This document shows positions 1-64,000 of a stretch of DNA of 64,000 nucleotides, in pieces. Each line of letters opens with the position of its first letter. Within the stretch, counting starts at the first letter, position 1. A program made the translations under genes and the position numbers. Source of the DNA: Natrinema salaciae (GTDB lineage: Archaea > Halobacteriota > Halobacteria > Halobacteriales > Natrialbaceae); the NCBI RefSeq assembly GCF_900110865.1, contig NZ_FOFD01000001.1, positions 620,001-684,000 on the forward strand. Reading direction: 5' to 3'. Under the pieces are notes generated by a model. That model did no database searches. It saw only the letters and a list, made by a program, of their open reading frames with translations, and was not told the origin of the DNA.

Positions 1-291
1 GCCGACGCCATCGCGGAAAACGAGGTCGTTCTCTTCATGAAGGGGACGGAGCTGATGCCACAGTGTGGCTACTCGCGTAAGGCGCTCGGCCTGATCGACC
101 AGCACCGCGACGAGTACGAGACCGTCGACGTCCTCGAGTCGCTCGACGAGTTCCGCGCGGCGCTCAACGAGGAGAGCGGCTGGGAGACCATCCCGCAGAC
201 GTTCGTCGACGGCGAGTTCGTCGGCGGCTCCGACGTGCTCGAGGAACTCGAGGAACGCGGCGAACTCGCGGAGACGCTCGACGCAGCGTGA
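1..291 (+). CDS. Monothiol glutaredoxin family protein (5' end missing)
   Basis: The reading frame is already open at base 1 and ends with TGA at 289-291, so the gene starts before the window. The visible 96 residues hold the glutaredoxin pattern: a beta strand (VVLFMKGT), the active-site turn CGYS with a single cysteine, the TIPQTF cis-proline loop and the GGSDVL glutathione-binding segment. A CGYS/CGFS site is typical of monothiol glutaredoxins, which in known cases carry or deliver [2Fe-2S] clusters rather than reduce disulfides. Function is inferred from family. Probably nearly complete, since monothiol glutaredoxins are about 100-110 residues. Confidence 0.9.
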   Translation, partial: ADAIAENEVVLFMKGTELMPQCGYSRKALGLIDQHRDEYETVDVLESLDEFRAALNEESGWETIPQTFVDGEFVGGSDVLEELEERGELAETLDAA

Positions 292-418
292 CGGTCGCGC
301 CGTCGTACCGTGGGGCGACAAATTCGTTAATACTGATAAATCATGGATTTAATAGCAGGTCATATAAGTCACCCCCTCGTACTAGAAGACCACGACTATC
401 GCCGTAACCCTTCCCACT

Positions 419-1003
419 ATGTCAACAGAGGAATCCAGACACGTTTATCGGCTGCACTCGACACTCGAACTGCCACTCGAAGATCTCCACGATCACATCG
501 ACGAGGCGACGTTTCCGGCGGGGGTCGAGGACGTCGAAATCACGAGACGGAACAACACGCTCATACTCAAGGCCGTCGCGGAGGACCAGTCCGTCAGTAA
601 GTACACGCCGACGGCCCAGCTCAAGGCCAGCGTCACGGAGAACCGGGTCTACGAGGAGGACCCGGACGAACGCAGACAGAAATCCTTCAGCTGGGACGAG
701 GAGGAAGAGGAGGAAATCGAGTCGGAACTCGTCGAGTTCGCCGCGTTCAAAGGCGACCGCGAGACCGTCCTGCAGAACTCGCTGCTCCAGTACCAGATGT
801 TCCTCGTCCTCTGTGGAATCGCCGAAGCGGCCGAGAAAGGCACCCTGACGGCGATCTCGGAGTGCGATGGCGACCTCGAGGCGACCCGGATCGTCGACGG
901 CGAGCCGCGGCCGGCCGATATCGAGGTCGTCGAGGGGCCACGCGATCACGGCTCCGGACAGGGCGGCGTCAACTGGCGGGACAACAAGTTCATCACGGAC
1001 TGA
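419..1003 (+). CDS. Conserved haloarchaeal protein of unknown function
   Basis: An acidic 194-residue protein starting MSTEESRHVYRLHS. No catalytic motif is visible. The N-terminal part (residues about 8-75) looks like an alpha/beta domain, followed by a very acidic run around residues 90-105 (DEEEEEEIESEL), then a helical segment and an Arg/Asp-rich tail. I recall similar proteins as conserved haloarchaeal hypotheticals but assign no function. The 127-bp gap before it is AT-rich and contains TATA-like stretches, so it probably has its own promoter. Antisense frames here are shadows. Confidence 0.75.
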   Translation: MSTEESRHVYRLHSTLELPLEDLHDHIDEATFPAGVEDVEITRRNNTLILKAVAEDQSVSKYTPTAQLKASVTENRVYEEDPDERRQKSFSWDEEEEEEIESELVEFAAFKGDRETVLQNSLLQYQMFLVLCGIAEAAEKGTLTAISECDGDLEATRIVDGEPRPADIEVVEGPRDHGSGQGGVNWRDNKFITD

Positions 1004-1080
1004 GCGTATCGACCTGTTCTCTCTCCGGAAACGGCAGTGGGGACCCGAGCCACCGTCCGCAACGATCGAATAGCGACGAC

Positions 1081-2429
1081 TCACCCGTCATCGACGATGC
1101 GGTCGTACACGTCCGGAGACTCCCGCAGTCTCGCTCGTCCGAGGAGGTCGTTGAGATACGCCTGTACTCGCTCGTTCCACGGCTTCCACGACGATCCCGC
1201 CCAGGAATTCCGATCGACGTCCGCGACCCGGATGTTCCCGATCGCCGGCTCCGAGAGGACGGTCGTGAACGGAGCCGGGTCCGGGCCGAGTACCGTCTCG
1301 TAGGTGGCTTTCGCCCGCCGTTTTTCGTCGAGAACGTGTCCGGGATCGAACGTCTCGTCGTCGGCGGTCAGTTCGAGTTCCGCGACTGCGTACTCGTGGG
1401 CGCGCCAGTCGATCAGGCCTCTCGAGCCCCCGAGGACCCGGAGCACGGGGAAGTCGTCGTCCACCGTCGTCTTCCAGAGGGACGCGAACTCGGCCGGGAA
1501 ACACCACCGTACGAGCCGACTGTGTGCGAACTCGTACGGTCCGTACGAGTCGACGTCCTCGCCGATGTACGACGATCGGACCTCGTCTCGCGTCGGTATC
1601 GGCTCGAGATCGCGTTCGAGGTCGTCGAGGACACCACCGAGGTGGTCGTCGTATCTCTCGTCGGCACCCTCGACGGTCTCCCACAGGCGGTCGCGGTATC
1701 GCTCCGCGCTCTCGACCGCGAGCTCCGCACGCAGGAGTTCGGACGTGATCGTCCCGATCTCGCGCGGGTCGGACGCGGATATCTCTGTCTCGGCCCCGTC
1801 GCCATCGGCTTTGCGAACGGCGTCGAGACCGTGTCAGTCGGCGAGGGTACGACCGCGCTGGAGCTCGAGTTCGATGTGGCTGTACCACGCCAGGTCGCGC
1901 TCCGGCTCGCGGACCGGATACGAACCGATCGCGCCGACGACGGCGTCGATTCGATCGAGCAGCGCGACGGCACGGTCGGCGAGGTCGGCGAGATCCGCCT
2001 CGCCGAGTTCCGCCCGAGCGCGTCCCAGGTCCTCACCGGCGAATCGAATCCCGTACGTGGCGTCGAACAGCGCCTCGCGGTAGTCGCCGTCCGCGAGCGA
2101 CGCGTCGGCGCTCTCGAGCCACCCGCCGGAACCGCGGGGGCGCGATTCGTCCCGATCGATCTCCTCCCAGCGCGCGATCGCCTCGGCCTCGGTCTCGGCG
2201 AGTAGCGCGACCGCTTCCCGGGCGTGGTCCGCCGTCACGGTCGGTCGCCAGAGCGAACTCGCCGCGGGCGGCGTCGGATAGTAGTCGTCGCCCAGTCGGC
2301 CAGTACGTTCGGGAGCGCCGTCGGTCGCGTCACGCCGACGGCGACGACGGTACTCCCACCGAGTCCGGCACCGCCGGCGAGCCCGCCGAGAAGCTGTCGC
2401 CGGCTGAGAGCGGACGGGTCGGGGACCAT
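1081..2429 (-). pseudogene. Broken Tat-exported haloarchaeal protein (frameshift plus stop)
   Basis: Reading on the minus strand from an ATG at 2427-2429 gives a clear Tat leader (SRRQLLGGLAGGAGLGG), then a sequence that is coding-like to about ADW near 2290-2305. There the good reading moves to another frame, which continues (DDYYPTPPAASSLW) to an in-frame TGA at 1834-1836. The same frame then stays open and coding-like from 1833 to the TGA at 1081-1083, including WETVEGADERYDDHLGGVLD. Restored, the protein would be about 447 residues, mostly helical, with no enzyme motif I recognise. Two separate lesions favour a true pseudogene over a single read error. The long open frame on the plus strand here is its antisense shadow. 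Confidence 0.75.
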
Positions 2430-2520
2430 AGTCTCTGCCCATATTTCATTAATTAAATACTTTCTTCTAGCGATTCGTGACGACGATAGACGTTTGTATT
2501 CCCGGTAGCCAACGTCGACT

Positions 2521-2841
2521 ATGGACGATCCGGGACCGTACGCACTTCTCGGCCGCCTCGCCGTGGCGGCCTTCGTGATGATCGCGCCGACGCTTTGTTT
2601 TCTGGGGTTAGTCCGGGGGCTCGAGCGACTCCGCGACGACGATCTGATAACCGAGTGGCAGCGGGCTCGCGGGATCGAGCACGACGTCACGGAGTACGAC
2701 GACGTGCTCGCGGTGCTGGCGAGCGGCGCCGGCGTCGACGCCGACAGTTCGTCGATGGTTCAGTGTTCGGCCTGCGGAGCGGTGAACCGGACCGGCGTGA
2801 CGTACTGTCGCGACTGTCAGGGGCGGCTGCGCTCGTCCTGA
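2521..2841 (+). CDS. Small membrane protein with C-terminal zinc ribbon
   Basis: A 106-residue protein. Residues about 8-30 form one hydrophobic helix (GRLAVAAFVMIAPTLCFLGL), followed by a charged linker. The C-terminus holds CSACG...CRDCQ, two CxxC knuckles of a zinc ribbon. This layout, one anchor plus a small cytoplasmic zinc finger, is common among haloarchaeal proteins of unknown role. It is transcribed away from the upstream pseudogene, with AT-rich DNA between them. Function unknown. Confidence 0.75.
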   Translation: MDDPGPYALLGRLAVAAFVMIAPTLCFLGLVRGLERLRDDDLITEWQRARGIEHDVTEYDDVLAVLASGAGVDADSSSMVQCSACGAVNRTGVTYCRDCQGRLRSS

Positions 2842-2884
2842 CGGGGAGGGATCGGCACACAGTCGCGAACTCGCACCGGAACCG

Positions 2885-3625
2885 TTACCCGAGCCGTTCT
2901 TCCCACTCCTCGGTGGTCATCGACTCGCCGGTCACGCCGTCGGGCCCCTGCGCCGCGAGCAGCGCGGCGGCGTCGTCCATCACGTCCGGCTGCAGGATCT
3001 CCTCGCGTTCGTCGTCCGGCAGATGCGCCCAGATCTCCGTGTTGACCCGGCCGCCGGGATCGATCGCGTTGACGTTGATGCCGTCGTCCTCCACCTCGAG
3101 GGCGATCGCCCGAGTGAACCCCTCGAGTCCCCACTTCGAGGTGATGTACGGCGCGGCGTTGGGAACCGCGTATCTGCCGAGCCCCGACGAGACGTTCAGG
3201 ACGTTTCCGGACGGCTGGTCGGCCTCGAGCATCGCCTCGAGGACCCGCTTGGTGAACAGATAGACGCCGTTGACGTTGACGTCCATGACGCGCTTCCACT
3301 CGTCTTCGTCCGTGTTGACGAGCGAGCCGCGTTCGTCGCCGAAGTGTCGTCCCGGGACGCCAGCGTTGTTGATCAGCGTGTCGACGCCGCCGAACCGGTC
3401 GACGGTCGACTGGACGACCTCGTCGACAGCGTCGGAGTCGCGAACGTCGGCCGGCGCGACCAGCGTCTCGCCGGCAGCCTCGTCGGCGACGGTCTGGAGT
3501 TCGTCTTCACTTCGGGCGACGAGGACGACGGCAGCCCCCCGCTCGGAGAGATGGAGCGCCATCGAACGTCCGAGTCCCTTGCTCGCGCCGGTCACGATGA
3601 TCGTCTCGTCGTCTAGGTCCGTCAT
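2885..3625 (-). CDS. SDR family NAD(P)-dependent oxidoreductase
   Basis: A classical short-chain dehydrogenase of 246 residues, using the ATG at 3623-3625 just before TDLDDETIIVTG. An upstream in-frame ATG would add 33 non-conserved residues. Visible motifs are the cofactor loop TGASKGLG, NNAG after strand 4, the catalytic Ser in NVSSGLG and YITSK with the catalytic Tyr and Lys, then a PGG turn. It is probably a 3-oxoacyl reductase or glucose/alcohol dehydrogenase-like enzyme, but the substrate cannot be read from sequence. It lies 64 bp downstream of a second SDR on the same strand, so the pair may share a transcript. Confidence 0.9.
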   Translation of the reverse strand: MTDLDDETIIVTGASKGLGRSMALHLSERGAAVVLVARSEDELQTVADEAAGETLVAPADVRDSDAVDEVVQSTVDRFGGVDTLINNAGVPGRHFGDERGSLVNTDEDEWKRVMDVNVNGVYLFTKRVLEAMLEADQPSGNVLNVSSGLGRYAVPNAAPYITSKWGLEGFTRAIALEVEDDGINVNAIDPGGRVNTEIWAHLPDDEREEILQPDVMDDAAALLAAQGPDGVTGESMTTEEWEERLG

Positions 3626-3689
3626 GTGGTCGGGGGTTCGAAATCCAGTGAGTAATACGTTCCCACATGTCGATATCCCGGCGGCGAAC

Positions 3690-4622
3690 TCACACCAGTT
3701 TTCGCAACAGCCCGTAGACCGCATCGCGGAGCCGATCCGGGAGGTACCGGGCGTACAGTCCGTACTGGGCGAGCGGGCCGACCGGGTACCGCGCCGGCGG
3801 ATTGGTGCTGGTCGCGGACTCGAGGATCGCGTCGGCGACGTCCGCGGGCTCGGAGGCGAAGGGACCGCCGCTGCCGCCGCCGATCAACTGAGCCTCGTCG
3901 TAGAGTTCGTACAGCGACTCGTACGCCGGCGTTCGCTCGTCCTCCGGGAGTTCCTCGTCGACGCGCTCGGTGAACGCCGACTCGACCGGCCCGGGTTCGA
4001 TCAGCACCACGTCGATGTCGAACTCGTCGACTTCGGCGCGCAACGAGTCGCTCATCGCCTCGAGCGCGTATTTCGAGCCAGAGTACGCGCCCGAGCCGGG
4101 AAACGAGATCCGTCCGGCGACGCTCGAGACGTTGATAATTCGGCCCTCGCCCTGCGCGCGCATGTGCGGCAGTGCAGCGCGGGTCAGTCGATGGGGGCCG
4201 TAGACGTTGACGTCGAACTGGCGGTGCAGATCGACCGTCGCGACGTCCTCGAGCGGCCCCATCTGGGCGTAGCCGGCGTTGTTGACGACGCAGTCGATCG
4301 AGCCGGCGATATCGACGGTCTCCTCGACGGCCGACGCGACCGCTTCGGGGTCGGTCACGTCTAACTCGAGCGTCTCGCAGCCCGCGTCCGCCAGCTCGGC
4401 GACGTCGTCGGCGTTCCGGGCCGTCGCGAACACCTGCCAGTCCTCCCCGAGGAAGGCCCGGGCGGTCGCGCGGCCGATTCCCGACGAGCAGCCCGTGATC
4501 AGCACCGATTTCTTGCGGGTGTACCGGTCGCTATCGGTCGCCCCGCGCTCGCGTTCGTCCTCTCCGACGGTCCCATCCGGCCCGTCATCGGCTGTCCTGT
4601 CGACGTCCTCAGCGGTGGCCAT
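3690..4622 (-). CDS. SDR family oxidoreductase, 17beta-HSD/retinol dehydrogenase-like
   Basis: A 310-residue short-chain dehydrogenase with a charged N-terminal extension of about 35 residues before the Rossmann fold. Motifs are TGCSSGIG (cofactor), NNAG, the catalytic Ser in NVSSVAG and YSGSK (Tyr/Lys). The longer C-terminus with a PGPVESAF segment resembles the subgroup acting on steroids, retinoids or other bulky alcohols, and the real substrate is unknown. The two neighbouring SDRs on this strand differ in length and sequence, so a recent duplication is not evident. Confidence 0.88.
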   Translation of the reverse strand: MATAEDVDRTADDGPDGTVGEDERERGATDSDRYTRKKSVLITGCSSGIGRATARAFLGEDWQVFATARNADDVAELADAGCETLELDVTDPEAVASAVEETVDIAGSIDCVVNNAGYAQMGPLEDVATVDLHRQFDVNVYGPHRLTRAALPHMRAQGEGRIINVSSVAGRISFPGSGAYSGSKYALEAMSDSLRAEVDEFDIDVVLIEPGPVESAFTERVDEELPEDERTPAYESLYELYDEAQLIGGGSGGPFASEPADVADAILESATSTNPPARYPVGPLAQYGLYARYLPDRLRDAVYGLLRKLV

Positions 4623-4819
4623 ACGTGACCGGTTCGTGAGACGATACCTAAGTATCGACGGTTTGTCGCGCTATTCGTACCGTCCGTAATTGAATGGGGT
4701 CGCGGAAGCGAGAACGAGTACGTGACGGCACCGACCGTCGCTCCGAAAGCCCTCAGCCCCTTTCGGTCCCTCCCGCCGCGAGCGATTGCTCGGGCTGCTG
4801 CAACCGGTGAACTGGCGGG

Positions 4820-5611
4820 CTACTCGGTGAGATTCCGTTTCGCCTCGTCGGCGTACTGATCCGCCAGCCGGACCGGCTCGGGGAGCTTGTACGACGAAGC
4901 GAGCGCGAGTACGACGTCGGCCGCCGTCTCGGGACCGACGCGGTGGCCGGGGCTGACGTAAAGCGGGTTGATGTACCGGTTCGGCGAGTCGTACTGGCGC
5001 GTCTGCACGGCGTAGCCCAGCAGAGTGCCGTCGGGCGCGTCGACCCGCGAGTTCGACTCGATGGCGACCCTGGTCCCCTCGAGGAGGTCGTCGGTGTCCT
5101 CCCGCGGCGTCCCACAGAGGAGGCTCTTCGCGACGCCGATGCTCGGCACGTCCCGGACGACACCCATGTGCGTCGCGATGCCGGCCTGCCGGAAGTGGAT
5201 GCGGCCGCTGCCGTCGAACAGGAGCAGGTCGGGCTCGACCGAGAGTTCGTCGAGCGCCGCCAGAATCGGTGCTCCCTCGCGGAAGGAGAGGAGGCCGGGA
5301 ACGTAGGGAATCTCGAGGGGCGTCACGGCGTGGACGCGTTCGATCACTTCGCCGCCGCGCGTGGCGACGACGGCGCTCAGCGCGCGATCCTGGTCCCCGT
5401 CCTCGTTCGTGAGAAACGACTGGTCGACGCCGACGACGACCGGCGGATCACCCGCGCTCGCGGTCGTCGCGAGCGGGTTCGAAAGCGTTGCGGGATCGAA
5501 CGCGAAGTCGTCTTCGAAGACGGCCGCATCGGCGATCTCGCGCTGCAGCGCCTCCATCTCCGCGCGCGAGAGGCCGGCGTCGGGTGCGAGGTCGGGACGG
5601 GGGTGTCTCAT
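4820..5611 (-). CDS. nfi: Endonuclease V (deoxyinosine 3' endonuclease)
   Basis: A 263-residue protein with the main endonuclease V signatures: GVDQSF with the first metal-binding Asp (about D63), YVPGLLSFREG (about 103-113, containing the second acidic ligand), DGSGRIHFRQAG (about 133-144, third ligand), IGVAKS, and SPGHRV near the C-terminus. The family cuts DNA (and in some organisms RNA) one base 3' of deaminated adenine, starting alternative excision repair. Inosine damage is frequent at high temperature and light exposure, so the gene fits a DNA-maintenance role. It is a standalone gene between an SDR and the rhomboid gene. Confidence 0.93.
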   Translation of the reverse strand: MRHPRPDLAPDAGLSRAEMEALQREIADAAVFEDDFAFDPATLSNPLATTASAGDPPVVVGVDQSFLTNEDGDQDRALSAVVATRGGEVIERVHAVTPLEIPYVPGLLSFREGAPILAALDELSVEPDLLLFDGSGRIHFRQAGIATHMGVVRDVPSIGVAKSLLCGTPREDTDDLLEGTRVAIESNSRVDAPDGTLLGYAVQTRQYDSPNRYINPLYVSPGHRVGPETAADVVLALASSYKLPEPVRLADQYADEAKRNLTE

Positions 5612-5680
5612 CTGGGTCGGTGGTAGACGCCGCGCGACAATCAGTTGCTGGGGTGTGCGAGCGGCGAACCGTCGGGGCCG

Positions 5681-6607
5681 TTAGAACCGGCCGCGGCCGG
5701 GACCACCAGGGCCGCCGGGACCGCCGGGACCGCCACCGCCGCCGAACTCGAGGCGACTCGGCGCGCTGACGTTTCGGTTCTGCTTGAGGTACTGTCCGTA
5801 GGCGAGGCCGATCACGAGACCGACGAGATGGGCCATGTGTGCGATGTTGCCTCCGCCGCCGGTGCTGAGGAAGAAGACGCTAATGAAGGCGTAACCAGCA
5901 GTGAGCAGCCAGATCGGGACCGGGAGAATGAAGTAGAGATAGACCTTGAGACCGGGGTTCAGGATCGTCAGAACGCCCATGATCGCGAGCGCTGCACCGC
6001 TGGCTCCGAGGACGACGGTCGGGCTTCCCTGGGCGATCGAAATCCCGACCTGACTGAGTCCGGCGAGGACGCCGCTGACGACGAACAGGATCGCGAAGTT
6101 CCGCGAGCCGACGTACCGCTCGACGAGCGGCCCGAAGAAGAATATCACGATGCTGTTTCCGACGATGTGCATGAAGTTCGCCGTACTGTGGGCGAAGATG
6201 GACGTAACCCATGTCCAGACGTACTCGACGTTCCACGACGTCAGCACGAACAGCGACTGGTAGAGTGAGGCGTTCCCGAACAGCCCGACGATCAACTGAG
6301 CGAAGAACGTCATCCACATCAGCGCGAGGAACGTGTACGTCATATTCCCGCGGAAGTACGCCAGCGGCCCGCCCGTGCCGGTATTGACCGGGACTTTGTC
6401 GGCCAGACTCGAGGCCCGTGACGTGCTCCCGCCGTTGACGCTGTCGTCGAAACCGCTGTCGAAGACGCCCTGGGGATCGTTCCAGTTCTGGAGCCCCGAG
6501 CAGTCGTGGTTCTCGGGGAGCCGATGGTCGGCACAGTAGGTGCCGCCGCAGTGCCGACAGTTGTACGGCATGTTTTCGTCCTTCCCACACACGTCGCACT
6601 TGGCCAT
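5681..6607 (-). CDS. Rhomboid family intramembrane serine protease with AN1 zinc finger
   Basis: A 308-residue protein. Residues 4-36 form an AN1-type zinc finger (C4, C7, C17, C20, C25, H28, H34, C36). After a linker, six or so transmembrane helices follow with the rhomboid signature: the HIVGN loop, catalytic Ser203 in GASGA and His260 in AHLVGL. The C-terminus is a Gly/Pro-rich low-complexity tail (GGPGGPGGPG repeats) ending in RGRF. Rhomboids cut substrate transmembrane segments within the membrane. An N-terminal AN1 finger is known in haloarchaeal rhomboids and would sit on the cytoplasmic side. Target unknown. Confidence 0.92.
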   Translation of the reverse strand: MAKCDVCGKDENMPYNCRHCGGTYCADHRLPENHDCSGLQNWNDPQGVFDSGFDDSVNGGSTSRASSLADKVPVNTGTGGPLAYFRGNMTYTFLALMWMTFFAQLIVGLFGNASLYQSLFVLTSWNVEYVWTWVTSIFAHSTANFMHIVGNSIVIFFFGPLVERYVGSRNFAILFVVSGVLAGLSQVGISIAQGSPTVVLGASGAALAIMGVLTILNPGLKVYLYFILPVPIWLLTAGYAFISVFFLSTGGGGNIAHMAHLVGLVIGLAYGQYLKQNRNVSAPSRLEFGGGGGPGGPGGPGGPGRGRF

Positions 6608-6773
6608 TGACCGGGGGTATGTGCGGAGTAGCTAAGGGATTTGGGGTTTGGCCGTCACGACGAGACGCCACGTCCCCCGTCCGAACGGGCACACCCCTCG
6701 AGTCGGTGCCGCCGGCAGTGCCAGCGCCGCTGTAGACTGTACATTTTTGCCTCCGCACTCCCCATATCGAGGT

Positions 6774-7214
6774 GTGCAAGAGTACGAGCGCAAGCAACTG
6801 CTCGAGCGCGTCGAGCGCGAGGGCGCGACCGTCGGCGCGGACATCCCGGAGACGATCACGGTTCAGGGGGAGGCGATCGACCTCCGGACGTTCGTCTTCG
6901 AGATCAAGCGCCGCGAGACGGTGCCCGCCGGCGAACGCGAGCGCGTCGAGCAGGCCAAGAAGAACCTGCGACGCGAGCGACTCGAGCGACTCGAGCGGAT
7001 CGAGGAGGGGGAGATCAGCCGCGAAACGGGCGAGGAGCTCGTTCAGAGCATCATCGGCATCGATCGGGCGTTGAACGCCCTCGAGAATCTGGGGCCGACG
7101 GACTTAGAGCGCGAGCAGAAGGTCCAGCAAGCACAGGACCGCAAGCGCTGGATGTCCTTCCTGAAGAAGGCGCTGGGTCAGGAGGACGACGCCAGTGCGC
7201 GGAGGGGTCGCTGA
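6774..7214 (+). CDS. Conserved haloarchaeal protein (DUF5788-like), upstream of polX
   Basis: I chose the GTG at 6774-6776 (product starts VQEYERKQLLERVEREG, 146 residues), because the sequence upstream in this frame is not protein-like and lies in an AT-rich promoter region with TACATTTTT about 30 bp before the start. The protein is almost all charged helix with Arg/Glu pairs and probably forms a coiled coil; the family name DUF5788 is from memory. Its stop TGA overlaps the ATG of polX by one base (TGATG), so the two are almost certainly cotranscribed and translationally coupled, suggesting a role in DNA repair. Function unknown. Confidence 0.78.
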   Translation: MQEYERKQLLERVEREGATVGADIPETITVQGEAIDLRTFVFEIKRRETVPAGERERVEQAKKNLRRERLERLERIEEGEISRETGEELVQSIIGIDRALNALENLGPTDLEREQKVQQAQDRKRWMSFLKKALGQEDDASARRGR

Positions 7215-8965
7215 TGGCGACCAACGCCGAGATCGCCGCCCGCTTCGAGGAGTTCGCCGACCTGCTCGAGGCCGACGACGTCGAGTACAAGCCCCGCGCG
7301 TACCGGCGCGCGGCGGAGAACATCCGCGCGCACCCGTCCCCGATCGCCGACCGGGTCGAGGCCGGCGACCGCGAGGTCGTCGAGAACATCGACGGCGTCG
7401 GCGACGCCATCTCGTCGAAGATCGTCGAGTACGTCGAGACCGGAAAAATCGAGGAACTCGAGGAGCTCCGCGCCGAGCTCCCCATCGACATCGCCGACAT
7501 CACCCGCATCGAGGGGGTCGGTCCCAAGACCGCGGGCACGCTCTACCGCGAACTCGGGGTCCAGACGCTGGACGATCTCGAGGACGCGGCGGAAGCCGGC
7601 GAGGTCCGGGACGTGAAGGGGTTCGGGCCGAAAACGGAGGAGAACATCCTCGAGAACCTCGAGTTCGCCCGGACCGTCGGCCAGCGCCAGTTGCTGGGCG
7701 AGGCGCGACCGCTGGCGGACGACGTGCTCGCGTTCCTCGAGTCGATCGACGCGGTCGAGCGCTGCGAGGTAGCGGGCTCGATCCGCCGGTGGCGCGAGAC
7801 GATCGGTGACGTGGACGTCCTCGCGGCGACGGACGCCGGGGAGGCCGTGATCGAGCGGTTCGTCGACTGGGACTCGGTCGACGACGAGATCGAGTCCGGG
7901 CCCGAGAAGGCCAGCGTCCGCGTCGGCGAGATCCGCGTCGACCTGCGGGTGGTCGTCCCGGCGGAGTTCGGTGCCGCCCTGCAGTACTTCACCGGGAGCA
8001 AGGATCACAACGTCAGCCTGCGCAACTACGCGATCGATCGCGGGATGAAGCTGAACGAGTACGGCGCGTTCGACGTGAGCGACATCGACGACCCCGATTC
8101 GGGACAGCGGGTCGGCGAGCGCGTCGCGGGCGAGACGGAAGCGGGAATGTACGAGGCGCTCGGATTGCCCTGGATGCCACCGGAGCTTCGCGAGGATCGC
8201 GGCGAGATCGCAGCCGCCGAGAACGGGGAGTTACCGACCCTCGTCACTCGCGACGATATCCGCGGCGACTGCCACACTCACACCGAGTGGTCCGACGGGA
8301 ACAACACGATCGCGGAGATGGTCGCGGCCGCCGCCGAGCGCGGCTACGACTACTTCGGGATCGCCGACCACGCCGACGGACCCGGCGTCGTCGGCGGGAT
8401 GGGGCTCTCCGATACCGAAATCCTCGAGCAGGTCGAGGCGATCCGCGAGGTCGGTGCTGCGGCCGAGATAGAGGTCTTTGCGGGGATCGAAGCCAACGTC
8501 GACGCCGACGGCGAGATCGGTCTCTCGGACGAGGTGATCGAGGCGCTCGACGTGATCGTCGCCTCGCCGCACAGCGCGCTCGATCAGGACGCCGAAACCG
8601 CAACCGAGCGGCTTATCAACGCCGTCGAAAACCCGTCGATCGATGTGTTGGGCCACCCGAGCGGGCGCTTGCTCAACCAGCGCTCCGGGCTCGACTACGA
8701 TATCTCGGCCGTCGCGAACGCCGCCGCCGAGCACGACACCGCACTCGAGGTCAACAGCGATCCCCGCCGGCTCGACCTGTGGGGAAGCGCCGTGCAGGCT
8801 GCGCTCGAGGAGGGTGCACCGATCGCGATCAACACCGACTCCCACCAGCCCTCGACGCTCGAGTACATGCGCTGGGGCGTTCACACCGCCCGGCGCGGAT
8901 GGACCGAACCGGACGACGTGATCAACGCCTGGGAACTCGAGCGGCTCCGGGAGTTCCTCCACTAG
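7214..8965 (+). CDS. polX: Family X DNA polymerase/3'-5' exonuclease PolX
   Basis: A 583-residue protein with the full bacterial/archaeal PolX layout: an N-terminal helix-hairpin-helix region (residues about 1-160, with GVGDAISSKI, IEGVGPKTA and KGFGPKTEENI), a nucleotidyltransferase palm (GSIRRWRETIGDVDVL with the metal Asp pair, and IRVDLRVV), and a C-terminal PHP domain (DCHTHTEWSDG, FGIADHADG, HSALDQ, NTDSHQP). Such enzymes fill short gaps in base excision repair, and the PHP domain gives 3'-5' exonuclease or phosphatase activity. It overlaps the upstream gene by one base and is followed 14 bp later by a Mut7-C protein. Confidence 0.95.
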   Translation: MATNAEIAARFEEFADLLEADDVEYKPRAYRRAAENIRAHPSPIADRVEAGDREVVENIDGVGDAISSKIVEYVETGKIEELEELRAELPIDIADITRIEGVGPKTAGTLYRELGVQTLDDLEDAAEAGEVRDVKGFGPKTEENILENLEFARTVGQRQLLGEARPLADDVLAFLESIDAVERCEVAGSIRRWRETIGDVDVLAATDAGEAVIERFVDWDSVDDEIESGPEKASVRVGEIRVDLRVVVPAEFGAALQYFTGSKDHNVSLRNYAIDRGMKLNEYGAFDVSDIDDPDSGQRVGERVAGETEAGMYEALGLPWMPPELREDRGEIAAAENGELPTLVTRDDIRGDCHTHTEWSDGNNTIAEMVAAAAERGYDYFGIADHADGPGVVGGMGLSDTEILEQVEAIREVGAAAEIEVFAGIEANVDADGEIGLSDEVIEALDVIVASPHSALDQDAETATERLINAVENPSIDVLGHPSGRLLNQRSGLDYDISAVANAAAEHDTALEVNSDPRRLDLWGSAVQAALEEGAPIAINTDSHQPSTLEYMRWGVHTARRGWTEPDDVINAWELERLREFLH

Positions 8966-8979
8966 ACGATCCGAGTCCG

Positions 8980-9456
8980 ATGCGTCTCCTCCTCGACGTC
9001 ATGTGCGGCGGGCTCGTCTCCTACCTGCGGATGTGCAATCACGATACGGCGTACGCCGGCGACCGCGGGCTCGAGGCCGACGACGACCTGATCGCCGTCG
9101 CTCGAGCGGAAGACCGGACGGTCGTCACTCGAGACGTCCCCCTCGCGGACCGCGTCGAGGAGTCGATCCTGCTCGCGTCCCGCAACGTCGAGAACCAGCT
9201 TGCGGCGCTCGACGCGGCGGGTATCGACCTCACGCTGGCGGACGACCCCGGTTTCTGTGGGCGGTGTAACGGGCCGCTCGAGCGTGTCGATCCGACGGCA
9301 TCGACCCCGGAGTACGCGCCCGATCCGGCACCGATCGAGGTCTGGGTCTGTCGTGACTGCGGCCAACACTTCTGGCGCGGCAGTCACTGGGAACGCGTTG
9401 CGGAGACGCTCGCGGCGGTCCGAGAATCGCCCGCAGACGCGACGGAGAATCCGTGA
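8980..9456 (+). CDS. Mut7-C RNase domain (PIN-like) protein with zinc ribbon
   Basis: A 158-residue protein from the ATG at 8980; longer frames upstream are shadows of polX. The start MRLLLDVMCGGLVSYLRMCNHDT is the Mut7-C hallmark (first acidic residue of a PIN-like fold, then LxxYLR), followed by a TRDV...LAD segment with further acidic residues. The C-terminal half has paired cysteines (CGRCNG and CRDCGQ) forming a zinc ribbon, then the conserved HFWRGSHWERV ending. The family is predicted to be a nuclease. Placement 14 bp after polX suggests an operon linked to nucleic-acid repair. Confidence 0.88.
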   Translation: MRLLLDVMCGGLVSYLRMCNHDTAYAGDRGLEADDDLIAVARAEDRTVVTRDVPLADRVEESILLASRNVENQLAALDAAGIDLTLADDPGFCGRCNGPLERVDPTASTPEYAPDPAPIEVWVCRDCGQHFWRGSHWERVAETLAAVRESPADATENP

Positions 9457-9500
9457 CGCGACGCGTTTCGACTCGGCGAAACCGCCGGAATCACCTGCCG

Positions 9501-10274
9501 CTAATAGACGGCCACGTCGTCGAATCGCCCCTCGTAGGCGATATGCTGGGGATGGGTCGGCTCCGTTCCCGAGAGGAACAGCCGGTCGATCTTCTTCCAG
9601 GTGTTCTCGTAGACGAGGTGGCCGAGTTCCGCCGCGGTCGTCGCCCACCCCTCGAGGCCGTCGTCGTAGACGACGCGGCGGGCGATTCGGTCCTCGAGCG
9701 CGTTCAAGAGGTCGGCTTCGGTCTCGATGGTCGCGTCGAACGCGGTGTGGGCGACGCCGACCGACCGTGTCAGATGAGCGTACGAAGAGGTAAACGGCGG
9801 GAGCGAGCAACGTTCCGCGAGTTCGCGCGCACGTCGATTGTCCCACGGGAAGTGGCGCGGGTTGAAAATCTCGACGGCGTCGATCACGTTCGCGTACGCC
9901 CGCAGATCCGCCTCGGTGAGGCTGACGTTCGCGAACTCGGGATGCGGGACGAGCACCGTCGCATCCTGCCGGTCGAACTCGGCCATCGCCACCTCGAACG
10001 GGATGAAATCCGGGACGGGGTCCGTGAGTCCGATCGCGAGGATGTGTTTGCGATCCCGCCACGTGCCGGCAAACACCTCGCGACCGGGGACCACCAGCAG
10101 CTCCTCGTCGGAGTAGGCCGCTGCTCGCTCGCGAATCTCCGGAAGTCGGGTGAAGTGGGGTGCGTAGACGATCGCGTCGAGCCCGATCCGTTTGGCCCGC
10201 TCGACGACGCGGTCGTCCAGCACCTTCACGTGACAGTCGACTCGAAACGTCACTCCGTCGGTCACGACCGTCAC
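9501..10274 (-). CDS. PHP-superfamily protein with altered metal site
   Basis: A 257-residue protein, translated from a GTG at 10274. PHP-type blocks are recognisable in order: VDCHVK (motif 1), YAPHF, VVPGREVF with the metal Glu, LVPHPEFAN, FNPRHFPWDN, and YAHLTRSVG (the usual SDAH region), with a PHP-associated tail. Two canonical ligands are altered: the second His of HxH is Lys, and the Asp of the final SDAH-type motif is Tyr. It may be a phosphoesterase with a reduced metal centre or a divergent subfamily. It is convergent with the Mut7-C gene. Confidence 0.75.
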   Translation of the reverse strand: MTVVTDGVTFRVDCHVKVLDDRVVERAKRIGLDAIVYAPHFTRLPEIRERAAAYSDEELLVVPGREVFAGTWRDRKHILAIGLTDPVPDFIPFEVAMAEFDRQDATVLVPHPEFANVSLTEADLRAYANVIDAVEIFNPRHFPWDNRRARELAERCSLPPFTSSYAHLTRSVGVAHTAFDATIETEADLLNALEDRIARRVVYDDGLEGWATTAAELGHLVYENTWKKIDRLFLSGTEPTHPQHIAYEGRFDDVAVY

Positions 10275-10290
10275 TTTCGGGACAGCCGAG

Positions 10291-10719
10291 TTATGGATTC
10301 TGATTTGGCGGCCACTCGAGGGTCGCCTTGATCGCGTCGACGATCGGAACGACCGGCTCGTCCGGATCGATCGCGATGAAGAGGCCGTCGTCGCCGACGT
10401 AGACGCGGAGGATCTTCAGGTAGTCCATCGCCATCGTGATGTACTCGACGCGCTCCGCGTCCGGAAACAGCGTGTTCCGAAAGAGCGTGCGCTGCATGAA
10501 GTCCATGTGGACGTTCGTGTGGATCCGCTCGAAGTGCTCGAGCATCGCGTCGCGGCTCTCGTACATCGAGACGGTTCGATCGTCGACGTAGAGCGACCGG
10601 AACGACTCGGTATCGTACTCGCAGAACGTGTACAGCGGCCCCGATGCCGTCTTCTGGACGACGCGGCGGACGTGATCGGCGTCGAAGGCGGCCAGTTCGG
10701 ACCTGTTACTCGCCGGCAT
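10291..10719 (-). CDS. Conserved haloarchaeal hypothetical protein
   Basis: I use the ATG at 10717-10719 (MPASNRSELAAFD, 142 residues); upstream residues in this frame look non-coding. The protein has an alpha/beta pattern with GPLYTFCEYDTESFRSLYVDD, a helical middle around HFERIHTNVHMDF, and a C-terminal strand pair (LKILRVYVGDDGLFIAID). No catalytic motif is seen. It resembles a group of haloarchaeal proteins annotated only as DUFs. The gene lies 16 bp upstream of the PHP gene on the same strand and may be cotranscribed. Confidence 0.7.
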   Translation of the reverse strand: MPASNRSELAAFDADHVRRVVQKTASGPLYTFCEYDTESFRSLYVDDRTVSMYESRDAMLEHFERIHTNVHMDFMQRTLFRNTLFPDAERVEYITMAMDYLKILRVYVGDDGLFIAIDPDEPVVPIVDAIKATLEWPPNQNP

Positions 10720-10829
10720 ACCCCGACGGACGAGCCCGACGACCGAAGCGCTATCGGGCACGTGTATTCCGGTCGACGGCCGTCGCTGCGAAAGGATCAT
10801 TAGGACGGCCGTTCGAGTGCCAGTATCGA

Positions 10830-11117
10830 ATGGCCTGGGAATGCGGAATCGCCGGCTGCGGAACGGTCTTCGAGGACGTCGAGTCGGCCGTAGTCCATCA
10901 GGCGACGGAACACCAGCGCCGCGAGTGCGGGGTCTGCGGAACCGTCGTTCCGGACGGCTATCTCGCGATTCGCCACGCGTTTACCGAACACAGCCGCGCG
11001 GAGTACGTCCGCGCCTACGGCGCCAGCTCCGAGGACGTCCGCGAACGTGAAGAACTGCTCGAGGAGGTCGAGTCGGAAGCGGACATGCAATCGATCGCCA
11101 CGGAACTGAAACGGTAG
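10830..11117 (+). CDS. Small zinc-finger protein
   Basis: A 95-residue protein from the ATG at 10830 (MAWECGIAGCGTVF). It contains two finger-like units: C-x4-C...H-x4-H (CGIAGCG with HQATEH) and C-x2-C...H-x4-H (CGVCG with RHAFTEH), followed by an acidic helix. C2H2-like fingers of this kind are frequent in haloarchaea and usually have no known function; DNA, RNA or protein binding are all possible. Transcribed divergently from the hypothetical gene at 10291-10719. Confidence 0.8.
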   Translation: MAWECGIAGCGTVFEDVESAVVHQATEHQRRECGVCGTVVPDGYLAIRHAFTEHSRAEYVRAYGASSEDVREREELLEEVESEADMQSIATELKR

Positions 11118-11192
11118 CGACCGCCGCCCGTTCCGTCGTCCGCTCGATCCGTCTCGGCCCCGACCGACTCCCGTCGACGCGTCGGACGGGTA

Positions 11193-11999
11193 TCAGTAGT
11201 TGCCGACGATCGCCGAGACACACCCCGGGCTCTCCTTGTACGACGTGTGATCCGAAACCGAGTCGCTCACGTCGACGTCGTCGTAGTTGTTCGGCGTCGT
11301 CCCGTCGCAGAACCAGCCGCTGCAGTCGGCCTGCCCATCCCCGAGTCGTGCGATCGAGTCGTTCGTCGAGTAGTAGTTGTGCACCTCGCCGGCCGAGTCC
11401 CGAATCGCGTCGCCGAAATCACCGCAGTCGCAGGGGGCGTCCGATACTTCGTAGGAGCCAATACTGTCGGCCGTCTCGACCGTGAACGAACCGCCGATCG
11501 CCGCGAGCGTCTCCATCTGGACGATGCCGCCCATCGAGTGACCGAGGAGTCGGATCGTCGTCCCCGGGTTCGCATCCGTGTACGCGCCGAGCCAGCTCGC
11601 GAACTGTGCGCCGGTGTCTCTGGCGCTCGCTTCGGCCGACCACGGGAGTCCGCTGTCGTCCCAGGTGACGGCCGTTACGGTTTCGGTGTAGCCGACGTCC
11701 CTGGCCGTCTGCTGGAACGTTCTCGCCCCGCTCACGCTGGTCGACGAGCCCGTGTAGCCGTGAACGACGAACGCGACCTCGTCTTCGCCCTGCGGCGCGT
11801 CGGCTATCGGCGGCGTTCCGCCCCGGAAGTCGACCTCCATGATTTCGTCCGTGTCGGCCGCTGTCGACCCCGAGGCAGCGCTCAGCCCCGCGCCCGCGGC
11901 GATCGCAGTCGCCGTCGTCCGGAGTAGCCGCCGTCTCGAGAGATCGGTCGCCGAATCGCTGTTCTCCGTCGCCGAATCCGCGTGTGCATCCGATGTCAT
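11193..11999 (-). CDS. Tat-exported alpha/beta hydrolase (lipase-like)
   Basis: A 268-residue protein with a Tat signal (SRRRLLRT, then a hydrophobic Ala/Gly segment ending near ASGSTAA), so it is exported folded. Hydrolase features are the oxyanion-loop region HGYTGS (about 80-85), the nucleophile Ser155 in GHSMGG, an Asp in STNDSIAR and a late His in SDHTSY. Several cysteines (CDCGDF, DCSGWFC, PGCVSA) may form disulfides outside the cell. Substrate unknown; esterase or lipase activity is likely. It stands alone, with 175 bp before the spt5 stop. Confidence 0.85.
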   Translation of the reverse strand: MTSDAHADSATENSDSATDLSRRRLLRTTATAIAAGAGLSAASGSTAADTDEIMEVDFRGGTPPIADAPQGEDEVAFVVHGYTGSSTSVSGARTFQQTARDVGYTETVTAVTWDDSGLPWSAEASARDTGAQFASWLGAYTDANPGTTIRLLGHSMGGIVQMETLAAIGGSFTVETADSIGSYEVSDAPCDCGDFGDAIRDSAGEVHNYYSTNDSIARLGDGQADCSGWFCDGTTPNNYDDVDVSDSVSDHTSYKESPGCVSAIVGNY

Positions 12000-12174
12000 G
12001 GGAAGATGTTCGTGTCTTGATAACGAACACCAACCAGTTCTGGACGATCGCCGATAGTGATTTTTCTTGGAAACTGAGCATCTTTATGAACAGACGGATA
12101 CGGGACGGGTGAACCGATGCGGTATCGCTCGTCGGAATGGGTACGCGGCGGCGCTGTAACGCTCGGTGCGCGCG

Positions 12175-12612
12175 TTAGCGCTCGTCGCTGTCGAGAACGC
12201 GAATCTGATCGCCCCGAACCGTGACCGGAATCGGAACCGTCGCCTCGTACAGTTCGACCGTCACCTGATCTTTGCCCTCGTCGATGCGCTGAACCTGCGC
12301 CTTCTCGCCTTTGAACGGACCGGCGATCAGTTCGACGATGTCGCCCTCGGCGATCCCCTCGACGTCCGGTTTCGGCGAGAGGAAGTGCTCGACTTCCGAA
12401 ATATCTGACTCACCGGGAACGATGCTCCGCGCGTGCGGAATATCCTCGAGAACCCGATTGAGGACCGCGTCGCCGTCGGCCTCGACCATGACGTAGGATG
12501 TCAGCGAGTCCGGCGCCAGTGCGGCGTGAATCTCCGGTTCTTCGCGGTTGATGATCATATCGGCGACGGTGCGCTCCTGGCTCGCCGTCGTTTTGACAGC
12601 GAAGATACCCAC
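12175..12612 (-). CDS. spt5: Transcription elongation factor Spt5 (NusG family)
   Basis: A 145-residue protein starting at a GTG (12610-12612) that overlaps the secE stop codon by one base, which fixes the start. An N-terminal NGN domain ([20 protein letters not shown] to about residue 85) is followed by a KOW domain ([24 protein letters not shown]). Spt5 binds the RNA polymerase clamp and increases processivity, and its KOW can contact ribosomal protein S10. The secE-spt5 order is the standard archaeal arrangement. Confidence 0.95.
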
Positions 12613-12791
12613 TAGATGCCACCACCGTTCGTCAGGAAGAGCATGATCGCGCCGATGAGGAAGCCAACGAGGCCGACCAGGAAGATTCCTGCACCGGCGA
12701 TTTTCGATACCTGGAGGAACTCCTCGGTAGTGGGTGTCGTCGCCATCTTCAACACCCGAACGTACGAGGTCAGGTCGTACGGAACGTCCAT
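12612..12791 (-). CDS. secE: Preprotein translocase subunit SecE (Sec61 gamma)
   Basis: A 59-residue gene starting at the ATG at 12789-12791 ([20 protein letters not shown]). It has an amphipathic N-terminal helix with [15 protein letters not shown] and one transmembrane helix ([18 protein letters not shown]), exactly the size and layout of archaeal SecE. SecE clamps the two halves of the SecY channel. Its stop TAG shares a base with the GTG of spt5. A TATA-like TTTTATC (minus sense GATAAAAG) lies 25-33 bp upstream, so the transcript is probably leaderless. Confidence 0.93.
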
Positions 12792-12815
12792 ATCTGTCTA
12801 TTCACACCGCGGGGT

Positions 12816-12824
12816 CTTTTATCT
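12816..12824 (-). promoter_or_regulatory. TATA-like box of the secE-spt5 operon
   Basis: AGATAAAAG on the minus strand, centred about 28 bp before the secE ATG, the spacing expected of an archaeal TATA box for a leaderless transcript. No better candidate is visible closer to the gene. Confidence 0.5.
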
Positions 12825-13131
12825 GTCTTTCGTGTCTGTCGAACGACCACCGCCGGAAGCGGCCGATCCGCGGCGACGAAGCCCGGTCCGGACCGACGTT
12901 GCACTCGACGGCCCCGCGTCCAGACGACTCGACCACGAATCGCCGGACATGGCCGAAGCCGACGCCGACAGAGCGAACGAGTACGAGGCGGAGCGAACGG
13001 CGGAGATCGAGGACGAACTCGAGCGCGTCGACCGCGTCCGGATCGCGGTCGACGAGGTCGTTCGGACCGTACTCCTCGCAGATGAGTTTGTGGCCGGGTT
13101 CGGTCGTGGCTCGTGGCGGAGTGGATTACGG
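12825..13131. other. Gene-free gap upstream of secE, possible coding remnant
   Basis: About 300 bp with high GC. One plus-strand frame (from an ATG at 12949) reads as an acidic helical stretch of about 55 residues (AEIEDELERVDRVRIAVDEVV) but then runs on antisense through htrA, where it is a shadow. The opposite strand in the same codon phase also reads openly. I cannot choose a gene and regard it as a possible decayed fragment. The ftsZ gene that sits near secE-spt5 in many haloarchaea is not present here. Confidence 0.35.
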
Positions 13132-14274
13132 TTACGGTTCCGTCGACGGCGGTCGCTCGCCCGGACCACCCGGAATCGGAGCCGGCGGCCGTTCCGCGTC
13201 CGGCCGCGCCTCGAGCGTCAGTTCGACGGTCTGGGGCTCCCCGTCTCGGACGATCTCGATCTCGATCGTGTCCCCGGGCGACGTCTCGAGCGCGAGGTAC
13301 GACGAGAGGGCCGGCTGATTCGGAATCGCCTCCCCGTCGATGGCGACGATGACGTCGCCGCCGGTCGGCCGGCCGCGCGTGGACGGCTCGAGGACGCCGT
13401 CGGCGGGGCCGTCCGGGACGACCTCCACGACCAGGACGCCGACCGGCTCGTCGAGACCGATTTCGGCGGCGATCTCCGGGCCGACGGGCCGGACGCCGAC
13501 GCCCATGTAGGCGTGTTCATACGTTCCATCCTCGATGAGCGCGGGGACGACCCGATTCGCGAGGAGTGCGGAGATCGCGAAGCCGATCGTCTGCCCCGCC
13601 CCGGCGAAGACGACGCCGAGGACGTCGCCCTCGAGACCGACCAGCGGACCGCCGCTGTTCCCGGGATTGATCGGCGCATCGGTCTGGATCGCGGCCGGGA
13701 TCGAGAAGCCCGTGGGACTGGGCAGCGATCGGTCGGTCCCGCTGACGATCCCGTGAGAGACAGACGCGTCGAGGCCGAGCGGATTGCCGATCGCGAGCAC
13801 CGTTTGCCCGATCGCGGGCTCGGATTCCGAGAGCGAGAGGCCGTCGGCGACGTCGGGCATGTCTTCGACGCTCAGGACGGCGAGGTCGCTGTAGACATCG
13901 GTGCCGACGATGGACGCGGTTCGCCACTCCTCGTTGCTGAACTGGATCTCGATCCCGCCCTCGCTCGCGCCTTGGACGACGTGGTTGTTGGTCACGATGT
14001 GCTGGTCGTCGATCACGAACCCGGAGCCGAGTCCGCCACCGGGGCCGCCGCCCGCCCCGGAAACGCTGACGAGGACGACGGAATCGATGGTATTGCGATA
14101 GGTCTCCGTGTACGGGCTCTCGCCGTCGTCGGCTTGCCCGCTCGGGTTCGCGTCGCCCGAGTCGGCGGTTTCGTTCTGTGCAGCGCCGACTCCGGTCCCG
14201 GCGACGCCCAGCACTGTGACGGCACCGGTTCGCAGGAGCCGCCTGCGCGTACAGTGGTCTGAATCTGGAGTCAC
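13132..14274 (-). CDS. Tat-exported HtrA/DegP-like serine protease with PDZ domain
   Basis: A 380-residue protein starting at GTG 14272-14274 with a Tat leader (RRRLLRTGAVTVLGVAG). The chymotrypsin-like domain carries the full triad: His98 in TNNHVV, Asp130 in YSDLAVL, and Ser207 in GNSGGPL. A PDZ domain follows (about residues 250-345, YMGVGVRPVG...GDVIVAIDGEAI), and the C-terminus is Pro/Glu-rich. HtrA proteases act as quality-control proteases outside the membrane. Haloarchaea commonly export them through Tat. Single gene; the divergent neighbour is KDPG aldolase downstream on the same strand. Confidence 0.94.
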   Translation of the reverse strand: MTPDSDHCTRRRLLRTGAVTVLGVAGTGVGAAQNETADSGDANPSGQADDGESPYTETYRNTIDSVVLVSVSGAGGGPGGGLGSGFVIDDQHIVTNNHVVQGASEGGIEIQFSNEEWRTASIVGTDVYSDLAVLSVEDMPDVADGLSLSESEPAIGQTVLAIGNPLGLDASVSHGIVSGTDRSLPSPTGFSIPAAIQTDAPINPGNSGGPLVGLEGDVLGVVFAGAGQTIGFAISALLANRVVPALIEDGTYEHAYMGVGVRPVGPEIAAEIGLDEPVGVLVVEVVPDGPADGVLEPSTRGRPTGGDVIVAIDGEAIPNQPALSSYLALETSPGDTIEIEIVRDGEPQTVELTLEARPDAERPPAPIPGGPGERPPSTEP

Positions 14275-14380
14275 GCTCCATTGTCACCCCGACGAGCGGT
14301 ATAAAACGATTACCAGCATCGACAACCGATCGTACTGCGGCCGACCGCGGGAGACGGTCGCGCCGAGAGCGCCGCCTCGA

Positions 14381-15034
14381 TTACTCGCTCCGCGCCGCCT
14401 CGACGGCCTCGACGAACGACGCGGCGGTCTCTCGAACCCGGTCCATGTCGCCGTCGGCGACGGCCGCGTCGTCCACGATGGCACCGCCGGCACCGACGGC
14501 CACCGCGCCCGCGTCGAAGAAGTCGGCGACGTTGTCGCGGGAGACGCCGCCCGTCGGAACGATGTCGACGTCGCCGAGCGGCCCCGCGAGCGCACCGATG
14601 TGTCCCGGACCGACCGTCGAGGCGGGGAACATTTTGAGGAGGTCCGCGCCGGCTTCCATCGCCGTCACGGCCTCAGTCGGCGTCATGACGCCGGGCGCGA
14701 CGAGGACGCCGTGGCGGTTGCAGGTCCGCACTACGTCCGCGTCGGTGTGCGGCGAGACGACGAACGACGCGCCCGCGTCGATCGCGGACTGAGCGGTCGA
14801 GGCGTCGAGAACCGTCCCCGCGCCGACGACCGCGTCGGTGTCGGCGAGTTCCCGATCGACGGCCGCGATCTGTTCGGCCGCGCGCGTGCCGTCGGCCGTG
14901 ATCTCGAGCGCGTCGACGCCGGCGTCGTGCATCGCGCGGGCGACCGGAACGATCCGCTCCTCGTCGATCCCGCGGAGGACCGCGATGACCCCGCTCTCGA
15001 CGAGTCGCTCTCTGACCTCGCGTTTCCCGGTCAT
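14381..15034 (-). CDS. eda: 2-keto-3-deoxy-6-phosphogluconate (KDPG) aldolase
   Basis: A 217-residue class I aldolase from the ATG at 15032-15034 (MTGKREVRERLVESG). Residues conserved in the Eda family are visible: Glu44 in LEITADGT, the GAGTVLD block, the PHTDADVV loop, the Schiff-base Lys134 in LLKMFPAS and the phosphate-binding PTGGVS segment. It splits KDPG into pyruvate and glyceraldehyde 3-phosphate, the last special step of the semi-phosphorylative Entner-Doudoroff route in haloarchaea. It shares the locus with trmB, amylases, a sugar ABC transporter and gluconate dehydratase, which supports this assignment. 154 bp separate it from the trmB stop. Confidence 0.92.
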   Translation of the reverse strand: MTGKREVRERLVESGVIAVLRGIDEERIVPVARAMHDAGVDALEITADGTRAAEQIAAVDRELADTDAVVGAGTVLDASTAQSAIDAGASFVVSPHTDADVVRTCNRHGVLVAPGVMTPTEAVTAMEAGADLLKMFPASTVGPGHIGALAGPLGDVDIVPTGGVSRDNVADFFDAGAVAVGAGGAIVDDAAVADGDMDRVRETAASFVEAVEAARSE

Positions 15035-15188
15035 CCGTGGAGCCCTCCTGCGGTGGCCGTCGCTCGATACTGGCGCGCGATCCGTCCGGTTCCGACGAGA
15101 CGTTTCATCACAGCCTACCGTGTGCGCTACGACTTCAATAAATTTACTCACAGGCGAAAAAGGAATCCGGCACGGCGCAGCGGGGAAC

Positions 15189-16247
15189 TCAGTCCTCGAG
15201 CGGGCGAATGGTGACCGACTCCGCCTCGTAGTCCTCGAGGAACGCGCCGGTGCCGCCGATAGTGTACCGGTCACCGTCGACCTCGATCTCGAACGCATTC
15301 TCGATCGGGAGCGTCGAAGTGACCGGTCGGACGAGGCTCTGTCGGACGTCGACGACCTCGCCGGTGAGCGACGACGGGAGGTCTCGCTCGCCGACCGGCG
15401 AGCCGGTGACCGCCGCCTCGATGCGCGTGTCCGTCGCACGGTGGAGCGCGATCTCGAAGACGGCGCTCCGGAACTGCTCGTAGGTGCGGGGAAGTTCGCT
15501 CGGCGTCGTGACGTACCGCTCCTCCGCGGTCGGCCAGTAGTTCGCCAGGAACGAACCGGCCAGGACGGGGGTGAGTTGCTCCTGTGAGATCGCGATCGCC
15601 CGGGTGTCGCTCGCGGACGTGGTCAGTATCTGACTCGGTGCGAGTAGCCCGTGACGACCGTCGACCGTCAACATCGTCGGAACGAGCGCGTCCCAGGTGC
15701 GGACCGTGCTGGCCGTTCCGGCCAGCGACGCGATGTCCTGATCGCCCTCGGTCGCGCCGAGCAGGAGGAGGACGAGCACGCCCCGATCGACCGTCGCCTC
15801 GAGCGTCGATCGGATTCGCGGGAGTATCTCCGCGGGCAGGGAGAGCGTGACTTCCGTCTCTGCGTCGGCCAGCAGGCTTTCGATCCGTTTGAGCACGGTC
15901 TGACGGGACTTGATCACCTCGAACTGTTCGCCGGAGCGTTCGCTCGTCGTGTACCGCGATCGCAGCGCCGGTTCGATATCCTCGACGCTCTGCGTGAGAC
16001 GCTCGATGACCGTCTCGGGATCGACCGGCCGGATCACCGTCGGCACCGCGTAGTCGTCGACCTCGACGAACCCGCGCTCCTCGAGTTCCTCGCTGATGCT
16101 GTAGACGTAGCGCTTGGACACGTCGGCGGCGTCGGCGATGGCGCTCGCTTTCGACTCACCGCGTTCCAGAATCGCGAGATACGTGTCAATCTCCTTCTCA
16201 GAGAGGCCAAAGCGCTCGAGCAGTTCGGCGAGCTCGTCGTTATCCAT
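15189..16247 (-). CDS. trmB: TrmB family sugar-responsive transcriptional regulator
   Basis: A 352-residue protein from the ATG at 16245-16247 (MDNDELAELLERFGLSEKEIDTYLAIL). An N-terminal winged helix-turn-helix (residues about 5-80, with ASAIADAADVSKRYVYSISEELEERGFV) is followed by a phospholipase-D-like core and a C-terminal effector domain. TrmB proteins bind maltose, glucose or related sugars and control sugar uptake and central carbon genes; the Halobacterium protein recognises TACT-N7/8-GAGTA. It is divergent from the GH15 gene and upstream of eda, placing it as the likely regulator of this locus. Candidate sites are listed separately at 19732 and 27476. Confidence 0.9.
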   Translation of the reverse strand: MDNDELAELLERFGLSEKEIDTYLAILERGESKASAIADAADVSKRYVYSISEELEERGFVEVDDYAVPTVIRPVDPETVIERLTQSVEDIEPALRSRYTTSERSGEQFEVIKSRQTVLKRIESLLADAETEVTLSLPAEILPRIRSTLEATVDRGVLVLLLLGATEGDQDIASLAGTASTVRTWDALVPTMLTVDGRHGLLAPSQILTTSASDTRAIAISQEQLTPVLAGSFLANYWPTAEERYVTTPSELPRTYEQFRSAVFEIALHRATDTRIEAAVTGSPVGERDLPSSLTGEVVDVRQSLVRPVTSTLPIENAFEIEVDGDRYTIGGTGAFLEDYEAESVTIRPLED

Positions 16248-16404
16248 GAGTATTCCGTACGTCACAGATCGAGCGGTCGATGTAAAATATGCTCGGTCCG
16301 CCGCCCCGAACCGGCGGACGACCGGGATGGCAGACGGCGGCGGGGGGTGTCGTCTCGAAAAGTGGGAATACATATTTCAACAAAGTTTATTGCTCCGGGA
16401 GAGA

Positions 16405-18462
16405 ATGCAGAAAACGATGGAACTACACGCTGCCCTCAACGACTTCAAGCGTTCGCAGGGGGACCCGCGGCGGTTTCCCGGCGAACGCAGATCGACGGCG
16501 GGACGCTTCTCCGGACTCGACGATCGGCTCGTTCACGTCGCCCCCGACGGCTCGATCGGGGACTATTCCTATCCGCTCTCCGGACTGGACGGCATCGAAC
16601 GGTCCCGATTCGGGATCGACGTCGACGGCGACGCTCGGTGGTTCGACGACGAGGACGCCGAGCAGCGCTACGTCGGAGACACCGCCGTCGTCGAGACGAC
16701 GCACACGGTCGGCGAAGCCACGTGCGTGCAGTACGACGTCACGATCGGCCGCCTCCACCTGACTCACGTCGCGTTCGAGGGGGAACCGGCGTTCGCCGAC
16801 GACGTCTCGCTTCTGGCCTGCGTCGGGTTCGCCCCGGAGGGACGGGCCGGCCGGGTGGGGCAACTCTGGCACGGCGATACCGTCGAAGTACACCACGACG
16901 CGGAGCACGATTTCCTCGCGGCCTCGACCGAGATGGCCGTCACCGGACAGGTTCCCGAACGGTTCGCGGAACTGCTCGCGGCGGAGCCGACCGACTTTCC
17001 ACGATCGCCCACCGACGACCGCTACGAGGAGGCGCGTCTCAGCCCGATCGTGCTGGCCGAAATCGAACTCACCGGATCGTCCCCGAGCGCGACAGTTGCG
17101 ACGCTGCTTTCGGACGGCGACGACCGAACGGCCGCGCTCGAGCGCGTCCGAGGCGACGTGGCCGCCCACGCCGACCACGAGGCGGTACTCGAAGCGGGTC
17201 GCGAACAGGCCCGCGACCGACTCCCCGATACTGAACCCGACGTCCCGGATGGGGTCGCCGACCTCAGGGCGCTCGCGCTGTTGCGCGCGCCGACGGGCGC
17301 GCGGATGGCCGGTCCCGAGTTCGACCCGTTCTACCGGTACTCCGGCGGCTACGGCTACACCTGGTTCCGCGACGACGCCGAGATCTCTCGGTTCCTGCTC
17401 GAGACGGATCGACGGCTGGGGCTCGGACTCGAGGAGTGGCACGCGAAGAGCACCCGGTTCTACGTCGAGACGCAGCTGGCCGACGGGACCTGGCCGCACC
17501 GCGTGTGGCCGCACAACGGTGCGCTCGCCCCGGGCTGGGCACACGGGCGGGTCGAATCCGGCGAGTCCGACGAGTACCAGGCCGACCAGACCGCGAGTGT
17601 CGCGGCGTTTCTCGCGACGTATCTCCGCCGCGTCGATCCGGACGACGAGCAGGTACGCGAGGCGCTCGCGGCCGCCCTCGACGGACTCGACGACTCCCTC
17701 GCAGCCGACGGGCTTCCCGAACGCGTTCAGAACGCCTGGGAGAACATGACCGGGCGGTTCGCGCACACGGCGGCGACGTTCCTCGAAGCCTACGCGGCGA
17801 TCGCCCGCGCGCCGGTCGACGACGCGCTCGCGACGCGGGCTCGAGAGGGCGCACGCGCCGTCTACGATGGTCTCGACGGCCTCTGGGTGCCCGAACGCGG
17901 GTGCTACGCCATGCGTGTCGACGACGGTGACGTCGACGATCGGCTCGACGGGAGCACGCTCGCGCTGGCCGCGGCCCACCGGGCGTACGACGCGCTCGAG
18001 CGCGTCGACGACGCGCGGCTCGACCGACTCACCTCGCACGTCGAGACCACGATCGACGGGCTCTATCGCGATCCGGACGGGCCGGTCGAGGGGCTCGCCC
18101 GCTTCGAGGACGACCCCTGGCGCGTCCAGGAGCAGGACGCCGCGAAGATCTGGACGGTGACGACCGCGTGGGGGGCACACGCCGCCATCGCCCTCAGCGA
18201 CCTCCTGGCCGCGCGAGGGCGCGAGGAGGCCGAGACGTTCGAGGAGCGCGGTCGCACCCTGCTGGCGCTCGTCGGCCCCGGCGGCCCGCTCCGTCGGTCC
18301 GGCGGCTACCTCCCCGAGCAGGTGTTCGACGACGGGACGGCCGACAGCGCGACGCCGCTGGGCTGGCCTCACGCCATCCGACTCGCGACGGCGAGCGCTC
18401 TCGAGGAACCCGTTTCGTCCGCGCTCGCGGGAGCCGAAGAGAGCGCCGTACCGCGCGACTGA
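16405..18462 (+). CDS. GH15 family glucan 1,4-alpha-glucosidase (glucoamylase-like)
   Basis: About 685 residues from the ATG at 16405; a second in-frame ATG at 16417 (MELHAALNDFKRSQG) is equally possible. The N-terminal super-beta-sandwich domain (to about residue 270) precedes an (alpha/alpha)6 barrel containing GYGYTWFRDDAEI, the aromatic/acid block typical of GH15, AWENMTGRFAHT, and a late catalytic-region segment EQDAAKIWTVTTAW. There is no signal peptide, so it acts in the cytoplasm, releasing glucose from maltodextrins brought in by the adjacent ABC transporter. TACATATTT about 30 bp upstream is TATA-like. Confidence 0.92.
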   Translation: MQKTMELHAALNDFKRSQGDPRRFPGERRSTAGRFSGLDDRLVHVAPDGSIGDYSYPLSGLDGIERSRFGIDVDGDARWFDDEDAEQRYVGDTAVVETTHTVGEATCVQYDVTIGRLHLTHVAFEGEPAFADDVSLLACVGFAPEGRAGRVGQLWHGDTVEVHHDAEHDFLAASTEMAVTGQVPERFAELLAAEPTDFPRSPTDDRYEEARLSPIVLAEIELTGSSPSATVATLLSDGDDRTAALERVRGDVAAHADHEAVLEAGREQARDRLPDTEPDVPDGVADLRALALLRAPTGARMAGPEFDPFYRYSGGYGYTWFRDDAEISRFLLETDRRLGLGLEEWHAKSTRFYVETQLADGTWPHRVWPHNGALAPGWAHGRVESGESDEYQADQTASVAAFLATYLRRVDPDDEQVREALAAALDGLDDSLAADGLPERVQNAWENMTGRFAHTAATFLEAYAAIARAPVDDALATRAREGARAVYDGLDGLWVPERGCYAMRVDDGDVDDRLDGSTLALAAAHRAYDALERVDDARLDRLTSHVETTIDGLYRDPDGPVEGLARFEDDPWRVQEQDAAKIWTVTTAWGAHAAIALSDLLAARGREEAETFEERGRTLLALVGPGGPLRRSGGYLPEQVFDDGTADSATPLGWPHAIRLATASALEEPVSSALAGAEESAVPRD

Positions 18463-18551
18463 ACGCCGAATCCGCGGCGCTTCTCGGCGATCGCGACGCA
18501 CCGACGAGAGCGATCGAAAAACGAGGAGGGTGGCCGGTGTCCGTGACCGAT

Positions 18552-19688
18552 TCAGGAAGTGACTGTCGGCGCCTCGCGCTCGCGGGTGAGAACGTTACGA
18601 CCGGTTTCGGAATCGAACAGGTGGACGTCCGACTCGTCGAACGTGAGCGTCACCCGATCGCCCGGCTCGAGGTCGACGTCCGAATCGACGCGCGCGATGA
18701 ACGCCTCGCTCAGATCGAGGTGAAGGAAGTTGTCGGAGCCGACGGGTTCGACGACGTCGATGGTCGCCGTGATGGAGTTGGCCGCGCCCGCGTCGGCGAC
18801 GGAGACGTTCTCCGGCCGGACACCGAGCGTGTATCGGCTCGAGTCGAGGGCGTTCTCGTGGCGGCCGGCGTACGCCGCCGAGAGCGTGAACTCGAACCCG
18901 CCGTCGGAGCCGGTCAAGTGGAGTCGATCGCCGTCCGGTTCCACGGCGACGTCGACGAAGTTCATCGACGGCGAGCCGACGAAGCCGCCGACGAACTCGT
19001 TGACCGGATTCTCGTAGACCTCGGTCGGGGCCCCCTGTTGCTGGAGTTCGCCGCCGTCGAGGATGACGATTCGGTCGCCCATCGTCATGGCTTCGTGCTG
19101 GTCGTGCGTGACGTAGACGGCGGTGATTCCGAGCTCGTTTTGCAGCCGCTGGATCTCGGCGCGCATGCTCGTTCGGAGCTTCGCGTCGAGGTTGCTGAGC
19201 GGTTCGTCGAACAGGAAGAGGTCGGGCTCCCTGACGATCGCACGCCCGAGGGCGACACGCTGTTTCTGGCCCCCGGAGAGCTCGTCCGGTTTGTCCTCGA
19301 GCAGGCCTTCGATGTCCATCATCTCGGCCGTCTCGACGACCCGCTGTTCGCGCTCGTCCTCGCTCATATCGGTGCTCATCCGGAGCCCGAACGCCATGTT
19401 CTCGAAGACGGTCTTGTGCGGATACAGCGCGTAGTTCTGGAACACCATCGCGACGTTCCGGTTTTTCGCGTGAACGTCCGTGACGTCCTCGTCGCCGATC
19501 CGAATCTGCCCGGAGGTAGGTTGCTCGAGTCCGGATAGCATCCGAAGCGTCGTCGTCTTCCCACAACCCGATGGGCCGACGACGGTCACGAACTCGCCGT
19601 CCTCGATCTCGAGAGAGAGATCGTTGACGGCGACGATCGACCCGGCGTCGTATTCTTTCCGCAGTGCGTCGACTGTGACCCGTGCCAT
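18552..19688 (-). CDS. Sugar ABC transporter ATP-binding protein (MalK/UgpC type)
   Basis: A 378-residue ATPase from the ATG at 19686-19688 (MARVTVDALRKEYDAG). It has Walker A GPSGCGKTT, Q-loop FQNYALYPHKT, signature LSGGQKQRVA, Walker B FLFDEPLSNLD, the H-loop THDQHEAMT, and a C-terminal TOBE/OB regulatory region from about residue 240. This architecture belongs to carbohydrate importers of the CUT1 class. It is divergent from the binding-protein and permease genes across a 294-bp regulatory gap and surely powers the same transporter. It is convergent with the GH15 gene. Confidence 0.95.
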   Translation of the reverse strand: MARVTVDALRKEYDAGSIVAVNDLSLEIEDGEFVTVVGPSGCGKTTTLRMLSGLEQPTSGQIRIGDEDVTDVHAKNRNVAMVFQNYALYPHKTVFENMAFGLRMSTDMSEDEREQRVVETAEMMDIEGLLEDKPDELSGGQKQRVALGRAIVREPDLFLFDEPLSNLDAKLRTSMRAEIQRLQNELGITAVYVTHDQHEAMTMGDRIVILDGGELQQQGAPTEVYENPVNEFVGGFVGSPSMNFVDVAVEPDGDRLHLTGSDGGFEFTLSAAYAGRHENALDSSRYTLGVRPENVSVADAGAANSITATIDVVEPVGSDNFLHLDLSEAFIARVDSDVDLEPGDRVTLTFDESDVHLFDSETGRNVLTREREAPTVTS

Positions 19689-19731
19689 GTCACCACAACT
19701 ATCGGGACACGGTAAAACCCTTTCCAAAATC

Positions 19732-19747
19732 TACTATCTTTGAAGTA
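19732..19747 (-). promoter_or_regulatory. Candidate TrmB operator in the sugar ABC divergent promoter
   Basis: On the plus strand the site reads TACTATCTTTGAAGTA, i.e. TACT-N7-AAGTA. The Halobacterium TrmB consensus known to me is TACT-N7/8-GAGTA, so this matches with one change. It lies 43 bp before the ATP-binding protein gene. A near copy is found before the gluconate dehydratase gene (27476-27491). Assignment to this TrmB is inference. Confidence 0.55.
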
Positions 19748-19943
19748 ATATCTCACCCAATATTGAAGGAACTGGCCCGGTAGTTCATGATAGATGTTGA
19801 CAATCATCGTATCTTTCCACCCCACAGCCGGGATTTCGTAGAATGCTCTCGGAGAACTGGCACATAACCGCGTATATCGCCGGCTGAGGCGGCAAAACCA
19901 TGTTAGACCGAGCTCGAATCGTCATCAACGACGATCCCAAACC

Positions 19944-19952
19944 ATTAAATAC
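19944..19952 (+). promoter_or_regulatory. TATA-like box of the sugar-binding-protein operon
   Basis: ATTAAATAC lies about 31-39 bp before the ATG at 19983 and is the most AT-rich hexamer-like element at the right distance for the solute-binding protein gene and the two permease genes behind it. Confidence 0.45.
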
Positions 19953-19982
19953 GTGAAGACATTATTCATCATCGATTGCAGC

Positions 19983-21185
19983 ATGCCAATGAAACGCAGA
20001 CCCGTGCTGAAGGGAATCGGTGGGGCACTGGCGATGACATCGCTCGCAGGGTGTATGAGTTATTTCAGTGGTGGGGACAGTTCGCCGCTGTGGCACCAGT
20101 TTACCGACTCGGAAGAGGAGACGTTCGAGAGTCACCTCGAGACGTTCAACGACGAGACCGACCACGACATCGATGCGGCCAGCATCTCCAATCTCCAGGA
20201 TCAGTTAAAGACGACCCTTCCGGCGGGGGACGGACCGATGAGTTTCACCTGGGCACACGACTGGATCGGAACCCAGCACGAGAACGGAAACCTCTACGAC
20301 GCGTCGGACGAGTTCGATGTCGACCTCGGTGAGACGTATACGGAGGCGGCGGCCCAGGCGGTTCAATGGGACGGCAACGTCTACGGACTCCCCTACGCTG
20401 CAGAAACCGTGGGCCTGATGTACAACAAGGAGATGGTCGAGGAGCCGCCGGAGACGGTCTCCGAGATGGTCTCGATAATGGAACAGTACGACGGGGACGG
20501 GGAGTACGGCCTCGGATACCAGGGCGACGCCTACCACCTCAGCGCCTACTTACAGGGGTTCGGCGGCATTATCTACGACGAGGACGCCGACGAACTCGGC
20601 GTCGACAGCGACGCACTCGTCGAGGGGCTCACGTTCATCCGAGACAACTTATACGAGCACAGCCCGAACGACATCCAGGAAGACGCGAACATCTCGGTGT
20701 TCGAGAACGGCAACGCGCCGTTCGTCGTCACCGGTCCGTGGAACCTCGGCGGGTTCCGGGATGCCGGTATCGACGTCGGCGTCGCCCCGCTTCCCACGCC
20801 CGAGGGCGGCGAGCCGACGCCGTACACGGGCGTTCAGATGTGGTACCTCACGTCGCGTCTCGAGGACGCGGACGACGACGTCCACGACGCAGTGCTCAAC
20901 TGGGCCAAGTGGTACACCACGACCGAAGATGTCGTCACGACCAACGCGCAGGATCACGCGATGATTCCCGTCCTCGACTCGGTCGTCGGGAGCGACGAAC
21001 TCGGCTCGGACGTCGACGCGTTCAGTCAGAACGTTGATATGGGGATGCCGATGCCGGCCAGTAAGAAGATGGACGCCGTCTGGGAACCGCTCGAGTCCGC
21101 GATCGACATGGTCCTCAGTTCCGGCGGCGATCCGCAGGAAGAACTGGAGAGCGCCGCGGAGAAGATCCGAGATTCCTGGGAGTAA
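19983..21185 (+). CDS. Sugar ABC transporter substrate-binding lipoprotein (CUT1 class)
   Basis: A 400-residue protein from ATG 19983 (MPMKRRPVLKGIGG) or the ATG at 19989. The leader combines a Tat-like KRRPVLKG motif with a lipobox LAGC, so it is probably exported folded and anchored by a lipid. The mature part has the periplasmic-binding-protein family 1 pattern (LWHQFTDSEEETFESHLETFN, VYGLPYAAETVGLMYNKEM, FVVTGPWNL), as in maltose or maltodextrin binding proteins. It starts the operon with two permeases at 24-bp and 4-bp spacing. The glycosidase neighbours suggest an alpha-glucan oligosaccharide substrate. Confidence 0.94.
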   Translation: MPMKRRPVLKGIGGALAMTSLAGCMSYFSGGDSSPLWHQFTDSEEETFESHLETFNDETDHDIDAASISNLQDQLKTTLPAGDGPMSFTWAHDWIGTQHENGNLYDASDEFDVDLGETYTEAAAQAVQWDGNVYGLPYAAETVGLMYNKEMVEEPPETVSEMVSIMEQYDGDGEYGLGYQGDAYHLSAYLQGFGGIIYDEDADELGVDSDALVEGLTFIRDNLYEHSPNDIQEDANISVFENGNAPFVVTGPWNLGGFRDAGIDVGVAPLPTPEGGEPTPYTGVQMWYLTSRLEDADDDVHDAVLNWAKWYTTTEDVVTTNAQDHAMIPVLDSVVGSDELGSDVDAFSQNVDMGMPMPASKKMDAVWEPLESAIDMVLSSGGDPQEELESAAEKIRDSWE

Positions 21186-21209
21186 TCCGATTCATTCACT
21201 CTTCGCAAC

Positions 21210-22226
21210 ATGTCCATAGAAACATCCGACGGCCTAACGGATCGAGTCCGCAACAGCGTCCCGTCCGACGTGAAAGATCTCGGACTGGCGCTGGTCCTCC
21301 CGGGACTCGGGCTATTTTTGCTGTTCATGCTGTTCCCGATCCTGTTTCTCGTCTACCTCTCGATAACCGACGTGGGTTCGGCGGGGGACGTGCTCGGCGG
21401 CGGCGCATCGATAGTCGGGCTCGAGAACTACGCGCAGCTGCTGACCGATATGGAGTTCTGGAACTCCATCGGGGTCACCTGGCTCTACGTCGGTCTCAGT
21501 CTCGCGTTGAAGATCGTGCTCACGCTGTGGATAGCGACTGTGCTCACGCACAAGCGGGTCGCGGGCAAACGATACATGCGAGCGCTCGTCATCGTCCCGA
21601 TGGGATTCCCGCCGATCTTCACGATTACCATCTGGCGAAACATGTTCAGTCCGGCCAAGTTCGGGCCGTTCAACAGGTTGCTGTCGGTGTACAACGGCCT
21701 CGTCACGTCGCTCGTCGAGATCGTCGACACGATCGTGTTCTTCGTTAGTATCAACGCTCCCGAGCTACTGCTCGCCGACGTGCCGGTGAACTGGATGGGC
21801 GACCGATGGGCCGCGTTCTCCGCGTACGTCGTCACCGAGGCGTGGCTCGCGTATCCGTTTATGGTGATCATCACTATCAGCGCGCTACAGGACGTTCCGA
21901 TAGAGCTCCACGACGCGGCGAAAGTCGACGGCGCGGGCTATCTGGCACGGTTCCGTCACGTGACACTTCCCGCGATCAGGGGCCCACTGGTGTTCGCATC
22001 CATCCTCACCGCCGCCACGTCGTTCCAGAACTTCCTGATCCCGTGGGTGTTCAACGAAGGCGGTCCGGGCCGAAGCAACGAACTGCTCCTGGTCTACGGC
22101 TACCGTGAAGCTCGCGTGTTCAACGATTACGCGATGTCGTCGGCGATCATGGTGATCGCGGTCGGATTCATCGGGCTGTTCATGATACTCGCCGTCAAGA
22201 AAACCAGCCTCGCGGACGGGGTGTAA
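21210..22226 (+). CDS. Sugar ABC transporter permease (MalF-like)
   Basis: A 338-residue membrane protein with about six to seven helices, beginning LGLALVLPGLGLFLLFMLFPIL. The cytoplasmic EAA loop, which docks on the ATPase, is visible as ELHDAAKVDGAGYLARFRHVTLPAI. The C-terminus ends in a further helix. The family forms the MalF half of the channel together with the MalG-like gene 4 bp downstream. The gene follows the binding-protein gene by 24 bp. Confidence 0.94.
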   Translation: MSIETSDGLTDRVRNSVPSDVKDLGLALVLPGLGLFLLFMLFPILFLVYLSITDVGSAGDVLGGGASIVGLENYAQLLTDMEFWNSIGVTWLYVGLSLALKIVLTLWIATVLTHKRVAGKRYMRALVIVPMGFPPIFTITIWRNMFSPAKFGPFNRLLSVYNGLVTSLVEIVDTIVFFVSINAPELLLADVPVNWMGDRWAAFSAYVVTEAWLAYPFMVIITISALQDVPIELHDAAKVDGAGYLARFRHVTLPAIRGPLVFASILTAATSFQNFLIPWVFNEGGPGRSNELLLVYGYREARVFNDYAMSSAIMVIAVGFIGLFMILAVKKTSLADGV

Positions 22227-22230
22227 CTAC

Positions 22231-23121
22231 ATGGGTAAAATATCAAACACGATTGCGGACCTCGAAGCGGGTCGACGAACACCGAAAGACGTCGCCACGT
22301 CGGTCCTCACGACCGGCGTCGCCGTCGGGTTCCTCCTCGTCTTGCTGTTCCCGGTCTACTGGATCGTCGCCGCCTCGCTATCCAAAGGGACGACGCTGTC
22401 GTCTCCCGGCGGCCTGTTCGGCGATCCGTTCGCGTACACGCTGGACTCGTTCGTCTGGGTCCTCGAAAACGAGGACTTCCGACGGGGTCTCCTGAACAGT
22501 CTGATCGTCGTCTCCGTGACGGTCATCGTCACGCTCGCGTTCTCGATTCCCGGTGCCTACGCGCTCTCGCGGCGCGAATTCCTGGGGCGACGGAAAATCC
22601 TCTACGGCTACATCCTGTTCACGCAGATGGGTGCGGGCCTCTCGATCGCGGTACTCATCGCACTCTATGCGCTGTTCTCGAACGTCGGACTCGCCAACAA
22701 CCTCCTCGTTCTCGGCGTCTTCTACGGTGCCGGTGCGATCCCGTTCAACACGTGGTTGTTGAAGACGTTCATGGACAACATCCCGGTTTCGTACGAGGAG
22801 GCGGCGCTGATCGACGGTGCCAGCCAGTGGCAGGTCATTCGAGAGGTCATCCTGCCGCTCTCGAAGCCCGGGATCGCCGCCGTGCTGGTGTTCGCGTGGA
22901 CCGCCGGCTGGAACGAGTTCATCGTGGCGCAGACGCTGATCTACGATCCCGAACTCTACCCGCTGTCGGTGGAGCTGTACGGGCTCGTCGGCGATCGGGA
23001 CACCAACTGGAGCCAGTTCGCCGCGTTCGCGCTCCTGTTTGCCCTCCCGGTCGCGCTCATCTACTTCCTCGCACAGAAACAGGTCGAGAGCGGCCTCTCC
23101 TTCGGCGGTATGGAAGGCTGA
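22231..23121 (+). CDS. Sugar ABC transporter permease (MalG-like)
   Basis: A 296-residue membrane protein with six predicted helices. The EAA loop reads YEEAALIDGASQWQVIREVILPLSKPG, with the conserved GxxxxxxxxxxLP spacing of MalG-type permeases. It completes a binding protein-permease-permease operon, with the ATPase divergent on the other side of the promoter region. The gene ends 61 bp from the convergent GH13 gene. The transporter is thus complete within the window. Confidence 0.94.
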   Translation: MGKISNTIADLEAGRRTPKDVATSVLTTGVAVGFLLVLLFPVYWIVAASLSKGTTLSSPGGLFGDPFAYTLDSFVWVLENEDFRRGLLNSLIVVSVTVIVTLAFSIPGAYALSRREFLGRRKILYGYILFTQMGAGLSIAVLIALYALFSNVGLANNLLVLGVFYGAGAIPFNTWLLKTFMDNIPVSYEEAALIDGASQWQVIREVILPLSKPGIAAVLVFAWTAGWNEFIVAQTLIYDPELYPLSVELYGLVGDRDTNWSQFAAFALLFALPVALIYFLAQKQVESGLSFGGMEG

Positions 23122-23182
23122 ACGACGAGCGACCACGCTCCGTTCGACTTTCCGCGGTTCGAGTCCGCTCGAGTCCGTGCGG

Positions 23183-25231
23183 TTACGATTCGTCTCCCTC
23201 GAGGACGACGACCGAATCGACGGCGAACGCACCGTCGGACGCGAGCACGTCGGCGCCGGTCAGGAGATCGGTTCCGTCGACGGACTCGTCCAGGTCGACC
23301 ATCGCCGTCCCCTCGCCGAAGTGGAGCACCACGACGACGCGGCGGCCGCTCGCCGGGTCCGCGCGAGCGAACGCGACTGCGGCGTCGGTGTCCGCGTCGG
23401 ACGCGACGCGTTCGAGGTCGGCGTCGGCTCGCAGCGCAGGGTGGGATTTCCGCAGGTCGATCAGCCGTCGGTAGTACTCGAGCAGGTCCTCGTCGAACGC
23501 GCCCCAGTTCATCGGGTCGCGCCGTCCGGTCACGCCGGTTTCCTGACCGTAGTAGAGCATCGGCGACCCGGGGAGGGTAAACGTCGCAGCCCCCGCGGCC
23601 AGTTGTGCGTCGCGACCGTACTCGGTGAGATAGCGGTCGGTGTCGTGGTTTTCGACGTACAGCAGCCACTCGGAATCCGGATGGGCACCGCGACGCCGCC
23701 GGTCGTCGACCGCCGCGAGGATCGCGTCGGCGGTCGACGTGTCCAGCCCGGCCGCGGAGTCGGTGAACTCGTCGGCGACCGCGTCCGCCCCGTCGTCAGC
23801 CGCCCCCGCCTCGTCGGCGGACTCGTCCGTCACGCCGCCCGTGACCGATTCGCCCAGGCCCTCGAGTGCGTCGTGGAGGACGTCGTCGTGGTGGGTGTGG
23901 AACCGGCCGCCACCCATCTCGACGTCGGAGGGGAGCGTCTCGTCCAGCAGGAAGAACTCGCCGTCCGCGTCGGTCACCCGGTCGGACACTTCCGTCCAGA
24001 AGCTCAGCGGGACACCCCACGCGACGTCGGCCCGAAAGCCGTCGACGCGCTCGGCCCAGTAGTCGACGACACCGAGCAGGTACTCCCGCACCGCGGGGTT
24101 GCCGAAGTGCAGATTCGGAATGTCCTCCCAGCCAAAGTACGTGTCCGGGTCGCGCGCGTCGACGTCCGCCCAGCGATACCAGTCGCGGTACCGCTCGTGA
24201 TCGGGGTGGGTCTCGTCGACGGCTGCCTCGTAGAAGGGGTGGGCGTCCGACGTGTGGTTGATCACGAGGTCGAAGACGACCCTGATGTCCCGCTCGTGGC
24301 AGGCGTCGACCAGCGCCTCGAGGTCGGCCATCGTCCCGAGATCCGGGTCGACGCTGAAGTAGTCGGTCGTGTTGTAGCCGTGGGGGCCGCCGAACTCCAT
24401 CGGCGTTCCGAACCCGCTCTCGGCCTCGAGAAACGGCGTCAACCAGAGGACGTCGATCCCGAGGCGCTCGAGGTGATCGAGTCGATCCGCGATCGTCTCG
24501 AACGTGGGCTCGTCCTGATCCGGGAACCGGCGCGTGAAAATCTCGTAGACGACCGAGTCGACGGCCCACTCGGGCGGTTCGAACGGATGGGTGACGCAGA
24601 CAGTCGGGTGGTCCATCTGGTCCGTACCGGGAACCAACTCGACTGCGTCCGGCACGGAATGTCGTTCGTCCACGGCGACCGCGTAAACGCGAGTCGGTTC
24701 GTCGATCGCGTCGACCGGAATCGTGCCGTCGGCCTCGAGCAGGTCCTCGTTCCGGTCGTCGACGTAGAGTTCGACGTCGGGGTCGCCGTCGCCGACGACG
24801 CTCGCTGTCGTCGAAAGCTGAACCCGGCCCTCGACGACCGTCGCGTCGAGTTCGACCCGCGGTCGCGGCGCGTCCTCGTCCGCCTCGGGGAACGCACGAA
24901 CCGTCAGTTCGTGCGTTCCGTCGGGAGCGTCGAGCGCGAGCGTGTACTCGCCCGGCACGTCCGGTTCGAACTCGGCGACCGGCCCGTCGGTCGGTTCGGC
25001 GGTCGAACCGTCGGGTGACTCGAGAATTCGCCAGGCGTACGCGGCATCGCCGTCCGGGTTCCACGGCGCGAGGTCGTCGCGCGTCTCCATTTCGTTCCCG
25101 TTCGGGTCGACGATTCCCTCGCCGACGGTGACGAAGCGCGGGGGGCCGGGATGGTGCGAGCCGTCGCCACTCTCGAACGAAGCCTCGGGTTCGGTTTCAC
25201 CGCCGTCCATCCGCATTCGTCGCCAGTCCAT
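23183..25231 (-). CDS. Intracellular GH13 alpha-amylase / maltodextrin hydrolase
   Basis: A 682-residue protein from the ATG at 25229-25231 with no signal peptide. The first 220 or so residues form an Ig-like, carbohydrate-binding-type region, followed by the GH13 barrel: YEIFTRRFPDQ, LWLTPFLEAESGFG, region I DLVINHTS, region II GFRADVAWG (nucleophile Asp), region III LLDETLP (acid Glu), and region IV VENHDTDRY. A domain inserted near residues 460-510 is rich in Ala/Asp/Glu and looks like a flexible linker. Neopullulanase or cyclomaltodextrinase-like activity is likely, acting on imported dextrins together with the GH15 enzyme. Confidence 0.92.
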   Translation of the reverse strand: MDWRRMRMDGGETEPEASFESGDGSHHPGPPRFVTVGEGIVDPNGNEMETRDDLAPWNPDGDAAYAWRILESPDGSTAEPTDGPVAEFEPDVPGEYTLALDAPDGTHELTVRAFPEADEDAPRPRVELDATVVEGRVQLSTTASVVGDGDPDVELYVDDRNEDLLEADGTIPVDAIDEPTRVYAVAVDERHSVPDAVELVPGTDQMDHPTVCVTHPFEPPEWAVDSVVYEIFTRRFPDQDEPTFETIADRLDHLERLGIDVLWLTPFLEAESGFGTPMEFGGPHGYNTTDYFSVDPDLGTMADLEALVDACHERDIRVVFDLVINHTSDAHPFYEAAVDETHPDHERYRDWYRWADVDARDPDTYFGWEDIPNLHFGNPAVREYLLGVVDYWAERVDGFRADVAWGVPLSFWTEVSDRVTDADGEFFLLDETLPSDVEMGGGRFHTHHDDVLHDALEGLGESVTGGVTDESADEAGAADDGADAVADEFTDSAAGLDTSTADAILAAVDDRRRRGAHPDSEWLLYVENHDTDRYLTEYGRDAQLAAGAATFTLPGSPMLYYGQETGVTGRRDPMNWGAFDEDLLEYYRRLIDLRKSHPALRADADLERVASDADTDAAVAFARADPASGRRVVVVLHFGEGTAMVDLDESVDGTDLLTGADVLASDGAFAVDSVVVLEGDES

Positions 25232-25415
25232 AGGGTCTCTTCCAGTATCGGACGTAAATTTGTGGTGAAATAGTACATTGCAGTTTCGAGTTCAGTTGGC
25301 TTTTCGTGTACTGGCCAGTAACGCCGCCCGAACACACTGGAACCTCCCGCTGCTTCGCCGAAATTAAGCGGAGTAATCGTGATATTGTTTATCGACGAGG
25401 GGGTTCCGGTAGATA

Positions 25416-26087
25416 ATGACCACACAATATCTCGACGTGTGCGACGCGCTCCCCGGAGAACACCCTCGCCCCCAGATGTTTCGGGAGATCGAGCAGAACA
25501 TGGAGGACTGGATAGGCGCAGACTCGTCAGGCCACGACCTCGATCACGCGAGACGCGTATTCAACATCGGCGTTCGGTTGGCCAATCAGAAGAACGCCGA
25601 TATCGATATCGTCGGGGCTGCGGCTCTCACCCACGATATCCATAGATCCATGGGTGAAGACGGCGAGTACACCCATCCCAGAGAGTCGTTATCAGCGGTT
25701 CGATCCGTACTCGAGGCAACTTCGTTCCCGGACGAGAAGCGGTCGTCGGTACTCCACTGCGTCGAGGTTCACGAGGAGTACGAGTTCAACGGAGACGACA
25801 ATCCGGCAGAAACGATAGAGGCCCGTCTCGTGCAGGACGCGGACAACCTCGATGCCATTGGGGCGGTTGGGATCGCGAGGAACTTCGCGTTCACTGGCGT
25901 GATCGGTAACCGGCTTTGGGCTCCGGATACCGAGGAGAACTCTGGACTCGGTCACGTTAGCGAGAAGCTATTTCACCTCAAAGATGAGTTGAACACCGAC
26001 GAAGCCAGGGAGATCGCTGAGGGACGCCACCAGTTCCTGGTGGAATTCAGCGAACGCCTCAAAAAGGAGTGGATAGGGAAGCTGTGA
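25416..26087 (+). CDS. HD-domain metal-dependent phosphohydrolase
   Basis: A 223-residue protein with the HD fold: first metal-binding region GHDLDHARRV (about H40 and H44), the HD pair in ALTHDIHRS (about 73-74), and later Asp in VQDADNLDAIG. Members hydrolyse phosphate esters of nucleotides or other small molecules; the substrate is not readable here. It is flanked by carbohydrate genes on the opposite strand but has its own promoter region (25232-25415), which carries no feature I could name beyond AT-rich stretches. Codon use is slightly less GC-rich than in the neighbours. Confidence 0.85.
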   Translation: MTTQYLDVCDALPGEHPRPQMFREIEQNMEDWIGADSSGHDLDHARRVFNIGVRLANQKNADIDIVGAAALTHDIHRSMGEDGEYTHPRESLSAVRSVLEATSFPDEKRSSVLHCVEVHEEYEFNGDDNPAETIEARLVQDADNLDAIGAVGIARNFAFTGVIGNRLWAPDTEENSGLGHVSEKLFHLKDELNTDEAREIAEGRHQFLVEFSERLKKEWIGKL

Positions 26088-26225
26088 AAGCGTCGCTCTA
26101 CGACGTGGTCCAGATCGGACCAATCAACGATCTCGGCGGTGCTGTGGACATATCGGGAGAAGATTCCGACGAAGTCGTCCAGAACGGTTCGTTTCTTTCT
26201 GAATCTCGAAGGCCAGCGGCGGTTG

Positions 26226-27464
26226 TTATGCCTCGTCGAACAGCTCCTCGCCCTCGACCATGTGCTCCTCGACGGCGTCCATGTCGAGGGTCACGCCGAG
26301 ACCGGGTTCTTCGGGGATCTCGATGTACCCCTCCTCGATGACGTCCTCCTCGACGAGGTCCTCCCACCAGCCGAGCTCGTAGGAGTGGTACTCGACCGCC
26401 AGCGAGTTCGAGATCGACGCGCCGACGTGAGCGCTCGCGACCGTCGCCACGGGCGACGCGACGTTGTGCATCGCGACCGGCATGTAGTACATGTCCGCGA
26501 GATCGGCGATCTTTCGCGTCTCGCGCATGCCGCCGACCTTGGGCATGTCCGGCGCGATAATGTCGACGGCCTGCTCCTCGATCAGGCGGCGCTGGCCGTG
26601 TTTCCGGTAGACGTTCTCACCGACGGTGATCGGCGTCGACGTCGACTGCGTGACCTCCCGCTGGACGTCGTGGTTCTCCGGCGGGACGGGGTCTTCGAGC
26701 CACCAGACGTCGTACTCCTCTACGCGCTGCGCGAGGCGCTTCGCGCTGCCGCCGGAGAAGGTCCAGTGACAGTCGAAGGCGACGTCGGCCCGCGAGCCGA
26801 CCTGCTCGGTGACCGCTTCGACGATCGATGCCTTGTGCTCGATTTCCGGTTTGCGGAGGTGGCGGTTCGCGCGGTCCTTCTCGTGACCGCTGGGCACGTC
26901 GAGGTCGAACTTCAGGGCGTCGTACCCGAGTTCCTCGACGACGCGCTCGGCCTCGTCGGCGCAGGCGATCGGGTCGGCCTCCTCCTCGGTGTGACAGTCA
27001 CAGTAGACGCGGACCTCGTCGCGGTACTTGCCCCCGAGGAGCTGGTAGGCCGGCACCTCGAGGATCTTCCCGGCCAGGTCGTGCAACGCGACCTCGATGC
27101 CCGAAATCGCAGTGACCGTGACGCCGCCGATCGAGCCCTCGCCCGACATCTTCTGGACGAGGTGTTCGGTTAGCCGATCGATGTCCAGCGGGTTCTCGCC
27201 CTGCAGGAACGGCGTCATCCGCTCGATCAGTTCTGGTGCGCCCGCGCCCCAGTAGGCTTCGCCGGTACCGACGATTCCCGCGTCGGTGTAGATCCTGACC
27301 AGCGTCCACGGGAAGTTCCCGTCGACCATCGTGGTCTGAATGTCGGTGATCTCGACGTCCCGGCCGTCGCCGCGGTCGCGGGTGACCTGCATCGTCTCCG
27401 CCGAGAGGTCTCGCATCGTGTACTCGGCGTTCGGGTCGTGTAGCTGTGAGTAATCGACTCCCAT
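26226..27464 (-). CDS. gad: Gluconate dehydratase (enolase superfamily, MR/MLE type)
   Basis: A 412-residue protein whose start MGVDYSQLHDPNAEYTMRDLSAETM and body match my memory of haloarchaeal D-gluconate dehydratase. MR/MLE catalytic elements are present: LKFDLDV (Lys/Asp region), AFDCHWTF and WLEDPVPPEN (metal ligands), TVGEN, DMPKVGG and AMHNVASP (general acid/base His). It dehydrates gluconate to 2-keto-3-deoxygluconate in the modified Entner-Doudoroff routes; with the nearby KDPG aldolase this covers two steps. A candidate TrmB site precedes it. Galactonate or other aldonates cannot be excluded. Confidence 0.8.
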   Translation of the reverse strand: MGVDYSQLHDPNAEYTMRDLSAETMQVTRDRGDGRDVEITDIQTTMVDGNFPWTLVRIYTDAGIVGTGEAYWGAGAPELIERMTPFLQGENPLDIDRLTEHLVQKMSGEGSIGGVTVTAISGIEVALHDLAGKILEVPAYQLLGGKYRDEVRVYCDCHTEEEADPIACADEAERVVEELGYDALKFDLDVPSGHEKDRANRHLRKPEIEHKASIVEAVTEQVGSRADVAFDCHWTFSGGSAKRLAQRVEEYDVWWLEDPVPPENHDVQREVTQSTSTPITVGENVYRKHGQRRLIEEQAVDIIAPDMPKVGGMRETRKIADLADMYYMPVAMHNVASPVATVASAHVGASISNSLAVEYHSYELGWWEDLVEEDVIEEGYIEIPEEPGLGVTLDMDAVEEHMVEGEELFDEA

Positions 27465-27475
27465 GGATGTATATT

Positions 27476-27491
27476 CACTCCGAAGATAGTA
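27476..27491 (-). promoter_or_regulatory. Candidate TrmB operator upstream of gluconate dehydratase
   Basis: On the minus strand the site reads TACTATCTTCGGAGTG, TACT-N7-GAGTG, almost the same as the 19732 site (TACTATCTTTGAAGTA) and close to the published Halobacterium TrmB motif. It sits just 11 bp before the start codon and overlaps the expected transcription start. This suggests repression of gad when the sugar is absent, or the reverse, by the TrmB gene at 15189-16247. Confidence 0.55.
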
Positions 27492-27603
27492 ATAGTTTCT
27501 ACCTTCCGTGAACGGGGCGTCGGATCGTCCCCGACCGACGACTCGGAATCCGAATGCATGAACGCAGTGCTTGCGATGGTCGGGAGCGACGTCTCGGCCG
27601 ACC

Positions 27604-28473
27604 TCACGCGCGCTCGAGTTCGTCCGTCACGTCCTCGAGATCGACGTCCAGCGCCGACGTCGCGGCGAAGGCGGCCCGCTTCTCGACGGTCCGTCGGTCG
27701 ATCGCCTGCGGGCCGACGGCGAACTCGATTCGGTGGGTTTCCTCGGCGGGCCTCGAGCGGCCGAGCACCGTGACGGGACCGATCTCGCGGGTGTTCCGGA
27801 CGTGGGTCCCGCTACAGGCGGTTACGTCCCACGGATTCGCCGCGCCGTTCGTCCCGGCGAGGGCGTTCCCGTTTCGCCTGTCGTTTTCGTCTTCGATCGT
27901 GACGACGCGGACGCGGCCCTTTTCGACGGCCGCGTCGTGAACCTCGGCGTCGAAGCTGATCCCGTCGCGATCGCGCGCCTCGGCGACGGGAACGTCGTCC
28001 CACGAGACCGGCCGCGACTCCCAGACCACGCGATTGACCAGTTCGTCCAGTTCGATCAGGGTCTCGTCGTCGACGGTCGCGCCGGTCTCGAGATCCACCC
28101 TGACCGTCTCCGGTCCGATCTCGAGGCCGCCGTCCGCCGAGTCGTCGAGGAGCCGTCGCGCCGCGCCGACGAGGATGTGGCCGGCGGTGTGGGCCCGCAT
28201 ACAGTACATCCGGAACGACCAGTCGACCGAACAGAGAACGCGGTGACCCGGTCGAAACGACGGCTCCTCGGCCAGCACGTGGACCGGTTCGCCGTCGGCG
28301 AACTGCACGTCCGTAACTGCGATATCGCCGATCGTCCCGCGATCGGCCGGCTGTCCGCCGCTCGCACCGTAGAAGTGACTGCGCTCGAGCCAGACCCGTC
28401 GGCCGTCGATCGACGTCACTTCGGTCTCGAACCGCGTGGCGTACGGCTCCGCTGCCGCCCGTTGCCCGGTCAT
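27604..28473 (-). CDS. alaX: Alanyl-tRNA editing protein AlaX
   Basis: A 289-residue standalone editing protein. The catalytic zinc site is complete: His95 and His99 in HTAGH, and Cys220 and His224 in CSGTH. An N-terminal barrel half precedes it (SHFYGASGGQPADRG), and the C-terminus is helical. Members hydrolyse Ser or Gly wrongly attached to tRNA-Ala in trans. Length and the N-terminal GASGGQP motif fit the medium to long AlaX class. It is 64 bp upstream of the convergent-side mbf1 gene stop on the same strand. Confidence 0.93.
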   Translation of the reverse strand: MTGQRAAAEPYATRFETEVTSIDGRRVWLERSHFYGASGGQPADRGTIGDIAVTDVQFADGEPVHVLAEEPSFRPGHRVLCSVDWSFRMYCMRAHTAGHILVGAARRLLDDSADGGLEIGPETVRVDLETGATVDDETLIELDELVNRVVWESRPVSWDDVPVAEARDRDGISFDAEVHDAAVEKGRVRVVTIEDENDRRNGNALAGTNGAANPWDVTACSGTHVRNTREIGPVTVLGRSRPAEETHRIEFAVGPQAIDRRTVEKRAAFAATSALDVDLEDVTDELERA

Positions 28474-28537
28474 CGATTGGACTCTGTCGTCGGCGCTTAA
28501 AAGTCTGCCCGCCGAGAGTGTCGGCGACTGTCGCGAC

Positions 28538-29062
28538 TCACTCCGCGAGGGTGACGCCCAGGCGCTCCTCGAGCGCCTCGATCAGGCCGCCGCCGACGCC
28601 GGCCTGCGTGGCGCGTCCCTGTTCGACCGCGAGGATGTCCGTCTCCGGTGCGCCGAGCTCGTCGGCGAGTTCCTCGCGTTGGAGCCCGGCGTCTCGCCGG
28701 GCCTCGACGAGCACCTCGCCGTAGTCGGAGACGAGGTACGGGAGCGGGTCGTCGTCGTAGTTGGTCCCCTCGCTCTCCCAGTGTTCGGAATCGCCGTCCC
28801 AGACCGGGTTCGCTTTCGCGACGTTCTGGGCCGCCTTCTGCTTGCGGCTCGGTCCGTCGTTCGACCCTGCGTCCTGCTCGCTCCGGTTCCGATTCCGGTC
28901 GCCGCCGTGCGTCTCGGAATCGTCGTGGGGCGCACAGTCCGGACAGACCTCGAGCTCGGCTCCGGCGACCGATGCGAGCGTGAGCGAGTTGCTCTCGGCA
29001 CCGCAGAGTTCGCAGTTCGTCCCGCCACCGCCGCCGGACGAACCGGTCGAGTATTTGGCCAT
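28538..29062 (-). CDS. mbf1: Multiprotein bridging factor 1 (archaeal MBF1), HTH_3 protein
   Basis: A 174-residue protein from the ATG at 29060-29062 (MAKYSTGSSGGGGGTNC). It has the archaeal MBF1 layout: an N-terminal zinc ribbon (CELCG...CPDCAPH), a flexible linker rich in Asp/Asn/Arg, and a C-terminal helix-turn-helix (LVSDYGEVLVEARRDAGLQREELADELGAPETDILAVEQG). MBF1 couples regulators to TBP in eukaryotes, and in archaea also associates with ribosomes. Two inverted repeats lie 118-152 bp upstream and could be control sites. Confidence 0.9.
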   Translation of the reverse strand: MAKYSTGSSGGGGGTNCELCGAESNSLTLASVAGAELEVCPDCAPHDDSETHGGDRNRNRSEQDAGSNDGPSRKQKAAQNVAKANPVWDGDSEHWESEGTNYDDDPLPYLVSDYGEVLVEARRDAGLQREELADELGAPETDILAVEQGRATQAGVGGGLIEALEERLGVTLAE

Positions 29063-29608
29063 GCCAGCGTTTGGCATCTGCTGCATTTCAACTGTTCGGT
29101 AGCGTGAGACCGGGCGGCCGTCGACAGTTGCGGGGCGGTCGTCTGGTCCGTTTTCGAGGTGTCGCTCGTCCAGCGCAGCACTATTATCATAGTATGGACT
29201 AGTAAGGTTACTAGATACCTTAGTAGTGTCTTTCGGAGCGCACAGTTATATTTCGTCTAGTGTGGGTGGGATATAGGATTTTCAAGGCCGAGCAGCCGGT
29301 GTCGTCGTCCGGAGTGTGTTCGAATTCGCCATTTCGATATATTCTCGCCAAAAATAGTGTTTTTCACACATAGGTCGAATATAATTCCACAATATAAAAC
29401 ATATATTGCGTTTTGGTCTTTGGATGAAAACCCTGTAGGCTCTCGGCGGCCCTCGAGAAACGTATTTTGTAGCTGTCTACTATTCCATCCTGATTCATTC
29501 TCGTCATTTATTCACGGTCAACTGCCCGTTCACGTCGTGTGGTCTCCAATATCGTCACACACGACAGGATCGAACCGCATCACGCTCGAGTTCCTGCGCC
29601 GGGACCCG
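29063..29608. other. AT-rich intergenic region between mbf1 and the hydroxyacid dehydrogenase
   Basis: 546 bp, noticeably richer in A+T than the flanks, especially 29180-29400. A plus-strand frame at 29357-29635 opens but has low-quality composition and overlaps the end of the dehydrogenase gene, so I reject it. The region contains two inverted repeats (listed separately), runs of TATA-like sequence near 29240-29400, and no tRNA-like or transposon-like structure that I can recognise. Confidence 0.5.
29180..29214. repeat. Pair of inverted repeats upstream of mbf1
   Basis: Two short hyphenated palindromes lie side by side: ACTAT-N4-ATAGT at 29180-29193 and CTAGTAA-N2-TTACTAG at 29199-29214, the latter perfect over 7 bp per arm. 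They sit 118-152 bp from the mbf1 start, where an operator or transcript hairpin could act. Further TTAGTAGT half-elements follow at about 29220. Confidence 0.45.
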
Positions 29609-30574
29609 CTACGGAACCTCACCGCTGTTGAGTGACGTTTCCGGGACCCGTCCGTCGTACGCCGACCGGACGTCGGTGGCCGATTCGACGCTCATCTGTG
29701 TGAGCGCGTCGGTCGTCTGGGCCCCGATGTGGGGGGTCAGAACGACGTTCTCGTACTCGAAGAGCGGATGATCCTGCGACGGCGGTCCGTCGGCGAACAC
29801 GTCGAGACCGACACCGGCGATCGAGCCGGTCTCGAGCGACGAGACGAGCGCGTTTCGGTCGACGATTTCGGCTCTCGCCGTGTTGATGAGTATCCCGGAC
29901 GGAGACAACAGCTCCAGTTCCCTCCTGGAGATGTCACGTCGGGTTTCGGCTGTCAGGGGCGCGTGGACGGAGACGGCATCGGACCGCTCGAACAGCGTGG
30001 CGGTCGTGTCGACGTTCGTGGCGTAATTCGATAGCTCGCTCCCGTCGACGTACGGATCGTAGACGAGACAGTCCATACCGAGGCCGGAACACAGGCTCGC
30101 GACCTCGGACCCGATATCGCCGTAGCCGTACAGCCCGACGGTATCGGTCCCGAACTCGTCGGTGACGACCTCGTATCCGTCCCCGCGTCCCGCCCGGACG
30201 GCCCGGTCGGCCCGGAGAAGCTCCCGTCTCACCGCCAGCAGGAGCGTGATCGCGTGTTCGGCGACCGCGCACGAATTGACGCCGGGCGTGTTCGAGACGA
30301 GGACACCGTTTTCGGTCGCGGCGTCGATGTCGATATTGTCGTAGCCGACGCCGTGTTTGGCGATGATCCGGAGCCGGGACGCCTCGTCGATGAACTCGCG
30401 GTCGATCGGTTCGATGCGCGTGATCACTGCATCGAACCGATCCGCGTCGGCCAGTAGCTGTTCGCGAGTCTCGTACTCGTCTCGGCTCACCGTCGTCGCG
30501 ATATCGGCGATGGATTCCGGCCCTGCCGGATGGATCTCTGCGGGAAGCAACACGGTCCACTCGTTCTCCGCCAT
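29609..30574 (-). CDS. D-isomer-specific 2-hydroxyacid dehydrogenase family protein
   Basis: A 321-residue dehydrogenase with the family layout: substrate-binding flanks, and an NAD-binding core with GLYGYGDIGSEVA (GxGxxG), INTARAEIVD, ending with the catalytic His in LTPHIGAQT. The Arg of the active site is seen in the NTARAEIVD segment. Closest overall pattern is phosphoglycerate/hydroxypyruvate reductase-like. It heads the sugar-acid island, next to a TRAP transporter, so it may reduce or oxidise a 2-keto acid from the pathway (lactate, glycerate or similar). The actual substrate is unknown. Confidence 0.88.
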   Translation of the reverse strand: MAENEWTVLLPAEIHPAGPESIADIATTVSRDEYETREQLLADADRFDAVITRIEPIDREFIDEASRLRIIAKHGVGYDNIDIDAATENGVLVSNTPGVNSCAVAEHAITLLLAVRRELLRADRAVRAGRGDGYEVVTDEFGTDTVGLYGYGDIGSEVASLCSGLGMDCLVYDPYVDGSELSNYATNVDTTATLFERSDAVSVHAPLTAETRRDISRRELELLSPSGILINTARAEIVDRNALVSSLETGSIAGVGLDVFADGPPSQDHPLFEYENVVLTPHIGAQTTDALTQMSVESATDVRSAYDGRVPETSLNSGEVP

Positions 30575-30712
30575 ACCGTCCGCAAACGGAGCGTGTCACA
30601 TAATCCCTTTGTCGGACTGGTTACACCTACAGTCGTCGCCCGTCAGAACGGGAGCGCGTCTCGTGTCCGTCACCGAAACGAATCTCTCGAGGCGGCGAGG
30701 CCCCGTCGAGCG

Positions 30713-30946
30713 TCACCCGCCGACGTAGAGGGTGAGCCAGTAGAGGTAGCCGCCGGTGAGCACGATCGCGATGATCGCTTCGATGAACGCGACGTACGTC
30801 TCGCCGTGGGTGTCCCGGAAGTCCTGGATCAGCTGCACGCGACTCCACAGCGGCATCATCCACTCGGGAAGGATCTCCTCGAGTCCCCCGACGTTCTCGG
30901 TGTCGACCATCTCTTCCGGGGGTTCGTCGGTCGAGCCCGTGCTCAT
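30713..30946 (-). CDS. One-helix small protein overlapping the TRAP permease gene
   Basis: A 77-residue protein from the ATG at 30944-30946 (MSTGSTDEPPEEMVDTENVGG). An acidic soluble part contains LPEWMMPLWSRVQLIQDFRDTHGETYV, followed by one C-terminal transmembrane helix (FIEAIIAIVLTGGYLYWLTLYV). Its ATG overlaps the stop of the TRAP permease gene by 4 bp (ATGA), implying translational coupling. No family recognised. The tight coupling suggests an accessory subunit of the transporter, but this is inference. Confidence 0.7.
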   Translation of the reverse strand: MSTGSTDEPPEEMVDTENVGGLEEILPEWMMPLWSRVQLIQDFRDTHGETYVAFIEAIIAIVLTGGYLYWLTLYVGG

Positions 30947-32937
30947 TGCCCGACACCTCGCAAGAACGGGAGTTCCATTCCGCGGACCATCACCTTTTCC
31001 GTGATGAAGACGCCGGCGAACAGGACGATACCGGCGAGTTTGAGGTACCGTCCAGGGTAGACCATGACGACCGCGCCGAGGACGGTCAGTCCGACGCGGA
31101 GCGCGACGCGACGGCCGACCCGCATTCTGAACGGGTAGTTCAGCCCGTAAATCATCGCGATGGCTCCGAGGAGTACCAGCGAACCGGCGATCACGGTCGT
31201 CGATCCGAACGACATGGAGATCATGCCCGGGTTGTAGACGAACGCGACCGGGAGGACGAAAAGCGGTGCGGCGATCTTGATCGCAGCGCCACAGACCCGC
31301 CAGAAGTTCGCCTCCGCGATGCCGGCCGTGACGACCGCCGCCGTCGCCACCGGCGGGGTGATACCCGCCAGAATGGCGGCGTAGAACACGGTGTAGTGGG
31401 CCGTTATCTCGGGAATGTTGAAATCCGAGATGAGCGTCGGGGCGATGAGGATCGCGACGATGACGTACGCCGCGACCGTCGGCATCCCGACTCCCATCAA
31501 GATGCTGACGAGCATCGCGAGGAGGACGGCCAACAGCAGGACGCCGCCCGAGAGATCGATCAACAGCAGGGCGATCTTGTTCGGGACGCCGGTCACGCTG
31601 AAGATGTCGACGACGCCGTTGACCGCCGCCAGAATGATCGCGATCGGCGCGAGAATGAGCGCACCGCGCCGGAACCCGTGGACGGTGTTCCAGATCTGCG
31701 TGACGAACTCCGACCCCGCCCCGGTGTCCGACTCGTCCACGAAGCGCTGGACCGTCGGGAAGCAGACGCCGGTGACGATCATCGAGACGATCGTCCACAG
31801 CGCGGCCGTCATCACCGTGTACTGGGCGATCCCCAGGAGGTAGATCAGGACGAGGAACGGAATGCCGAACCGAATCGCTTCGGAGGTCTTCTGTCTGTTC
31901 GTCAGCTCCTCGTCGAAGAACTCGGAGAAGTCCATCTCCTGACTGCTCGAGTCGCTGATCGCGGTGTAGTGGACGGCGATACCGATCGAGGCGACGAGGA
32001 TTGCCGCCGGAATGATCCCGGCGATGACGATGTTGAGATAGGAGACGCCCAGGTACGACGCCATGACGAACGCCGACGCGCCCATGACGGGCGGCAGGAC
32101 CTGTCCGGACGTCGACGCGACCGCTTCGATGGCGGCTGCTCGATGGGGTGCCATCCCGCTGTCTTTCATCGTGGGAATCGTAAACGAGCCCGTCATCGCG
32201 GCGTTCGCGGTGTAGGACCCGTTGATCGAACCGATGACGGTCGACGAGAGCACCGCCGTTTGGGCCACGCCGGATCTGATGTAGTTCGCCGATTCGATCG
32301 CGACGCGCAGGATCAAATCGAACGCCCCGTAGGCGAACAGCAGGCCGGCGTACAGCAGGAACGGTGCGATCCACGCCGCGGTCAGCTGGGTGAGGCTCCC
32401 GTAAAACCCGTACAGGTCGGTGACCAGCGACTGCAGGAGCGTGAGCTCGGTCATCCCTCCGTGGTTCAGTATCCCCGGCGCCATGTTGCCGTAGACGCCG
32501 TAGAGGATGACGCCGCCGACGAGGCCGAGGAACAGGTTCCCGAACTCCCGCCACGTGAGGTAGAGGATCGAGAGGATGATAAGCCGCGCCAGCATGTACT
32601 CGTGTTCGAGCGCGTACCCCTGTTGGCTGACGTAGACGCGGTCGAAGTTCAGGGCGAAATAGACCGACGCCGTGATGAGGACGATCGACGCCGGCAACAG
32701 GACGGCCCCGTCGAGACGGTCGCCGTCCTCGAACGCCTGCCGCGTCTGATCGATCGCGTAAACGGTGAGAATCGCACCGATGAAGATCACGCCGTATTTC
32801 ACCCGGGCCCATCCCTGCGTGCGCGCCCAATAGAGGACGATCGCCCAGAAGAGGAGCGAACTGAGCGTGACGCTGATATCGAGGACGCGGGGGACTCGTG
32901 ATACGAGTGGACGGTCGGAACGTGGTTCTGAATTCAT
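30943..32937 (-). CDS. TAXI-type TRAP transporter fused permease (DctQM)
   Basis: A 664-residue integral membrane protein. The N-terminal four helices (to about residue 175, including LLFWAIVLYW and NLFLGLVGGVILYG) correspond to the small DctQ-like part, and the rest, with about 12 helices and the conserved GSINGSYTANAAMTGSFTIPTMK and QVLPPVMGASAFVMASY blocks, is the DctM-like transporter. Fused permeases pair with TAXI-type binding proteins, which is exactly the gene next upstream (57 bp). Imports organic or sugar acids with a cation gradient. Confidence 0.9.
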   Translation of the reverse strand: MNSEPRSDRPLVSRVPRVLDISVTLSSLLFWAIVLYWARTQGWARVKYGVIFIGAILTVYAIDQTRQAFEDGDRLDGAVLLPASIVLITASVYFALNFDRVYVSQQGYALEHEYMLARLIILSILYLTWREFGNLFLGLVGGVILYGVYGNMAPGILNHGGMTELTLLQSLVTDLYGFYGSLTQLTAAWIAPFLLYAGLLFAYGAFDLILRVAIESANYIRSGVAQTAVLSSTVIGSINGSYTANAAMTGSFTIPTMKDSGMAPHRAAAIEAVASTSGQVLPPVMGASAFVMASYLGVSYLNIVIAGIIPAAILVASIGIAVHYTAISDSSSQEMDFSEFFDEELTNRQKTSEAIRFGIPFLVLIYLLGIAQYTVMTAALWTIVSMIVTGVCFPTVQRFVDESDTGAGSEFVTQIWNTVHGFRRGALILAPIAIILAAVNGVVDIFSVTGVPNKIALLLIDLSGGVLLLAVLLAMLVSILMGVGMPTVAAYVIVAILIAPTLISDFNIPEITAHYTVFYAAILAGITPPVATAAVVTAGIAEANFWRVCGAAIKIAAPLFVLPVAFVYNPGMISMSFGSTTVIAGSLVLLGAIAMIYGLNYPFRMRVGRRVALRVGLTVLGAVVMVYPGRYLKLAGIVLFAGVFITEKVMVRGMELPFLRGVGQ

Positions 32938-32994
32938 TGTCTGGTGTAAGTTCGTGTGCTACCTTGGAATGGTCCCCTCTCTTCGGACGGCGGA

Positions 32995-34032
32995 TTATTC
33001 GGGCGCGGGAAGACTGTCGTCCCAGACGTCGTTGTCCTGGTAGTAGTCGACCGCACCAGGGTGGAAGGGGAACTCGTCGCCCTCGAGGGCCTGGTTGAGC
33101 ATATCTTCCGTCGACTCGTAATCGTTGAACTGGTCTTCGGCCTCGTTGACGGCGTCGTTGTGTTCGTCGACGACGCGGCAGAGTTCGTACACCGCATCGT
33201 CGGTGGCGTCCTCGTGGAAGACGTAGTTGACTTCCAGGTTCCAGGTGAACACCTCGTCGGTACCGATGTCCTGCTCGAGACTCCAGTCCTCGTAGGGGGT
33301 CCGCGAGGTCCCGGCTCCGCCGTAGGACTCGGCGGATTCGATCAGTGCGTCGGTCGGTTCGACGTAGTGGACGTCGACGCGAGCGTCGTACTCGGTCACG
33401 AAACCGGTGTAACTGACGCCGGGGGTGCCGTACGCGATCGCTGCGTCGATTCGCCCCTCTTCCATCGCCCCCGGCGCGTCGCTGACGCCCATGTCCATGA
33501 TGTTCATCTCGTCGTAGACGTCCGCCGTCGGGTCCTGACTCCAGACGTCGAGCGTCGTCGCGCGCGTCGAGTACCCCGGTTCGGCGGGATAGACGTTGGC
33601 ACCGGCGAGGTCGTCGAACGTTTCGATGTCCGTGTCGTCTCGAGCGACGACGTAGATACTGTACGGGAACGCGGAAAATCCCTGGTACGGAAGCGAATCG
33701 ACGCCTTTTTCTTCGAAATCGCCCCGGCCGTCCGCGGCCTTCGACATCGAATTGTTGTCGACGATCCCCGCGTTGAACTGGTCCTGATCGAGCCTGTACA
33801 GCGTCCCGATGTACCCGGGGCTCTCGACCGTCGAATAGCTGAGTTCGTCGCTGTTCTGACTCGCGGCCCGTTCGACGGCGAGACCGACGTCTTGCGTGCC
33901 CCCTGCGGACGTGCCGACGCGCAGTTGCATGCCGTCGTCGCCGCCGCCACCCATACAGCCGGCGAGACCGATCGCGCTCGCAGCCGCTGCCCCTCGAACG
34001 AATTGTCGTCTATTCACATCATTTTCTGGCAT
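32995..34032 (-). CDS. TAXI family TRAP transporter substrate-binding lipoprotein
   Basis: 345 residues from the ATG at 34030-34032 (MPENDVNRRQFVRG); two in-frame ATGs just upstream are alternative starts. The leader has a Tat motif NRRQFVRG and a lipobox LAGC, so the protein is probably lipid-anchored. The mature part shows the TAXI pattern: LRVGTSAGGTQDVGLAVERA at the start, YSTVESPGYI, and FPYSIYVVARDDTDIETFDDLAGANV. Known TAXI proteins bind organic acids, but specificity cannot be inferred here. A perfect 7-bp inverted repeat lies 47-68 bp upstream. Confidence 0.9.
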   Translation of the reverse strand: MPENDVNRRQFVRGAAAASAIGLAGCMGGGGDDGMQLRVGTSAGGTQDVGLAVERAASQNSDELSYSTVESPGYIGTLYRLDQDQFNAGIVDNNSMSKAADGRGDFEEKGVDSLPYQGFSAFPYSIYVVARDDTDIETFDDLAGANVYPAEPGYSTRATTLDVWSQDPTADVYDEMNIMDMGVSDAPGAMEEGRIDAAIAYGTPGVSYTGFVTEYDARVDVHYVEPTDALIESAESYGGAGTSRTPYEDWSLEQDIGTDEVFTWNLEVNYVFHEDATDDAVYELCRVVDEHNDAVNEAEDQFNDYESTEDMLNQALEGDEFPFHPGAVDYYQDNDVWDDSLPAPE

Positions 34033-34580
34033 ATACATTTGTGGTATCACATGGCATGTTTAACAATCTATCTCTTGGTTTCTATTATGCTCCATAGAAA
34101 TAATCTCACAGAGGTAGTATAATGTCTTAATATCTCTCATTTCGACCACTCGTACGAAGGGCGACGCGAGACGCGAGAGTCGAGCATCCCACCGCGAAAT
34201 CGGTGTCTGGATCGCTCGCTCGACGGAGCACTCGCCGATCGCTGGTTGCGCGGCCTCGCAACTGACTCGAGTCAAACGGCGGGATCGTCGACGAGTCGTG
34301 CGGTTTCACCCGGGAGTCGACGCTAGTCTTCGTTCGTCGTCACCGTCGCGAGTCGGTCGGCACCGAGCAGTACCGTCTGTGTACCGCTCCCGAACGGCGC
34401 GTTGCCGGTCGGGCTCCGTTCTCCGTCCACTCGTGACGACCGCCTCGGTGTCGATCTCCGTGAAACCGATCGATTCGCTTTCGCCGGAGACGGCGACCCC
34501 TTCGACGGCGTTCGGAAGCACGGCTTTCGTTTCGTCGGCTACCCCCGGAAGGTCCGCGGCGCGTCCGCTCGAGACACCGA
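34033..34580. other. Intergenic region upstream of the TAXI protein gene
   Basis: 548 bp. The 34033-34140 part is AT-rich and carries the inverted repeat at 34079-34100. The 34300-34560 part is GC-rich, and in one minus-strand frame (stop at 34306-34308) it reads coding-like, for example LPGVADETKAVLPNAVEGV. It has no start codon of its own outside the dehydratase gene, so I treat it as a possible remnant rather than a gene. No RNA gene is seen. Confidence 0.4.
34079..34100. repeat. Inverted repeat upstream of the TAXI gene
   Basis: TTTCTAT-N8-ATAGAAA, perfect over 7 bp per arm, at 47-68 bp before the TAXI gene start. The size and place suggest a regulator-binding site, but it differs from the TTCCG-N5-CGGAA palindromes near the iclR gene, so a different regulator would be involved. 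Confidence 0.45.
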
Positions 34581-35801
34581 CTATTCGAAGCCGTCGGTTC
34601 CGTCGAGTCGGTGTTCCTCGGCGACCGCATCGTCCAGTTCGATCCCGAGACCGGGTGCCTCCGGGACCTCGATGTAGCCGTCCTGAATGAGGGGTTCGTC
34701 GCGGGTGTGGAGGTCGTCCCACCAGTCGACCTCGAGCGCGTGATACTCGAGGAGGTCGAAGTTCGGAATCGCCGCACCGAGGTGGACGCAGGCCATCGTC
34801 CCGATCGGACTACAGACGTTGTGGGGCGACATCGGCATGTAGTTCTCCTCGGCGCGGTCCGCGATCCGCATGGTCTCGCCGAGTCCGCCGACGGTCGTCG
34901 GGTCCGGCGTCACGATATCCACGCCGTGGTCGTAGATCAGATCGGAGAGTTCGTAGACCCGGAACCGGTTCTCACCGGTCGCGACCGGGGTCTTCGTCGC
35001 CTTCGTGACCTCGGTCTGTGCGTCCATGTTCTCCGGCGGGATCAGGTCCTCGAGCCACATGAGGTCGTACTCCTCGAGCTTGTGGGCGAGGCGTTTGGCG
35101 CTCTCGACGGAGTAATCCCAGTGACAGTCGAACGCCAGATCGACGTCGTAACCGATCCGCTCGCGGACGGCCTCGACGATCTCTCGCTTGTGTTCGATAG
35201 CGCCGTTACTGAGCCGACCGTTGAACGGGTCCGGATCGTTGTCCATCTCGAGGTCGAGGTCGAACTTGAGCGCGGTAAACCCCATATCGACGACGCGCTG
35301 GGCTTCGTTCGCGTACGCCTCGGGGGAGTACGCGTCGGCGTCGGCGTACTCGGTGTAGCCGTCCTCGACGGCGTAGGCCTCGCCCGCGTGACAGTCGCAG
35401 TAGATCCGAACCTCGTCGCGGAACTTGCCGCCGAGCAGCTGGTAGACGGGCACCTCGAGGACTTTCCCCGCGATGTCCCACAGTGCGATCTCGATGCCGG
35501 ACGCGGCGGTGATTACCTTGCCGGTCGTCCCGCCGTGGCCGGACATCTCCTGGACGATCCGCCTGTACAGTCGCTGGACGTCGAGGGGGTTCTCGCCGAT
35601 CAGAAACCGCTTCGTGTAGTCGACGAGTTCGGGAACGCCGCCGCCCCGATAGGACTCGCCGATCCCCGTCACGCCGGCATCCGTTTCGATCTTGATCAGG
35701 TTCCACTCGAAGTTGCCGTCGACGACGCAGGTCCGGATGTCGGTGATTTCGACGTCGCGATCCGCGTTCCGGTTCGATATCTGGTTCGAGAAGTCTTTCA
35801 T
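34581..35801 (-). CDS. Mandelate racemase/muconate lactonizing family dehydratase (gad-like)
   Basis: 406 residues from the ATG at 35799-35801 (MKDFSNQISNRNADRDVEITDIRT). It is clearly related to the gad gene at 26226: shared blocks include IYCDCH (VYCDCH there), ALKFDLDL, AFDCHWDY, WLEDLIPPEN, ATGEN, and a PHNVCSPIG segment with the His acid/base. It lacks the N-terminal extension and has an extra GYTEYADADAYSPEA insert. Most likely a sugar-acid (aldonate) dehydratase making a 2-keto-3-deoxy acid. Substrate unknown. It follows the next dehydratase-like gene by 29 bp on the same strand. Confidence 0.85.
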   Translation of the reverse strand: MKDFSNQISNRNADRDVEITDIRTCVVDGNFEWNLIKIETDAGVTGIGESYRGGGVPELVDYTKRFLIGENPLDVQRLYRRIVQEMSGHGGTTGKVITAASGIEIALWDIAGKVLEVPVYQLLGGKFRDEVRIYCDCHAGEAYAVEDGYTEYADADAYSPEAYANEAQRVVDMGFTALKFDLDLEMDNDPDPFNGRLSNGAIEHKREIVEAVRERIGYDVDLAFDCHWDYSVESAKRLAHKLEEYDLMWLEDLIPPENMDAQTEVTKATKTPVATGENRFRVYELSDLIYDHGVDIVTPDPTTVGGLGETMRIADRAEENYMPMSPHNVCSPIGTMACVHLGAAIPNFDLLEYHALEVDWWDDLHTRDEPLIQDGYIEVPEAPGLGIELDDAVAEEHRLDGTDGFE

Positions 35802-35830
35802 TGGTGTGTTGGTGGTCGTTCTGTTATTCG

Positions 35831-36943
35831 CTAGTTCGGCTGCCTGAATCGCTCGAGCGCGTCCGCGTCCAGTCGCACGCCGTGGCCCGGCTCGTCCGGG
35901 AGCGAAATCGTTCCGGTATCGTCGGGGCGAAGCGGACGCTCGACGATGTCGTCGAACACTTTCACGTCCATATCGCGGTAGAAGTACTCGGTCCAGCGCC
36001 CGTTCTCGATCGCGCCGAGCAACGACGAGTGAAGGTTCCAGTTGTAGTGTGGCGCGATCTGGATGTCGTTGGCCGCCGCGTAGTGGGCGATCTTGAGCCA
36101 CTCCGTGATCCCGCCGCAGACGGTCGCGTCGGGCTGTAAGATGCCCGCGGCGCCGTCGGCGACGAGTCGCTCGAACGCGTAGCGCGGCCCCTCGAGTTCG
36201 CCGGTCGCGACCGGATACGGGATGGCGTCGTTGACCGCCGTCATCGCGCCGACGCTGTCGACCATGACCGGCTCTTCGATGAAGTACGGGTCGAAGGGTT
36301 CGAACGCGCGACAGGCGCGGATCGCTTCCGTCGCACCGGACCACGCCCCGTTCGCGTCGAGTAACAACGTCCGATCGGGACCGATCTCGTCGCGAACCGC
36401 CTCGACGCGGTCCGCTTCCTCGGAGATCGACCGGCGGCCGACTTTCATTTTGACGACGTCGTGGCCCTCCTCGAGGTAGCGTCGCATCTCGTCACGGAGC
36501 CCCTCGTGGCCCTTCTCGTCGCGGTAGTAGCCGCCGCTCGCGTAGGCGGGGACCGAATCGGCGTGGCCGCCGAGGAGTTTGTACAGCGGCTGGTCGGCCG
36601 CTTTCGCCTTGACGTCCCAGAGGGCGATGTCGACCGTCGAAATCGCACGGAGGAGGATCCCCGATCGGCCGATCTGGACCGTTCCGTCGAACATCTCGCG
36701 CCACAATCGCTCGGTGTCCCGCGGATCCTCGCCGACGACGATCGGCTCGAGCAGCGACTCGACCGCATCGGCGATGAGGTCGGCTCCCTCGTATCCGAGC
36801 GAGTATCCGACGCCGTCGTATCCGCTCTCGGTTCGGACGTACGTGATCGCGTGATCCCGATACGTGAGGGTCCTGTTCGAGAAGGATACCGGCTCTTCCA
36901 GCGGAATTTCTACTGGAAATGATTCGACGCGGTCGATCTCCAT
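35831..36943 (-). CDS. Mandelate racemase/muconate lactonizing superfamily enzyme
   Basis: 370 residues, starting MEIDRVESFPVEIPLEEPVSF. Catalytic elements of the mandelate racemase group are visible: the VKMKVG Lys-x-Lys motif, LLDANGAW and FIEEPVM (metal ligands), ATGELEG, and IAPHYNWN (the His). The KxK motif with the late His suggests a racemase or a dehydratase using two bases; I cannot decide. Together with the gene at 34581 it gives two different enolase-superfamily enzymes in one transcription unit. Divergent from the LarA-like gene at 37036. Confidence 0.85.
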   Translation of the reverse strand: MEIDRVESFPVEIPLEEPVSFSNRTLTYRDHAITYVRTESGYDGVGYSLGYEGADLIADAVESLLEPIVVGEDPRDTERLWREMFDGTVQIGRSGILLRAISTVDIALWDVKAKAADQPLYKLLGGHADSVPAYASGGYYRDEKGHEGLRDEMRRYLEEGHDVVKMKVGRRSISEEADRVEAVRDEIGPDRTLLLDANGAWSGATEAIRACRAFEPFDPYFIEEPVMVDSVGAMTAVNDAIPYPVATGELEGPRYAFERLVADGAAGILQPDATVCGGITEWLKIAHYAAANDIQIAPHYNWNLHSSLLGAIENGRWTEYFYRDMDVKVFDDIVERPLRPDDTGTISLPDEPGHGVRLDADALERFRQPN

Positions 36944-37007
36944 ACCGGGAGAACGGTGGATGATAGAGATAGTGTCTCACATATCGGCAATTGTTACGAG
37001 GGAGGAA

Positions 37008-37014
37008 CTATAAG
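37008..37014 (+). promoter_or_regulatory. TATA-like box of the LarA-like gene
   Basis: CTATAAG lies 22-28 bp before the ATG at 37036, a leaderless arrangement. The opposite strand promoter for the 36943 gene must lie in the same 92-bp gap, so both are compactly arranged. Confidence 0.4.
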
Positions 37015-37035
37015 CTGGGCGGCTAGAAACCGGGT

Positions 37036-38334
37036 ATGGAGTTTCCCGATCGGGCCGACGTAGCGAAACTCATCGACCCACAACCCGTCCCGTCGTTCGC
37101 TCGAGTCAGCTACGAACCGTCCACCCGGACGCTCGCCGCCCCGCTGGAGACCGTCCGATCGGAGCTGGATCGACTCGCGTTCGAGGAACTCGAGCCCGGC
37201 TCGACGGTGGCCGTCGGCGTGGGGAGCAGGGGCATTCACCTGATCGCGGATATCGTCGCCGAGACGATCGCGGCCATCGAGGAGCGGGGATTCGAGCCGG
37301 TGGTCGTCCCGGCGATGGGGAGCCACGGCGGTGCGACTCCCGAGGGACAGCGGGAGATTCTCGCGGCGCTCGGTATCACCGAGGACCGCATCGGCGCACC
37401 GATCGACGCGCGCATGGACGCGACGAGAATCGACGAGGTAGCGGTCGAGGGGAGAGCGACGCCGGTCTATTTCGCCACCGCCGCGCTCGAGGCCGACGCG
37501 GTGATGGTGATAAACCGGGTCAAACCGCACACGAACTTCACCGGACGGATCGAGAGCGGCCTCTGTAAGATGCTCACGGTCGGCCTGGGCAAGCAACGTG
37601 GCGCGCAAGCGTTTCACTCGACGGCGATCGCGGCGGGCTACGTGCCGACGATCGAGGCGATCACCGCGGCGATCAGGGATTCGGTTCCGCTGCTGGGCGG
37701 ACTCGCGCTCGTGGAAAACTTCTACGAGGAAACGGGGGTCGTCGAGGCGATTCCGGCACCCTCGCTCGAGCGGCGCGAGCCGGAACTGTTGGAGCGTGCG
37801 CGAGCGGAGATGGCGACGCTCCCGGTCGACGAGATCGACCTGCTCGTCGTCGACGAACTCGGCAAGGAGATCTCCGGTGCGGGAATGGATACGAACGTGA
37901 TCGGGCGGTACCGCGTCCTCAACGCGCCCGATCCGGAGACGCCCGCGATCGACCTCATCTACGCCCGCGGGCTCACGGCGGAGACGAGCGGGAACGGGAA
38001 CGGAATCGGACTGGCGGACGTAACCCGCCGGGCGGCCGTCGAGCAACTCGACGTGCGGAAGACGTACGCGAACGCGCTGACGAGCGGCTCGCTCGCCAAA
38101 GCGAAGCTCCCGCCGGTCGCGCCGACCGACGAACTCGCGCTCAGGGTCGCGCTGAACGCGCTGGGTGGCTACGATCCGGAGACGGTCAGGATCGTCTGGA
38201 TCGAGAACACGACCGACCTCGACGAGTTTTACGTCTCCGACGCGTTGCTCGAGGAACTGGGTGACGAGATCGTAGTCGAGGACCGGGTGGCGCTGTCGTT
38301 CGAGGACGGAACGGCGGCGTTCGAACGAACGTAG
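37036..38334 (+). CDS. DUF2088 / lactate-racemase-like (LarA N-terminal) protein
   Basis: A 432-residue protein. Recognisable blocks are AVGVGSRGIHLIADIV, VVPAMGSHGGATPEGQREIL, NRVKPHTNFTGRIESGLCKML and GLGKQRGAQAFH, typical of the LarA N-terminal/DUF2088 family. The second half has an alpha/beta domain with conserved YARGLTAETSGNGNGIGLADVT. Known LarA relatives racemise or epimerise 2-hydroxyacids with a nickel-pincer cofactor whose Lys and His ligands lie in the first half; the cofactor assembly genes are not seen nearby. Likely a sugar-acid epimerase or isomerase. Convergent with the iclR gene (2 bp between stops). Confidence 0.8.
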   Translation: MEFPDRADVAKLIDPQPVPSFARVSYEPSTRTLAAPLETVRSELDRLAFEELEPGSTVAVGVGSRGIHLIADIVAETIAAIEERGFEPVVVPAMGSHGGATPEGQREILAALGITEDRIGAPIDARMDATRIDEVAVEGRATPVYFATAALEADAVMVINRVKPHTNFTGRIESGLCKMLTVGLGKQRGAQAFHSTAIAAGYVPTIEAITAAIRDSVPLLGGLALVENFYEETGVVEAIPAPSLERREPELLERARAEMATLPVDEIDLLVVDELGKEISGAGMDTNVIGRYRVLNAPDPETPAIDLIYARGLTAETSGNGNGIGLADVTRRAAVEQLDVRKTYANALTSGSLAKAKLPPVAPTDELALRVALNALGGYDPETVRIVWIENTTDLDEFYVSDALLEELGDEIVVEDRVALSFEDGTAAFERT

Positions 38335-38335
38335 C

Positions 38336-39139
38336 TCACTCGACCATGTGGTCGTTCGAACTGTCGGGCGACGAGTACGTGACGTTCAACTCCAGTTCGT
38401 TCGCGGCCGCGAGCAAACGATCCGGGAGTTCGTCCTCGAGTCGCTCGTCGTTCAATCGGTGGGACGGCCCCGCGACGGTCAGCGCCCCGAGGACCGAGCC
38501 GTCGCGTTTCACGGGAACCGAAACCCCGTTGATGCCGTCGACGTGTTCTTCCCGGTTGAAGGCGACACCGCGGTCGCGGACGCGCTCGAGTTCCTCGTAC
38601 ACCTGCTGACGATCGGTGATCGTGTTCTCGGTGAGCGCCGGGAGTCCCCATCGGTCGAATATCGCGTCGACGCGGTCGCGCGGATAGTGAGCGAGGATGG
38701 ATTTGCCGGCCGACGACGAGTGGAGGTGGATCTGTCGACCGACGCCGAACCCCGCCTTGACGGCCTTGGTGCCGTTCTCTACGTGGAGATAGATCCCGAT
38801 CCCGTGGTCTTCGACGACGAACTGCGACCGCTCTTCCGTCTCCTCGGCGAGCTCGCGGACGTATCGCTTCGCCATTCCGTAGGCGGCGTCCCTCGTTCGC
38901 GCGGCACGCCCCAACCGGACGAACCGGAGCCCGATCTGATACAGTTCTCCGTCCCGCGAGACGTACCGGAGGTCACAGAGCGTATTGAGGTGGCGATGCG
39001 TGGTGCTCTCGGTGAGCCCGAGTTCGGCGGCGATTTCGGAGAGACGAGAGGGGCCGTTCTCCTGAAGCGCGTGGACGATCTCGAAGGTCGTCTCCGTGCT
39101 TCCGATCCGGTTTCCACCGCCGCCGTCTCGTTCTGTCAT
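38336..39139 (-). CDS. IclR family transcriptional regulator
   Basis: 267 residues: an N-terminal winged helix (residues about 12-75, TFEIVHALQENGPSRLSEIAAELGLTESTTHRHLNTL) followed by the IclR effector domain (DHGIGIYLHVENGTKAVKAGFGVGRQIHLHSSSAGKSILAHYP and VSVPVKRDGSVLGALTVAGP). IclR regulators in haloarchaea often respond to sugar acids or their keto products. It is divergent from the SDR-cupin-hydrolase operon. Three palindromes lie in the shared gap and one is 32 bp from its start codon, indicating autoregulation. Confidence 0.9.
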   Translation of the reverse strand: MTERDGGGGNRIGSTETTFEIVHALQENGPSRLSEIAAELGLTESTTHRHLNTLCDLRYVSRDGELYQIGLRFVRLGRAARTRDAAYGMAKRYVRELAEETEERSQFVVEDHGIGIYLHVENGTKAVKAGFGVGRQIHLHSSSAGKSILAHYPRDRVDAIFDRWGLPALTENTITDRQQVYEELERVRDRGVAFNREEHVDGINGVSVPVKRDGSVLGALTVAGPSHRLNDERLEDELPDRLLAAANELELNVTYSSPDSSNDHMVE

Positions 39140-39170
39140 ACGCTGCCATCGTTTTTCGCGGATTAAAAAA

Positions 39171-39185
39171 TTCCGTTATGCGGAA
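39171..39185. promoter_or_regulatory. IclR-type operator candidate 1 (TTCCG-N5-CGGAA)
   Basis: TTCCGTTATGCGGAA, a palindrome with perfect 5-bp arms TTCCG/CGGAA and a 5-bp spacer. It lies 32-46 bp upstream of the iclR start, probably over its promoter. One of three copies with identical arms in this gap. Confidence 0.6.
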
Positions 39186-39276
39186 CCGGTTCGCTCGTAG
39201 TCGGGCCTCGATCGCCGCAGAATCGGCGCGATACCGACTGGTTCGCCTCTCGATGACGCGCGGCGACCGAATAGAG

Positions 39277-39291
39277 TTCCGCGATGCGGAA
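39277..39291. promoter_or_regulatory. IclR-type operator candidate 2 (TTCCG-N5-CGGAA)
   Basis: TTCCGCGATGCGGAA, 6-bp perfect arms (TTCCGC/GCGGAA) around GAT, the most symmetric copy. It is centred 106 bp from copy 1, i.e. about ten helical turns on the same DNA face. Confidence 0.6.
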
Positions 39292-39466
39292 TACAGTCCC
39301 CGCCGCGTCCGCGTCGACCGATGTATATTACATACATATGTGTGTAAGTAGACTCGTTATTTGCAGTATCGGTCGAGTCGTACGCTCGACGAATAGCGAA
39401 CAGATCCGCGGAATTACGCCGGCTTTCCGGTCCCAATCGGCGGTCCGACCGAGAGAGGGATATCGG

Positions 39467-39481
39467 TTCCGAATCGCGGAA
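39467..39481. promoter_or_regulatory. IclR-type operator candidate 3 (TTCCG-N5-CGGAA)
   Basis: TTCCGAATCGCGGAA, same arms again, 122-136 bp before the SDR start at 39603. Copies 2 and 3 are 190 bp apart centre to centre, about eighteen helical turns. Confidence 0.6.
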
Positions 39482-39602
39482 GACCGTCGCGAGCAACACG
39501 AGGGACTGTCGCGAACCGGCGCTGGCGGTCGGACGATTGTCGAGTGGTATCGGTTACCGCAACGCCAACCTTTTTCATCTTCTCGTCGGGGGTTACGGAC
39601 GA

Positions 39603-40388
39603 ATGGATCTACAGCTCACGGACAACGCAGCGCTCGTAACCGCGTCCTCGAGCGGCCTCGGAAAGGCCTCGGCGACGGCGCTCGCGCGGGAGGGTGCAAA
39701 CGTCGTCATCAACGGCCGCGACGAGGAGCGACTCGACGCGGCGAAAGCGGAGATCGAAGCGGTCGCGAACGGCCGGGTCGTCGCCCAGCCGGGCGATCTC
39801 ACGGACGAAGACGACATCGAGACGCTCGTCGAAACGACCGTCGACGAGTTCGGCGGGATCGACCACCTCGTGACGAGTGCGGGCGGTCCCCCATCGGGCC
39901 CGTTTCTGGACACGGACGACGAGGATTGGTACCAGGCGTACGACCTGCTCGTGATGAGCGTCGTGCGCCTCGCCCGCGAGGCCGAACCGCACCTCCGCGA
40001 CGGCGAGGGAACGATCGTGAACATCACGTCCCGGAGCGTCAAGGAGGCCATCGACAGCCTCGTGCTGTCGAACTCGGTTCGGATGAGCGTCATCGGGCTC
40101 GAGAAGACGCTCTCCCAGGAACTCGCGCCCGACATCCGGACGAACGCCGTTCTTCCCGGCCCCCACGAGACCGAACGGATCGAGAACCTCGTCGAACAGG
40201 CGGTCGAGCGCGGCGACTACGACTCCTACGAGGAGGGTCTCGACGACTGGGCGAGCAACCCGCTCGATCGGATCGGCGATCCGATGGAACTCGGAAACAC
40301 CGTCGCGTTCCTCTCGTCGCCGCTGTCGGGATACATCAACGGTGAGAGCGTACTGATCGACGGCGGAGCGACGGGGGCGAACCTATGA
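39603..40388 (+). CDS. SDR-superfamily protein lacking the catalytic Tyr/Lys
   Basis: 261 residues from the ATG at 39603 (MDLQLTDNAALVTASSSGLGKASA). It aligns with 3-oxoacyl-ACP reductase-like SDRs, but the cofactor loop is TASSSGLG (first Gly replaced by Ala) and the catalytic YxxxK is replaced: after NITSRSVKEA the matching stretch is LSNSVRMSVIG, so Tyr becomes Ser and Lys becomes Arg. The C-terminal GGATGANL tail is kept. A divergent SDR subgroup with such changes is known (BKR-like). Here it leads an operon with a cupin and a hydrolase, where a 2-keto-3-deoxy-acid dehydrogenase is expected. Its actual activity is uncertain. Confidence 0.85.
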   Translation: MDLQLTDNAALVTASSSGLGKASATALAREGANVVINGRDEERLDAAKAEIEAVANGRVVAQPGDLTDEDDIETLVETTVDEFGGIDHLVTSAGGPPSGPFLDTDDEDWYQAYDLLVMSVVRLAREAEPHLRDGEGTIVNITSRSVKEAIDSLVLSNSVRMSVIGLEKTLSQELAPDIRTNAVLPGPHETERIENLVEQAVERGDYDSYEEGLDDWASNPLDRIGDPMELGNTVAFLSSPLSGYINGESVLIDGGATGANL

Positions 40389-40732
40389 AGCCAGTCGACT
40401 TCGACGACGCGGAGACCTACGAACCGGACGACGGCTGGCGACGCGTCTCGATGGCCGGGAGCGACCAGTTCTCCTTCGAGTGGTTCGAAAAACCGCCGGG
40501 ACACAGTTCGCCGATGCACGATCACGAGAACGAGCAGGTCTGTCTCTGTCTCGAGGGCGAACTCACGGTCGCGACCGAGGACGACGACGTGACGCTCGAG
40601 CGGTTCGACTCCGTCCTGCTCGAGTCCAACGAAGCCCACCGCGTCGAGAACACGGGCGACGAACTGGCGGTCGGGCTGGACGTGTTCGCGCCCGGTCGAT
40701 CGTTCGACTTCTGGACCGACGGAGACGACTGA
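40385..40732 (+). CDS. Small cupin-domain protein
   Basis: A 115-residue protein with a single cupin: the first metal-site block PPGHSSPMHDHENEQVCLCLEGEL (two His and a Glu-like pattern), then the second block NEAHRVENTGDELAVGLDVF. Its ATG overlaps the SDR stop by 4 bp (ATGA). Small cupins in sugar-acid operons are often isomerases, epimerases or metal-binding helpers. Here no family function is recognised. Confidence 0.8.
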   Translation: MKPVDFDDAETYEPDDGWRRVSMAGSDQFSFEWFEKPPGHSSPMHDHENEQVCLCLEGELTVATEDDDVTLERFDSVLLESNEAHRVENTGDELAVGLDVFAPGRSFDFWTDGDD

Positions 40733-40734
40733 CG

Positions 40735-41556
40735 ATGAAGTACCTCGCCAGAACGACCGATGGCCGCCCGTTACTCGGTGACGGCGAGGGGTTTGTCCCG
40801 CTCGCGGCGGCTGTTCCGGACGCGGCGAGCGTCGGCGACGTCCTCCCGCGGGCTGCCAGCGGGACGCTGCCGGACCTCGACGACGTCCCGGCAGACCGGA
40901 TCGATCGAGAGCACGTCCGGTTCGGCCCCCCGCTCTCCCGGTTCGGGAAGCTCTGGGGGATCGGACTGAACTACGCCGACCACGCCGGCGATCTGGACGA
41001 GCAACGGCCCGACGAACCCGCGAGTTTTCTGAAACCGGCGACCGCCGTCACCGGTCCGGGTGGTCCGATCCGACTGCCGCCGGCCGACCTGAGCGATGGC
41101 GTGACGGCGGAGGCCGAACTCGCCGTCCTGATCGGTCGGGAGTGTCGCACCGTCGACGAGGAAGCGGTCGACGACGTGATCGCCGGCTATCTTCCCGTCA
41201 TCGACATGACCGCCGAGGACGTCCTCCAGCGCAACCCGCGGTTCCTGACGCGGGCCAAGAGTTTCGACTCGTTCCTGGTCGTCGGTCCGACGATCGCCGT
41301 GCCCGACGAACCGCCGACCCTCGAGGAGCTGACGGTCCGGACGATCGTCAACGAGACGGTCGCGGCCGAGAACGAGGTCCGGAACATGCTGTTCCCGCCC
41401 CGGGAGATCGTCTCGTTCCACTCCGAGGTGATGACGTTGCAGCCGGGAGATCTCTTCAGCACGGGCACGCCCGGGGCGAAGAAGATCGATCCGGGCGATC
41501 ACGTTCGTGCGAGCGTCGAGACGATCGGCACCGTCGACGCGCCGGTCGTGCGCTGA
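40735..41556 (+). CDS. Fumarylacetoacetate hydrolase family protein
   Basis: 273 residues from the ATG at 40735, 2 bp after the cupin stop (40732). The family signature is clear: GIGLNYADHAGDLDEQRP, SFLKPATAVTGPGGPI, EAELAVLIG (metal-binding acidic residues), YLPVIDMTAEDVL, FDSFLVVGPT, and the C-terminal PGDLFSTGTPGAKKIDPGD. Members cleave carbon-carbon bonds of 2,4-diketo acids or decarboxylate oxaloacetate. In known diketo-hydrolase pathways for L-fuconate and L-rhamnonate, such an enzyme splits the 2,4-diketo-3-deoxy acid to pyruvate plus a hydroxyacid. Its pairing with an SDR in one operon supports that reading. Confidence 0.9.
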   Translation: MKYLARTTDGRPLLGDGEGFVPLAAAVPDAASVGDVLPRAASGTLPDLDDVPADRIDREHVRFGPPLSRFGKLWGIGLNYADHAGDLDEQRPDEPASFLKPATAVTGPGGPIRLPPADLSDGVTAEAELAVLIGRECRTVDEEAVDDVIAGYLPVIDMTAEDVLQRNPRFLTRAKSFDSFLVVGPTIAVPDEPPTLEELTVRTIVNETVAAENEVRNMLFPPREIVSFHSEVMTLQPGDLFSTGTPGAKKIDPGDHVRASVETIGTVDAPVVR

Positions 41557-41643
41557 CCGGCGATCCGCGTCGGACCAGCGCTCGCCTCGAGGGGACCGGG
41601 GATGCGGACAACGGCGGATCTGCGGCCCGACTGGGGCGACGGA

Positions 41644-41655
41644 GGGTTTTTATCG
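41644..41655 (+). promoter_or_regulatory. TATA-like box of the threonine-synthase-like gene
   Basis: GGGTTTTTATCG centred about 28 bp before the ATG at 41678, spaced as a leaderless archaeal promoter. It separates this gene from the SDR operon, which ends at 41556. Confidence 0.45.
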
Positions 41656-41677
41656 TCTCACCGTAACAGACGCCCAA

Positions 41678-42856
41678 ATGGAACGAACGGTCTCGTGTTA
41701 CGATTGCGGGGAAACGTACGCGTTCGACGCGCGGAAACGGTGCGCGTGCGGCGAACCGCTCTGGTTCGACAGCGATCCGGACGGCTTCGCGTGGCCCGAG
41801 ACGGGATCGGTCGACGACATGTGGCGGTACGCCGATCTCCTGCCGGTGTCGGACCCGGTCGGCGTCGCGCCCGGCGGCACGCCGCTTTCCCGCGCGGAAC
41901 GGCTCGACGACTACGCCGGGTGCAACCTGTTCCTGAAACACGAAGGGCAGAATCCGACGGGCAGCTTCAAAGACCGGGGCAGTGCGGTCGGCGTCAGGGA
42001 CGCAGCCGACGCCGGCTTCGAGTGGGTCGGGACCGTCTCTCACGGAAACATGGCGCTGAGTACGAGCGCGTACGCCGCGAGCGCGGACCTCGAGTGCGCC
42101 GTTTTCGTGCCGGCCGAGACGCCCGCGGAGCGCCTCGAGTTGATCGCACGCCACGATCCGCACGTCTTCACAGTCGAGGGCGACTACGGACGACTCTACG
42201 CGGACACGCTCTCGCTGCCCGTCGACGTGAACTTCGTCAACTCGGACACGCCGCTTCGGGTCGCCGGACAGAAGACGGTCGCCTACGAGATCCTCGAACA
42301 ACTGGCTCCGGCCGCGCCCGACGCGATCGCGCTCCCGGTCAGCAGCGGGGGGCAGGCGAGCGCGGTCTGGAAAGCGGTCCGCGAACTCGATCGTGCGGGC
42401 CTTCTGGACTCGGTTCCGCGGCTCTATTGCTGTCAGGCGGCCGCGTGTGACCCCATCGCGACCGCGTACCGAAACGGCGACCGGACGGTGACGCCGGTCG
42501 CCGCCGACGAGACGATCGCGGTGTCGATCGCGAACAGCGATCCCCCGAGCGGGACGCGTGCGCTCGCGGCCGCTCGCGATACCGGCGGCGCGGTCGTCTC
42601 GGTTCCCGACGAGGACGTTCGCGACGCGATGCGCGCGATTTCGACGAGAGCGGGGGTGTCCGTCGAACCCTCCAGCGCCGTCGCGGTCGCCGGCGTCCGG
42701 CACCTGTCGCGAACCGGCGCGCTCGAGGCGAACGACGATGTCGTCGCGATTCTCACCGGGTCGGGGTACAAGGAGGACTACGACACCGAGGTACGGACCG
42801 ACACGATCGCCCTCGACGACGTCGAACGGGAACTCGCGTCGATCGTCGACACCTGA
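41678..42856 (+). CDS. Threonine-synthase-like PLP enzyme with zinc-knuckle N-terminus
   Basis: 392 residues from ATG 41678 (MERTVSCYDCGETYAFDARKRCACGEPLWF). The N-terminal CYDCG...CACGEP cysteines form a small zinc knuckle typical of archaeal threonine synthases. The fold type II PLP core has NPTGSFKDRG with the Schiff-base Lys, HGNMALSTSAYAA (phosphate/substrate loop), and PVSSGGQASAVWKAV (PLP phosphate site). Threonine synthase makes threonine from phosphohomoserine. Its place in a catabolic island and the divergent C-terminal region suggest a paralogue with a different job, such as a lyase or dehydratase. Confidence 0.85.
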   Translation: MERTVSCYDCGETYAFDARKRCACGEPLWFDSDPDGFAWPETGSVDDMWRYADLLPVSDPVGVAPGGTPLSRAERLDDYAGCNLFLKHEGQNPTGSFKDRGSAVGVRDAADAGFEWVGTVSHGNMALSTSAYAASADLECAVFVPAETPAERLELIARHDPHVFTVEGDYGRLYADTLSLPVDVNFVNSDTPLRVAGQKTVAYEILEQLAPAAPDAIALPVSSGGQASAVWKAVRELDRAGLLDSVPRLYCCQAAACDPIATAYRNGDRTVTPVAADETIAVSIANSDPPSGTRALAAARDTGGAVVSVPDEDVRDAMRAISTRAGVSVEPSSAVAVAGVRHLSRTGALEANDDVVAILTGSGYKEDYDTEVRTDTIALDDVERELASIVDT

Positions 42857-42941
42857 TCAGGTCGCCGCCGGCCGTCGTCGTTCCGACGGCCCCGCGACGA
42901 TCGATTCGGGGGTCCCGTGGGACGTCCGTCCGACGATCGAG

Positions 42942-44231
42942 TTAGTCGTCACCCGTCTCCGCCGCGGCGCGCCTCACCCCGGTAGCGTCCCTGGCGAGCA
43001 ACGAATAGCAGAGGAGCGACGCGAGGAGGGCGAACCCGGCGAGTACGAGAAACATCGCGAACTCACCGAAGCCATCGTAGACGACCCCGGTGATCGCCGC
43101 TCCGAACGCGCCGATCCCGAACGTGCCCACGTACGTGAACCCGTAGGAGAGGCCGCGAGCGCTCGCCGGAGAGTACCGCGCGATCGTCGCCTGGTAGAGC
43201 GGTTGGACCATAAAGAGCAGGAATCCGAGCAGCGCACTGACCAGCGCGAGAGCGCCGATACCGACTCGTGACGCAGGGACGAACACGAGGGCCGTGACGG
43301 CGAGCGAGCCGAAGACGACCATCAACGCCCGTTCGGTCGGCACTCGCTCGGTGAGCATCCCGCCGACGTACTGTCCGCCGATGCCGACCATCAGGAGCCC
43401 CGTGTAGAAGTATCGGGAGGGTTCGAACTCCGCCGCCATCGCGGAATTCGGGGCGAACAACTGGGCGTTGCCGACGATCGGCTCGAGCATCGTCGTGAGG
43501 ATCTCGGGGAGCAGCGTCAGGGTGCCGCGGTAAAACAGCCCGTTGAGCATGACGATACCGAAGACGATGGTGAACCCCGCCGTGAACAGCGCCTTCGACC
43601 CCACCCACAGTTCCGAGAGGGACGATGGCGAGGGCGCATCGCTCGAACCGGTCTCACCCCGTCGGTCCGTCGTTCCCGCGGTCTCGTCGAACCGGGCCGT
43701 CAGCGCGTACAGGGCCACGAACAGGGCGGGAATCGACAGCAGGCCGGTGACGATTCGCCAGTCGACGACGAGCAAGAGCAGTGCGGTCACCAGCGGACCG
43801 AGTGCGATTCCGGCGTTCCCCGCCATCCCGTGGTACGCGAACGCAGTGCCGCGATCGACGACGCCCGTGCTGATCAAGGAGAGTCCCGCCGGGTGATAGA
43901 TACTCGCTGCGACGCCCCAGCAGACCAGCGCGAACACGAGGACGGGGAGACCCGGAGCCACGCTCAGGACGAGAAACGATGCACCCATGCCGACGAGACA
44001 GCAGACGATGAGGAGTCGCGATCCGTAGACGTCGGCGAGGATGCCCGATGGAAGCGCCCCGAGTCCGAACATCGCGTAGCCGATCGAAACGACGACGGCG
44101 AGAGAGCCGATCGAGATCGAGAACTCGGACACCCACAGTAGCATGAGAATCGGGATCGAGAGCTCGTACGTATGCACCATCGCGTGAGCCAACATGACGA
44201 ACCGGACGATAGACCGATCGTTCGTCTCCAT
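42942..44231 (-). CDS. MFS transporter
   Basis: 429 residues from the ATG at 44229-44231 (METNDRSIVRFVMLAHAMVHTYELS). About twelve transmembrane helices, with a cytoplasmic loop containing acidic and Ser-rich residues in the middle (ETAGTTDRRGETGSSDAPSPSS). The pattern GILADVYGSR after helix 2 is the MFS loop motif. It has a TATA-like box (ATAAAAAG) about 30-37 bp upstream. As the last gene of the island it may move a pathway substrate or product, but specificity cannot be read. Confidence 0.88.
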   Translation of the reverse strand: METNDRSIVRFVMLAHAMVHTYELSIPILMLLWVSEFSISIGSLAVVVSIGYAMFGLGALPSGILADVYGSRLLIVCCLVGMGASFLVLSVAPGLPVLVFALVCWGVAASIYHPAGLSLISTGVVDRGTAFAYHGMAGNAGIALGPLVTALLLLVVDWRIVTGLLSIPALFVALYALTARFDETAGTTDRRGETGSSDAPSPSSLSELWVGSKALFTAGFTIVFGIVMLNGLFYRGTLTLLPEILTTMLEPIVGNAQLFAPNSAMAAEFEPSRYFYTGLLMVGIGGQYVGGMLTERVPTERALMVVFGSLAVTALVFVPASRVGIGALALVSALLGFLLFMVQPLYQATIARYSPASARGLSYGFTYVGTFGIGAFGAAITGVVYDGFGEFAMFLVLAGFALLASLLCYSLLARDATGVRRAAAETGDD

Positions 44232-44871
44232 GGTAGTGACCGGCCGTTCGGTTCCGTACGATAAAAAGTACCCCGTCGGCCAGCGGGCGCCCGACCGCAG
44301 TATTGCTCCCGGGATCGGCATCCGTCGGGTTCGATACCCGGGACGTGACTCGAGCGAGACCGTTGTGGGGTCGGTTCCGATTCGTTCGCCTCGACCGTCG
44401 GCTGTGGACGCGATGGCAGTGGGGCCGATGTGAACAGGGGGACCCCTCGGTTAGTGAGTGTGTATCCGAAATCAATTGAAATCTGCTATTGATTATTTCT
44501 TTATAAGTAGTTGTGCCGCCACGTTCCAGAAATCCTGCTCCGATCAGTATCACCAGATATTGGATGAATACTGTATATTATTTTAGAATGTTCTGCCACT
44601 TCTCCTATTGTAGTATCTTCTCATCCGCTTCCAACGCAATTATGTCGGTCGCCACAGCGATGATAGTTACCCATCATGTATGCCTTCTAGTAATATATGG
44701 GTAATGTGCGAAAACAGCCATTTCTATACTGCATACTGATATCGCTTCCGACGCTGTTCGCGGAACGCGAGTCGATGCCGCTCCCTCGTCACCGCGACGG
44801 GAACGATCGACGTTCGTCGGCGAACAGTTGCGAAGCAGTACGTCCGTCGTCGGCGGTTGCGAGGAGTTGCG
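44232..44871. other. AT-rich gene-free stretch
   Basis: 640 bp. 44440-44760 is strikingly AT-rich compared with the rest of the window. Short open frames at 44513-44704 and 44697-44894 have poor, non-haloarchaeal composition and no recognisable family, so I treat them as noise or decayed insertion DNA. No inverted-repeat ends, tRNA or direct repeat can be confirmed by eye. Confidence 0.45.
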
Positions 44872-46167
44872 CTACCAACCGAACTGCTTCCTGATCGTTG
44901 CCCGCAGCGGCAGGCCGAGTCCGCCCACCGTCGGCAGGATCACGAACACGGCGAGGTCGACGGGAAGCGACCCATAGCCGGCCGCCGCGACGGCGAAGCC
45001 GGCCAGCGGCGCGAGCACCGGAAGCAAGTAGAGGTACGACGGCTTCCAGCCCGGGCCGCGTCTGGTGTGACGGACGACGACGCCGAACAGCAGCGGCATG
45101 AGCACCGCCCCCGCGAGCAGCGGGCCGCCGACCAGCGTCGTGGCGGTCGTCAGCGCGAGCGCGACGACGATCGTCTCGTCGATCGTCACCGGTCCCCACG
45201 TGTCCTCCCGGGTAACCGTGCGGACGACGAGCAGTCCGCCGAGCGCGATCGCGACGATGCCCGCCAGGACGCCGTACCACAGCGTCGGCTCGAGCGGCGG
45301 TGCGACGAACTCGACACCCCGAACGAACGCGATCGGCGACTCGAGTCCGTGACGGCTCTCCGAGAGCAGGGTCCAGAGTCCGGCCGGCTCCCCGCCGGTC
45401 GCGCGCAGGTCGGCCCGGAGCGATCCGAGGGCGGCCGCGTTCTCGAGACCGAAGTGGCCGAGTCCGGCCGCGTAAACGAGCACCGACAGCCAGAGCAGCG
45501 GCAGCGAGAAGTTCTGTCGCCGCCACCAGCGGGCGAGCGGGTTGCCGGTGCCGGCGTCGGTCTCGGATCGGGTACTTGTTCCCGAGGCTCGACCGCTTCC
45601 GGACCCCGTCGGACCGCTCGCGCCGCCGGTTCCGCCGTTCGTTCCGGAGCCGGTTCGTCCGGCGGTACTCGTTCTCGAGCCGGAGCCGGTCCCGCCCGCA
45701 CTCGAGGTGCCGGTCGCGGTCCCGGCCGATGCGGACGCCGCGCCGGCCGTCGACGAGGTCCCGGCCGACGATCGGCTCGCGGTCGACGACCCGCTCGTCG
45801 CGGAGCCCGCCGCCGAAGACGCGGTCGACGCGGACGCGGACGCGGTCTCAGATTCCGAGTAGCTCAGCTCCGTACCGCTCGAGTCGTCCGCCGCCTCGTC
45901 GTCGCTCTGCCAGACGTCGGGCGAGGGGAGTCCGCTGGTCCGCTTTGCGACGTAGTCCTCGTGCCCGAGTCGGTCGTAAGCCTGTCGCTCGACCGGGTCA
46001 CCGAGGATATCGTACGCCGTCTTCACCGCGGTGAACTGGGCCTGCGCGCGGTCGTCGTCGTTCAGATCGGGATGATAGACGCGGACCTGTTCGCGGTAGG
46101 CGTCCTTGATCTCGTCCTGGGAGGCGTCGGGCGGGATCTCCAGTAGATCGTAGAAGTCCTCTGTCAT
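44872..46167 (-). CDS. J-domain membrane protein with Ser/Thr/Gly-rich linker
   Basis: 431 residues. The N-terminal 70 residues are a DnaJ domain with the HPD signature (RVYHPDLNDDD, so His-Pro-Asp is intact) and the GDPVERQAYDRLG end. Residues about 90-210 form an extremely low-complexity Ser/Ala/Gly/Thr linker (SSGTSSTAG-type repeats). Six or so transmembrane helices follow. J-domains stimulate Hsp70 (DnaK); a membrane anchor would bring DnaK to the membrane. Known family examples of this exact combination are not clear to me. Confidence 0.85.
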   Translation of the reverse strand: MTEDFYDLLEIPPDASQDEIKDAYREQVRVYHPDLNDDDRAQAQFTAVKTAYDILGDPVERQAYDRLGHEDYVAKRTSGLPSPDVWQSDDEAADDSSGTELSYSESETASASASTASSAAGSATSGSSTASRSSAGTSSTAGAASASAGTATGTSSAGGTGSGSRTSTAGRTGSGTNGGTGGASGPTGSGSGRASGTSTRSETDAGTGNPLARWWRRQNFSLPLLWLSVLVYAAGLGHFGLENAAALGSLRADLRATGGEPAGLWTLLSESRHGLESPIAFVRGVEFVAPPLEPTLWYGVLAGIVAIALGGLLVVRTVTREDTWGPVTIDETIVVALALTTATTLVGGPLLAGAVLMPLLFGVVVRHTRRGPGWKPSYLYLLPVLAPLAGFAVAAAGYGSLPVDLAVFVILPTVGGLGLPLRATIRKQFGW

Positions 46168-46315
46168 ATGAACATGGGGGCGGTGTGGTCTGCTACAGTG
46201 ATTATCGGGGTGGGGTTATAATTTCAGTGTTCTATTCGGTTCGGTCAGTTGGTCTGTTCGCTCGAGCGTTGTGTGTATTTCGGCCGAGCCCGGGGCGCGG
46301 GCGGTCCGGGACCGG

Positions 46316-47635
46316 TCACGAAAAGTCCGCGAGCGACGACTGGCCCGCCGCTCGGGTGCCGCGTGTGGGATTCGACGCCGGTTCTGACTCCGATTCCGGG
46401 CCCGCGTCCGTGTCCTCGGCAGTCGAATCACCGTCCACCTCGGCCTCGGATTCGGAGGCCGCCGCGTCCCGCTCCCAGCTCTCGAGGCTCGCCTGATCCG
46501 CGGCCGCGAACTCGAGGTTGGCCACGCGGACGCCGAGCTTGCGGACGGGCTCGACCTCGAACTCGGCGAAGAGATCGCGGGCGATGCGGTCGACGAGTTC
46601 GGGATCGTCGATCGGGCCGGGCAGCGAGCGTTCGCGGGTGTTGACGTCGTAGGGTGGCGTGACGGCCTTGACCCCGATGGTCCGATACAGCGCGCCCTCG
46701 CGCCGTGCGCGGTCGGCGACGGCCGCTGCGAGCGTCTCGATCAGATCGTACTTGGGGGCCGGCGCTTCGACGGGGTCCGCGAACGCGGACTCCCGAGAGA
46801 AGCTCTTCGGATCGCCTTTCGGCTCGACGCGGCGGCCGTCCTCGCCGCGCGCGCGGTCGTACAGTTCCCGACCGCGTTCGCCGAACCGCTCGACCAGCGG
46901 CTCCGGATCGGCCGCGGCGACCTCGCCCGCCGTCTCGAGTCCCATCTCCCGCAGTTCGCGGGCGGTCACGGGACCGACGCCGTGGAGGAGATCGACCTCG
47001 AGTGGCGCGAGAAAGTCCCGTATATCGCCGGGTTCGACGACCGTAAGCCCATCCGGCTTGTCGAAGTCGCTGGCGATCTTGGCGGTACTCATCGTCGGTG
47101 CGACGCCGACGCTGACGGTGACGCCGACGTCCCGCCGAATGCGGTCCCTGATGTGGCGGGCGAAACCATCCGCGACCCCCCAGGCGGTCCGCTCGGTCAC
47201 GTCGAGGTAGGCCTCGTCGATGCTCACCTCGCGGACGACGTCGGCGCAGTCGTGGAGGATCTCCCGAACGTCGGCCGCGACGGACTCGTAGTAGTCCATG
47301 TCCACGGGCCGGTAGTAGCCGGTCTCCTCGCGTTCGAGGTCGTCCTCGAGCGCCCCGCTCTCGAACGCCGCGCGTCTCGGCAGCCGCTCGAGGGCCGTCG
47401 AGATGGCCTGTGCGCTCTCGACGCCGAACTCGCGGGCCTCGTAGCTGGCGGTGGCGACGGCACCGATCGTCTCCCCTTCCTCGTACCCCATCCCGACGAC
47501 GAGGGGTTCGCCGCGGAGGGCGGGCTCGCGCAACCGCTCGCAGGAGGCGTAGAAGCAATCGGCGTCGACGTGGCAGACGATCCTGTCTTCCTCGTCTTCC
47601 CCCTCGACGCCCGGTAGCCGCGGCCCGTCAGACAT
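46316..47635 (-). CDS. dinB: DNA polymerase IV (Y family translesion polymerase)
   Basis: 439 residues with Y-family motifs: VCHVDADCFYASCE (catalytic Asp), GYEEGETIGAVATASYEAR, SIDEAYLDVT (Asp-Glu metal pair), helix-hairpin-helix GVGPVTARELREMG, and a little-finger domain. The extreme C-terminus QSSLADFS fits a PCNA-binding PIP motif (Q-x-x-L-x-x-F). An acidic disordered stretch precedes it. The enzyme copies past damaged bases with low fidelity. It is downstream of the small membrane-protein gene's opposite-strand start and is not in an operon. Confidence 0.94.
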   Translation of the reverse strand: MSDGPRLPGVEGEDEEDRIVCHVDADCFYASCERLREPALRGEPLVVGMGYEEGETIGAVATASYEAREFGVESAQAISTALERLPRRAAFESGALEDDLEREETGYYRPVDMDYYESVAADVREILHDCADVVREVSIDEAYLDVTERTAWGVADGFARHIRDRIRRDVGVTVSVGVAPTMSTAKIASDFDKPDGLTVVEPGDIRDFLAPLEVDLLHGVGPVTARELREMGLETAGEVAAADPEPLVERFGERGRELYDRARGEDGRRVEPKGDPKSFSRESAFADPVEAPAPKYDLIETLAAAVADRARREGALYRTIGVKAVTPPYDVNTRERSLPGPIDDPELVDRIARDLFAEFEVEPVRKLGVRVANLEFAAADQASLESWERDAAASESEAEVDGDSTAEDTDAGPESESEPASNPTRGTRAAGQSSLADFS

Positions 47636-47751
47636 TCGTCTATCGATCGGTTCGTCCGGACGGACGTGAACGTTGCGCCCGCCCGGGTCGTCACCTCGAC
47701 TCCGGTCGGCCGGGCAGAAGTATCATGTAGCCGTATCGTCGAACCAGCAAT

Positions 47752-48000
47752 ATGGCCAGTTTCGGCGGTTCCGCCTCCAAGGAAGTGAAAGACCTCGAAG
47801 ATTTCGAGCGAAAAACGGCGGCTATCGAAACCGTGTTCACGCTCGCCGTCCTCTACGGCAGCGTTCTACAGATCGTCCCGTTGACCGGCGTCGCTCGCTA
47901 CATCGCGTTGCTTCCCGTACTCGTTCTCCTCGGAGTCGCGCTCCTGTTGGGCGGTGACAATCTGTTGGACCAACTCCGAACCGAACTGACGGAACGGTGA
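47752..48000 (+). CDS. Small membrane protein, two helices
   Basis: 82 residues, MASFGGSASKEVKDLEDFERKTAA then two hydrophobic helices (ETVFTLAVLYGSVLQIVPL and YIALLPVLVLLGVALLLGG) and an amphipathic tail. No motif indicates function. It is transcribed divergently from dinB; the short leader is AT-poor. I consider it a real gene because codon pattern and composition fit haloarchaeal membrane proteins. Confidence 0.65.
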   Translation: MASFGGSASKEVKDLEDFERKTAAIETVFTLAVLYGSVLQIVPLTGVARYIALLPVLVLLGVALLLGGDNLLDQLRTELTER

Positions 48001-48033
48001 GTCCCCGCTCGAGAACGTGCTCCGGCGACGGGT

Positions 48034-48363
48034 TCAGTTGTACTCTCGCCAGCGATAGCCGCAGTCGGTACACTTGAAGAACCGCGTCGGCGGCTCGTCG
48101 GCCGACGCGGTCTGCTTGAGGGTGTACCACGCTTCCTCGTTCCCGCACTCGTCGCAGACGACGTCGGTTGCCTTCGGCTTCCCTTCGAAGTTCGCGTTCT
48201 CGTCGGACTCGATCACGTCGTCGTCCGTCTGTGACTCCGTCGTGACGAACGCGTCTTCCTGCTCCCGGTCCCGTTCGCTCGAGGCCCCGCAGTCGTCGTT
48301 CGTACAGACCATGCGGTCGCCCCGCGCTTTCATCATCGAGCCGCAGTCGTCGCAGAATTGCAT
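48034..48363 (-). CDS. tfs: Transcription factor S (TFS, TFIIS-like cleavage factor)
   Basis: 109 residues from the ATG at 48361-48363 (MQFCDDCGSMMKARGDRMVC). Two zinc ribbons: N-terminal CDDCG...CTNDDC and C-terminal CDECGNEEAWYTLKQTASADEPPTRFFKCTDCGYRW. The essential Asp-Glu of the hairpin (SADEPP) is present, so it can stimulate RNA cleavage by stalled RNA polymerase. The linker is acidic. Not an RpoM paralogue with a missing finger, as far as sequence shows. Confidence 0.94.
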   Translation of the reverse strand: MQFCDDCGSMMKARGDRMVCTNDDCGASSERDREQEDAFVTTESQTDDDVIESDENANFEGKPKATDVVCDECGNEEAWYTLKQTASADEPPTRFFKCTDCGYRWREYN

Positions 48364-48433
48364 ATCGACTGGGTACGAACTCGGCGGCCAAAAATACTCC
48401 ACTCCGTCGGTCGACTCGGATCAATCGACCCTC

Positions 48434-48910
48434 TCAGTCCCCGTTCTCGAGCGCCTCGTCCTCGAGCACGAACGGACAGTCCGCGACTCGGAACGTCTCC
48501 GTCGTCGGGACGGTGAGGATCTCGGCGTCCTCGTGGGTGCACGCGACCTCGGGCGGGGCCGTAAAGTAGTCACAACGCTGGCAGTAGGCCCGCTTCTCGA
48601 CCTCGCGGATCTCCCGATCGACCGGAACGGGCATCTCGGCGTGGTCGTCGCCCTCGAGTTGGGCCCAGAGACGCTCGCCGTCGATTTCGGCGGTGTCCCG
48701 CCGGTCGAACAGGTCGTCGAAGTCGGGTTCGCTCGACCGCGAGCGGTCGTCGGCCGCTCCCTCGACGGACGCGGCGAGGTCGGCGAGCGGGTCGGTTCGA
48801 TCGCTCGCCTCGCGGTCCGTTTCGGTGCCGGCATCGGTCCCGGAATCCGGCCCCTCGTCGTGCGTGAACTCGGTCCCGTCTCGGTCGTCCGCTGGAGCGC
48901 CGTCGGTCAT
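48434..48910 (-). CDS. Hypothetical acidic protein with C-terminal cysteine cluster
   Basis: 158 residues from the ATG at 48908-48910 (MTDGAPADDRDGTEF). The first half is disordered and very acidic (Asp/Glu/Arg/Ser), the second half has YCQRCDYFTAPPEVACTHEDAEILTVPTTETFRVADCPFV, a Cys/His pattern that could bind zinc. Function unknown. Its start overlaps the upstream gene's stop by 4 bp (ATGA), so the two genes form one translational unit. Confidence 0.7.
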   Translation of the reverse strand: MTDGAPADDRDGTEFTHDEGPDSGTDAGTETDREASDRTDPLADLAASVEGAADDRSRSSEPDFDDLFDRRDTAEIDGERLWAQLEGDDHAEMPVPVDREIREVEKRAYCQRCDYFTAPPEVACTHEDAEILTVPTTETFRVADCPFVLEDEALENGD

Positions 48911-49767
48911 CGGCCGTCCCCGCTCGGCGCATCGTTCGAACCCGAAGGCTCGGTTTCGGGGGCGTCGGCTTCTCCCTCCGATTCGACGGCCGCGAAGACC
49001 GCCGGCGTCGACGCGGCCCCGTCCTCGACGCGCCCCTCGAGCGCTGGCGGGTCGCCGGTCACGAGTCGCGGGGAGCCAAAGAGCGACGATTTCTCCGCGA
49101 CGTCGGCGAACCGGCGTCCGCAGTGGGGACACTCGGGAGCCGTCAGCAGCGCAACGTCGACGCTCGAGCCACAGTCCGTACAGCTCGCCGCGTCGATCCC
49201 GAGCCGGTTCGCCGCCAGTTTGAGGTCGTCGACGGCCGCTCGAGTGCGCTGTCGGTCGGCGAGTTCGGTCCGCCGGTCCCGGAGGTCGACCACGGCCTGC
49301 GCGACCAGCGTCGACCGCCGTTCGAGGTCGTCGGTCCGGGCGAGGAGGTCGTCGAGGACGGTTTCGAAGTTGTCGAATCCGGCTTCGACGGTCGTTTCGA
49401 GCGCATCGAGATCTCCACTGAGCGCCGCGAACTCCGCCTCCGTCGGGAGTTCGTCGTGGTCGTGATCCGCGGGGGCTTTCCCGTCGGTTTCACGTTTGAC
49501 CTGGATCACCCGATCGCGGACGTCCTCGAGGTGGGCGGCGAACTCCTCGCGCTGGGCCTCGAGCTGCCCCTGCAGCTCGACGACGTCGGCGCGGTCCGCC
49601 GGCTCGAGGCCGTCGGCGGTCGCGACGGTGTGCGCGGCCGTCACCAGGCGTCGACAGACGTCGTCCCGGGTCTCGCCGCGCCGCGTCGCTTCCTCGGCTA
49701 GCCAGTCGTCGACTGCGGCGGGGAGTGCGAACGCGACGCCGCTCTCGTCGTGGTCCTGGCTCGACAT
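48907..49767 (-). CDS. Coiled-coil protein with ribbon-helix-helix-like start and zinc ribbon
   Basis: 286 residues. The N-terminal 45 residues (GVAFALPAAVDDWLAEEATRRGETRDDVCRRLV) resemble a ribbon-helix-helix DNA-binding start. A long coiled coil follows (residues about 60-185, QLEAQREEFAAHLEDVRDRVIQVK and later LEDLLAR-type heptads). Then CTDCGSSVDVALLTAPECPHCG forms a zinc ribbon, and the tail is acidic. Overlaps the next gene by 4 bp. The two proteins probably work together, perhaps in transcription or chromosome organisation, but this is inference. Confidence 0.72.
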   Translation of the reverse strand: MSSQDHDESGVAFALPAAVDDWLAEEATRRGETRDDVCRRLVTAAHTVATADGLEPADRADVVELQGQLEAQREEFAAHLEDVRDRVIQVKRETDGKAPADHDHDELPTEAEFAALSGDLDALETTVEAGFDNFETVLDDLLARTDDLERRSTLVAQAVVDLRDRRTELADRQRTRAAVDDLKLAANRLGIDAASCTDCGSSVDVALLTAPECPHCGRRFADVAEKSSLFGSPRLVTGDPPALEGRVEDGAASTPAVFAAVESEGEADAPETEPSGSNDAPSGDGR

Positions 49768-49850
49768 CTATCGGACCTAGGGATGGCGAGCGTATAAGTG
49801 TGGGTTCGAACTCAGTCCGTGAGTTCGCCGTCCGGCACCGGACCCGTCCC

Positions 49851-50687
49851 TCAGCGGATCTTCCGGACGTTACTGATATCGAAGCCGCCGTCGTGAATCT
49901 CGGTCTCGAACCGGACGATGTCCTCGTCCTCGAGCCGAGAGAGCACGCCCCGGAACTGCTCGACGACGAGCGTCCGGGCCCGCTCCGAGCCGCCGCTCTC
50001 CCACTCGAACAGCAGGGTGCCGTCGGTGGCTTCCTTGAGCTGTCCAAGTTCCGTCGACCCGAGGAGATCGGAGTTGACCAGCAGGAGGATCACGCCGCCC
50101 CAGCGGTGTGACGCGCGCTTGAGGCCCTTCAGCAGGACGGTCAGGTCCGACCAGCCGAGCCGGTCGTCGGCCGCCGCGACCAGGTCCGTCACCGAGTCGA
50201 TCACGACGAGACTGCCCGTCGCGTGTTCGGTCAGATACTCGCCCAGCGCCTCGAGGACGTCGGTCCGGTCGTTGTGCGTGCCGAGTTCGGTGATGTCGGC
50301 CATCCCGTCGGCGTACCAGTCGGTCGGGACCGGCGTCAGCTGGAAGTACTCCTCCGCGAACTCGACGAACGTGATGTCGGTCATCCCGGCCCGGACGAGG
50401 TCGTCGTCCATGACGAACTCCATCTCGCTGACGACGGCGCTCCGCTCGTCCGTGAACGAGACGTAGTGGACATCCGCTGGGATCGTCGTGTCCGGCTCGA
50501 GGTCGCCGTAGTAGAGGTCGAACAGGTCGGGATCGGCGTCGACGAGCCCGTTCATCGCGGTGCTCGTGTAGCAGAACTCCCGTGCACCGGCGCCGGACTC
50601 GCCGGCGAGCAGGACGACGCTCCCGGCGGGTGCACCGCCGCCGATCATCCGGTCGAGTCGCGAGATTCCGAGCGGCATCCGCTCCAT
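49851..50687 (-). CDS. RecA/KaiC-superfamily ATPase-like protein with altered Walker A
   Basis: 278 residues, MERMPLGISRLDRMIGGGAPAGSVVLLAGESGAGAREF. The KaiC/RadA-type N-terminus (GxxLDxxxGGG-like start) leads to a P-loop in which the lysine expected in GESGAGKT is missing (GESGAGAR). A Walker B-like SLVVIDSVTDLV remains. Haloarchaea encode several such RecA-like proteins of unknown function, some annotated HTR-like. Without the P-loop Lys, normal ATP binding is doubtful, so it may be a regulatory partner. The start could also be the fourth residue Met. Confidence 0.75.
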   Translation of the reverse strand: MERMPLGISRLDRMIGGGAPAGSVVLLAGESGAGAREFCYTSTAMNGLVDADPDLFDLYYGDLEPDTTIPADVHYVSFTDERSAVVSEMEFVMDDDLVRAGMTDITFVEFAEEYFQLTPVPTDWYADGMADITELGTHNDRTDVLEALGEYLTEHATGSLVVIDSVTDLVAAADDRLGWSDLTVLLKGLKRASHRWGGVILLLVNSDLLGSTELGQLKEATDGTLLFEWESGGSERARTLVVEQFRGVLSRLEDEDIVRFETEIHDGGFDISNVRKIR

Positions 50688-50792
50688 ATGCTTCCGTTCG
50701 GACGGACCCGCTTACCTGTTGTGGCAGCCGGGGTTCCGGCCGCAGTCGTCCCTCGGATCGGGGACTAATACGGTGTGGGACGTATCCACCAC

Positions 50793-51452
50793 ATGGCCAT
50801 CATCGCCGAAATATCGATCGAGGCCGACGAGTTCCTCCTCGGACAGATCATCGCCGAGTACCCGGGACTCTCGGTGGAGATCGAACGCGTCGTACCAGCC
50901 GCAAAGCGGGTCATGCCGTACATCTGGGGGTACGGAACCGATCTGAAATCGTTCGAAGCTGCCATGGACGAGAGCCCGAACGTCAAATCGATCGCCGTCC
51001 TCGACGAGTACGAGGACCGGGCGCTCTACAAGATCGAGTGGGAGGACCCGGCCGAACAGCTGATCACCGGGATCGCTCGGACCGACGCGACGATCCTCGA
51101 GGCCCACAGCGACGACGAGTGGCTCTTTCGGATTCGGTTCGAAGAACACGCCGGGCTGGCGCAGTTCAACCAGTACTGTGCCGAGAACGACATCGCGTAC
51201 CGGCTCAACCGCGTCTCCTCGCTCGCGGATCTCGGGGCGGACGGTGACGATTACGAACTGACCGACGCGCAGTACGAGGCGCTCTCGCTGGCCGTCGAGC
51301 GGGGCTATTTCAAGGTCCCCCGCGAGGTGGAGTACGAGGAACTGGCGGACGAACTCGGCGTGTCCGTCCAGGCGTTCTCCGAGCGGGTGCGCCGCGGGGC
51401 GGACAAAGTCCTCGAATCCGTTTTCCTCCGGCCCGGATCGCGAAACGCTTAA
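50793..51452 (+). CDS. HTH-10 (Bat-type) family transcriptional regulator
   Basis: 219 residues from ATG 50793 (MAIIAEISIEADEFLLGQIIAEYPG). The N-terminal 150 residues look like the sensing part of bacterio-opsin-activator-type proteins without a PAS or GAF motif I can assert. The C-terminal helix-turn-helix is LTDAQYEALSLAVERGYFKVPREVEYEELADELGVSVQAFSERVRRG, the HTH_10 signature. Members regulate diverse genes in haloarchaea. Target unknown. Divergent from the RecA-like gene. Confidence 0.88.
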   Translation: MAIIAEISIEADEFLLGQIIAEYPGLSVEIERVVPAAKRVMPYIWGYGTDLKSFEAAMDESPNVKSIAVLDEYEDRALYKIEWEDPAEQLITGIARTDATILEAHSDDEWLFRIRFEEHAGLAQFNQYCAENDIAYRLNRVSSLADLGADGDDYELTDAQYEALSLAVERGYFKVPREVEYEELADELGVSVQAFSERVRRGADKVLESVFLRPGSRNA

Positions 51453-51543
51453 CACCGATATTCAGGGAGAGCATTACTAGTGAGATAAAGACCATGAGTA
51501 GCCCGGAGGGGAGGCTTTGCTCGATCCGTTCCACTGGGTGACC

Positions 51544-51936
51544 ATGGTAGAACGACTGCGAATCGACCAGGTTGGCACCTCCGAATTCCTCGACACGATA
51601 CACGCGTTACTGGCTAACTCGGCCAGGCGGAACGCGCTCCGGTATCTGACGACGCACCGGGAACCGGTGAGCGTCGATCGGCTGGCGATCGAACTCGTAG
51701 CGGTCGAAGCGGGGGTGGACGCTGCGGCGGTCCGACCCGAGCAACGGCGAGACGTCGGTCTCCGCTTGCGACACGTCCACCTCCCGATGCTTCACGACGC
51801 GGGCGTCGTCGACTGGAACCGAGATTCGGATCTGATCGCGCTAACCCCGCTGCTGGAGCACCTGTCGGTTGCGATCCCGAATCCGGGCGACGTACTCGGT
51901 GTGTCGGTCACCGTTCGTCCGGAGCCGAACCACTGA
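51544..51936 (+). CDS. DUF7344-type winged-helix protein
   Basis: 130 residues from the ATG at 51544 (MVERLRIDQVGTSEFLD). The pattern LLANSARRNALRYLTTHREPVSVDRLAIEL and later RLRHVHLPMLHDAGVVDWNRDSDLIALT is that of the haloarchaeal DUF7344 winged-helix family (name from memory), thought to be transcriptional regulators. A HalOD1 gene follows 16 bp later on the same strand. Signal or partner unknown. Confidence 0.75.
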   Translation: MVERLRIDQVGTSEFLDTIHALLANSARRNALRYLTTHREPVSVDRLAIELVAVEAGVDAAAVRPEQRRDVGLRLRHVHLPMLHDAGVVDWNRDSDLIALTPLLEHLSVAIPNPGDVLGVSVTVRPEPNH

Positions 51937-51952
51937 CGACTACCCGAATACC

Positions 51953-52192
51953 GTGTCCGACGATTCCCGAACGAAACCGCCGAGCGAACTCGTCGTCGAA
52001 GCGGTCGCGACGGAGCACGGGGTCGACCCGCTCGAACTCGAGTGCGTGCTGGCGGACGCGATCGACCCCACCGCTCTGGACGCGCTGTTCGAATCGACCG
52101 CGAGCCGGACGCGGATCTCGGGATTCGTCGAGTTCACCTACTGTAGTCACGAGGTCACGGTCCGCGCAGACGGGAGCGTCGACGTTCGGTAG
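51953..52192 (+). CDS. HalOD1 output-domain protein
   Basis: 79 residues from a GTG at 51953 (product VSDDSRTKPPSELVVEAVATEHG); the preceding frame contains only vector-like shadow of the upstream gene. The match to the haloarchaeal HalOD1 domain is clear: VVEAVATEHGVDPLELECVLADAIDPTALDALFES, then RISGFVEFTYCSHEVTVRADGSVDV. HalOD1 acts as an output module in two-component-type signalling in haloarchaea. Here it stands alone, paired with a winged helix protein upstream. Confidence 0.8.
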   Translation: MSDDSRTKPPSELVVEAVATEHGVDPLELECVLADAIDPTALDALFESTASRTRISGFVEFTYCSHEVTVRADGSVDVR

Positions 52193-52225
52193 GTACCGTC
52201 GGCGTTCTCCGGACTCGAAGCGGCG

Positions 52226-53200
52226 TCACCGCTCGTCGACGCGTACTCGAGCCCCGCTCGTCGCCGGCTCCGCGAGAATAACCCGTCCCTCGAGTCCGCG
52301 AGCCGCGAGCGCGTCGTCGGCTGCGGCCTCGGCCTCGTCGGCGTGAGCGGTATCGGTCACGCCGTAGACGACCGGCCCCCACGACGACTGGCCGACGCCG
52401 GAGAGGACTTGACAGCCCTCGAGGGCCTCGACGAGTTCGCCCGCGGGCGGCCTGAAGACGCCGCCCTGGGCGTCCGCGTACCAGGACCCGTTTTTGCGCC
52501 CGATCTCGGCGATGGCCTCGCCGAAGGGGTCGAGTCGGCCCGCGGCGGCGGCCGGAAGCAGTTTTCGGGTGACGACGCCGGCGATCTCGTCGGCGACGGC
52601 GGGATCGGCGCGCTCGACGACTGTGCGCATGCTCGCGTCCTCGTCGTCACCGCTGCGGCCGGGGTCGGCGTCGGGGACGACGACGAGGAACCGCCAGTCG
52701 GCGGGCAGGTCGTGACGGGAGACTACCGGCGGGACGGTCCAGTCGCCCTCGGCCGGCGGCTCGGTCGTAAACCGGGTCGTCGGATGGCCCGCATCGACGA
52801 CGAACCCGCCGCCCTCGAACGTCGCGACGCCGACGCCGCTGCGACCTCCTCGTCCCATCGCCGGCGCGGATTCACGAACTCGCGGCTCGAGACCGTGTGC
52901 CCGAGCCGTCGCCGTCAACACGGCGAGTGCGAGCTGGGTTCCGCTGCCGAGTCCGACGTGTCGCGGCAAGGACTCTTCGAGTGCGACCGCGATGCCCGAG
53001 ACGTTCAGGACGTCGACGGCGCGGCTCGCGTACGCTCGGACCAGCGGATCGTCGGACGCGACGCCGGCAGCGGGCTCGGCGGTGACGGTCACCCGCGGTT
53101 CCGCGAGCCCGACGCCGATCCCGCCGTAGAGTCGCTCGCGAGCGAGCGAGAGGTTCTGAAAGCCGACGTGGAGCCTCGCACCCGCGCTGACGGTCGCCAT
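52226..53200 (-). CDS. Beta-ribofuranosylaminobenzene 5'-phosphate synthase (GHMP fold)
   Basis: 324 residues from the ATG at 53198-53200 (MATVSAGARLHVGFQNLSLA). The GHMP-kinase-like fold shows PRHVGLGSGTQLALAVLTA (the glycine-rich ATP-type loop) and GGRSGVGVATFEGGGFVVD. In methanogens and haloarchaea this protein catalyses the first step of methanopterin-type C1 carrier biosynthesis, joining p-aminobenzoate or a close relative to PRPP. Haloarchaea carry such a homologue with pterin/folate metabolism. Assignment is by family recognition. Confidence 0.85.
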   Translation of the reverse strand: MATVSAGARLHVGFQNLSLARERLYGGIGVGLAEPRVTVTAEPAAGVASDDPLVRAYASRAVDVLNVSGIAVALEESLPRHVGLGSGTQLALAVLTATARAHGLEPRVRESAPAMGRGGRSGVGVATFEGGGFVVDAGHPTTRFTTEPPAEGDWTVPPVVSRHDLPADWRFLVVVPDADPGRSGDDEDASMRTVVERADPAVADEIAGVVTRKLLPAAAAGRLDPFGEAIAEIGRKNGSWYADAQGGVFRPPAGELVEALEGCQVLSGVGQSSWGPVVYGVTDTAHADEAEAAADDALAARGLEGRVILAEPATSGARVRVDER

Positions 53201-53294
53201 GTCGCGGCCTAAGGGCAGCGCCGTCAAGGGGATTTCGACGGTGGCAAAGAGACGCGGCGACGCCGCCGCGCGGCGTCGGTCGCCGGTCGTGCGA

Positions 53295-54614
53295 TCAGTA
53301 CGGTGCGTAGAACACCCATCCCTCCGGGGGAACCGAGAGCTCGACCCAGCCGTTGCCGTCGACCTGCACGTCGTCAGCGGTGCCGCTGTAATCCTTGAGC
53401 GTCTCGTTGCGCCACGTCGTGTACACCCACTTGCTGCGCCACTCGTCGGTGTTGTTATTCAGCCCGACGAGCAGGTTGTTCTTTCGCTCGTAGATCGCGA
53501 GGTCGGAATCGGTGTGTCGCCAGTGAGTTGCGCCGCCGGCGAGGTTCGTCTTGACCCACACCATGTTGGTGATCGCATCGTCCTCGAGAATTTCGTCCGG
53601 GTAGCGGTTGTACACCATCGGCGTCCCCTCGAGCGTGAGCGCGTGGGCGTGTGCGAGGTGGTACTGCGGCGGCGCGCCCTCGTCGTGGTTCTGGACGAAC
53701 GGCCAGGCGTGCCACGGGTCCTGGCCCGTCACGCCAGCCCCCTCGAGGTGGCCCATGTCGCCGTAGTCGAAGACGTCGTCCAGCACGAAGTACAGCGGGT
53801 AGTCCAAGGCGTTCATGCCGGTATCGACGTAGTTTTGCACGTAGTCGACGTCGCCGTCGAACACCTCGCCGATGCGGTTCATGTCGAGTTCGTCGGCCCA
53901 GGGGTTGGCGTACTGGTCCCAGAACTCCGTTTCGACGTGCTTGACGGCGTCGTACCGGTAGCCGTCGGCGCCGACGTTCGCGATTTTCTTCATGTACTCG
54001 TACAGCTGTTCGCGGACGTACGGAGCCGTGTCCTGGTGGCCGTGTGACTCGAGTTGCGCGAGGTCTTTCAACCCGAGGAGGTCCCCGTGTTCGACCTGGT
54101 GTTCGTCGTCCCAGTCGTCGATCGATCCGACGTGGGTGTGAAAGTGTTTCTCCTCGAACTGCGGGAAGTCGTACCCGCGGTTCGCGGCCATGTGGTTCAT
54201 CACGCAGTCGACGTACACCTCGAGGTCGTTGTCGTGGGCGGTGTCGACGAGCCGCTGCAGGTCCGCCTCGGTGCCGAACTCGCTGTCGAACGAGCGGAAG
54301 TCGACGGGCTGGTAGCCAAGCGGCGGGTCGTTCCGGCCGTCCTGATCGCTCCAGGCGAGTTCGCTCTCCTGCGGCGCCTGGATCCAGACGCCGTCGTAGC
54401 CGCGGTCGGCGACCCTCGAGAGGTCGTCCGTGATCGTCGGCCACGTCTCGTGAAAGTACTGGAAAAACACCTGTTCACCCGCGGCCGTCGCCGTCGAAGC
54501 GGCCCCCGCACCGGCGAGGGTGAGCCCGGCCATCGCAGCGCCGCGGACGAGTGTGCGTCTGCTGATTGATCCGTCGGTGCTCGTGTCGGACGTGTGGTTG
54601 GTATCGTCTTGCAT
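53295..54614 (-). CDS. Secreted GH13 alpha-amylase, Tat-exported
   Basis: 439 residues from the ATG at 54612-54614 (MQDDTNHTSDTSTDGSISRRTLVRG). A Tat leader (SRRTLVRGAAMAGLTLAGAGAA) shows export. GH13 regions: VYVDCVMNHM, YRYDAVKHV (nucleophile Asp), IGEVFDGDV (acid Glu), FVQNHDEGA. The start EQVFFQYFHETWPTITDDLSRVADRGYDGVWIQAPQ is that of alpha-amylase of the GH13 5/6-like type. It would cut starch outside the cell and feed oligosaccharides to the ABC transporter at 18.5-23 kb. Length is near normal for a single-domain amylase. Confidence 0.93.
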   Translation of the reverse strand: MQDDTNHTSDTSTDGSISRRTLVRGAAMAGLTLAGAGAASTATAAGEQVFFQYFHETWPTITDDLSRVADRGYDGVWIQAPQESELAWSDQDGRNDPPLGYQPVDFRSFDSEFGTEADLQRLVDTAHDNDLEVYVDCVMNHMAANRGYDFPQFEEKHFHTHVGSIDDWDDEHQVEHGDLLGLKDLAQLESHGHQDTAPYVREQLYEYMKKIANVGADGYRYDAVKHVETEFWDQYANPWADELDMNRIGEVFDGDVDYVQNYVDTGMNALDYPLYFVLDDVFDYGDMGHLEGAGVTGQDPWHAWPFVQNHDEGAPPQYHLAHAHALTLEGTPMVYNRYPDEILEDDAITNMVWVKTNLAGGATHWRHTDSDLAIYERKNNLLVGLNNNTDEWRSKWVYTTWRNETLKDYSGTADDVQVDGNGWVELSVPPEGWVFYAPY

Positions 54615-54852
54615 GCAGCCATGATGTATTATTACCTCATACATATACCTATGGATTATATTGGTTGCAAATAGTGATCGGCCGTTCAACCACAAGATCC
54701 GCCGAGACGGTCGTACGTTGCCTCGGCCGTCCGGGCGACCGCTATCGGCGATCGCGAACGGTCGCGTCGAACTGAACCGACGAGACGGGGGTCGGGCTCG
54801 AGAGAGCGACGGGACACAGCGGTTATACCGCTCCCGCCGCCAGTCTCCGACG

Positions 54853-55566
54853 ATGCCGGCACTCGACGCCTCGGTCGTCGTTCCCGCCCGCGACGAGGAA
54901 CCCCGACTCGAGCGAACGCTCGATTCGCTCGCCGCGCAGGCGTACGACGGCCGTCTGGAGGTGATCATCGTCGCGACCGGAACGGAGACGGCGCGGGTCG
55001 CTCGAGCGCATCCGACCGTCGACCGGGCCCTGATCGACGACCGCGGGGCGGGCCCCGGTCCGGCGAGAAACCGGGGGGCAGCCGCGGCCGGCGGCGACGT
55101 CCTTCTCTTCACCGACGCCGACACGGTCGTCCCGCCATCGTGGGTCCGCCGACACTGCCGCCATTACGCGGCCGGCGACGTCGTCGGCGTCGGCGGGCCG
55201 CTCCGGCCGCTCGAGGACGGGGTTCGACACCGCGTCCTCTTTCGGCTGCTCTCGGACTGGTGGTATCGCGTCTCCTGGCCGGTCGGTTTCGTCCAGCAAC
55301 CCGGGTGTAACTGCAGCGTGCGCCGGACGGCGTTCGACGCCGTCGGCGGCTTCGACGACTCGCTGGGGTTCCTCGAGGACACCGACCTCTCCTTACGGCT
55401 CCGCCGCGAGGGGGCTGTCGTCTACGACCGCGCCTGCCCCGTCGACACGTCGGCCCGCCGGCAAGAGCGCGTCGGCTACGGCTCGCTCTTCTGGACGTAT
55501 CTCGTCGGCTACCTCGCGTACGCCGTCCCCGGCCGGTCGCCGTCTCGGGACTACTTTCGGTACTGA
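54853..55566 (+). CDS. Family 2 glycosyltransferase
   Basis: 237 residues from the ATG at 54853 ([29 protein letters not shown]). GT-A features: [10 protein letters not shown], the metal-binding DADTVVPP (the DxD), [18 protein letters not shown], and [36 protein letters not shown] (ED-x-DLSLR). No transmembrane segment is obvious until a weak C-terminal one ([15 protein letters not shown]), so it may sit at the membrane. Transfers a sugar to a lipid or polysaccharide; acceptor unknown. Stand-alone gene. Confidence 0.9.
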
Positions 55567-55651
55567 TCGGACGGCGGCTCGAGCCGGACCGCCGCCGCGC
55601 GACCGAACCAGTTCGCCCGTCCGAGTGCCCGCGAACGGGTGACCCGGAAAG

Positions 55652-55662
55652 GGTAACTTATA
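55652..55662 (+). promoter_or_regulatory. TATA-like box of ilvD
   Basis: GGTAACTTATAC, with CTTATA about 25-30 bp before the ilvD ATG (55686), a leaderless promoter. Confidence 0.45.
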
Positions 55663-55685
55663 CGCTTTCGAAGCAATGGCAGAGC

Positions 55686-57413
55686 ATGAGCAGCGACGAC
55701 GAGTTCGATTACGGGAAAGACGAGCAGTTGCGGAGTCGCGAAGTGACGGCGGGCCCGGACAAGGCCCCCCACCGAGCGATGTTCCGTGCCATGGGGTTCG
55801 ACGACGAGGACTTCGGGTCGCCGATGATCGGCGTCCCCAATCCGGCGGCCGACATCACGCCATGTAACGTCCACCTCGACGACGTCGCCGAATCGACGCT
55901 CGAGGGAGTCGACGAGTCCGGCGGCATGCCGATCGAGTTCGGGACGATCACCATCTCCGACGCGATCTCGATGGGAACCGAGGGGATGAAGGCGTCGCTG
56001 ATCTCCCGGGAACTCATCGCCGACTCCGTCGAACTGGTCTCCTTCGGCGAGCGCATGGACGGACTGGTCACCATCGGCGGCTGTGACAAGAACATGCCCG
56101 GGATGATGATGGCCTCGATCCGGACGGACCTCCCCTCGGTCTTCCTGTACGGCGGTTCGATCATGCCCGGCGAGCACGAGGGGCGGGAGATCACCGTTCA
56201 GAACCTCTTCGAGGGCGTCGGTGCGGTCGCCGACGGCGAGATGGAAAGCGAGGAACTCGCCGAGATGGAGCGCCACGCCTGTCCCGGCGCGGGCTCCTGT
56301 GGCGGGATGTTCACCGCCAACACGATGGCCTCGATCTCGGAAGCGCTCGGCTTCGCGCCGCTTGGCAGCGCGAGCCCGCCCGCCGAGGCCGAATCGCGCT
56401 ACGACGTCGCTCGCGAGGCCGGCGAACTCGCCGTCGAAGCCGTCGAGGAACAGCGCAAGCCGTCCGACTTCCTCAGCAAGGAGTCGTTCGAGAACGCCAT
56501 CGCCCTGCAGGTCGCCATCGGCGGCTCGACCAACGCCGTCCTCCACCTGCTGGCGATGGCCGCCGAGGCCGGCGTCGACCTCTCCATCGAGGAGTTCGAC
56601 GAGATCAGTCGGCGCACCCCGAAGATCGCCGACCTCCAGCCCGGCGGCACGCGCGTGATGCACGACCTCCACGAGGTCGGCGGCGTCCCGGTCGTTCTCA
56701 ACGCCCTCTACGAGGCCGGTCTGCTCCACGGCGACGCGCTGACGATCACGGGGAACACGATGGGCGAGGAACTCGAGGCCCTCGATCCGCCGGCGATCGA
56801 AGCGCTCGACGTCGACTTCCTCTACACCGTCGACGAGCCGAAGAACGAGCAAGGTGCGATCCGGATTCTGACGGGCAACCTCGCCCCCGGGGGCTCGGTC
56901 CTCAAGGTCACCGGCGACGACGACCTCCATCACGAAGGCCCCGTCCGCGTCTTCGAAGCGGAGGAAAACGCCATGGAGTACGTTCAGGAGGGACACGTCG
57001 AGAGCGGCGACGTGCTCGTCATCCGCAACGAGGGGCCACAGGGCGGCCCGGGCATGCGCGAGATGCTGGGCGTCACGAGCGCGGTCGCCGGGCAGGGCCA
57101 CGCCGAAGACGTCGCGCTCATCACCGACGGCCGCTTCTCCGGCGCGACGCGAGGGTTCTCGATCGGCCACGTCGCCCCCGAGGCGTTCGCCGGTGGCCCC
57201 ATCGGTCTCATCGAGGACGGCGACGTGATCACCATCGACATCGAAGACCGCACCCTCGAGGTCGACGTCGACGAGGCCGAACTCGAGGCTCGACGCGAGG
57301 CGTGGGAACAGCCCGAACCTAACTACGAGAACGGCGTCCTGGCGAAGTTCGGTCGCGCCTTCGGCTCGGCGGCGAACGGCGCCGTGACCAACCCCGGCGT
57401 CAAAGACGAGTGA
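55686..57413 (+). CDS. ilvD: Dihydroxy-acid dehydratase
   Basis: 575 residues of IlvD. Fe-S cluster cysteines lie in [12 protein letters not shown] and [16 protein letters not shown], and the family block [18 protein letters not shown] follows. The C-terminal barrel domain has [21 protein letters not shown]. It makes 2-keto acids of valine and isoleucine from dihydroxy acids. Full length for the IlvD/Edd family; the substrate could be a sugar acid in the Edd branch, but length and motifs fit IlvD best. Confidence 0.93.
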
Positions 57414-57420
57414 CGGTCGT

Positions 57421-57439
57421 CCCGCCCTAAAGGGACGGG
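57421..57439. repeat. IS200/IS605-type end-like hairpin (solitary)
   Basis: CCCGCCCTAAAGGGACGGG directly after ilvD can fold as a hairpin with one mismatch and a wobble pair. Its reverse complement, ending CCCGTCCCTTTAGGGCGGG, resembles in my memory the terminal segment next to tnpB genes in haloarchaeal IS1341-like elements. No tnpB or other transposon part is visible here. It may also simply act as an ilvD transcription end. Confidence 0.35.
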
Positions 57440-57586
57440 GCTTCTCCTTGCCACTCCGGAACCGACCGTCCGCGGACGGCCGACCCGATTTACCCGCTCA
57501 CGGGTCACAGTTGCGCGATACCGGTCCCTTCGCTTTCCTGCACGAGTCTTTCCCGCCTATGCCACCGACTCACAGTAGACAGACGA

Positions 57587-57742
57587 ATGTGTAAATACTG
57601 CCTCGAGTGTGACTGGCAGATCAGTACTGCCGACGGCTACACCGCAAAAGAAGTGTCGGAGAAGGCGATCGAACACTTCGTCGAGACGGGGCACACGGTC
57701 GATTCGCTCCGGTTGCCGCCGCCAGTCATCCTCGAAAACTGA
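57587..57742 (+). CDS. Small zinc-binding protein (51 residues)
   Basis: MCKYCLECDWQISTADGYTAKEVSEKAIEHFVETGHTVDSL from ATG 57587 to TGA 57742. CxxCxxC at the N-terminus plus H30 and H36 (EHFVETGH) could bind one or two zinc ions. Small proteins of this type are widespread in haloarchaea and mostly uncharacterised. Too short for most gene finders, but the codons and motif support it. It has no close neighbour on its strand apart from ilvD 170 bp upstream. Confidence 0.7.
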   Translation: MCKYCLECDWQISTADGYTAKEVSEKAIEHFVETGHTVDSLRLPPPVILEN

Positions 57743-57829
57743 GCCGAATCGGACCACCGATCGCGGTTTCTCGACGGGCCCGACGACGGTCCGCGGGCGG
57801 TCTTCGAGCCGACGCGATCCGCCCGGTCC

Positions 57830-58261
57830 TCACCCCCGCCGCTCGAGGATCCGATCGATGATCAGCCGCGTCGAGAGCAGTTGATCGTCGTCGGCCGGTT
57901 CTCGGCCACTCGCCCGGCGAACCTCGCAGTCGATCCCGCGAGACGCGAGTTCGGCTGCGATGGCGTCGTCGTCGTGGTGCTGATCGTGGCCGAGCGCGAT
58001 CACGTCGGGGTCGATCTCCTCGATGGGCACGAAGATGTCGTCCTCGTGGCCGAGAATTGCCTCGTCGACGGCCGCGAGCGCGCCGACCACGTCGCGGCGC
58101 TGAGTGCCCGGGCAGATCGGCGCTTTCTTGTGATCGACGTTGCTCTTGCGAGCGACGATCACGTACAGTTCGTCGCCCATCGCGGCGGCCTCCTCGAGGT
58201 AGTGGACGTGACCGGGGTGGAGGATGTCGAAGGTCCCCTGTGCGATGACCGTCCGCGTCAT
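57830..58261 (-). CDS. ribL: FAD synthetase RibL (archaeal nucleotidyltransferase)
   Basis: 143 residues, [25 protein letters not shown] with the HxGH motif of cytidylyltransferase-fold enzymes, and ISTR-like [13 protein letters not shown] near the C-terminus (the ISSTxxR-type site). Archaeal RibL makes FAD from FMN with CTP or ATP and is oxygen-sensitive in methanogens. Size is exactly that of RibL. The closest alternative is glycerol-3-phosphate cytidylyltransferase. Convergent with the small zinc protein gene. Confidence 0.88.
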
Positions 58262-58358
58262 GGCTGCCCCGCAGTCGATCCGGTGTGCGGTTTTCGCGGC
58301 GATCCAGCCGTCGGTCGTGCGATAGTCACTGGTGGCATCGTCTCGAGCATAGGAGGGC

Positions 58359-58856
58359 TCATCGGCGCAGTTCCTCGTCGATGTCCGCCTGCGTGAAATC
58401 GAAAAAGTCCTCGGTCTCGGGCAGGTCGACGTCGATCACGTTCAACTGGGTCGGCGTTCCCTGTGAATCGAACGCCTTCCAGTCCGTCCGACGGTAGGGC
58501 GCGCCGATGATGACGTGGACGCTCCCCCGGCCGAACGTGTCCAGATCCGCGTTGCTCGGCTTGATGACGCCGTTGGGATGGGAGTGGATGCTTCCCAGCG
58601 CCTTCACGTCGTTCGGAATCTGGTTCGTCTTGACGGTCGCGCTGACGCTGTTGGACTCGGTGCCGGGTACCACGAGGATATCCGTGATCACCAGCCCGTC
58701 CCGGTCCAGACCCAGCCGGTCGGCCTCGGTCCCCCGGAGGAACCCCATGTACTCGTTCGGGTGCGTCTCCTCGGAGGACTCGATGGCGAACTCGAGGGTC
58801 TCCTCGGCGATGCCGAGGATCTCGCTCGAGCGAAACAGCGCGTCGAACAGCCCCAT
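58359..58856 (-). CDS. JAMM/Mov34 metalloprotease domain protein
   Basis: 165 residues from the ATG at 58854-58856 ([23 protein letters not shown]). The JAMM metal site is complete: an upstream Glu in [14 protein letters not shown], and a downstream PSNADLDTF giving the Ser/Asp end of H-x-H-x10-D. Such proteins in haloarchaea remove ubiquitin-like SAMPs (desampylases); a role in SAMP deconjugation is possible but not proven here. The rest of the upstream frame is the antisense shadow of the divergent DHH gene. Confidence 0.85.
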
Positions 58857-59114
58857 ATCCCCACCTGCGGCCTTGCGGTTGCTAAACGTTCCGATGCGCG
58901 GGTTCCCACGGAACGCCGCCACGCGCCCGGCGTCGACCGGGACCGCATCCGTCGAAACGATCCCGTCGAGCCTGGCTCGCATTACGTCTTCGTCGGCCTC
59001 GGTCGTACAGACCGCCGTACTCCGGACGTCATCGAATCGGTTCCAAAATAGCGCCTCGCCCGCCATCGCTTCTTGACAAGGGTTATACGCGACCACCCCA
59101 AACAGCGAAGCAAG

Positions 59115-61019
59115 ATGACGCGTGACTCCGCCGGGGAACCCGGCGCAGACGACGGGGATTCCGTCGTTTACGATCTCGCTCCCGACTGTACCGCCGACGA
59201 CGTCGAGCAGGGCCGCCCCTATCTGGCCGTGATCAACGGCATCGTCGACTACGGCGTCTTCGTCGATCTCTCCGACTCCGTCTCCGGACTCGTCCACGAA
59301 TCCGTCCTCGAGGGTACCTATGCCGTCGGCGACGAACTCGTCGTCGAACTCGAAAGCGTACGCGAGAACGGCGACCTGGCCTTCGAGCCGGTCGACGTCG
59401 ACGACTACACGCTCGAGGAGGTCGGCCACGACTACTCGCTGACCGGAACCGGCCGCCTCGAACGTACCATCGGCGAACAGATCCACCTCGAAGGGACGGT
59501 CACCCAGGTCAAACAGACCGGCGGCCCGACGATCTTCCACGTCGCCGACGAGCAGGGCGTCGTCCCCTGTGCGGCCTTCGAGGAGGCCGGCGTCCGCGCC
59601 TACCCCGCCGTCGAGGTCGGCGACATCGTTCGCGTCACCGGGACGCCGGAACACCGCGAAGGCTCGGTCCAGATCGAGGTCGACGGCCTCACGACGCTCG
59701 AGGGCGAGGACGCCGACGAGGCCCGCGAGCGACTCGAAGACGCGCTCGAGGCCCGCGCCGAACCAAACGACGTCGACCCGCTGATCGACTGGCCGGCGTT
59801 CGAAAAGCTCCGCCCCGATCTCGAGGAAGTCGCCCGTCTCCTCCGCCGGATGGTGCTCGAGGGGCGTCCGATCCGCGTGCGCCACCACGCCGACGGCGAC
59901 GGGATGTGTGCCGCGGTCCCCGTCCAGATCGCCCTCCAGCGCTTTATCGCCGACGTCCACGAGGACGAGAACGCGCCGCGTCACCTGATCAAGCGGCTGC
60001 CGGCGAAAGCGCCCTTCTACGAGATGGAGGACGCGACTCGCGACTTGAACTTCGCGCTCGAGGACCGCGAGAAACACGGCCAGCAGCTCCCGTTCTTGCT
60101 CATGCTCGACAACGGTTCGACGGCCGAGGACGTTCCGGCCTACGAGACGCTGGCCCACTACGACATCCCGATCGCGGTCGTCGACCACCACCATCCCGAC
60201 CCCGAAGCGGTGGAGGACTTGCTCGACGCCCACGTGAACCCCTACCTTCACGACGAGGACTACCGGATCACGACGGGGATGCTCTGCGTGGAGCTCGCAC
60301 GGATGATCTACCCCGACATCACCGGCGAACTCCGCCACATTCCCGCGGTCGCCGGCCTCTCGGATCGCTCGAAGGCCGACGCGATGGACGACTATCTCGA
60401 GCTCGCCGCCGAGGAAGGGTACGACGAGAATCGCCTGCAGGACGTCAGCGAGGCGCTCGACTACGCCGCCTTCTGGCTGCGCTACAACTCCGGCGACCAG
60501 CTCATTCAGGACTTGCTCGAGGTCGATAGCGACGACGAACAGCGCCATCACGAGCTCGTCGAGTTCTTCGCGGAGCGCGGTCGCGAGGAGGTCGACGAGC
60601 AACTCGACGCCGCGATGCCCCACCTGGAGCACGAGACGCTCGAGAACGGGGCGCACCTCTACCGGATCGACGTCGAGAACTACGCCCACCGCTTTACCTA
60701 CCCAGCGCCGGGGAAGACGACCGGCGAGATCCACGACCGCAAGATCGAGGAAACCGGTGATCCGGTCATCACGGTCGGGTACGGCCCGGACTTCGCCGTG
60801 CTCCGCAGTGACGGCGTCCGTCTGGACATCCCCAACATGGTCTCGGAACTCGAGGCCGAGATCGCGGGCGGCGGCGTCTCGGGCGGCGGCCACCTCGTCG
60901 TCGGCTCGATCAAGTTCGTCACCGGCAAGCGCGAGGAAGTGATCGAGGCCCTGGTCGAGAAGATGGCCGAGGCCGACATCGACGAAGCGCTCTCGAGTGC
61001 GGCACCGATCGACGACTGA
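59115..61019 (+). CDS. DHH family phosphoesterase with S1 domain (RecJ-like)
   Basis: 634 residues from ATG 59115 (MTRDSAGEPGADDGD); an ATG at 59073 is also open. An N-terminal S1-type OB domain (PYLAVINGIVDYGVFVDLSD, about residues 40-110) and a second OB fold (HLEGTVTQVKQTGGPTIFHVADE) precede the DHH core: RVRHHADGDGMCA, LLMLDNGST, AVVDHHHPD, and the GGGHLVVGS segment of DHHA1. Haloarchaeal members are RecJ-like nucleases or nanoRNases, some bound to GINS/replication. It is divergent from the JAMM gene. Substrate unproven. Confidence 0.9.
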   Translation: MTRDSAGEPGADDGDSVVYDLAPDCTADDVEQGRPYLAVINGIVDYGVFVDLSDSVSGLVHESVLEGTYAVGDELVVELESVRENGDLAFEPVDVDDYTLEEVGHDYSLTGTGRLERTIGEQIHLEGTVTQVKQTGGPTIFHVADEQGVVPCAAFEEAGVRAYPAVEVGDIVRVTGTPEHREGSVQIEVDGLTTLEGEDADEARERLEDALEARAEPNDVDPLIDWPAFEKLRPDLEEVARLLRRMVLEGRPIRVRHHADGDGMCAAVPVQIALQRFIADVHEDENAPRHLIKRLPAKAPFYEMEDATRDLNFALEDREKHGQQLPFLLMLDNGSTAEDVPAYETLAHYDIPIAVVDHHHPDPEAVEDLLDAHVNPYLHDEDYRITTGMLCVELARMIYPDITGELRHIPAVAGLSDRSKADAMDDYLELAAEEGYDENRLQDVSEALDYAAFWLRYNSGDQLIQDLLEVDSDDEQRHHELVEFFAERGREEVDEQLDAAMPHLEHETLENGAHLYRIDVENYAHRFTYPAPGKTTGEIHDRKIEETGDPVITVGYGPDFAVLRSDGVRLDIPNMVSELEAEIAGGGVSGGGHLVVGSIKFVTGKREEVIEALVEKMAEADIDEALSSAAPIDD

Positions 61020-61263
61020 GACGACGCTCCTGCTTCTCGCCGCGGTCGCGACGATCGCTCCGACTGTAACGGGCGGCCGAGTCGCGCTCGACTCGTGGCA
61101 CTCGTTCTGAGACCGATTTCCGCCAGGCTCGTCACGGCGTCGGCAGACCGACCCGACTCTCGAGTGTTCGACGGACACGAGTCGAATGTATCAATCTTCC
61201 AATTTATATTCACTCACTCCTACCATGATTCGTAGTAAATTTTTAGTGTACGTATCGGGACGT

Positions 61264-64000
61264 ATGGATGTAATGGTTGATGAAAGATCACACCACACAT
61301 TCGAATCGTACGGGAGACGGGGAGTACTCGGCGGTATGGCGTCACTGCTCGCGGCGTCGGCTTACTCGCTGAACGTTTCGGCGCACGCGGCCTCGCCGGT
61401 CTGTGGGGGCGACGATTCGGCGACGCAGACGGTGTCCTCGCCCGACGGCAGCGTCGCCGTAACCGTCGACGTCGGCGACGGGACGCCGTCCTACAGCGTC
61501 TCGTTCGAGGGGACGACCGTCATCGAGCCCTCCTGTCTCGGGTTCGAGTTCCAGCGCCAGTCGCCGTTCGGCGTCGGCGGCGACGCGACCGATATCGCCG
61601 TCACTGGAAGCGAACGGACGACGGTCGACACGTGCTGGGAACCGGTCTGGGATCGGTACGACGAGATCCGCGAACACTACACCGAACTCCGACTCGGTCT
61701 CGAGGAGACCGCGGGACCGGGTCGGGCCGGCACCCTCGAGCTGCGGGTGTTCGACGACGGCCTCGGATTCCGGTTCCTCTTCGACGAGAGCTTCGGCGAC
61801 CAGTTCGTCATCACGTCCGAGCGGACCCAGTACGCCTTCGCCGAGGATTACGAGTCGTGGTGGATTCCCAACGACTACAACAACTTCGAAGTGGAGTACG
61901 AGGAGACATCGCTGAGCGAGATCGGCTCGACGCTCGAAGACGAGCTGGGCGGCGAGTTCGACGGCGTCCACACGCCGATGACGATGCGGACGGCCGACGA
62001 TCGCTACCTCAGCGTCCACGAGGCGAACCTCGACGACTACGCGTCGCTGGCGATCGCGCCGCAGGAGAGCGGCGACACCGAGTTCGAGTCGACCCTCGCG
62101 CCGCTTCCCGACGGAACGAAAGTGTCCGCGTCCGCCCCTCACGTGACGCCGTGGCGGACGATCCAGCTCGGCGACCGGCCGGGCGACCTCGTCGAATCGA
62201 ACCTCATCGTCAACCTCAACGACGACTACAGCGACGACGTGTTCACGCAGGGGACCGACTGGATCGAACCCCAGAAGTTCATCGGCGTCTGGTGGCTGAT
62301 GATCACCGGCCGAGCCGACTGGGAGTACCAGGGCCCGCAGACCGGCAACCACGGCGCACAGACCGGCCGGGCGAAGCAGTACATGGACTTCGCGAGCGAG
62401 CACGACATCCCGGGCGTGCTCGTCGAGGGCTGGAACCAGGGCTGGTCGAGCTACCCGGGTGACGGGAGCGAGCTCGATTTCACCGAACCGTATCCCGACT
62501 TCGACCTCGAGGGAGTGACCGACTACGGCGCGAGCCTCGAGCCGCCGACGCAGATGACGATGCACAACGAGACGGCGGGGGACTTTCGCAACTACGAGTC
62601 CCAGCTCGAGGCGGCGTTCGGGCTGTACGACGACCTCGGGATCCGAACGATCAAGAACGGCTACGTCGCCGACAGCGGCAATCTGGCCGGAGAGGGGTTC
62701 AACCACCACAATCAGGTGCTGGTCAACCACCACACGCTGGTCGCGGAGACCGCGGCGGCAAACCGGCAGCTGCTCGACATCCACGAGCCGATCCACCCGA
62801 CCGGCCGCCGCCGGACCTACCCCAACCTGATGACGCGTGAGGGCGTGAAAGGCCAGGAGTACGACGCGTTCGGCAACGTCAGCCCCGCCCACCACGTCAC
62901 CTTCCCGTTCACGCGGATGCTCGGCGGTCCCGTCGAGTACACGCCGGGGATCTTCGACATGGACTCCGGCTCCGGCGGCATCGAGACGACGCGGGCCAAA
63001 CAGCTCGCGATGTACCCGACGTACTTCAGCGGCCTCCAGATGGTCGCGGACCTGCCGAGTTCCTATCTGGCCGATCAGCCCGCGACGCTCCGCGTCGGGG
63101 AGGTCGCGCAGGCCCAACACGCCGAGCTGGACGGGTTCGTCACGCAGTCCGAGTGGGCCCACGCGCAGGGCGAAGCGTACGTCCCCGTCGACGCCAACAG
63201 CGTCGACAACGGGTCGACGGCCACCTGGACGCTCGAGGACGTCGACGCCGGCGAGTACGACGTCCACCTCCGAGTGGCGAACTACGAGGCCGACAACGGC
63301 CTTGGGGACGGCGTCGACGCGACGGCTACCCTCCGAATCGACGGCGAGCCGGTCGAGCAGCTGTCGATCCCGGGAACCGACTACTGGGACGTCTGGACGG
63401 CGACGGCGACGACCGTCTCGCTCGAGGCCGGAGACACCGACCTCTCCATCGCGCTGACCGACGCGGACACCGGCGGCTTCAACCTCGATGCGATCGCCGT
63501 CACGGCGCCCGGCGAGTCGATGCCGGAACCCGAGGAGCCGCCGATCACCGGCCCGACGGTTCCCGCGTTCCAGTTCATCGAGGACGTCCCGGCTGCGGGC
63601 TGGGACGACACGCGCGTCCTGGACGCATCGATCGGTGAGTACATGATCACCGCCCGGCAGAAAGACGAGGAGTGGTACGTCGGCGCGATGACCGACGAGA
63701 ACGGCCGTGCGCTCGAGATCCCGCTCGACTTCCTCGAGTCCGGTCACGGCTGGTGGGACGACGACTGCGGTTGGTGGGATGACGGAGACCACGACTGGGG
63801 AGACGATGACGACGACCACGGCTGGGGCCGAGGTCAGCGAGAAGGAAACGGCGACGGTCACCGGAAGGGACGCGGTCGCGGCCACGAAAAGGGGCGCGGC
63901 AAAGGCCACGCCAAAGGAAACGGCCGAGGCCACGAGAAAAAACGCGGACAGGGGCGAGACCGTGGACCGAGCCACACGGACGACAAGTACGTCGCGGAGA
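61264..64000 (+). CDS. Secreted GH97 glycosidase with inserted carbohydrate-binding domain (3' end missing)
   Basis: Open from ATG 61264 to the window edge, at least 912 residues. A Tat-type leader (ESYGRRGVLGGMASLLAASAY) is followed by a beta-super-sandwich, then the GH97 barrel: FIGVWWLMITG, VLVEGWNQGW, RRRTYPNLMTREGVKGQEYDAFG, and VEYTPGIFDM. A CBM35/6-like domain (63160-63510) and a linker (EPEEPPITGP) lie before the C-terminal GH97 domain (IEDVPAAGWDDTRVLDASIGEYMITARQKDEEWYVGAMTD). That domain is interrupted by a Trp/Asp-rich then Lys/Arg/His/Gly-rich repeat. GH97 enzymes are alpha-glucosidases or alpha-galactosidases. Confidence 0.88.
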   Translation, partial: MDVMVDERSHHTFESYGRRGVLGGMASLLAASAYSLNVSAHAASPVCGGDDSATQTVSSPDGSVAVTVDVGDGTPSYSVSFEGTTVIEPSCLGFEFQRQSPFGVGGDATDIAVTGSERTTVDTCWEPVWDRYDEIREHYTELRLGLEETAGPGRAGTLELRVFDDGLGFRFLFDESFGDQFVITSERTQYAFAEDYESWWIPNDYNNFEVEYEETSLSEIGSTLEDELGGEFDGVHTPMTMRTADDRYLSVHEANLDDYASLAIAPQESGDTEFESTLAPLPDGTKVSASAPHVTPWRTIQLGDRPGDLVESNLIVNLNDDYSDDVFTQGTDWIEPQKFIGVWWLMITGRADWEYQGPQTGNHGAQTGRAKQYMDFASEHDIPGVLVEGWNQGWSSYPGDGSELDFTEPYPDFDLEGVTDYGASLEPPTQMTMHNETAGDFRNYESQLEAAFGLYDDLGIRTIKNGYVADSGNLAGEGFNHHNQVLVNHHTLVAETAAANRQLLDIHEPIHPTGRRRTYPNLMTREGVKGQEYDAFGNVSPAHHVTFPFTRMLGGPVEYTPGIFDMDSGSGGIETTRAKQLAMYPTYFSGLQMVADLPSSYLADQPATLRVGEVAQAQHAELDGFVTQSEWAHAQGEAYVPVDANSVDNGSTATWTLEDVDAGEYDVHLRVANYEADNGLGDGVDATATLRIDGEPVEQLSIPGTDYWDVWTATATTVSLEAGDTDLSIALTDADTGGFNLDAIAVTAPGESMPEPEEPPITGPTVPAFQFIEDVPAAGWDDTRVLDASIGEYMITARQKDEEWYVGAMTDENGRALEIPLDFLESGHGWWDDDCGWWDDGDHDWGDDDDDHGWGRGQREGNGDGHRKGRGRGHEKGRGKGHAKGNGRGHEKKRGQGRDRGPSHTDDKYVAE
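63742..63966 (+). repeat. Low-complexity insertion in the GH97 C-terminal domain
   Basis: An acidic Trp/Asp stretch (GHGWWDDDCGWWDDGDHD) is followed by a basic run of about 46 residues with short GHEKGRGKGH-type units (GRGHEKGRGKGHAKGNGRGHEKK). After it the protein resumes SHTDDKYVAE. The basic part is unusual against an acidic proteome. The DNA shows imperfect repeats of a GGCCACG-like core coding for GH. Confidence 0.7.

Follow-up and report, generated by a model that had tools for sequence, protein, structure and literature searches.

Inverting alpha-glucosidases of glycoside hydrolase family GH97, represented by SusB/BtGH97a (2jka, 2d73) and PspAG97A (5hq4), are the closest described relatives of the enzyme analyzed here, with which they share the N-domain, the barrel, the C-domain and the same constellation of catalytic and calcium-binding glutamates (as checked for four of the five). 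They differ from it in lacking a carbohydrate-binding module (CBM) between barrel and C-domain and a Glucodextran_C module, in carrying HHET where HNET is found here and, on the basis of the 8wg0 and 8wg1 alignments, in having a plain turn at the site of the loop that is our subject. Catalytic or calcium-binding roles have been assigned to SusB Glu439, 508, 526 and 532 (PMC2670981; PMC10086023), and HHET and HE motifs are described for characterized inverting GH97 enzymes of subfamily 97a (PMC10086023). The best sequence match in the PDB is FjGH97A of Flavobacterium johnsoniae (8wg0, titled as a GH97 glucodextranase), which is exo-acting and most active on alpha-1,6 linkages (PMC10316084). Unlike the protein studied here, FjGH97A has no CBM, no loop and no Glucodextran_C, and it belongs to a dextran utilisation locus. 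The neighboring genes examined around ours, by contrast, have housekeeping roles; they encode an IlvD-type dehydratase, a cytidylyltransferase-like protein, an OB/DHH protein and an HhH-GPD glycosylase, and no polysaccharide utilisation cluster is evident within a few kb. Extracellular haloarchaeal GH97s have been annotated as amylose exo-alpha-1,4-glucosidases (PMC13260240), and one of comparable length, 97A1_HALMA of Haloarcula marismortui (AAV45265, 1144 aa), was reported in 2005 as an outlying 97a member (PMC1249566); we liken it to our protein by description only, and the lines devoted to it in that report mention no loop.

Domain order and predicted activity

The window, by which we mean the whole analyzed stretch of 64,000 nucleotides (Natrinema salaciae, contig NZ_FOFD01000001.1, positions 620,001 to 684,000), ends inside a GH97 gene. 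As the initial annotation had recognized, the frame opening at ATG 61264 leaves the window; followed along the same contig it ends with a stop at 65163 (L003:1265-5164), and the adjacent sequence supplies the second half of GH97_C, then Glucodextran_C and the C-terminus of a protein of 1299 residues. The start at 61264 was chosen after that annotation and places a twin-arginine-type segment near the N-terminus; a further in-frame ATG lies upstream at 61186. The features are as follows.

61264 to 64000, continuing past the window to 65163, + strand: gene of a predicted exported GH97 glycoside hydrolase, 1299 aa
61303 to 61392, + strand: twin-arginine-type signal region, YGRRGVLGG and then a hydrophobic stretch (by eye)
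61432 to 62223, + strand: GH97_N (Pfam, residues 57-320, 209.7 bits)
62254 to 63087, + strand: GH97 catalytic barrel (Pfam Glyco_hydro_97, residues 331-608)
63112 to 63519, + strand: CBM6/CBM35-type carbohydrate-binding module between barrel and GH97_C (Pfam CBM_6, residues 643-747; structure model; structural and profile matches)
63508 to 63561, + strand: acidic Pro/Glu linker from CBM to GH97_C (internal charge control)
63562 to 63735, + strand: first half of GH97_C (Pfam, phmmer, fold model)
63736 to 63825, + strand: Trp/Asp-rich block of the insert, 30 aa, net charge -13 (alignment, charge count)
63826 to 63984, + strand: basic Gly/His/Lys/Arg part of the insert, 53 aa, net charge +9 (alignment, charge count)
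63856 to 63951, + strand: four 24-base, 8-residue units, GHRKGRGR, GHEKGRGK, GHAKGNGR and GHEKKRGQ (periodicity tests, pattern search)
63985 to 64000, + strand: start of the second half of GH97_C (KYVAEIYSDG...), extending past the window (Pfam, phmmer)

We take YGRRGVLGG and its hydrophobic stretch to be a Tat-type motif; the two arginines are kept in nearly all listed orthologues. The family assignment is secure, with all three GH97 Pfam domains (PF14508, PF10566 and PF14509) above their curated cut-offs (209.7, 280.8 and 84.7 bits against 25.3, 32.5 and 25) and all three matched in 24 of the 24 members of set A1 (E <= 0.01), and Pfam finds the same succession of barrel, CBM35/6-like domain, linker and GH97_C that had been proposed. 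The GH97_C match itself falls into two stretches (best 780-828). In phmmer comparison with a GH97 enzyme of known structure, residues 767-827 align and then, past the insert, residues 907-959; this second piece is weak alone (i-Evalue 4.1), yet it is in order and adjacent to the first in the template (650|651), so that the domain resumes after its interruption, and a failure of the GH97_C match beyond the insert, one of the initial annotation's grounds for refutation, is rejected. Beyond the window, residues 970-1068 are without a Pfam match at E <= 0.01 and are followed by Glucodextran_C at residues 1070-1290.

Among proteins of solved structure, inverting GH97 alpha-glucosidases come nearest in sequence (8wg0, E 2.7e-126; SusB 2d73, 5.6e-119), whereas the retaining alpha-galactosidase 5e1q scores far lower (2.2e-40) and the NCBIfam model of retaining GH97 alpha-galactosidases, RetAlphGalacBctrd, gives 220.7 bits, below its curated cut-off of 800. 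E436 (62569), E508 (62785), E526 (62839) and E532 (62857), the equivalents of SusB Glu439, 508, 526 and 532 (Glu base, acid and calcium-binding Glu), are each conserved in 47 of 47 orthologues; the motif around E436 reads HNET in all 47, and the HE motif is present. From the likeness to inverting members we infer an inverting, calcium-dependent exo-alpha-glucosidase acting on alpha-glucans, although HNET in place of their HHET counts against it. Going by its families, the exported enzyme would release glucose from alpha-glucan chain ends, and the CBM and Glucodextran_C would hold it on the glucan or the cell envelope.

The accessory modules add hints about the substrate. Pfam names the CBM as CBM_6 (30.7 bits, above the cut-off of 28.9), but its PDB profile and fold neighbors are mostly of CBM35 type, and CBM_35 is found in 10 of the 24 A1 members (E <= 0.01). 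The structure prediction that the initial annotation had recommended shows a module that folds well when modeled alone (pLDDT 83.4) and matches both CBM35 and CBM6 structures, the best Foldseek matches being the CITase 3wnk (E 1.1e-11) and stand-alone CBM35s. The CBM35s of enzymes acting on alpha-1,6-glucans (CITase 3wnk, GH31 5x7o, isomaltodextranase 5awo) are among its best structural and profile matches, at about 20-25% identity; here the module is inserted elsewhere in the chain. Glucodextran_C (PF09985; 180.1 bits, cut-off 22) is the C-terminal module of glucodextranase, here joined to GH97 instead of GH15. A second copy in the same genome (L108:1465-5223, G000:C2) belongs to a GH15 protein that also carries CARDB, Glucodextran_N and Glucodextran_B; this protein appears to be Tat-exported and has no basic loop. 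An alpha-1,6-glucan substrate is thus hinted at by the best PDB match being titled a glucodextranase, by the CBM relatives on dextran and cycloisomaltooligosaccharide enzymes and by the name of the C-terminal module; the GH97 scores, however, barely separate 8wg0 from SusB.

A hypervariable loop inside GH97_C

In the window copy the insert comprises 83 residues (825-907, 63736-63984), close to the 63742-63966 first proposed for a Trp/Asp-rich and then basic interruption of GH97_C. The basic part is built on an 8-residue, 24-base repeat, GHxKGxG[KR]. The best period of the loop DNA is 24 nt, equalled by none of 500 codon shuffles, and the 8-residue period of the basic part is equalled by none of 1000 residue shuffles. 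With Tandem Repeats Finder at score 30 the basic part goes unreported, and the Trp/Asp block yields a single weak array, of period 21. A DNA pattern for GHxKG-x-G has three matches in the organism's own genome, all in the GH97 gene and 24 bases apart; genus-wide, this pattern and GWW-x-D have scattered other matches, those of GHxKG-x-G being no commoner than matches of a reversed control.

Orthologues were gathered in part from a family search that matched 43 of 125 genomes, 10 of them through the C-terminal module only, and from which 30 loci were used. The 54 frames extracted were reduced to 47 aligned by leaving out five identical duplicates and two broken frames, namely one split into two in G053 (L018, G053:C1:825982-829907) and one fragmented in Haladaptatus halobius (L046). 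In a further place, G077:C4:280216-306044, several partial GH97 copies lie close together.

A loop between the strand ending in DFL and the strand KYVAEIYSDG is present in all 47 distinct haloarchaeal orthologues, and the notion that the insert is unique to the window copy, or a special feature of this gene, is thereby rejected except as regards the Trp/Asp block, which occurs in only three (the window copy, L005 and N. salsiterrestre L040, all Natrinema). Loop length ranges from 16 to 100 residues (median 35), and Gly, Asn, Lys, Arg and His usually abound. Short loops of Gly and Asn (L023-L033) stand at one extreme and, at the other, the long loops of those three Natrinema copies, which combine a Trp/Asp block with a basic part. 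Between near relatives loop identity is 49-62%, against 84-95% in the flanks. In 39 of 47 genes the loop has a GC3 below that of the remaining sequence (medians 0.79 and 0.88), which is what recent or loosely constrained sequence would show. Flanking motifs, GH..K and GHTKG, recur in several genera. The orthologue L045 (Actinarchaeum halophilum, CP071306.1) has a GRRRGH...RGHTKG loop much like those of Natrinema and sits on a long tree branch; gene transfer is possible there.

Periodicity is shared by some of these loops only. Of the 22 long enough to be tested, eight pass as 24-nt repeats, in that no other period scores better and no more than 2 of 500 codon shuffles score equally well; these are L004, L005, L013, L021, L022, L037, L040 and L053, and they come from Natrinema, Haloferax and one further genus. 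The remaining 14 do not pass. When residues are shuffled instead, each of 1000 shuffles is outdone by L004 and L005 in their basic parts and by L013, L037 and L053 in their loops. Labels for an 8-residue repeat, which we set ourselves, fall on 10 rows of the tree and require seven changes. The three copies with a Trp/Asp block are not sisters on a tree of the part preceding the loop, where they require two changes with open forks in Natrinema; this could reflect recombination, loss or a poorly settled tree, and the identity profile along the chain has no clear recombination breakpoint.

In 8wg0 there is no residue at all between the positions that flank the loop (650|651), and the barrel runs to the C-domain within a few residues (584|589) with no CBM; compared with the printed bacterial structures, the haloarchaeal family therefore shows insertions at two places, one being the CBM and the other the loop, together with a C-terminal extension. 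GH97_C occurs in 113 of 391 genomes in a class-wide search, and by a rough reading many of the matches listed break off at profile position 47-54, where the insertion lies, within frames of at least 1230 aa. Eight further GH97_C loci were scanned with the turn motif; five did not fit it and are uninformative, and the three that did, shorter haloarchaeal GH97s, have a plain turn. One of these three (L100, G068:C1:1662897-1663190) is found in the very genome that holds the orthologue with the longest loop. We take the loop of the window copy to be one state of a variable loop that all 47 orthologues examined, members of a known haloarchaeal enzyme family, possess.

For the N. salsiterrestre orthologue (1020 aa), AlphaFold2 with 24 sequences gives a model of low overall quality (mean pLDDT 60.4), and the low confidence may stem in part from the shallow alignment. 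SusB 2d73 heads the list of structure matches re-examined with this model (Z 29.6, 521 aligned, rmsd 10.2). GH97_C strands are placed before (729-767) and after (860-909) the insert, flanked directly by strands 763-767 and 860-867, and the 85 residues between (773-857) have pLDDT below 50 and no secondary structure, suggesting that the loop is disordered.

Charge contrast and readings of the loop

The orthologues as wholes carry a net charge of about -100 to -180. Of two other linkers, the one that leads from CBM to GH97_C has a negative net charge in 46 of 47 orthologues and the one preceding Glucodextran_C in all 47. Net charge of the loop is above zero in 30 of the 47, below zero in 12 and neutral in 5, and per residue it exceeds that of the CBM-GH97_C linker in every orthologue (Wilcoxon statistic 0, p = 2e-9, for rows that are not independent); the loop is also less acidic than this linker in 14 of 14 clade groups, which we chose from the tree. 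Since the loop is positive in only 30 but above the linker in all, we regard “less acidic than its surroundings” as the robust wording. The epithet “strongly basic”, applied initially, suits the basic part of the window copy (+9) but not the entire insert, which is slightly acidic (net -3 to -4, depending on the choice of ends) since the negative charge of the Trp/Asp block exceeds the positive charge of the basic part. The accompanying impression of local rarity agrees with the occurrence of Gly-rich basic 40-residue windows in 10 of 25 GH97-containing frames as against 4 of 277 other predicted frames from the same DNA, a comparison that uses crude gene picking and thresholds chosen after the loop was seen; by eye, the four other frames look like wrong-frame picks.

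On balance, we lean toward an exported inverting exo-alpha-glucosidase with a disordered, repeat-driven and length-variable surface loop that is dispensable for catalysis and, at a guess, may serve as a weak cationic arm. The insert would lengthen the turn that joins two strands of the GH97_C beta-sandwich, projecting from the domain as a disordered surface element outside catalysis; the variability of the loop, set beside the conserved active site, suggests that it is not needed for the reaction. We propose that it changes quickly in length and sequence because its 24-base coding repeat would gain and lose units, by slippage or unequal recombination. Close relatives differ in-frame but not by clean 24-base multiples, which makes slippage a plausible inference. 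In at least three Natrinema species the Trp/Asp-rich block would have been added as a second module. The flexible, weakly cationic arm would touch the acidic envelope or polysaccharide near the enzyme, contact with something acidic being suggested by the low acidic content of the loop where the other checked linkers are acidic. Taken by itself, however, this cationic function is a guess that we hold to be rather doubtful, and the Gly/Asn-rich, near-neutral loops of Haloarcula cast doubt on its being conserved across the family.

As the main rival reading, there is a substantial chance, though we stop short of calling it probable, that the loop has no function, the exposed turn tolerating any hydrophilic disordered sequence and a founder repeat having set the composition by copying itself. 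Drift of this kind would account for the extreme variation in length and sequence, the fall in identity relative to the flanks and the relaxed codon choice, and both Haloarcula and a deep clade of 13 rows manage with short or neutral loops; combined with a founder repeat, it explains much of the evidence used for the cationic arm. It fits less well with the other linkers, which are exposed to the same mutation pressure within these proteins yet remain acidic, and with the charge contrast in each clade group, which implies that something keeps Asp and Glu low; the recurrence of the flanking motifs in several genera also speaks against it.

The cationic arm can be given a stronger form, in which the loop is a dedicated tuning device, a 24-base minisatellite generating length and charge variants of the arm and so adjusting how the enzyme sticks to envelope or substrate in brine, with the Trp/Asp module as a second arm of opposite charge; we think this improbable. 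Binding of transition metals (Zn, Ni, Cu) by the His-rich part is more unlikely still: at least three His, spaced by Gly and Lys, occur in 22 of the 47 loops, but 20 have none, which weakens metal binding as a function of the whole family, and the spacing is not fixed across orthologues. We give similarly small credence to the idea that Trp/Asp block and basic part, in the three Natrinema copies that have both, pair through salt bridges and cation-pi contacts, within or between molecules, yielding salt-responsive self-association. The block is always accompanied by a basic part (3 of 3), and the charges are opposite (-13/+9, -20/+10, -25/+6), but three copies are few, structural support is absent, predicted confidence is low through the entire insert, and brine screens charges strongly. 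An assembly artefact, which the initial annotation had named as a risk, can be rejected: inserts related to this one occupy the same position in numerous assemblies made independently, several of which are complete chromosomes, and the frame is open throughout inside a 1.1-Mb contig.

We consider the enzyme itself ordinary and the loop a modest variation that seems not to have been described; in the literature listings searched, which cover few subscription papers, no title or opening of an abstract concerns such a loop, and this is weak evidence of absence. Whichever of these readings is correct, the comparison is a caution against taking such a repeat, seen in a single genome, for a special domain. 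If the loop is functionless, it offers a clean natural case of repeat turnover tolerated in a beta-turn. If instead it works, it would illustrate how a basic contact surface can be maintained by proteins of an acid-dominated proteome, and how a coding minisatellite can vary a secreted enzyme while leaving its active site untouched.
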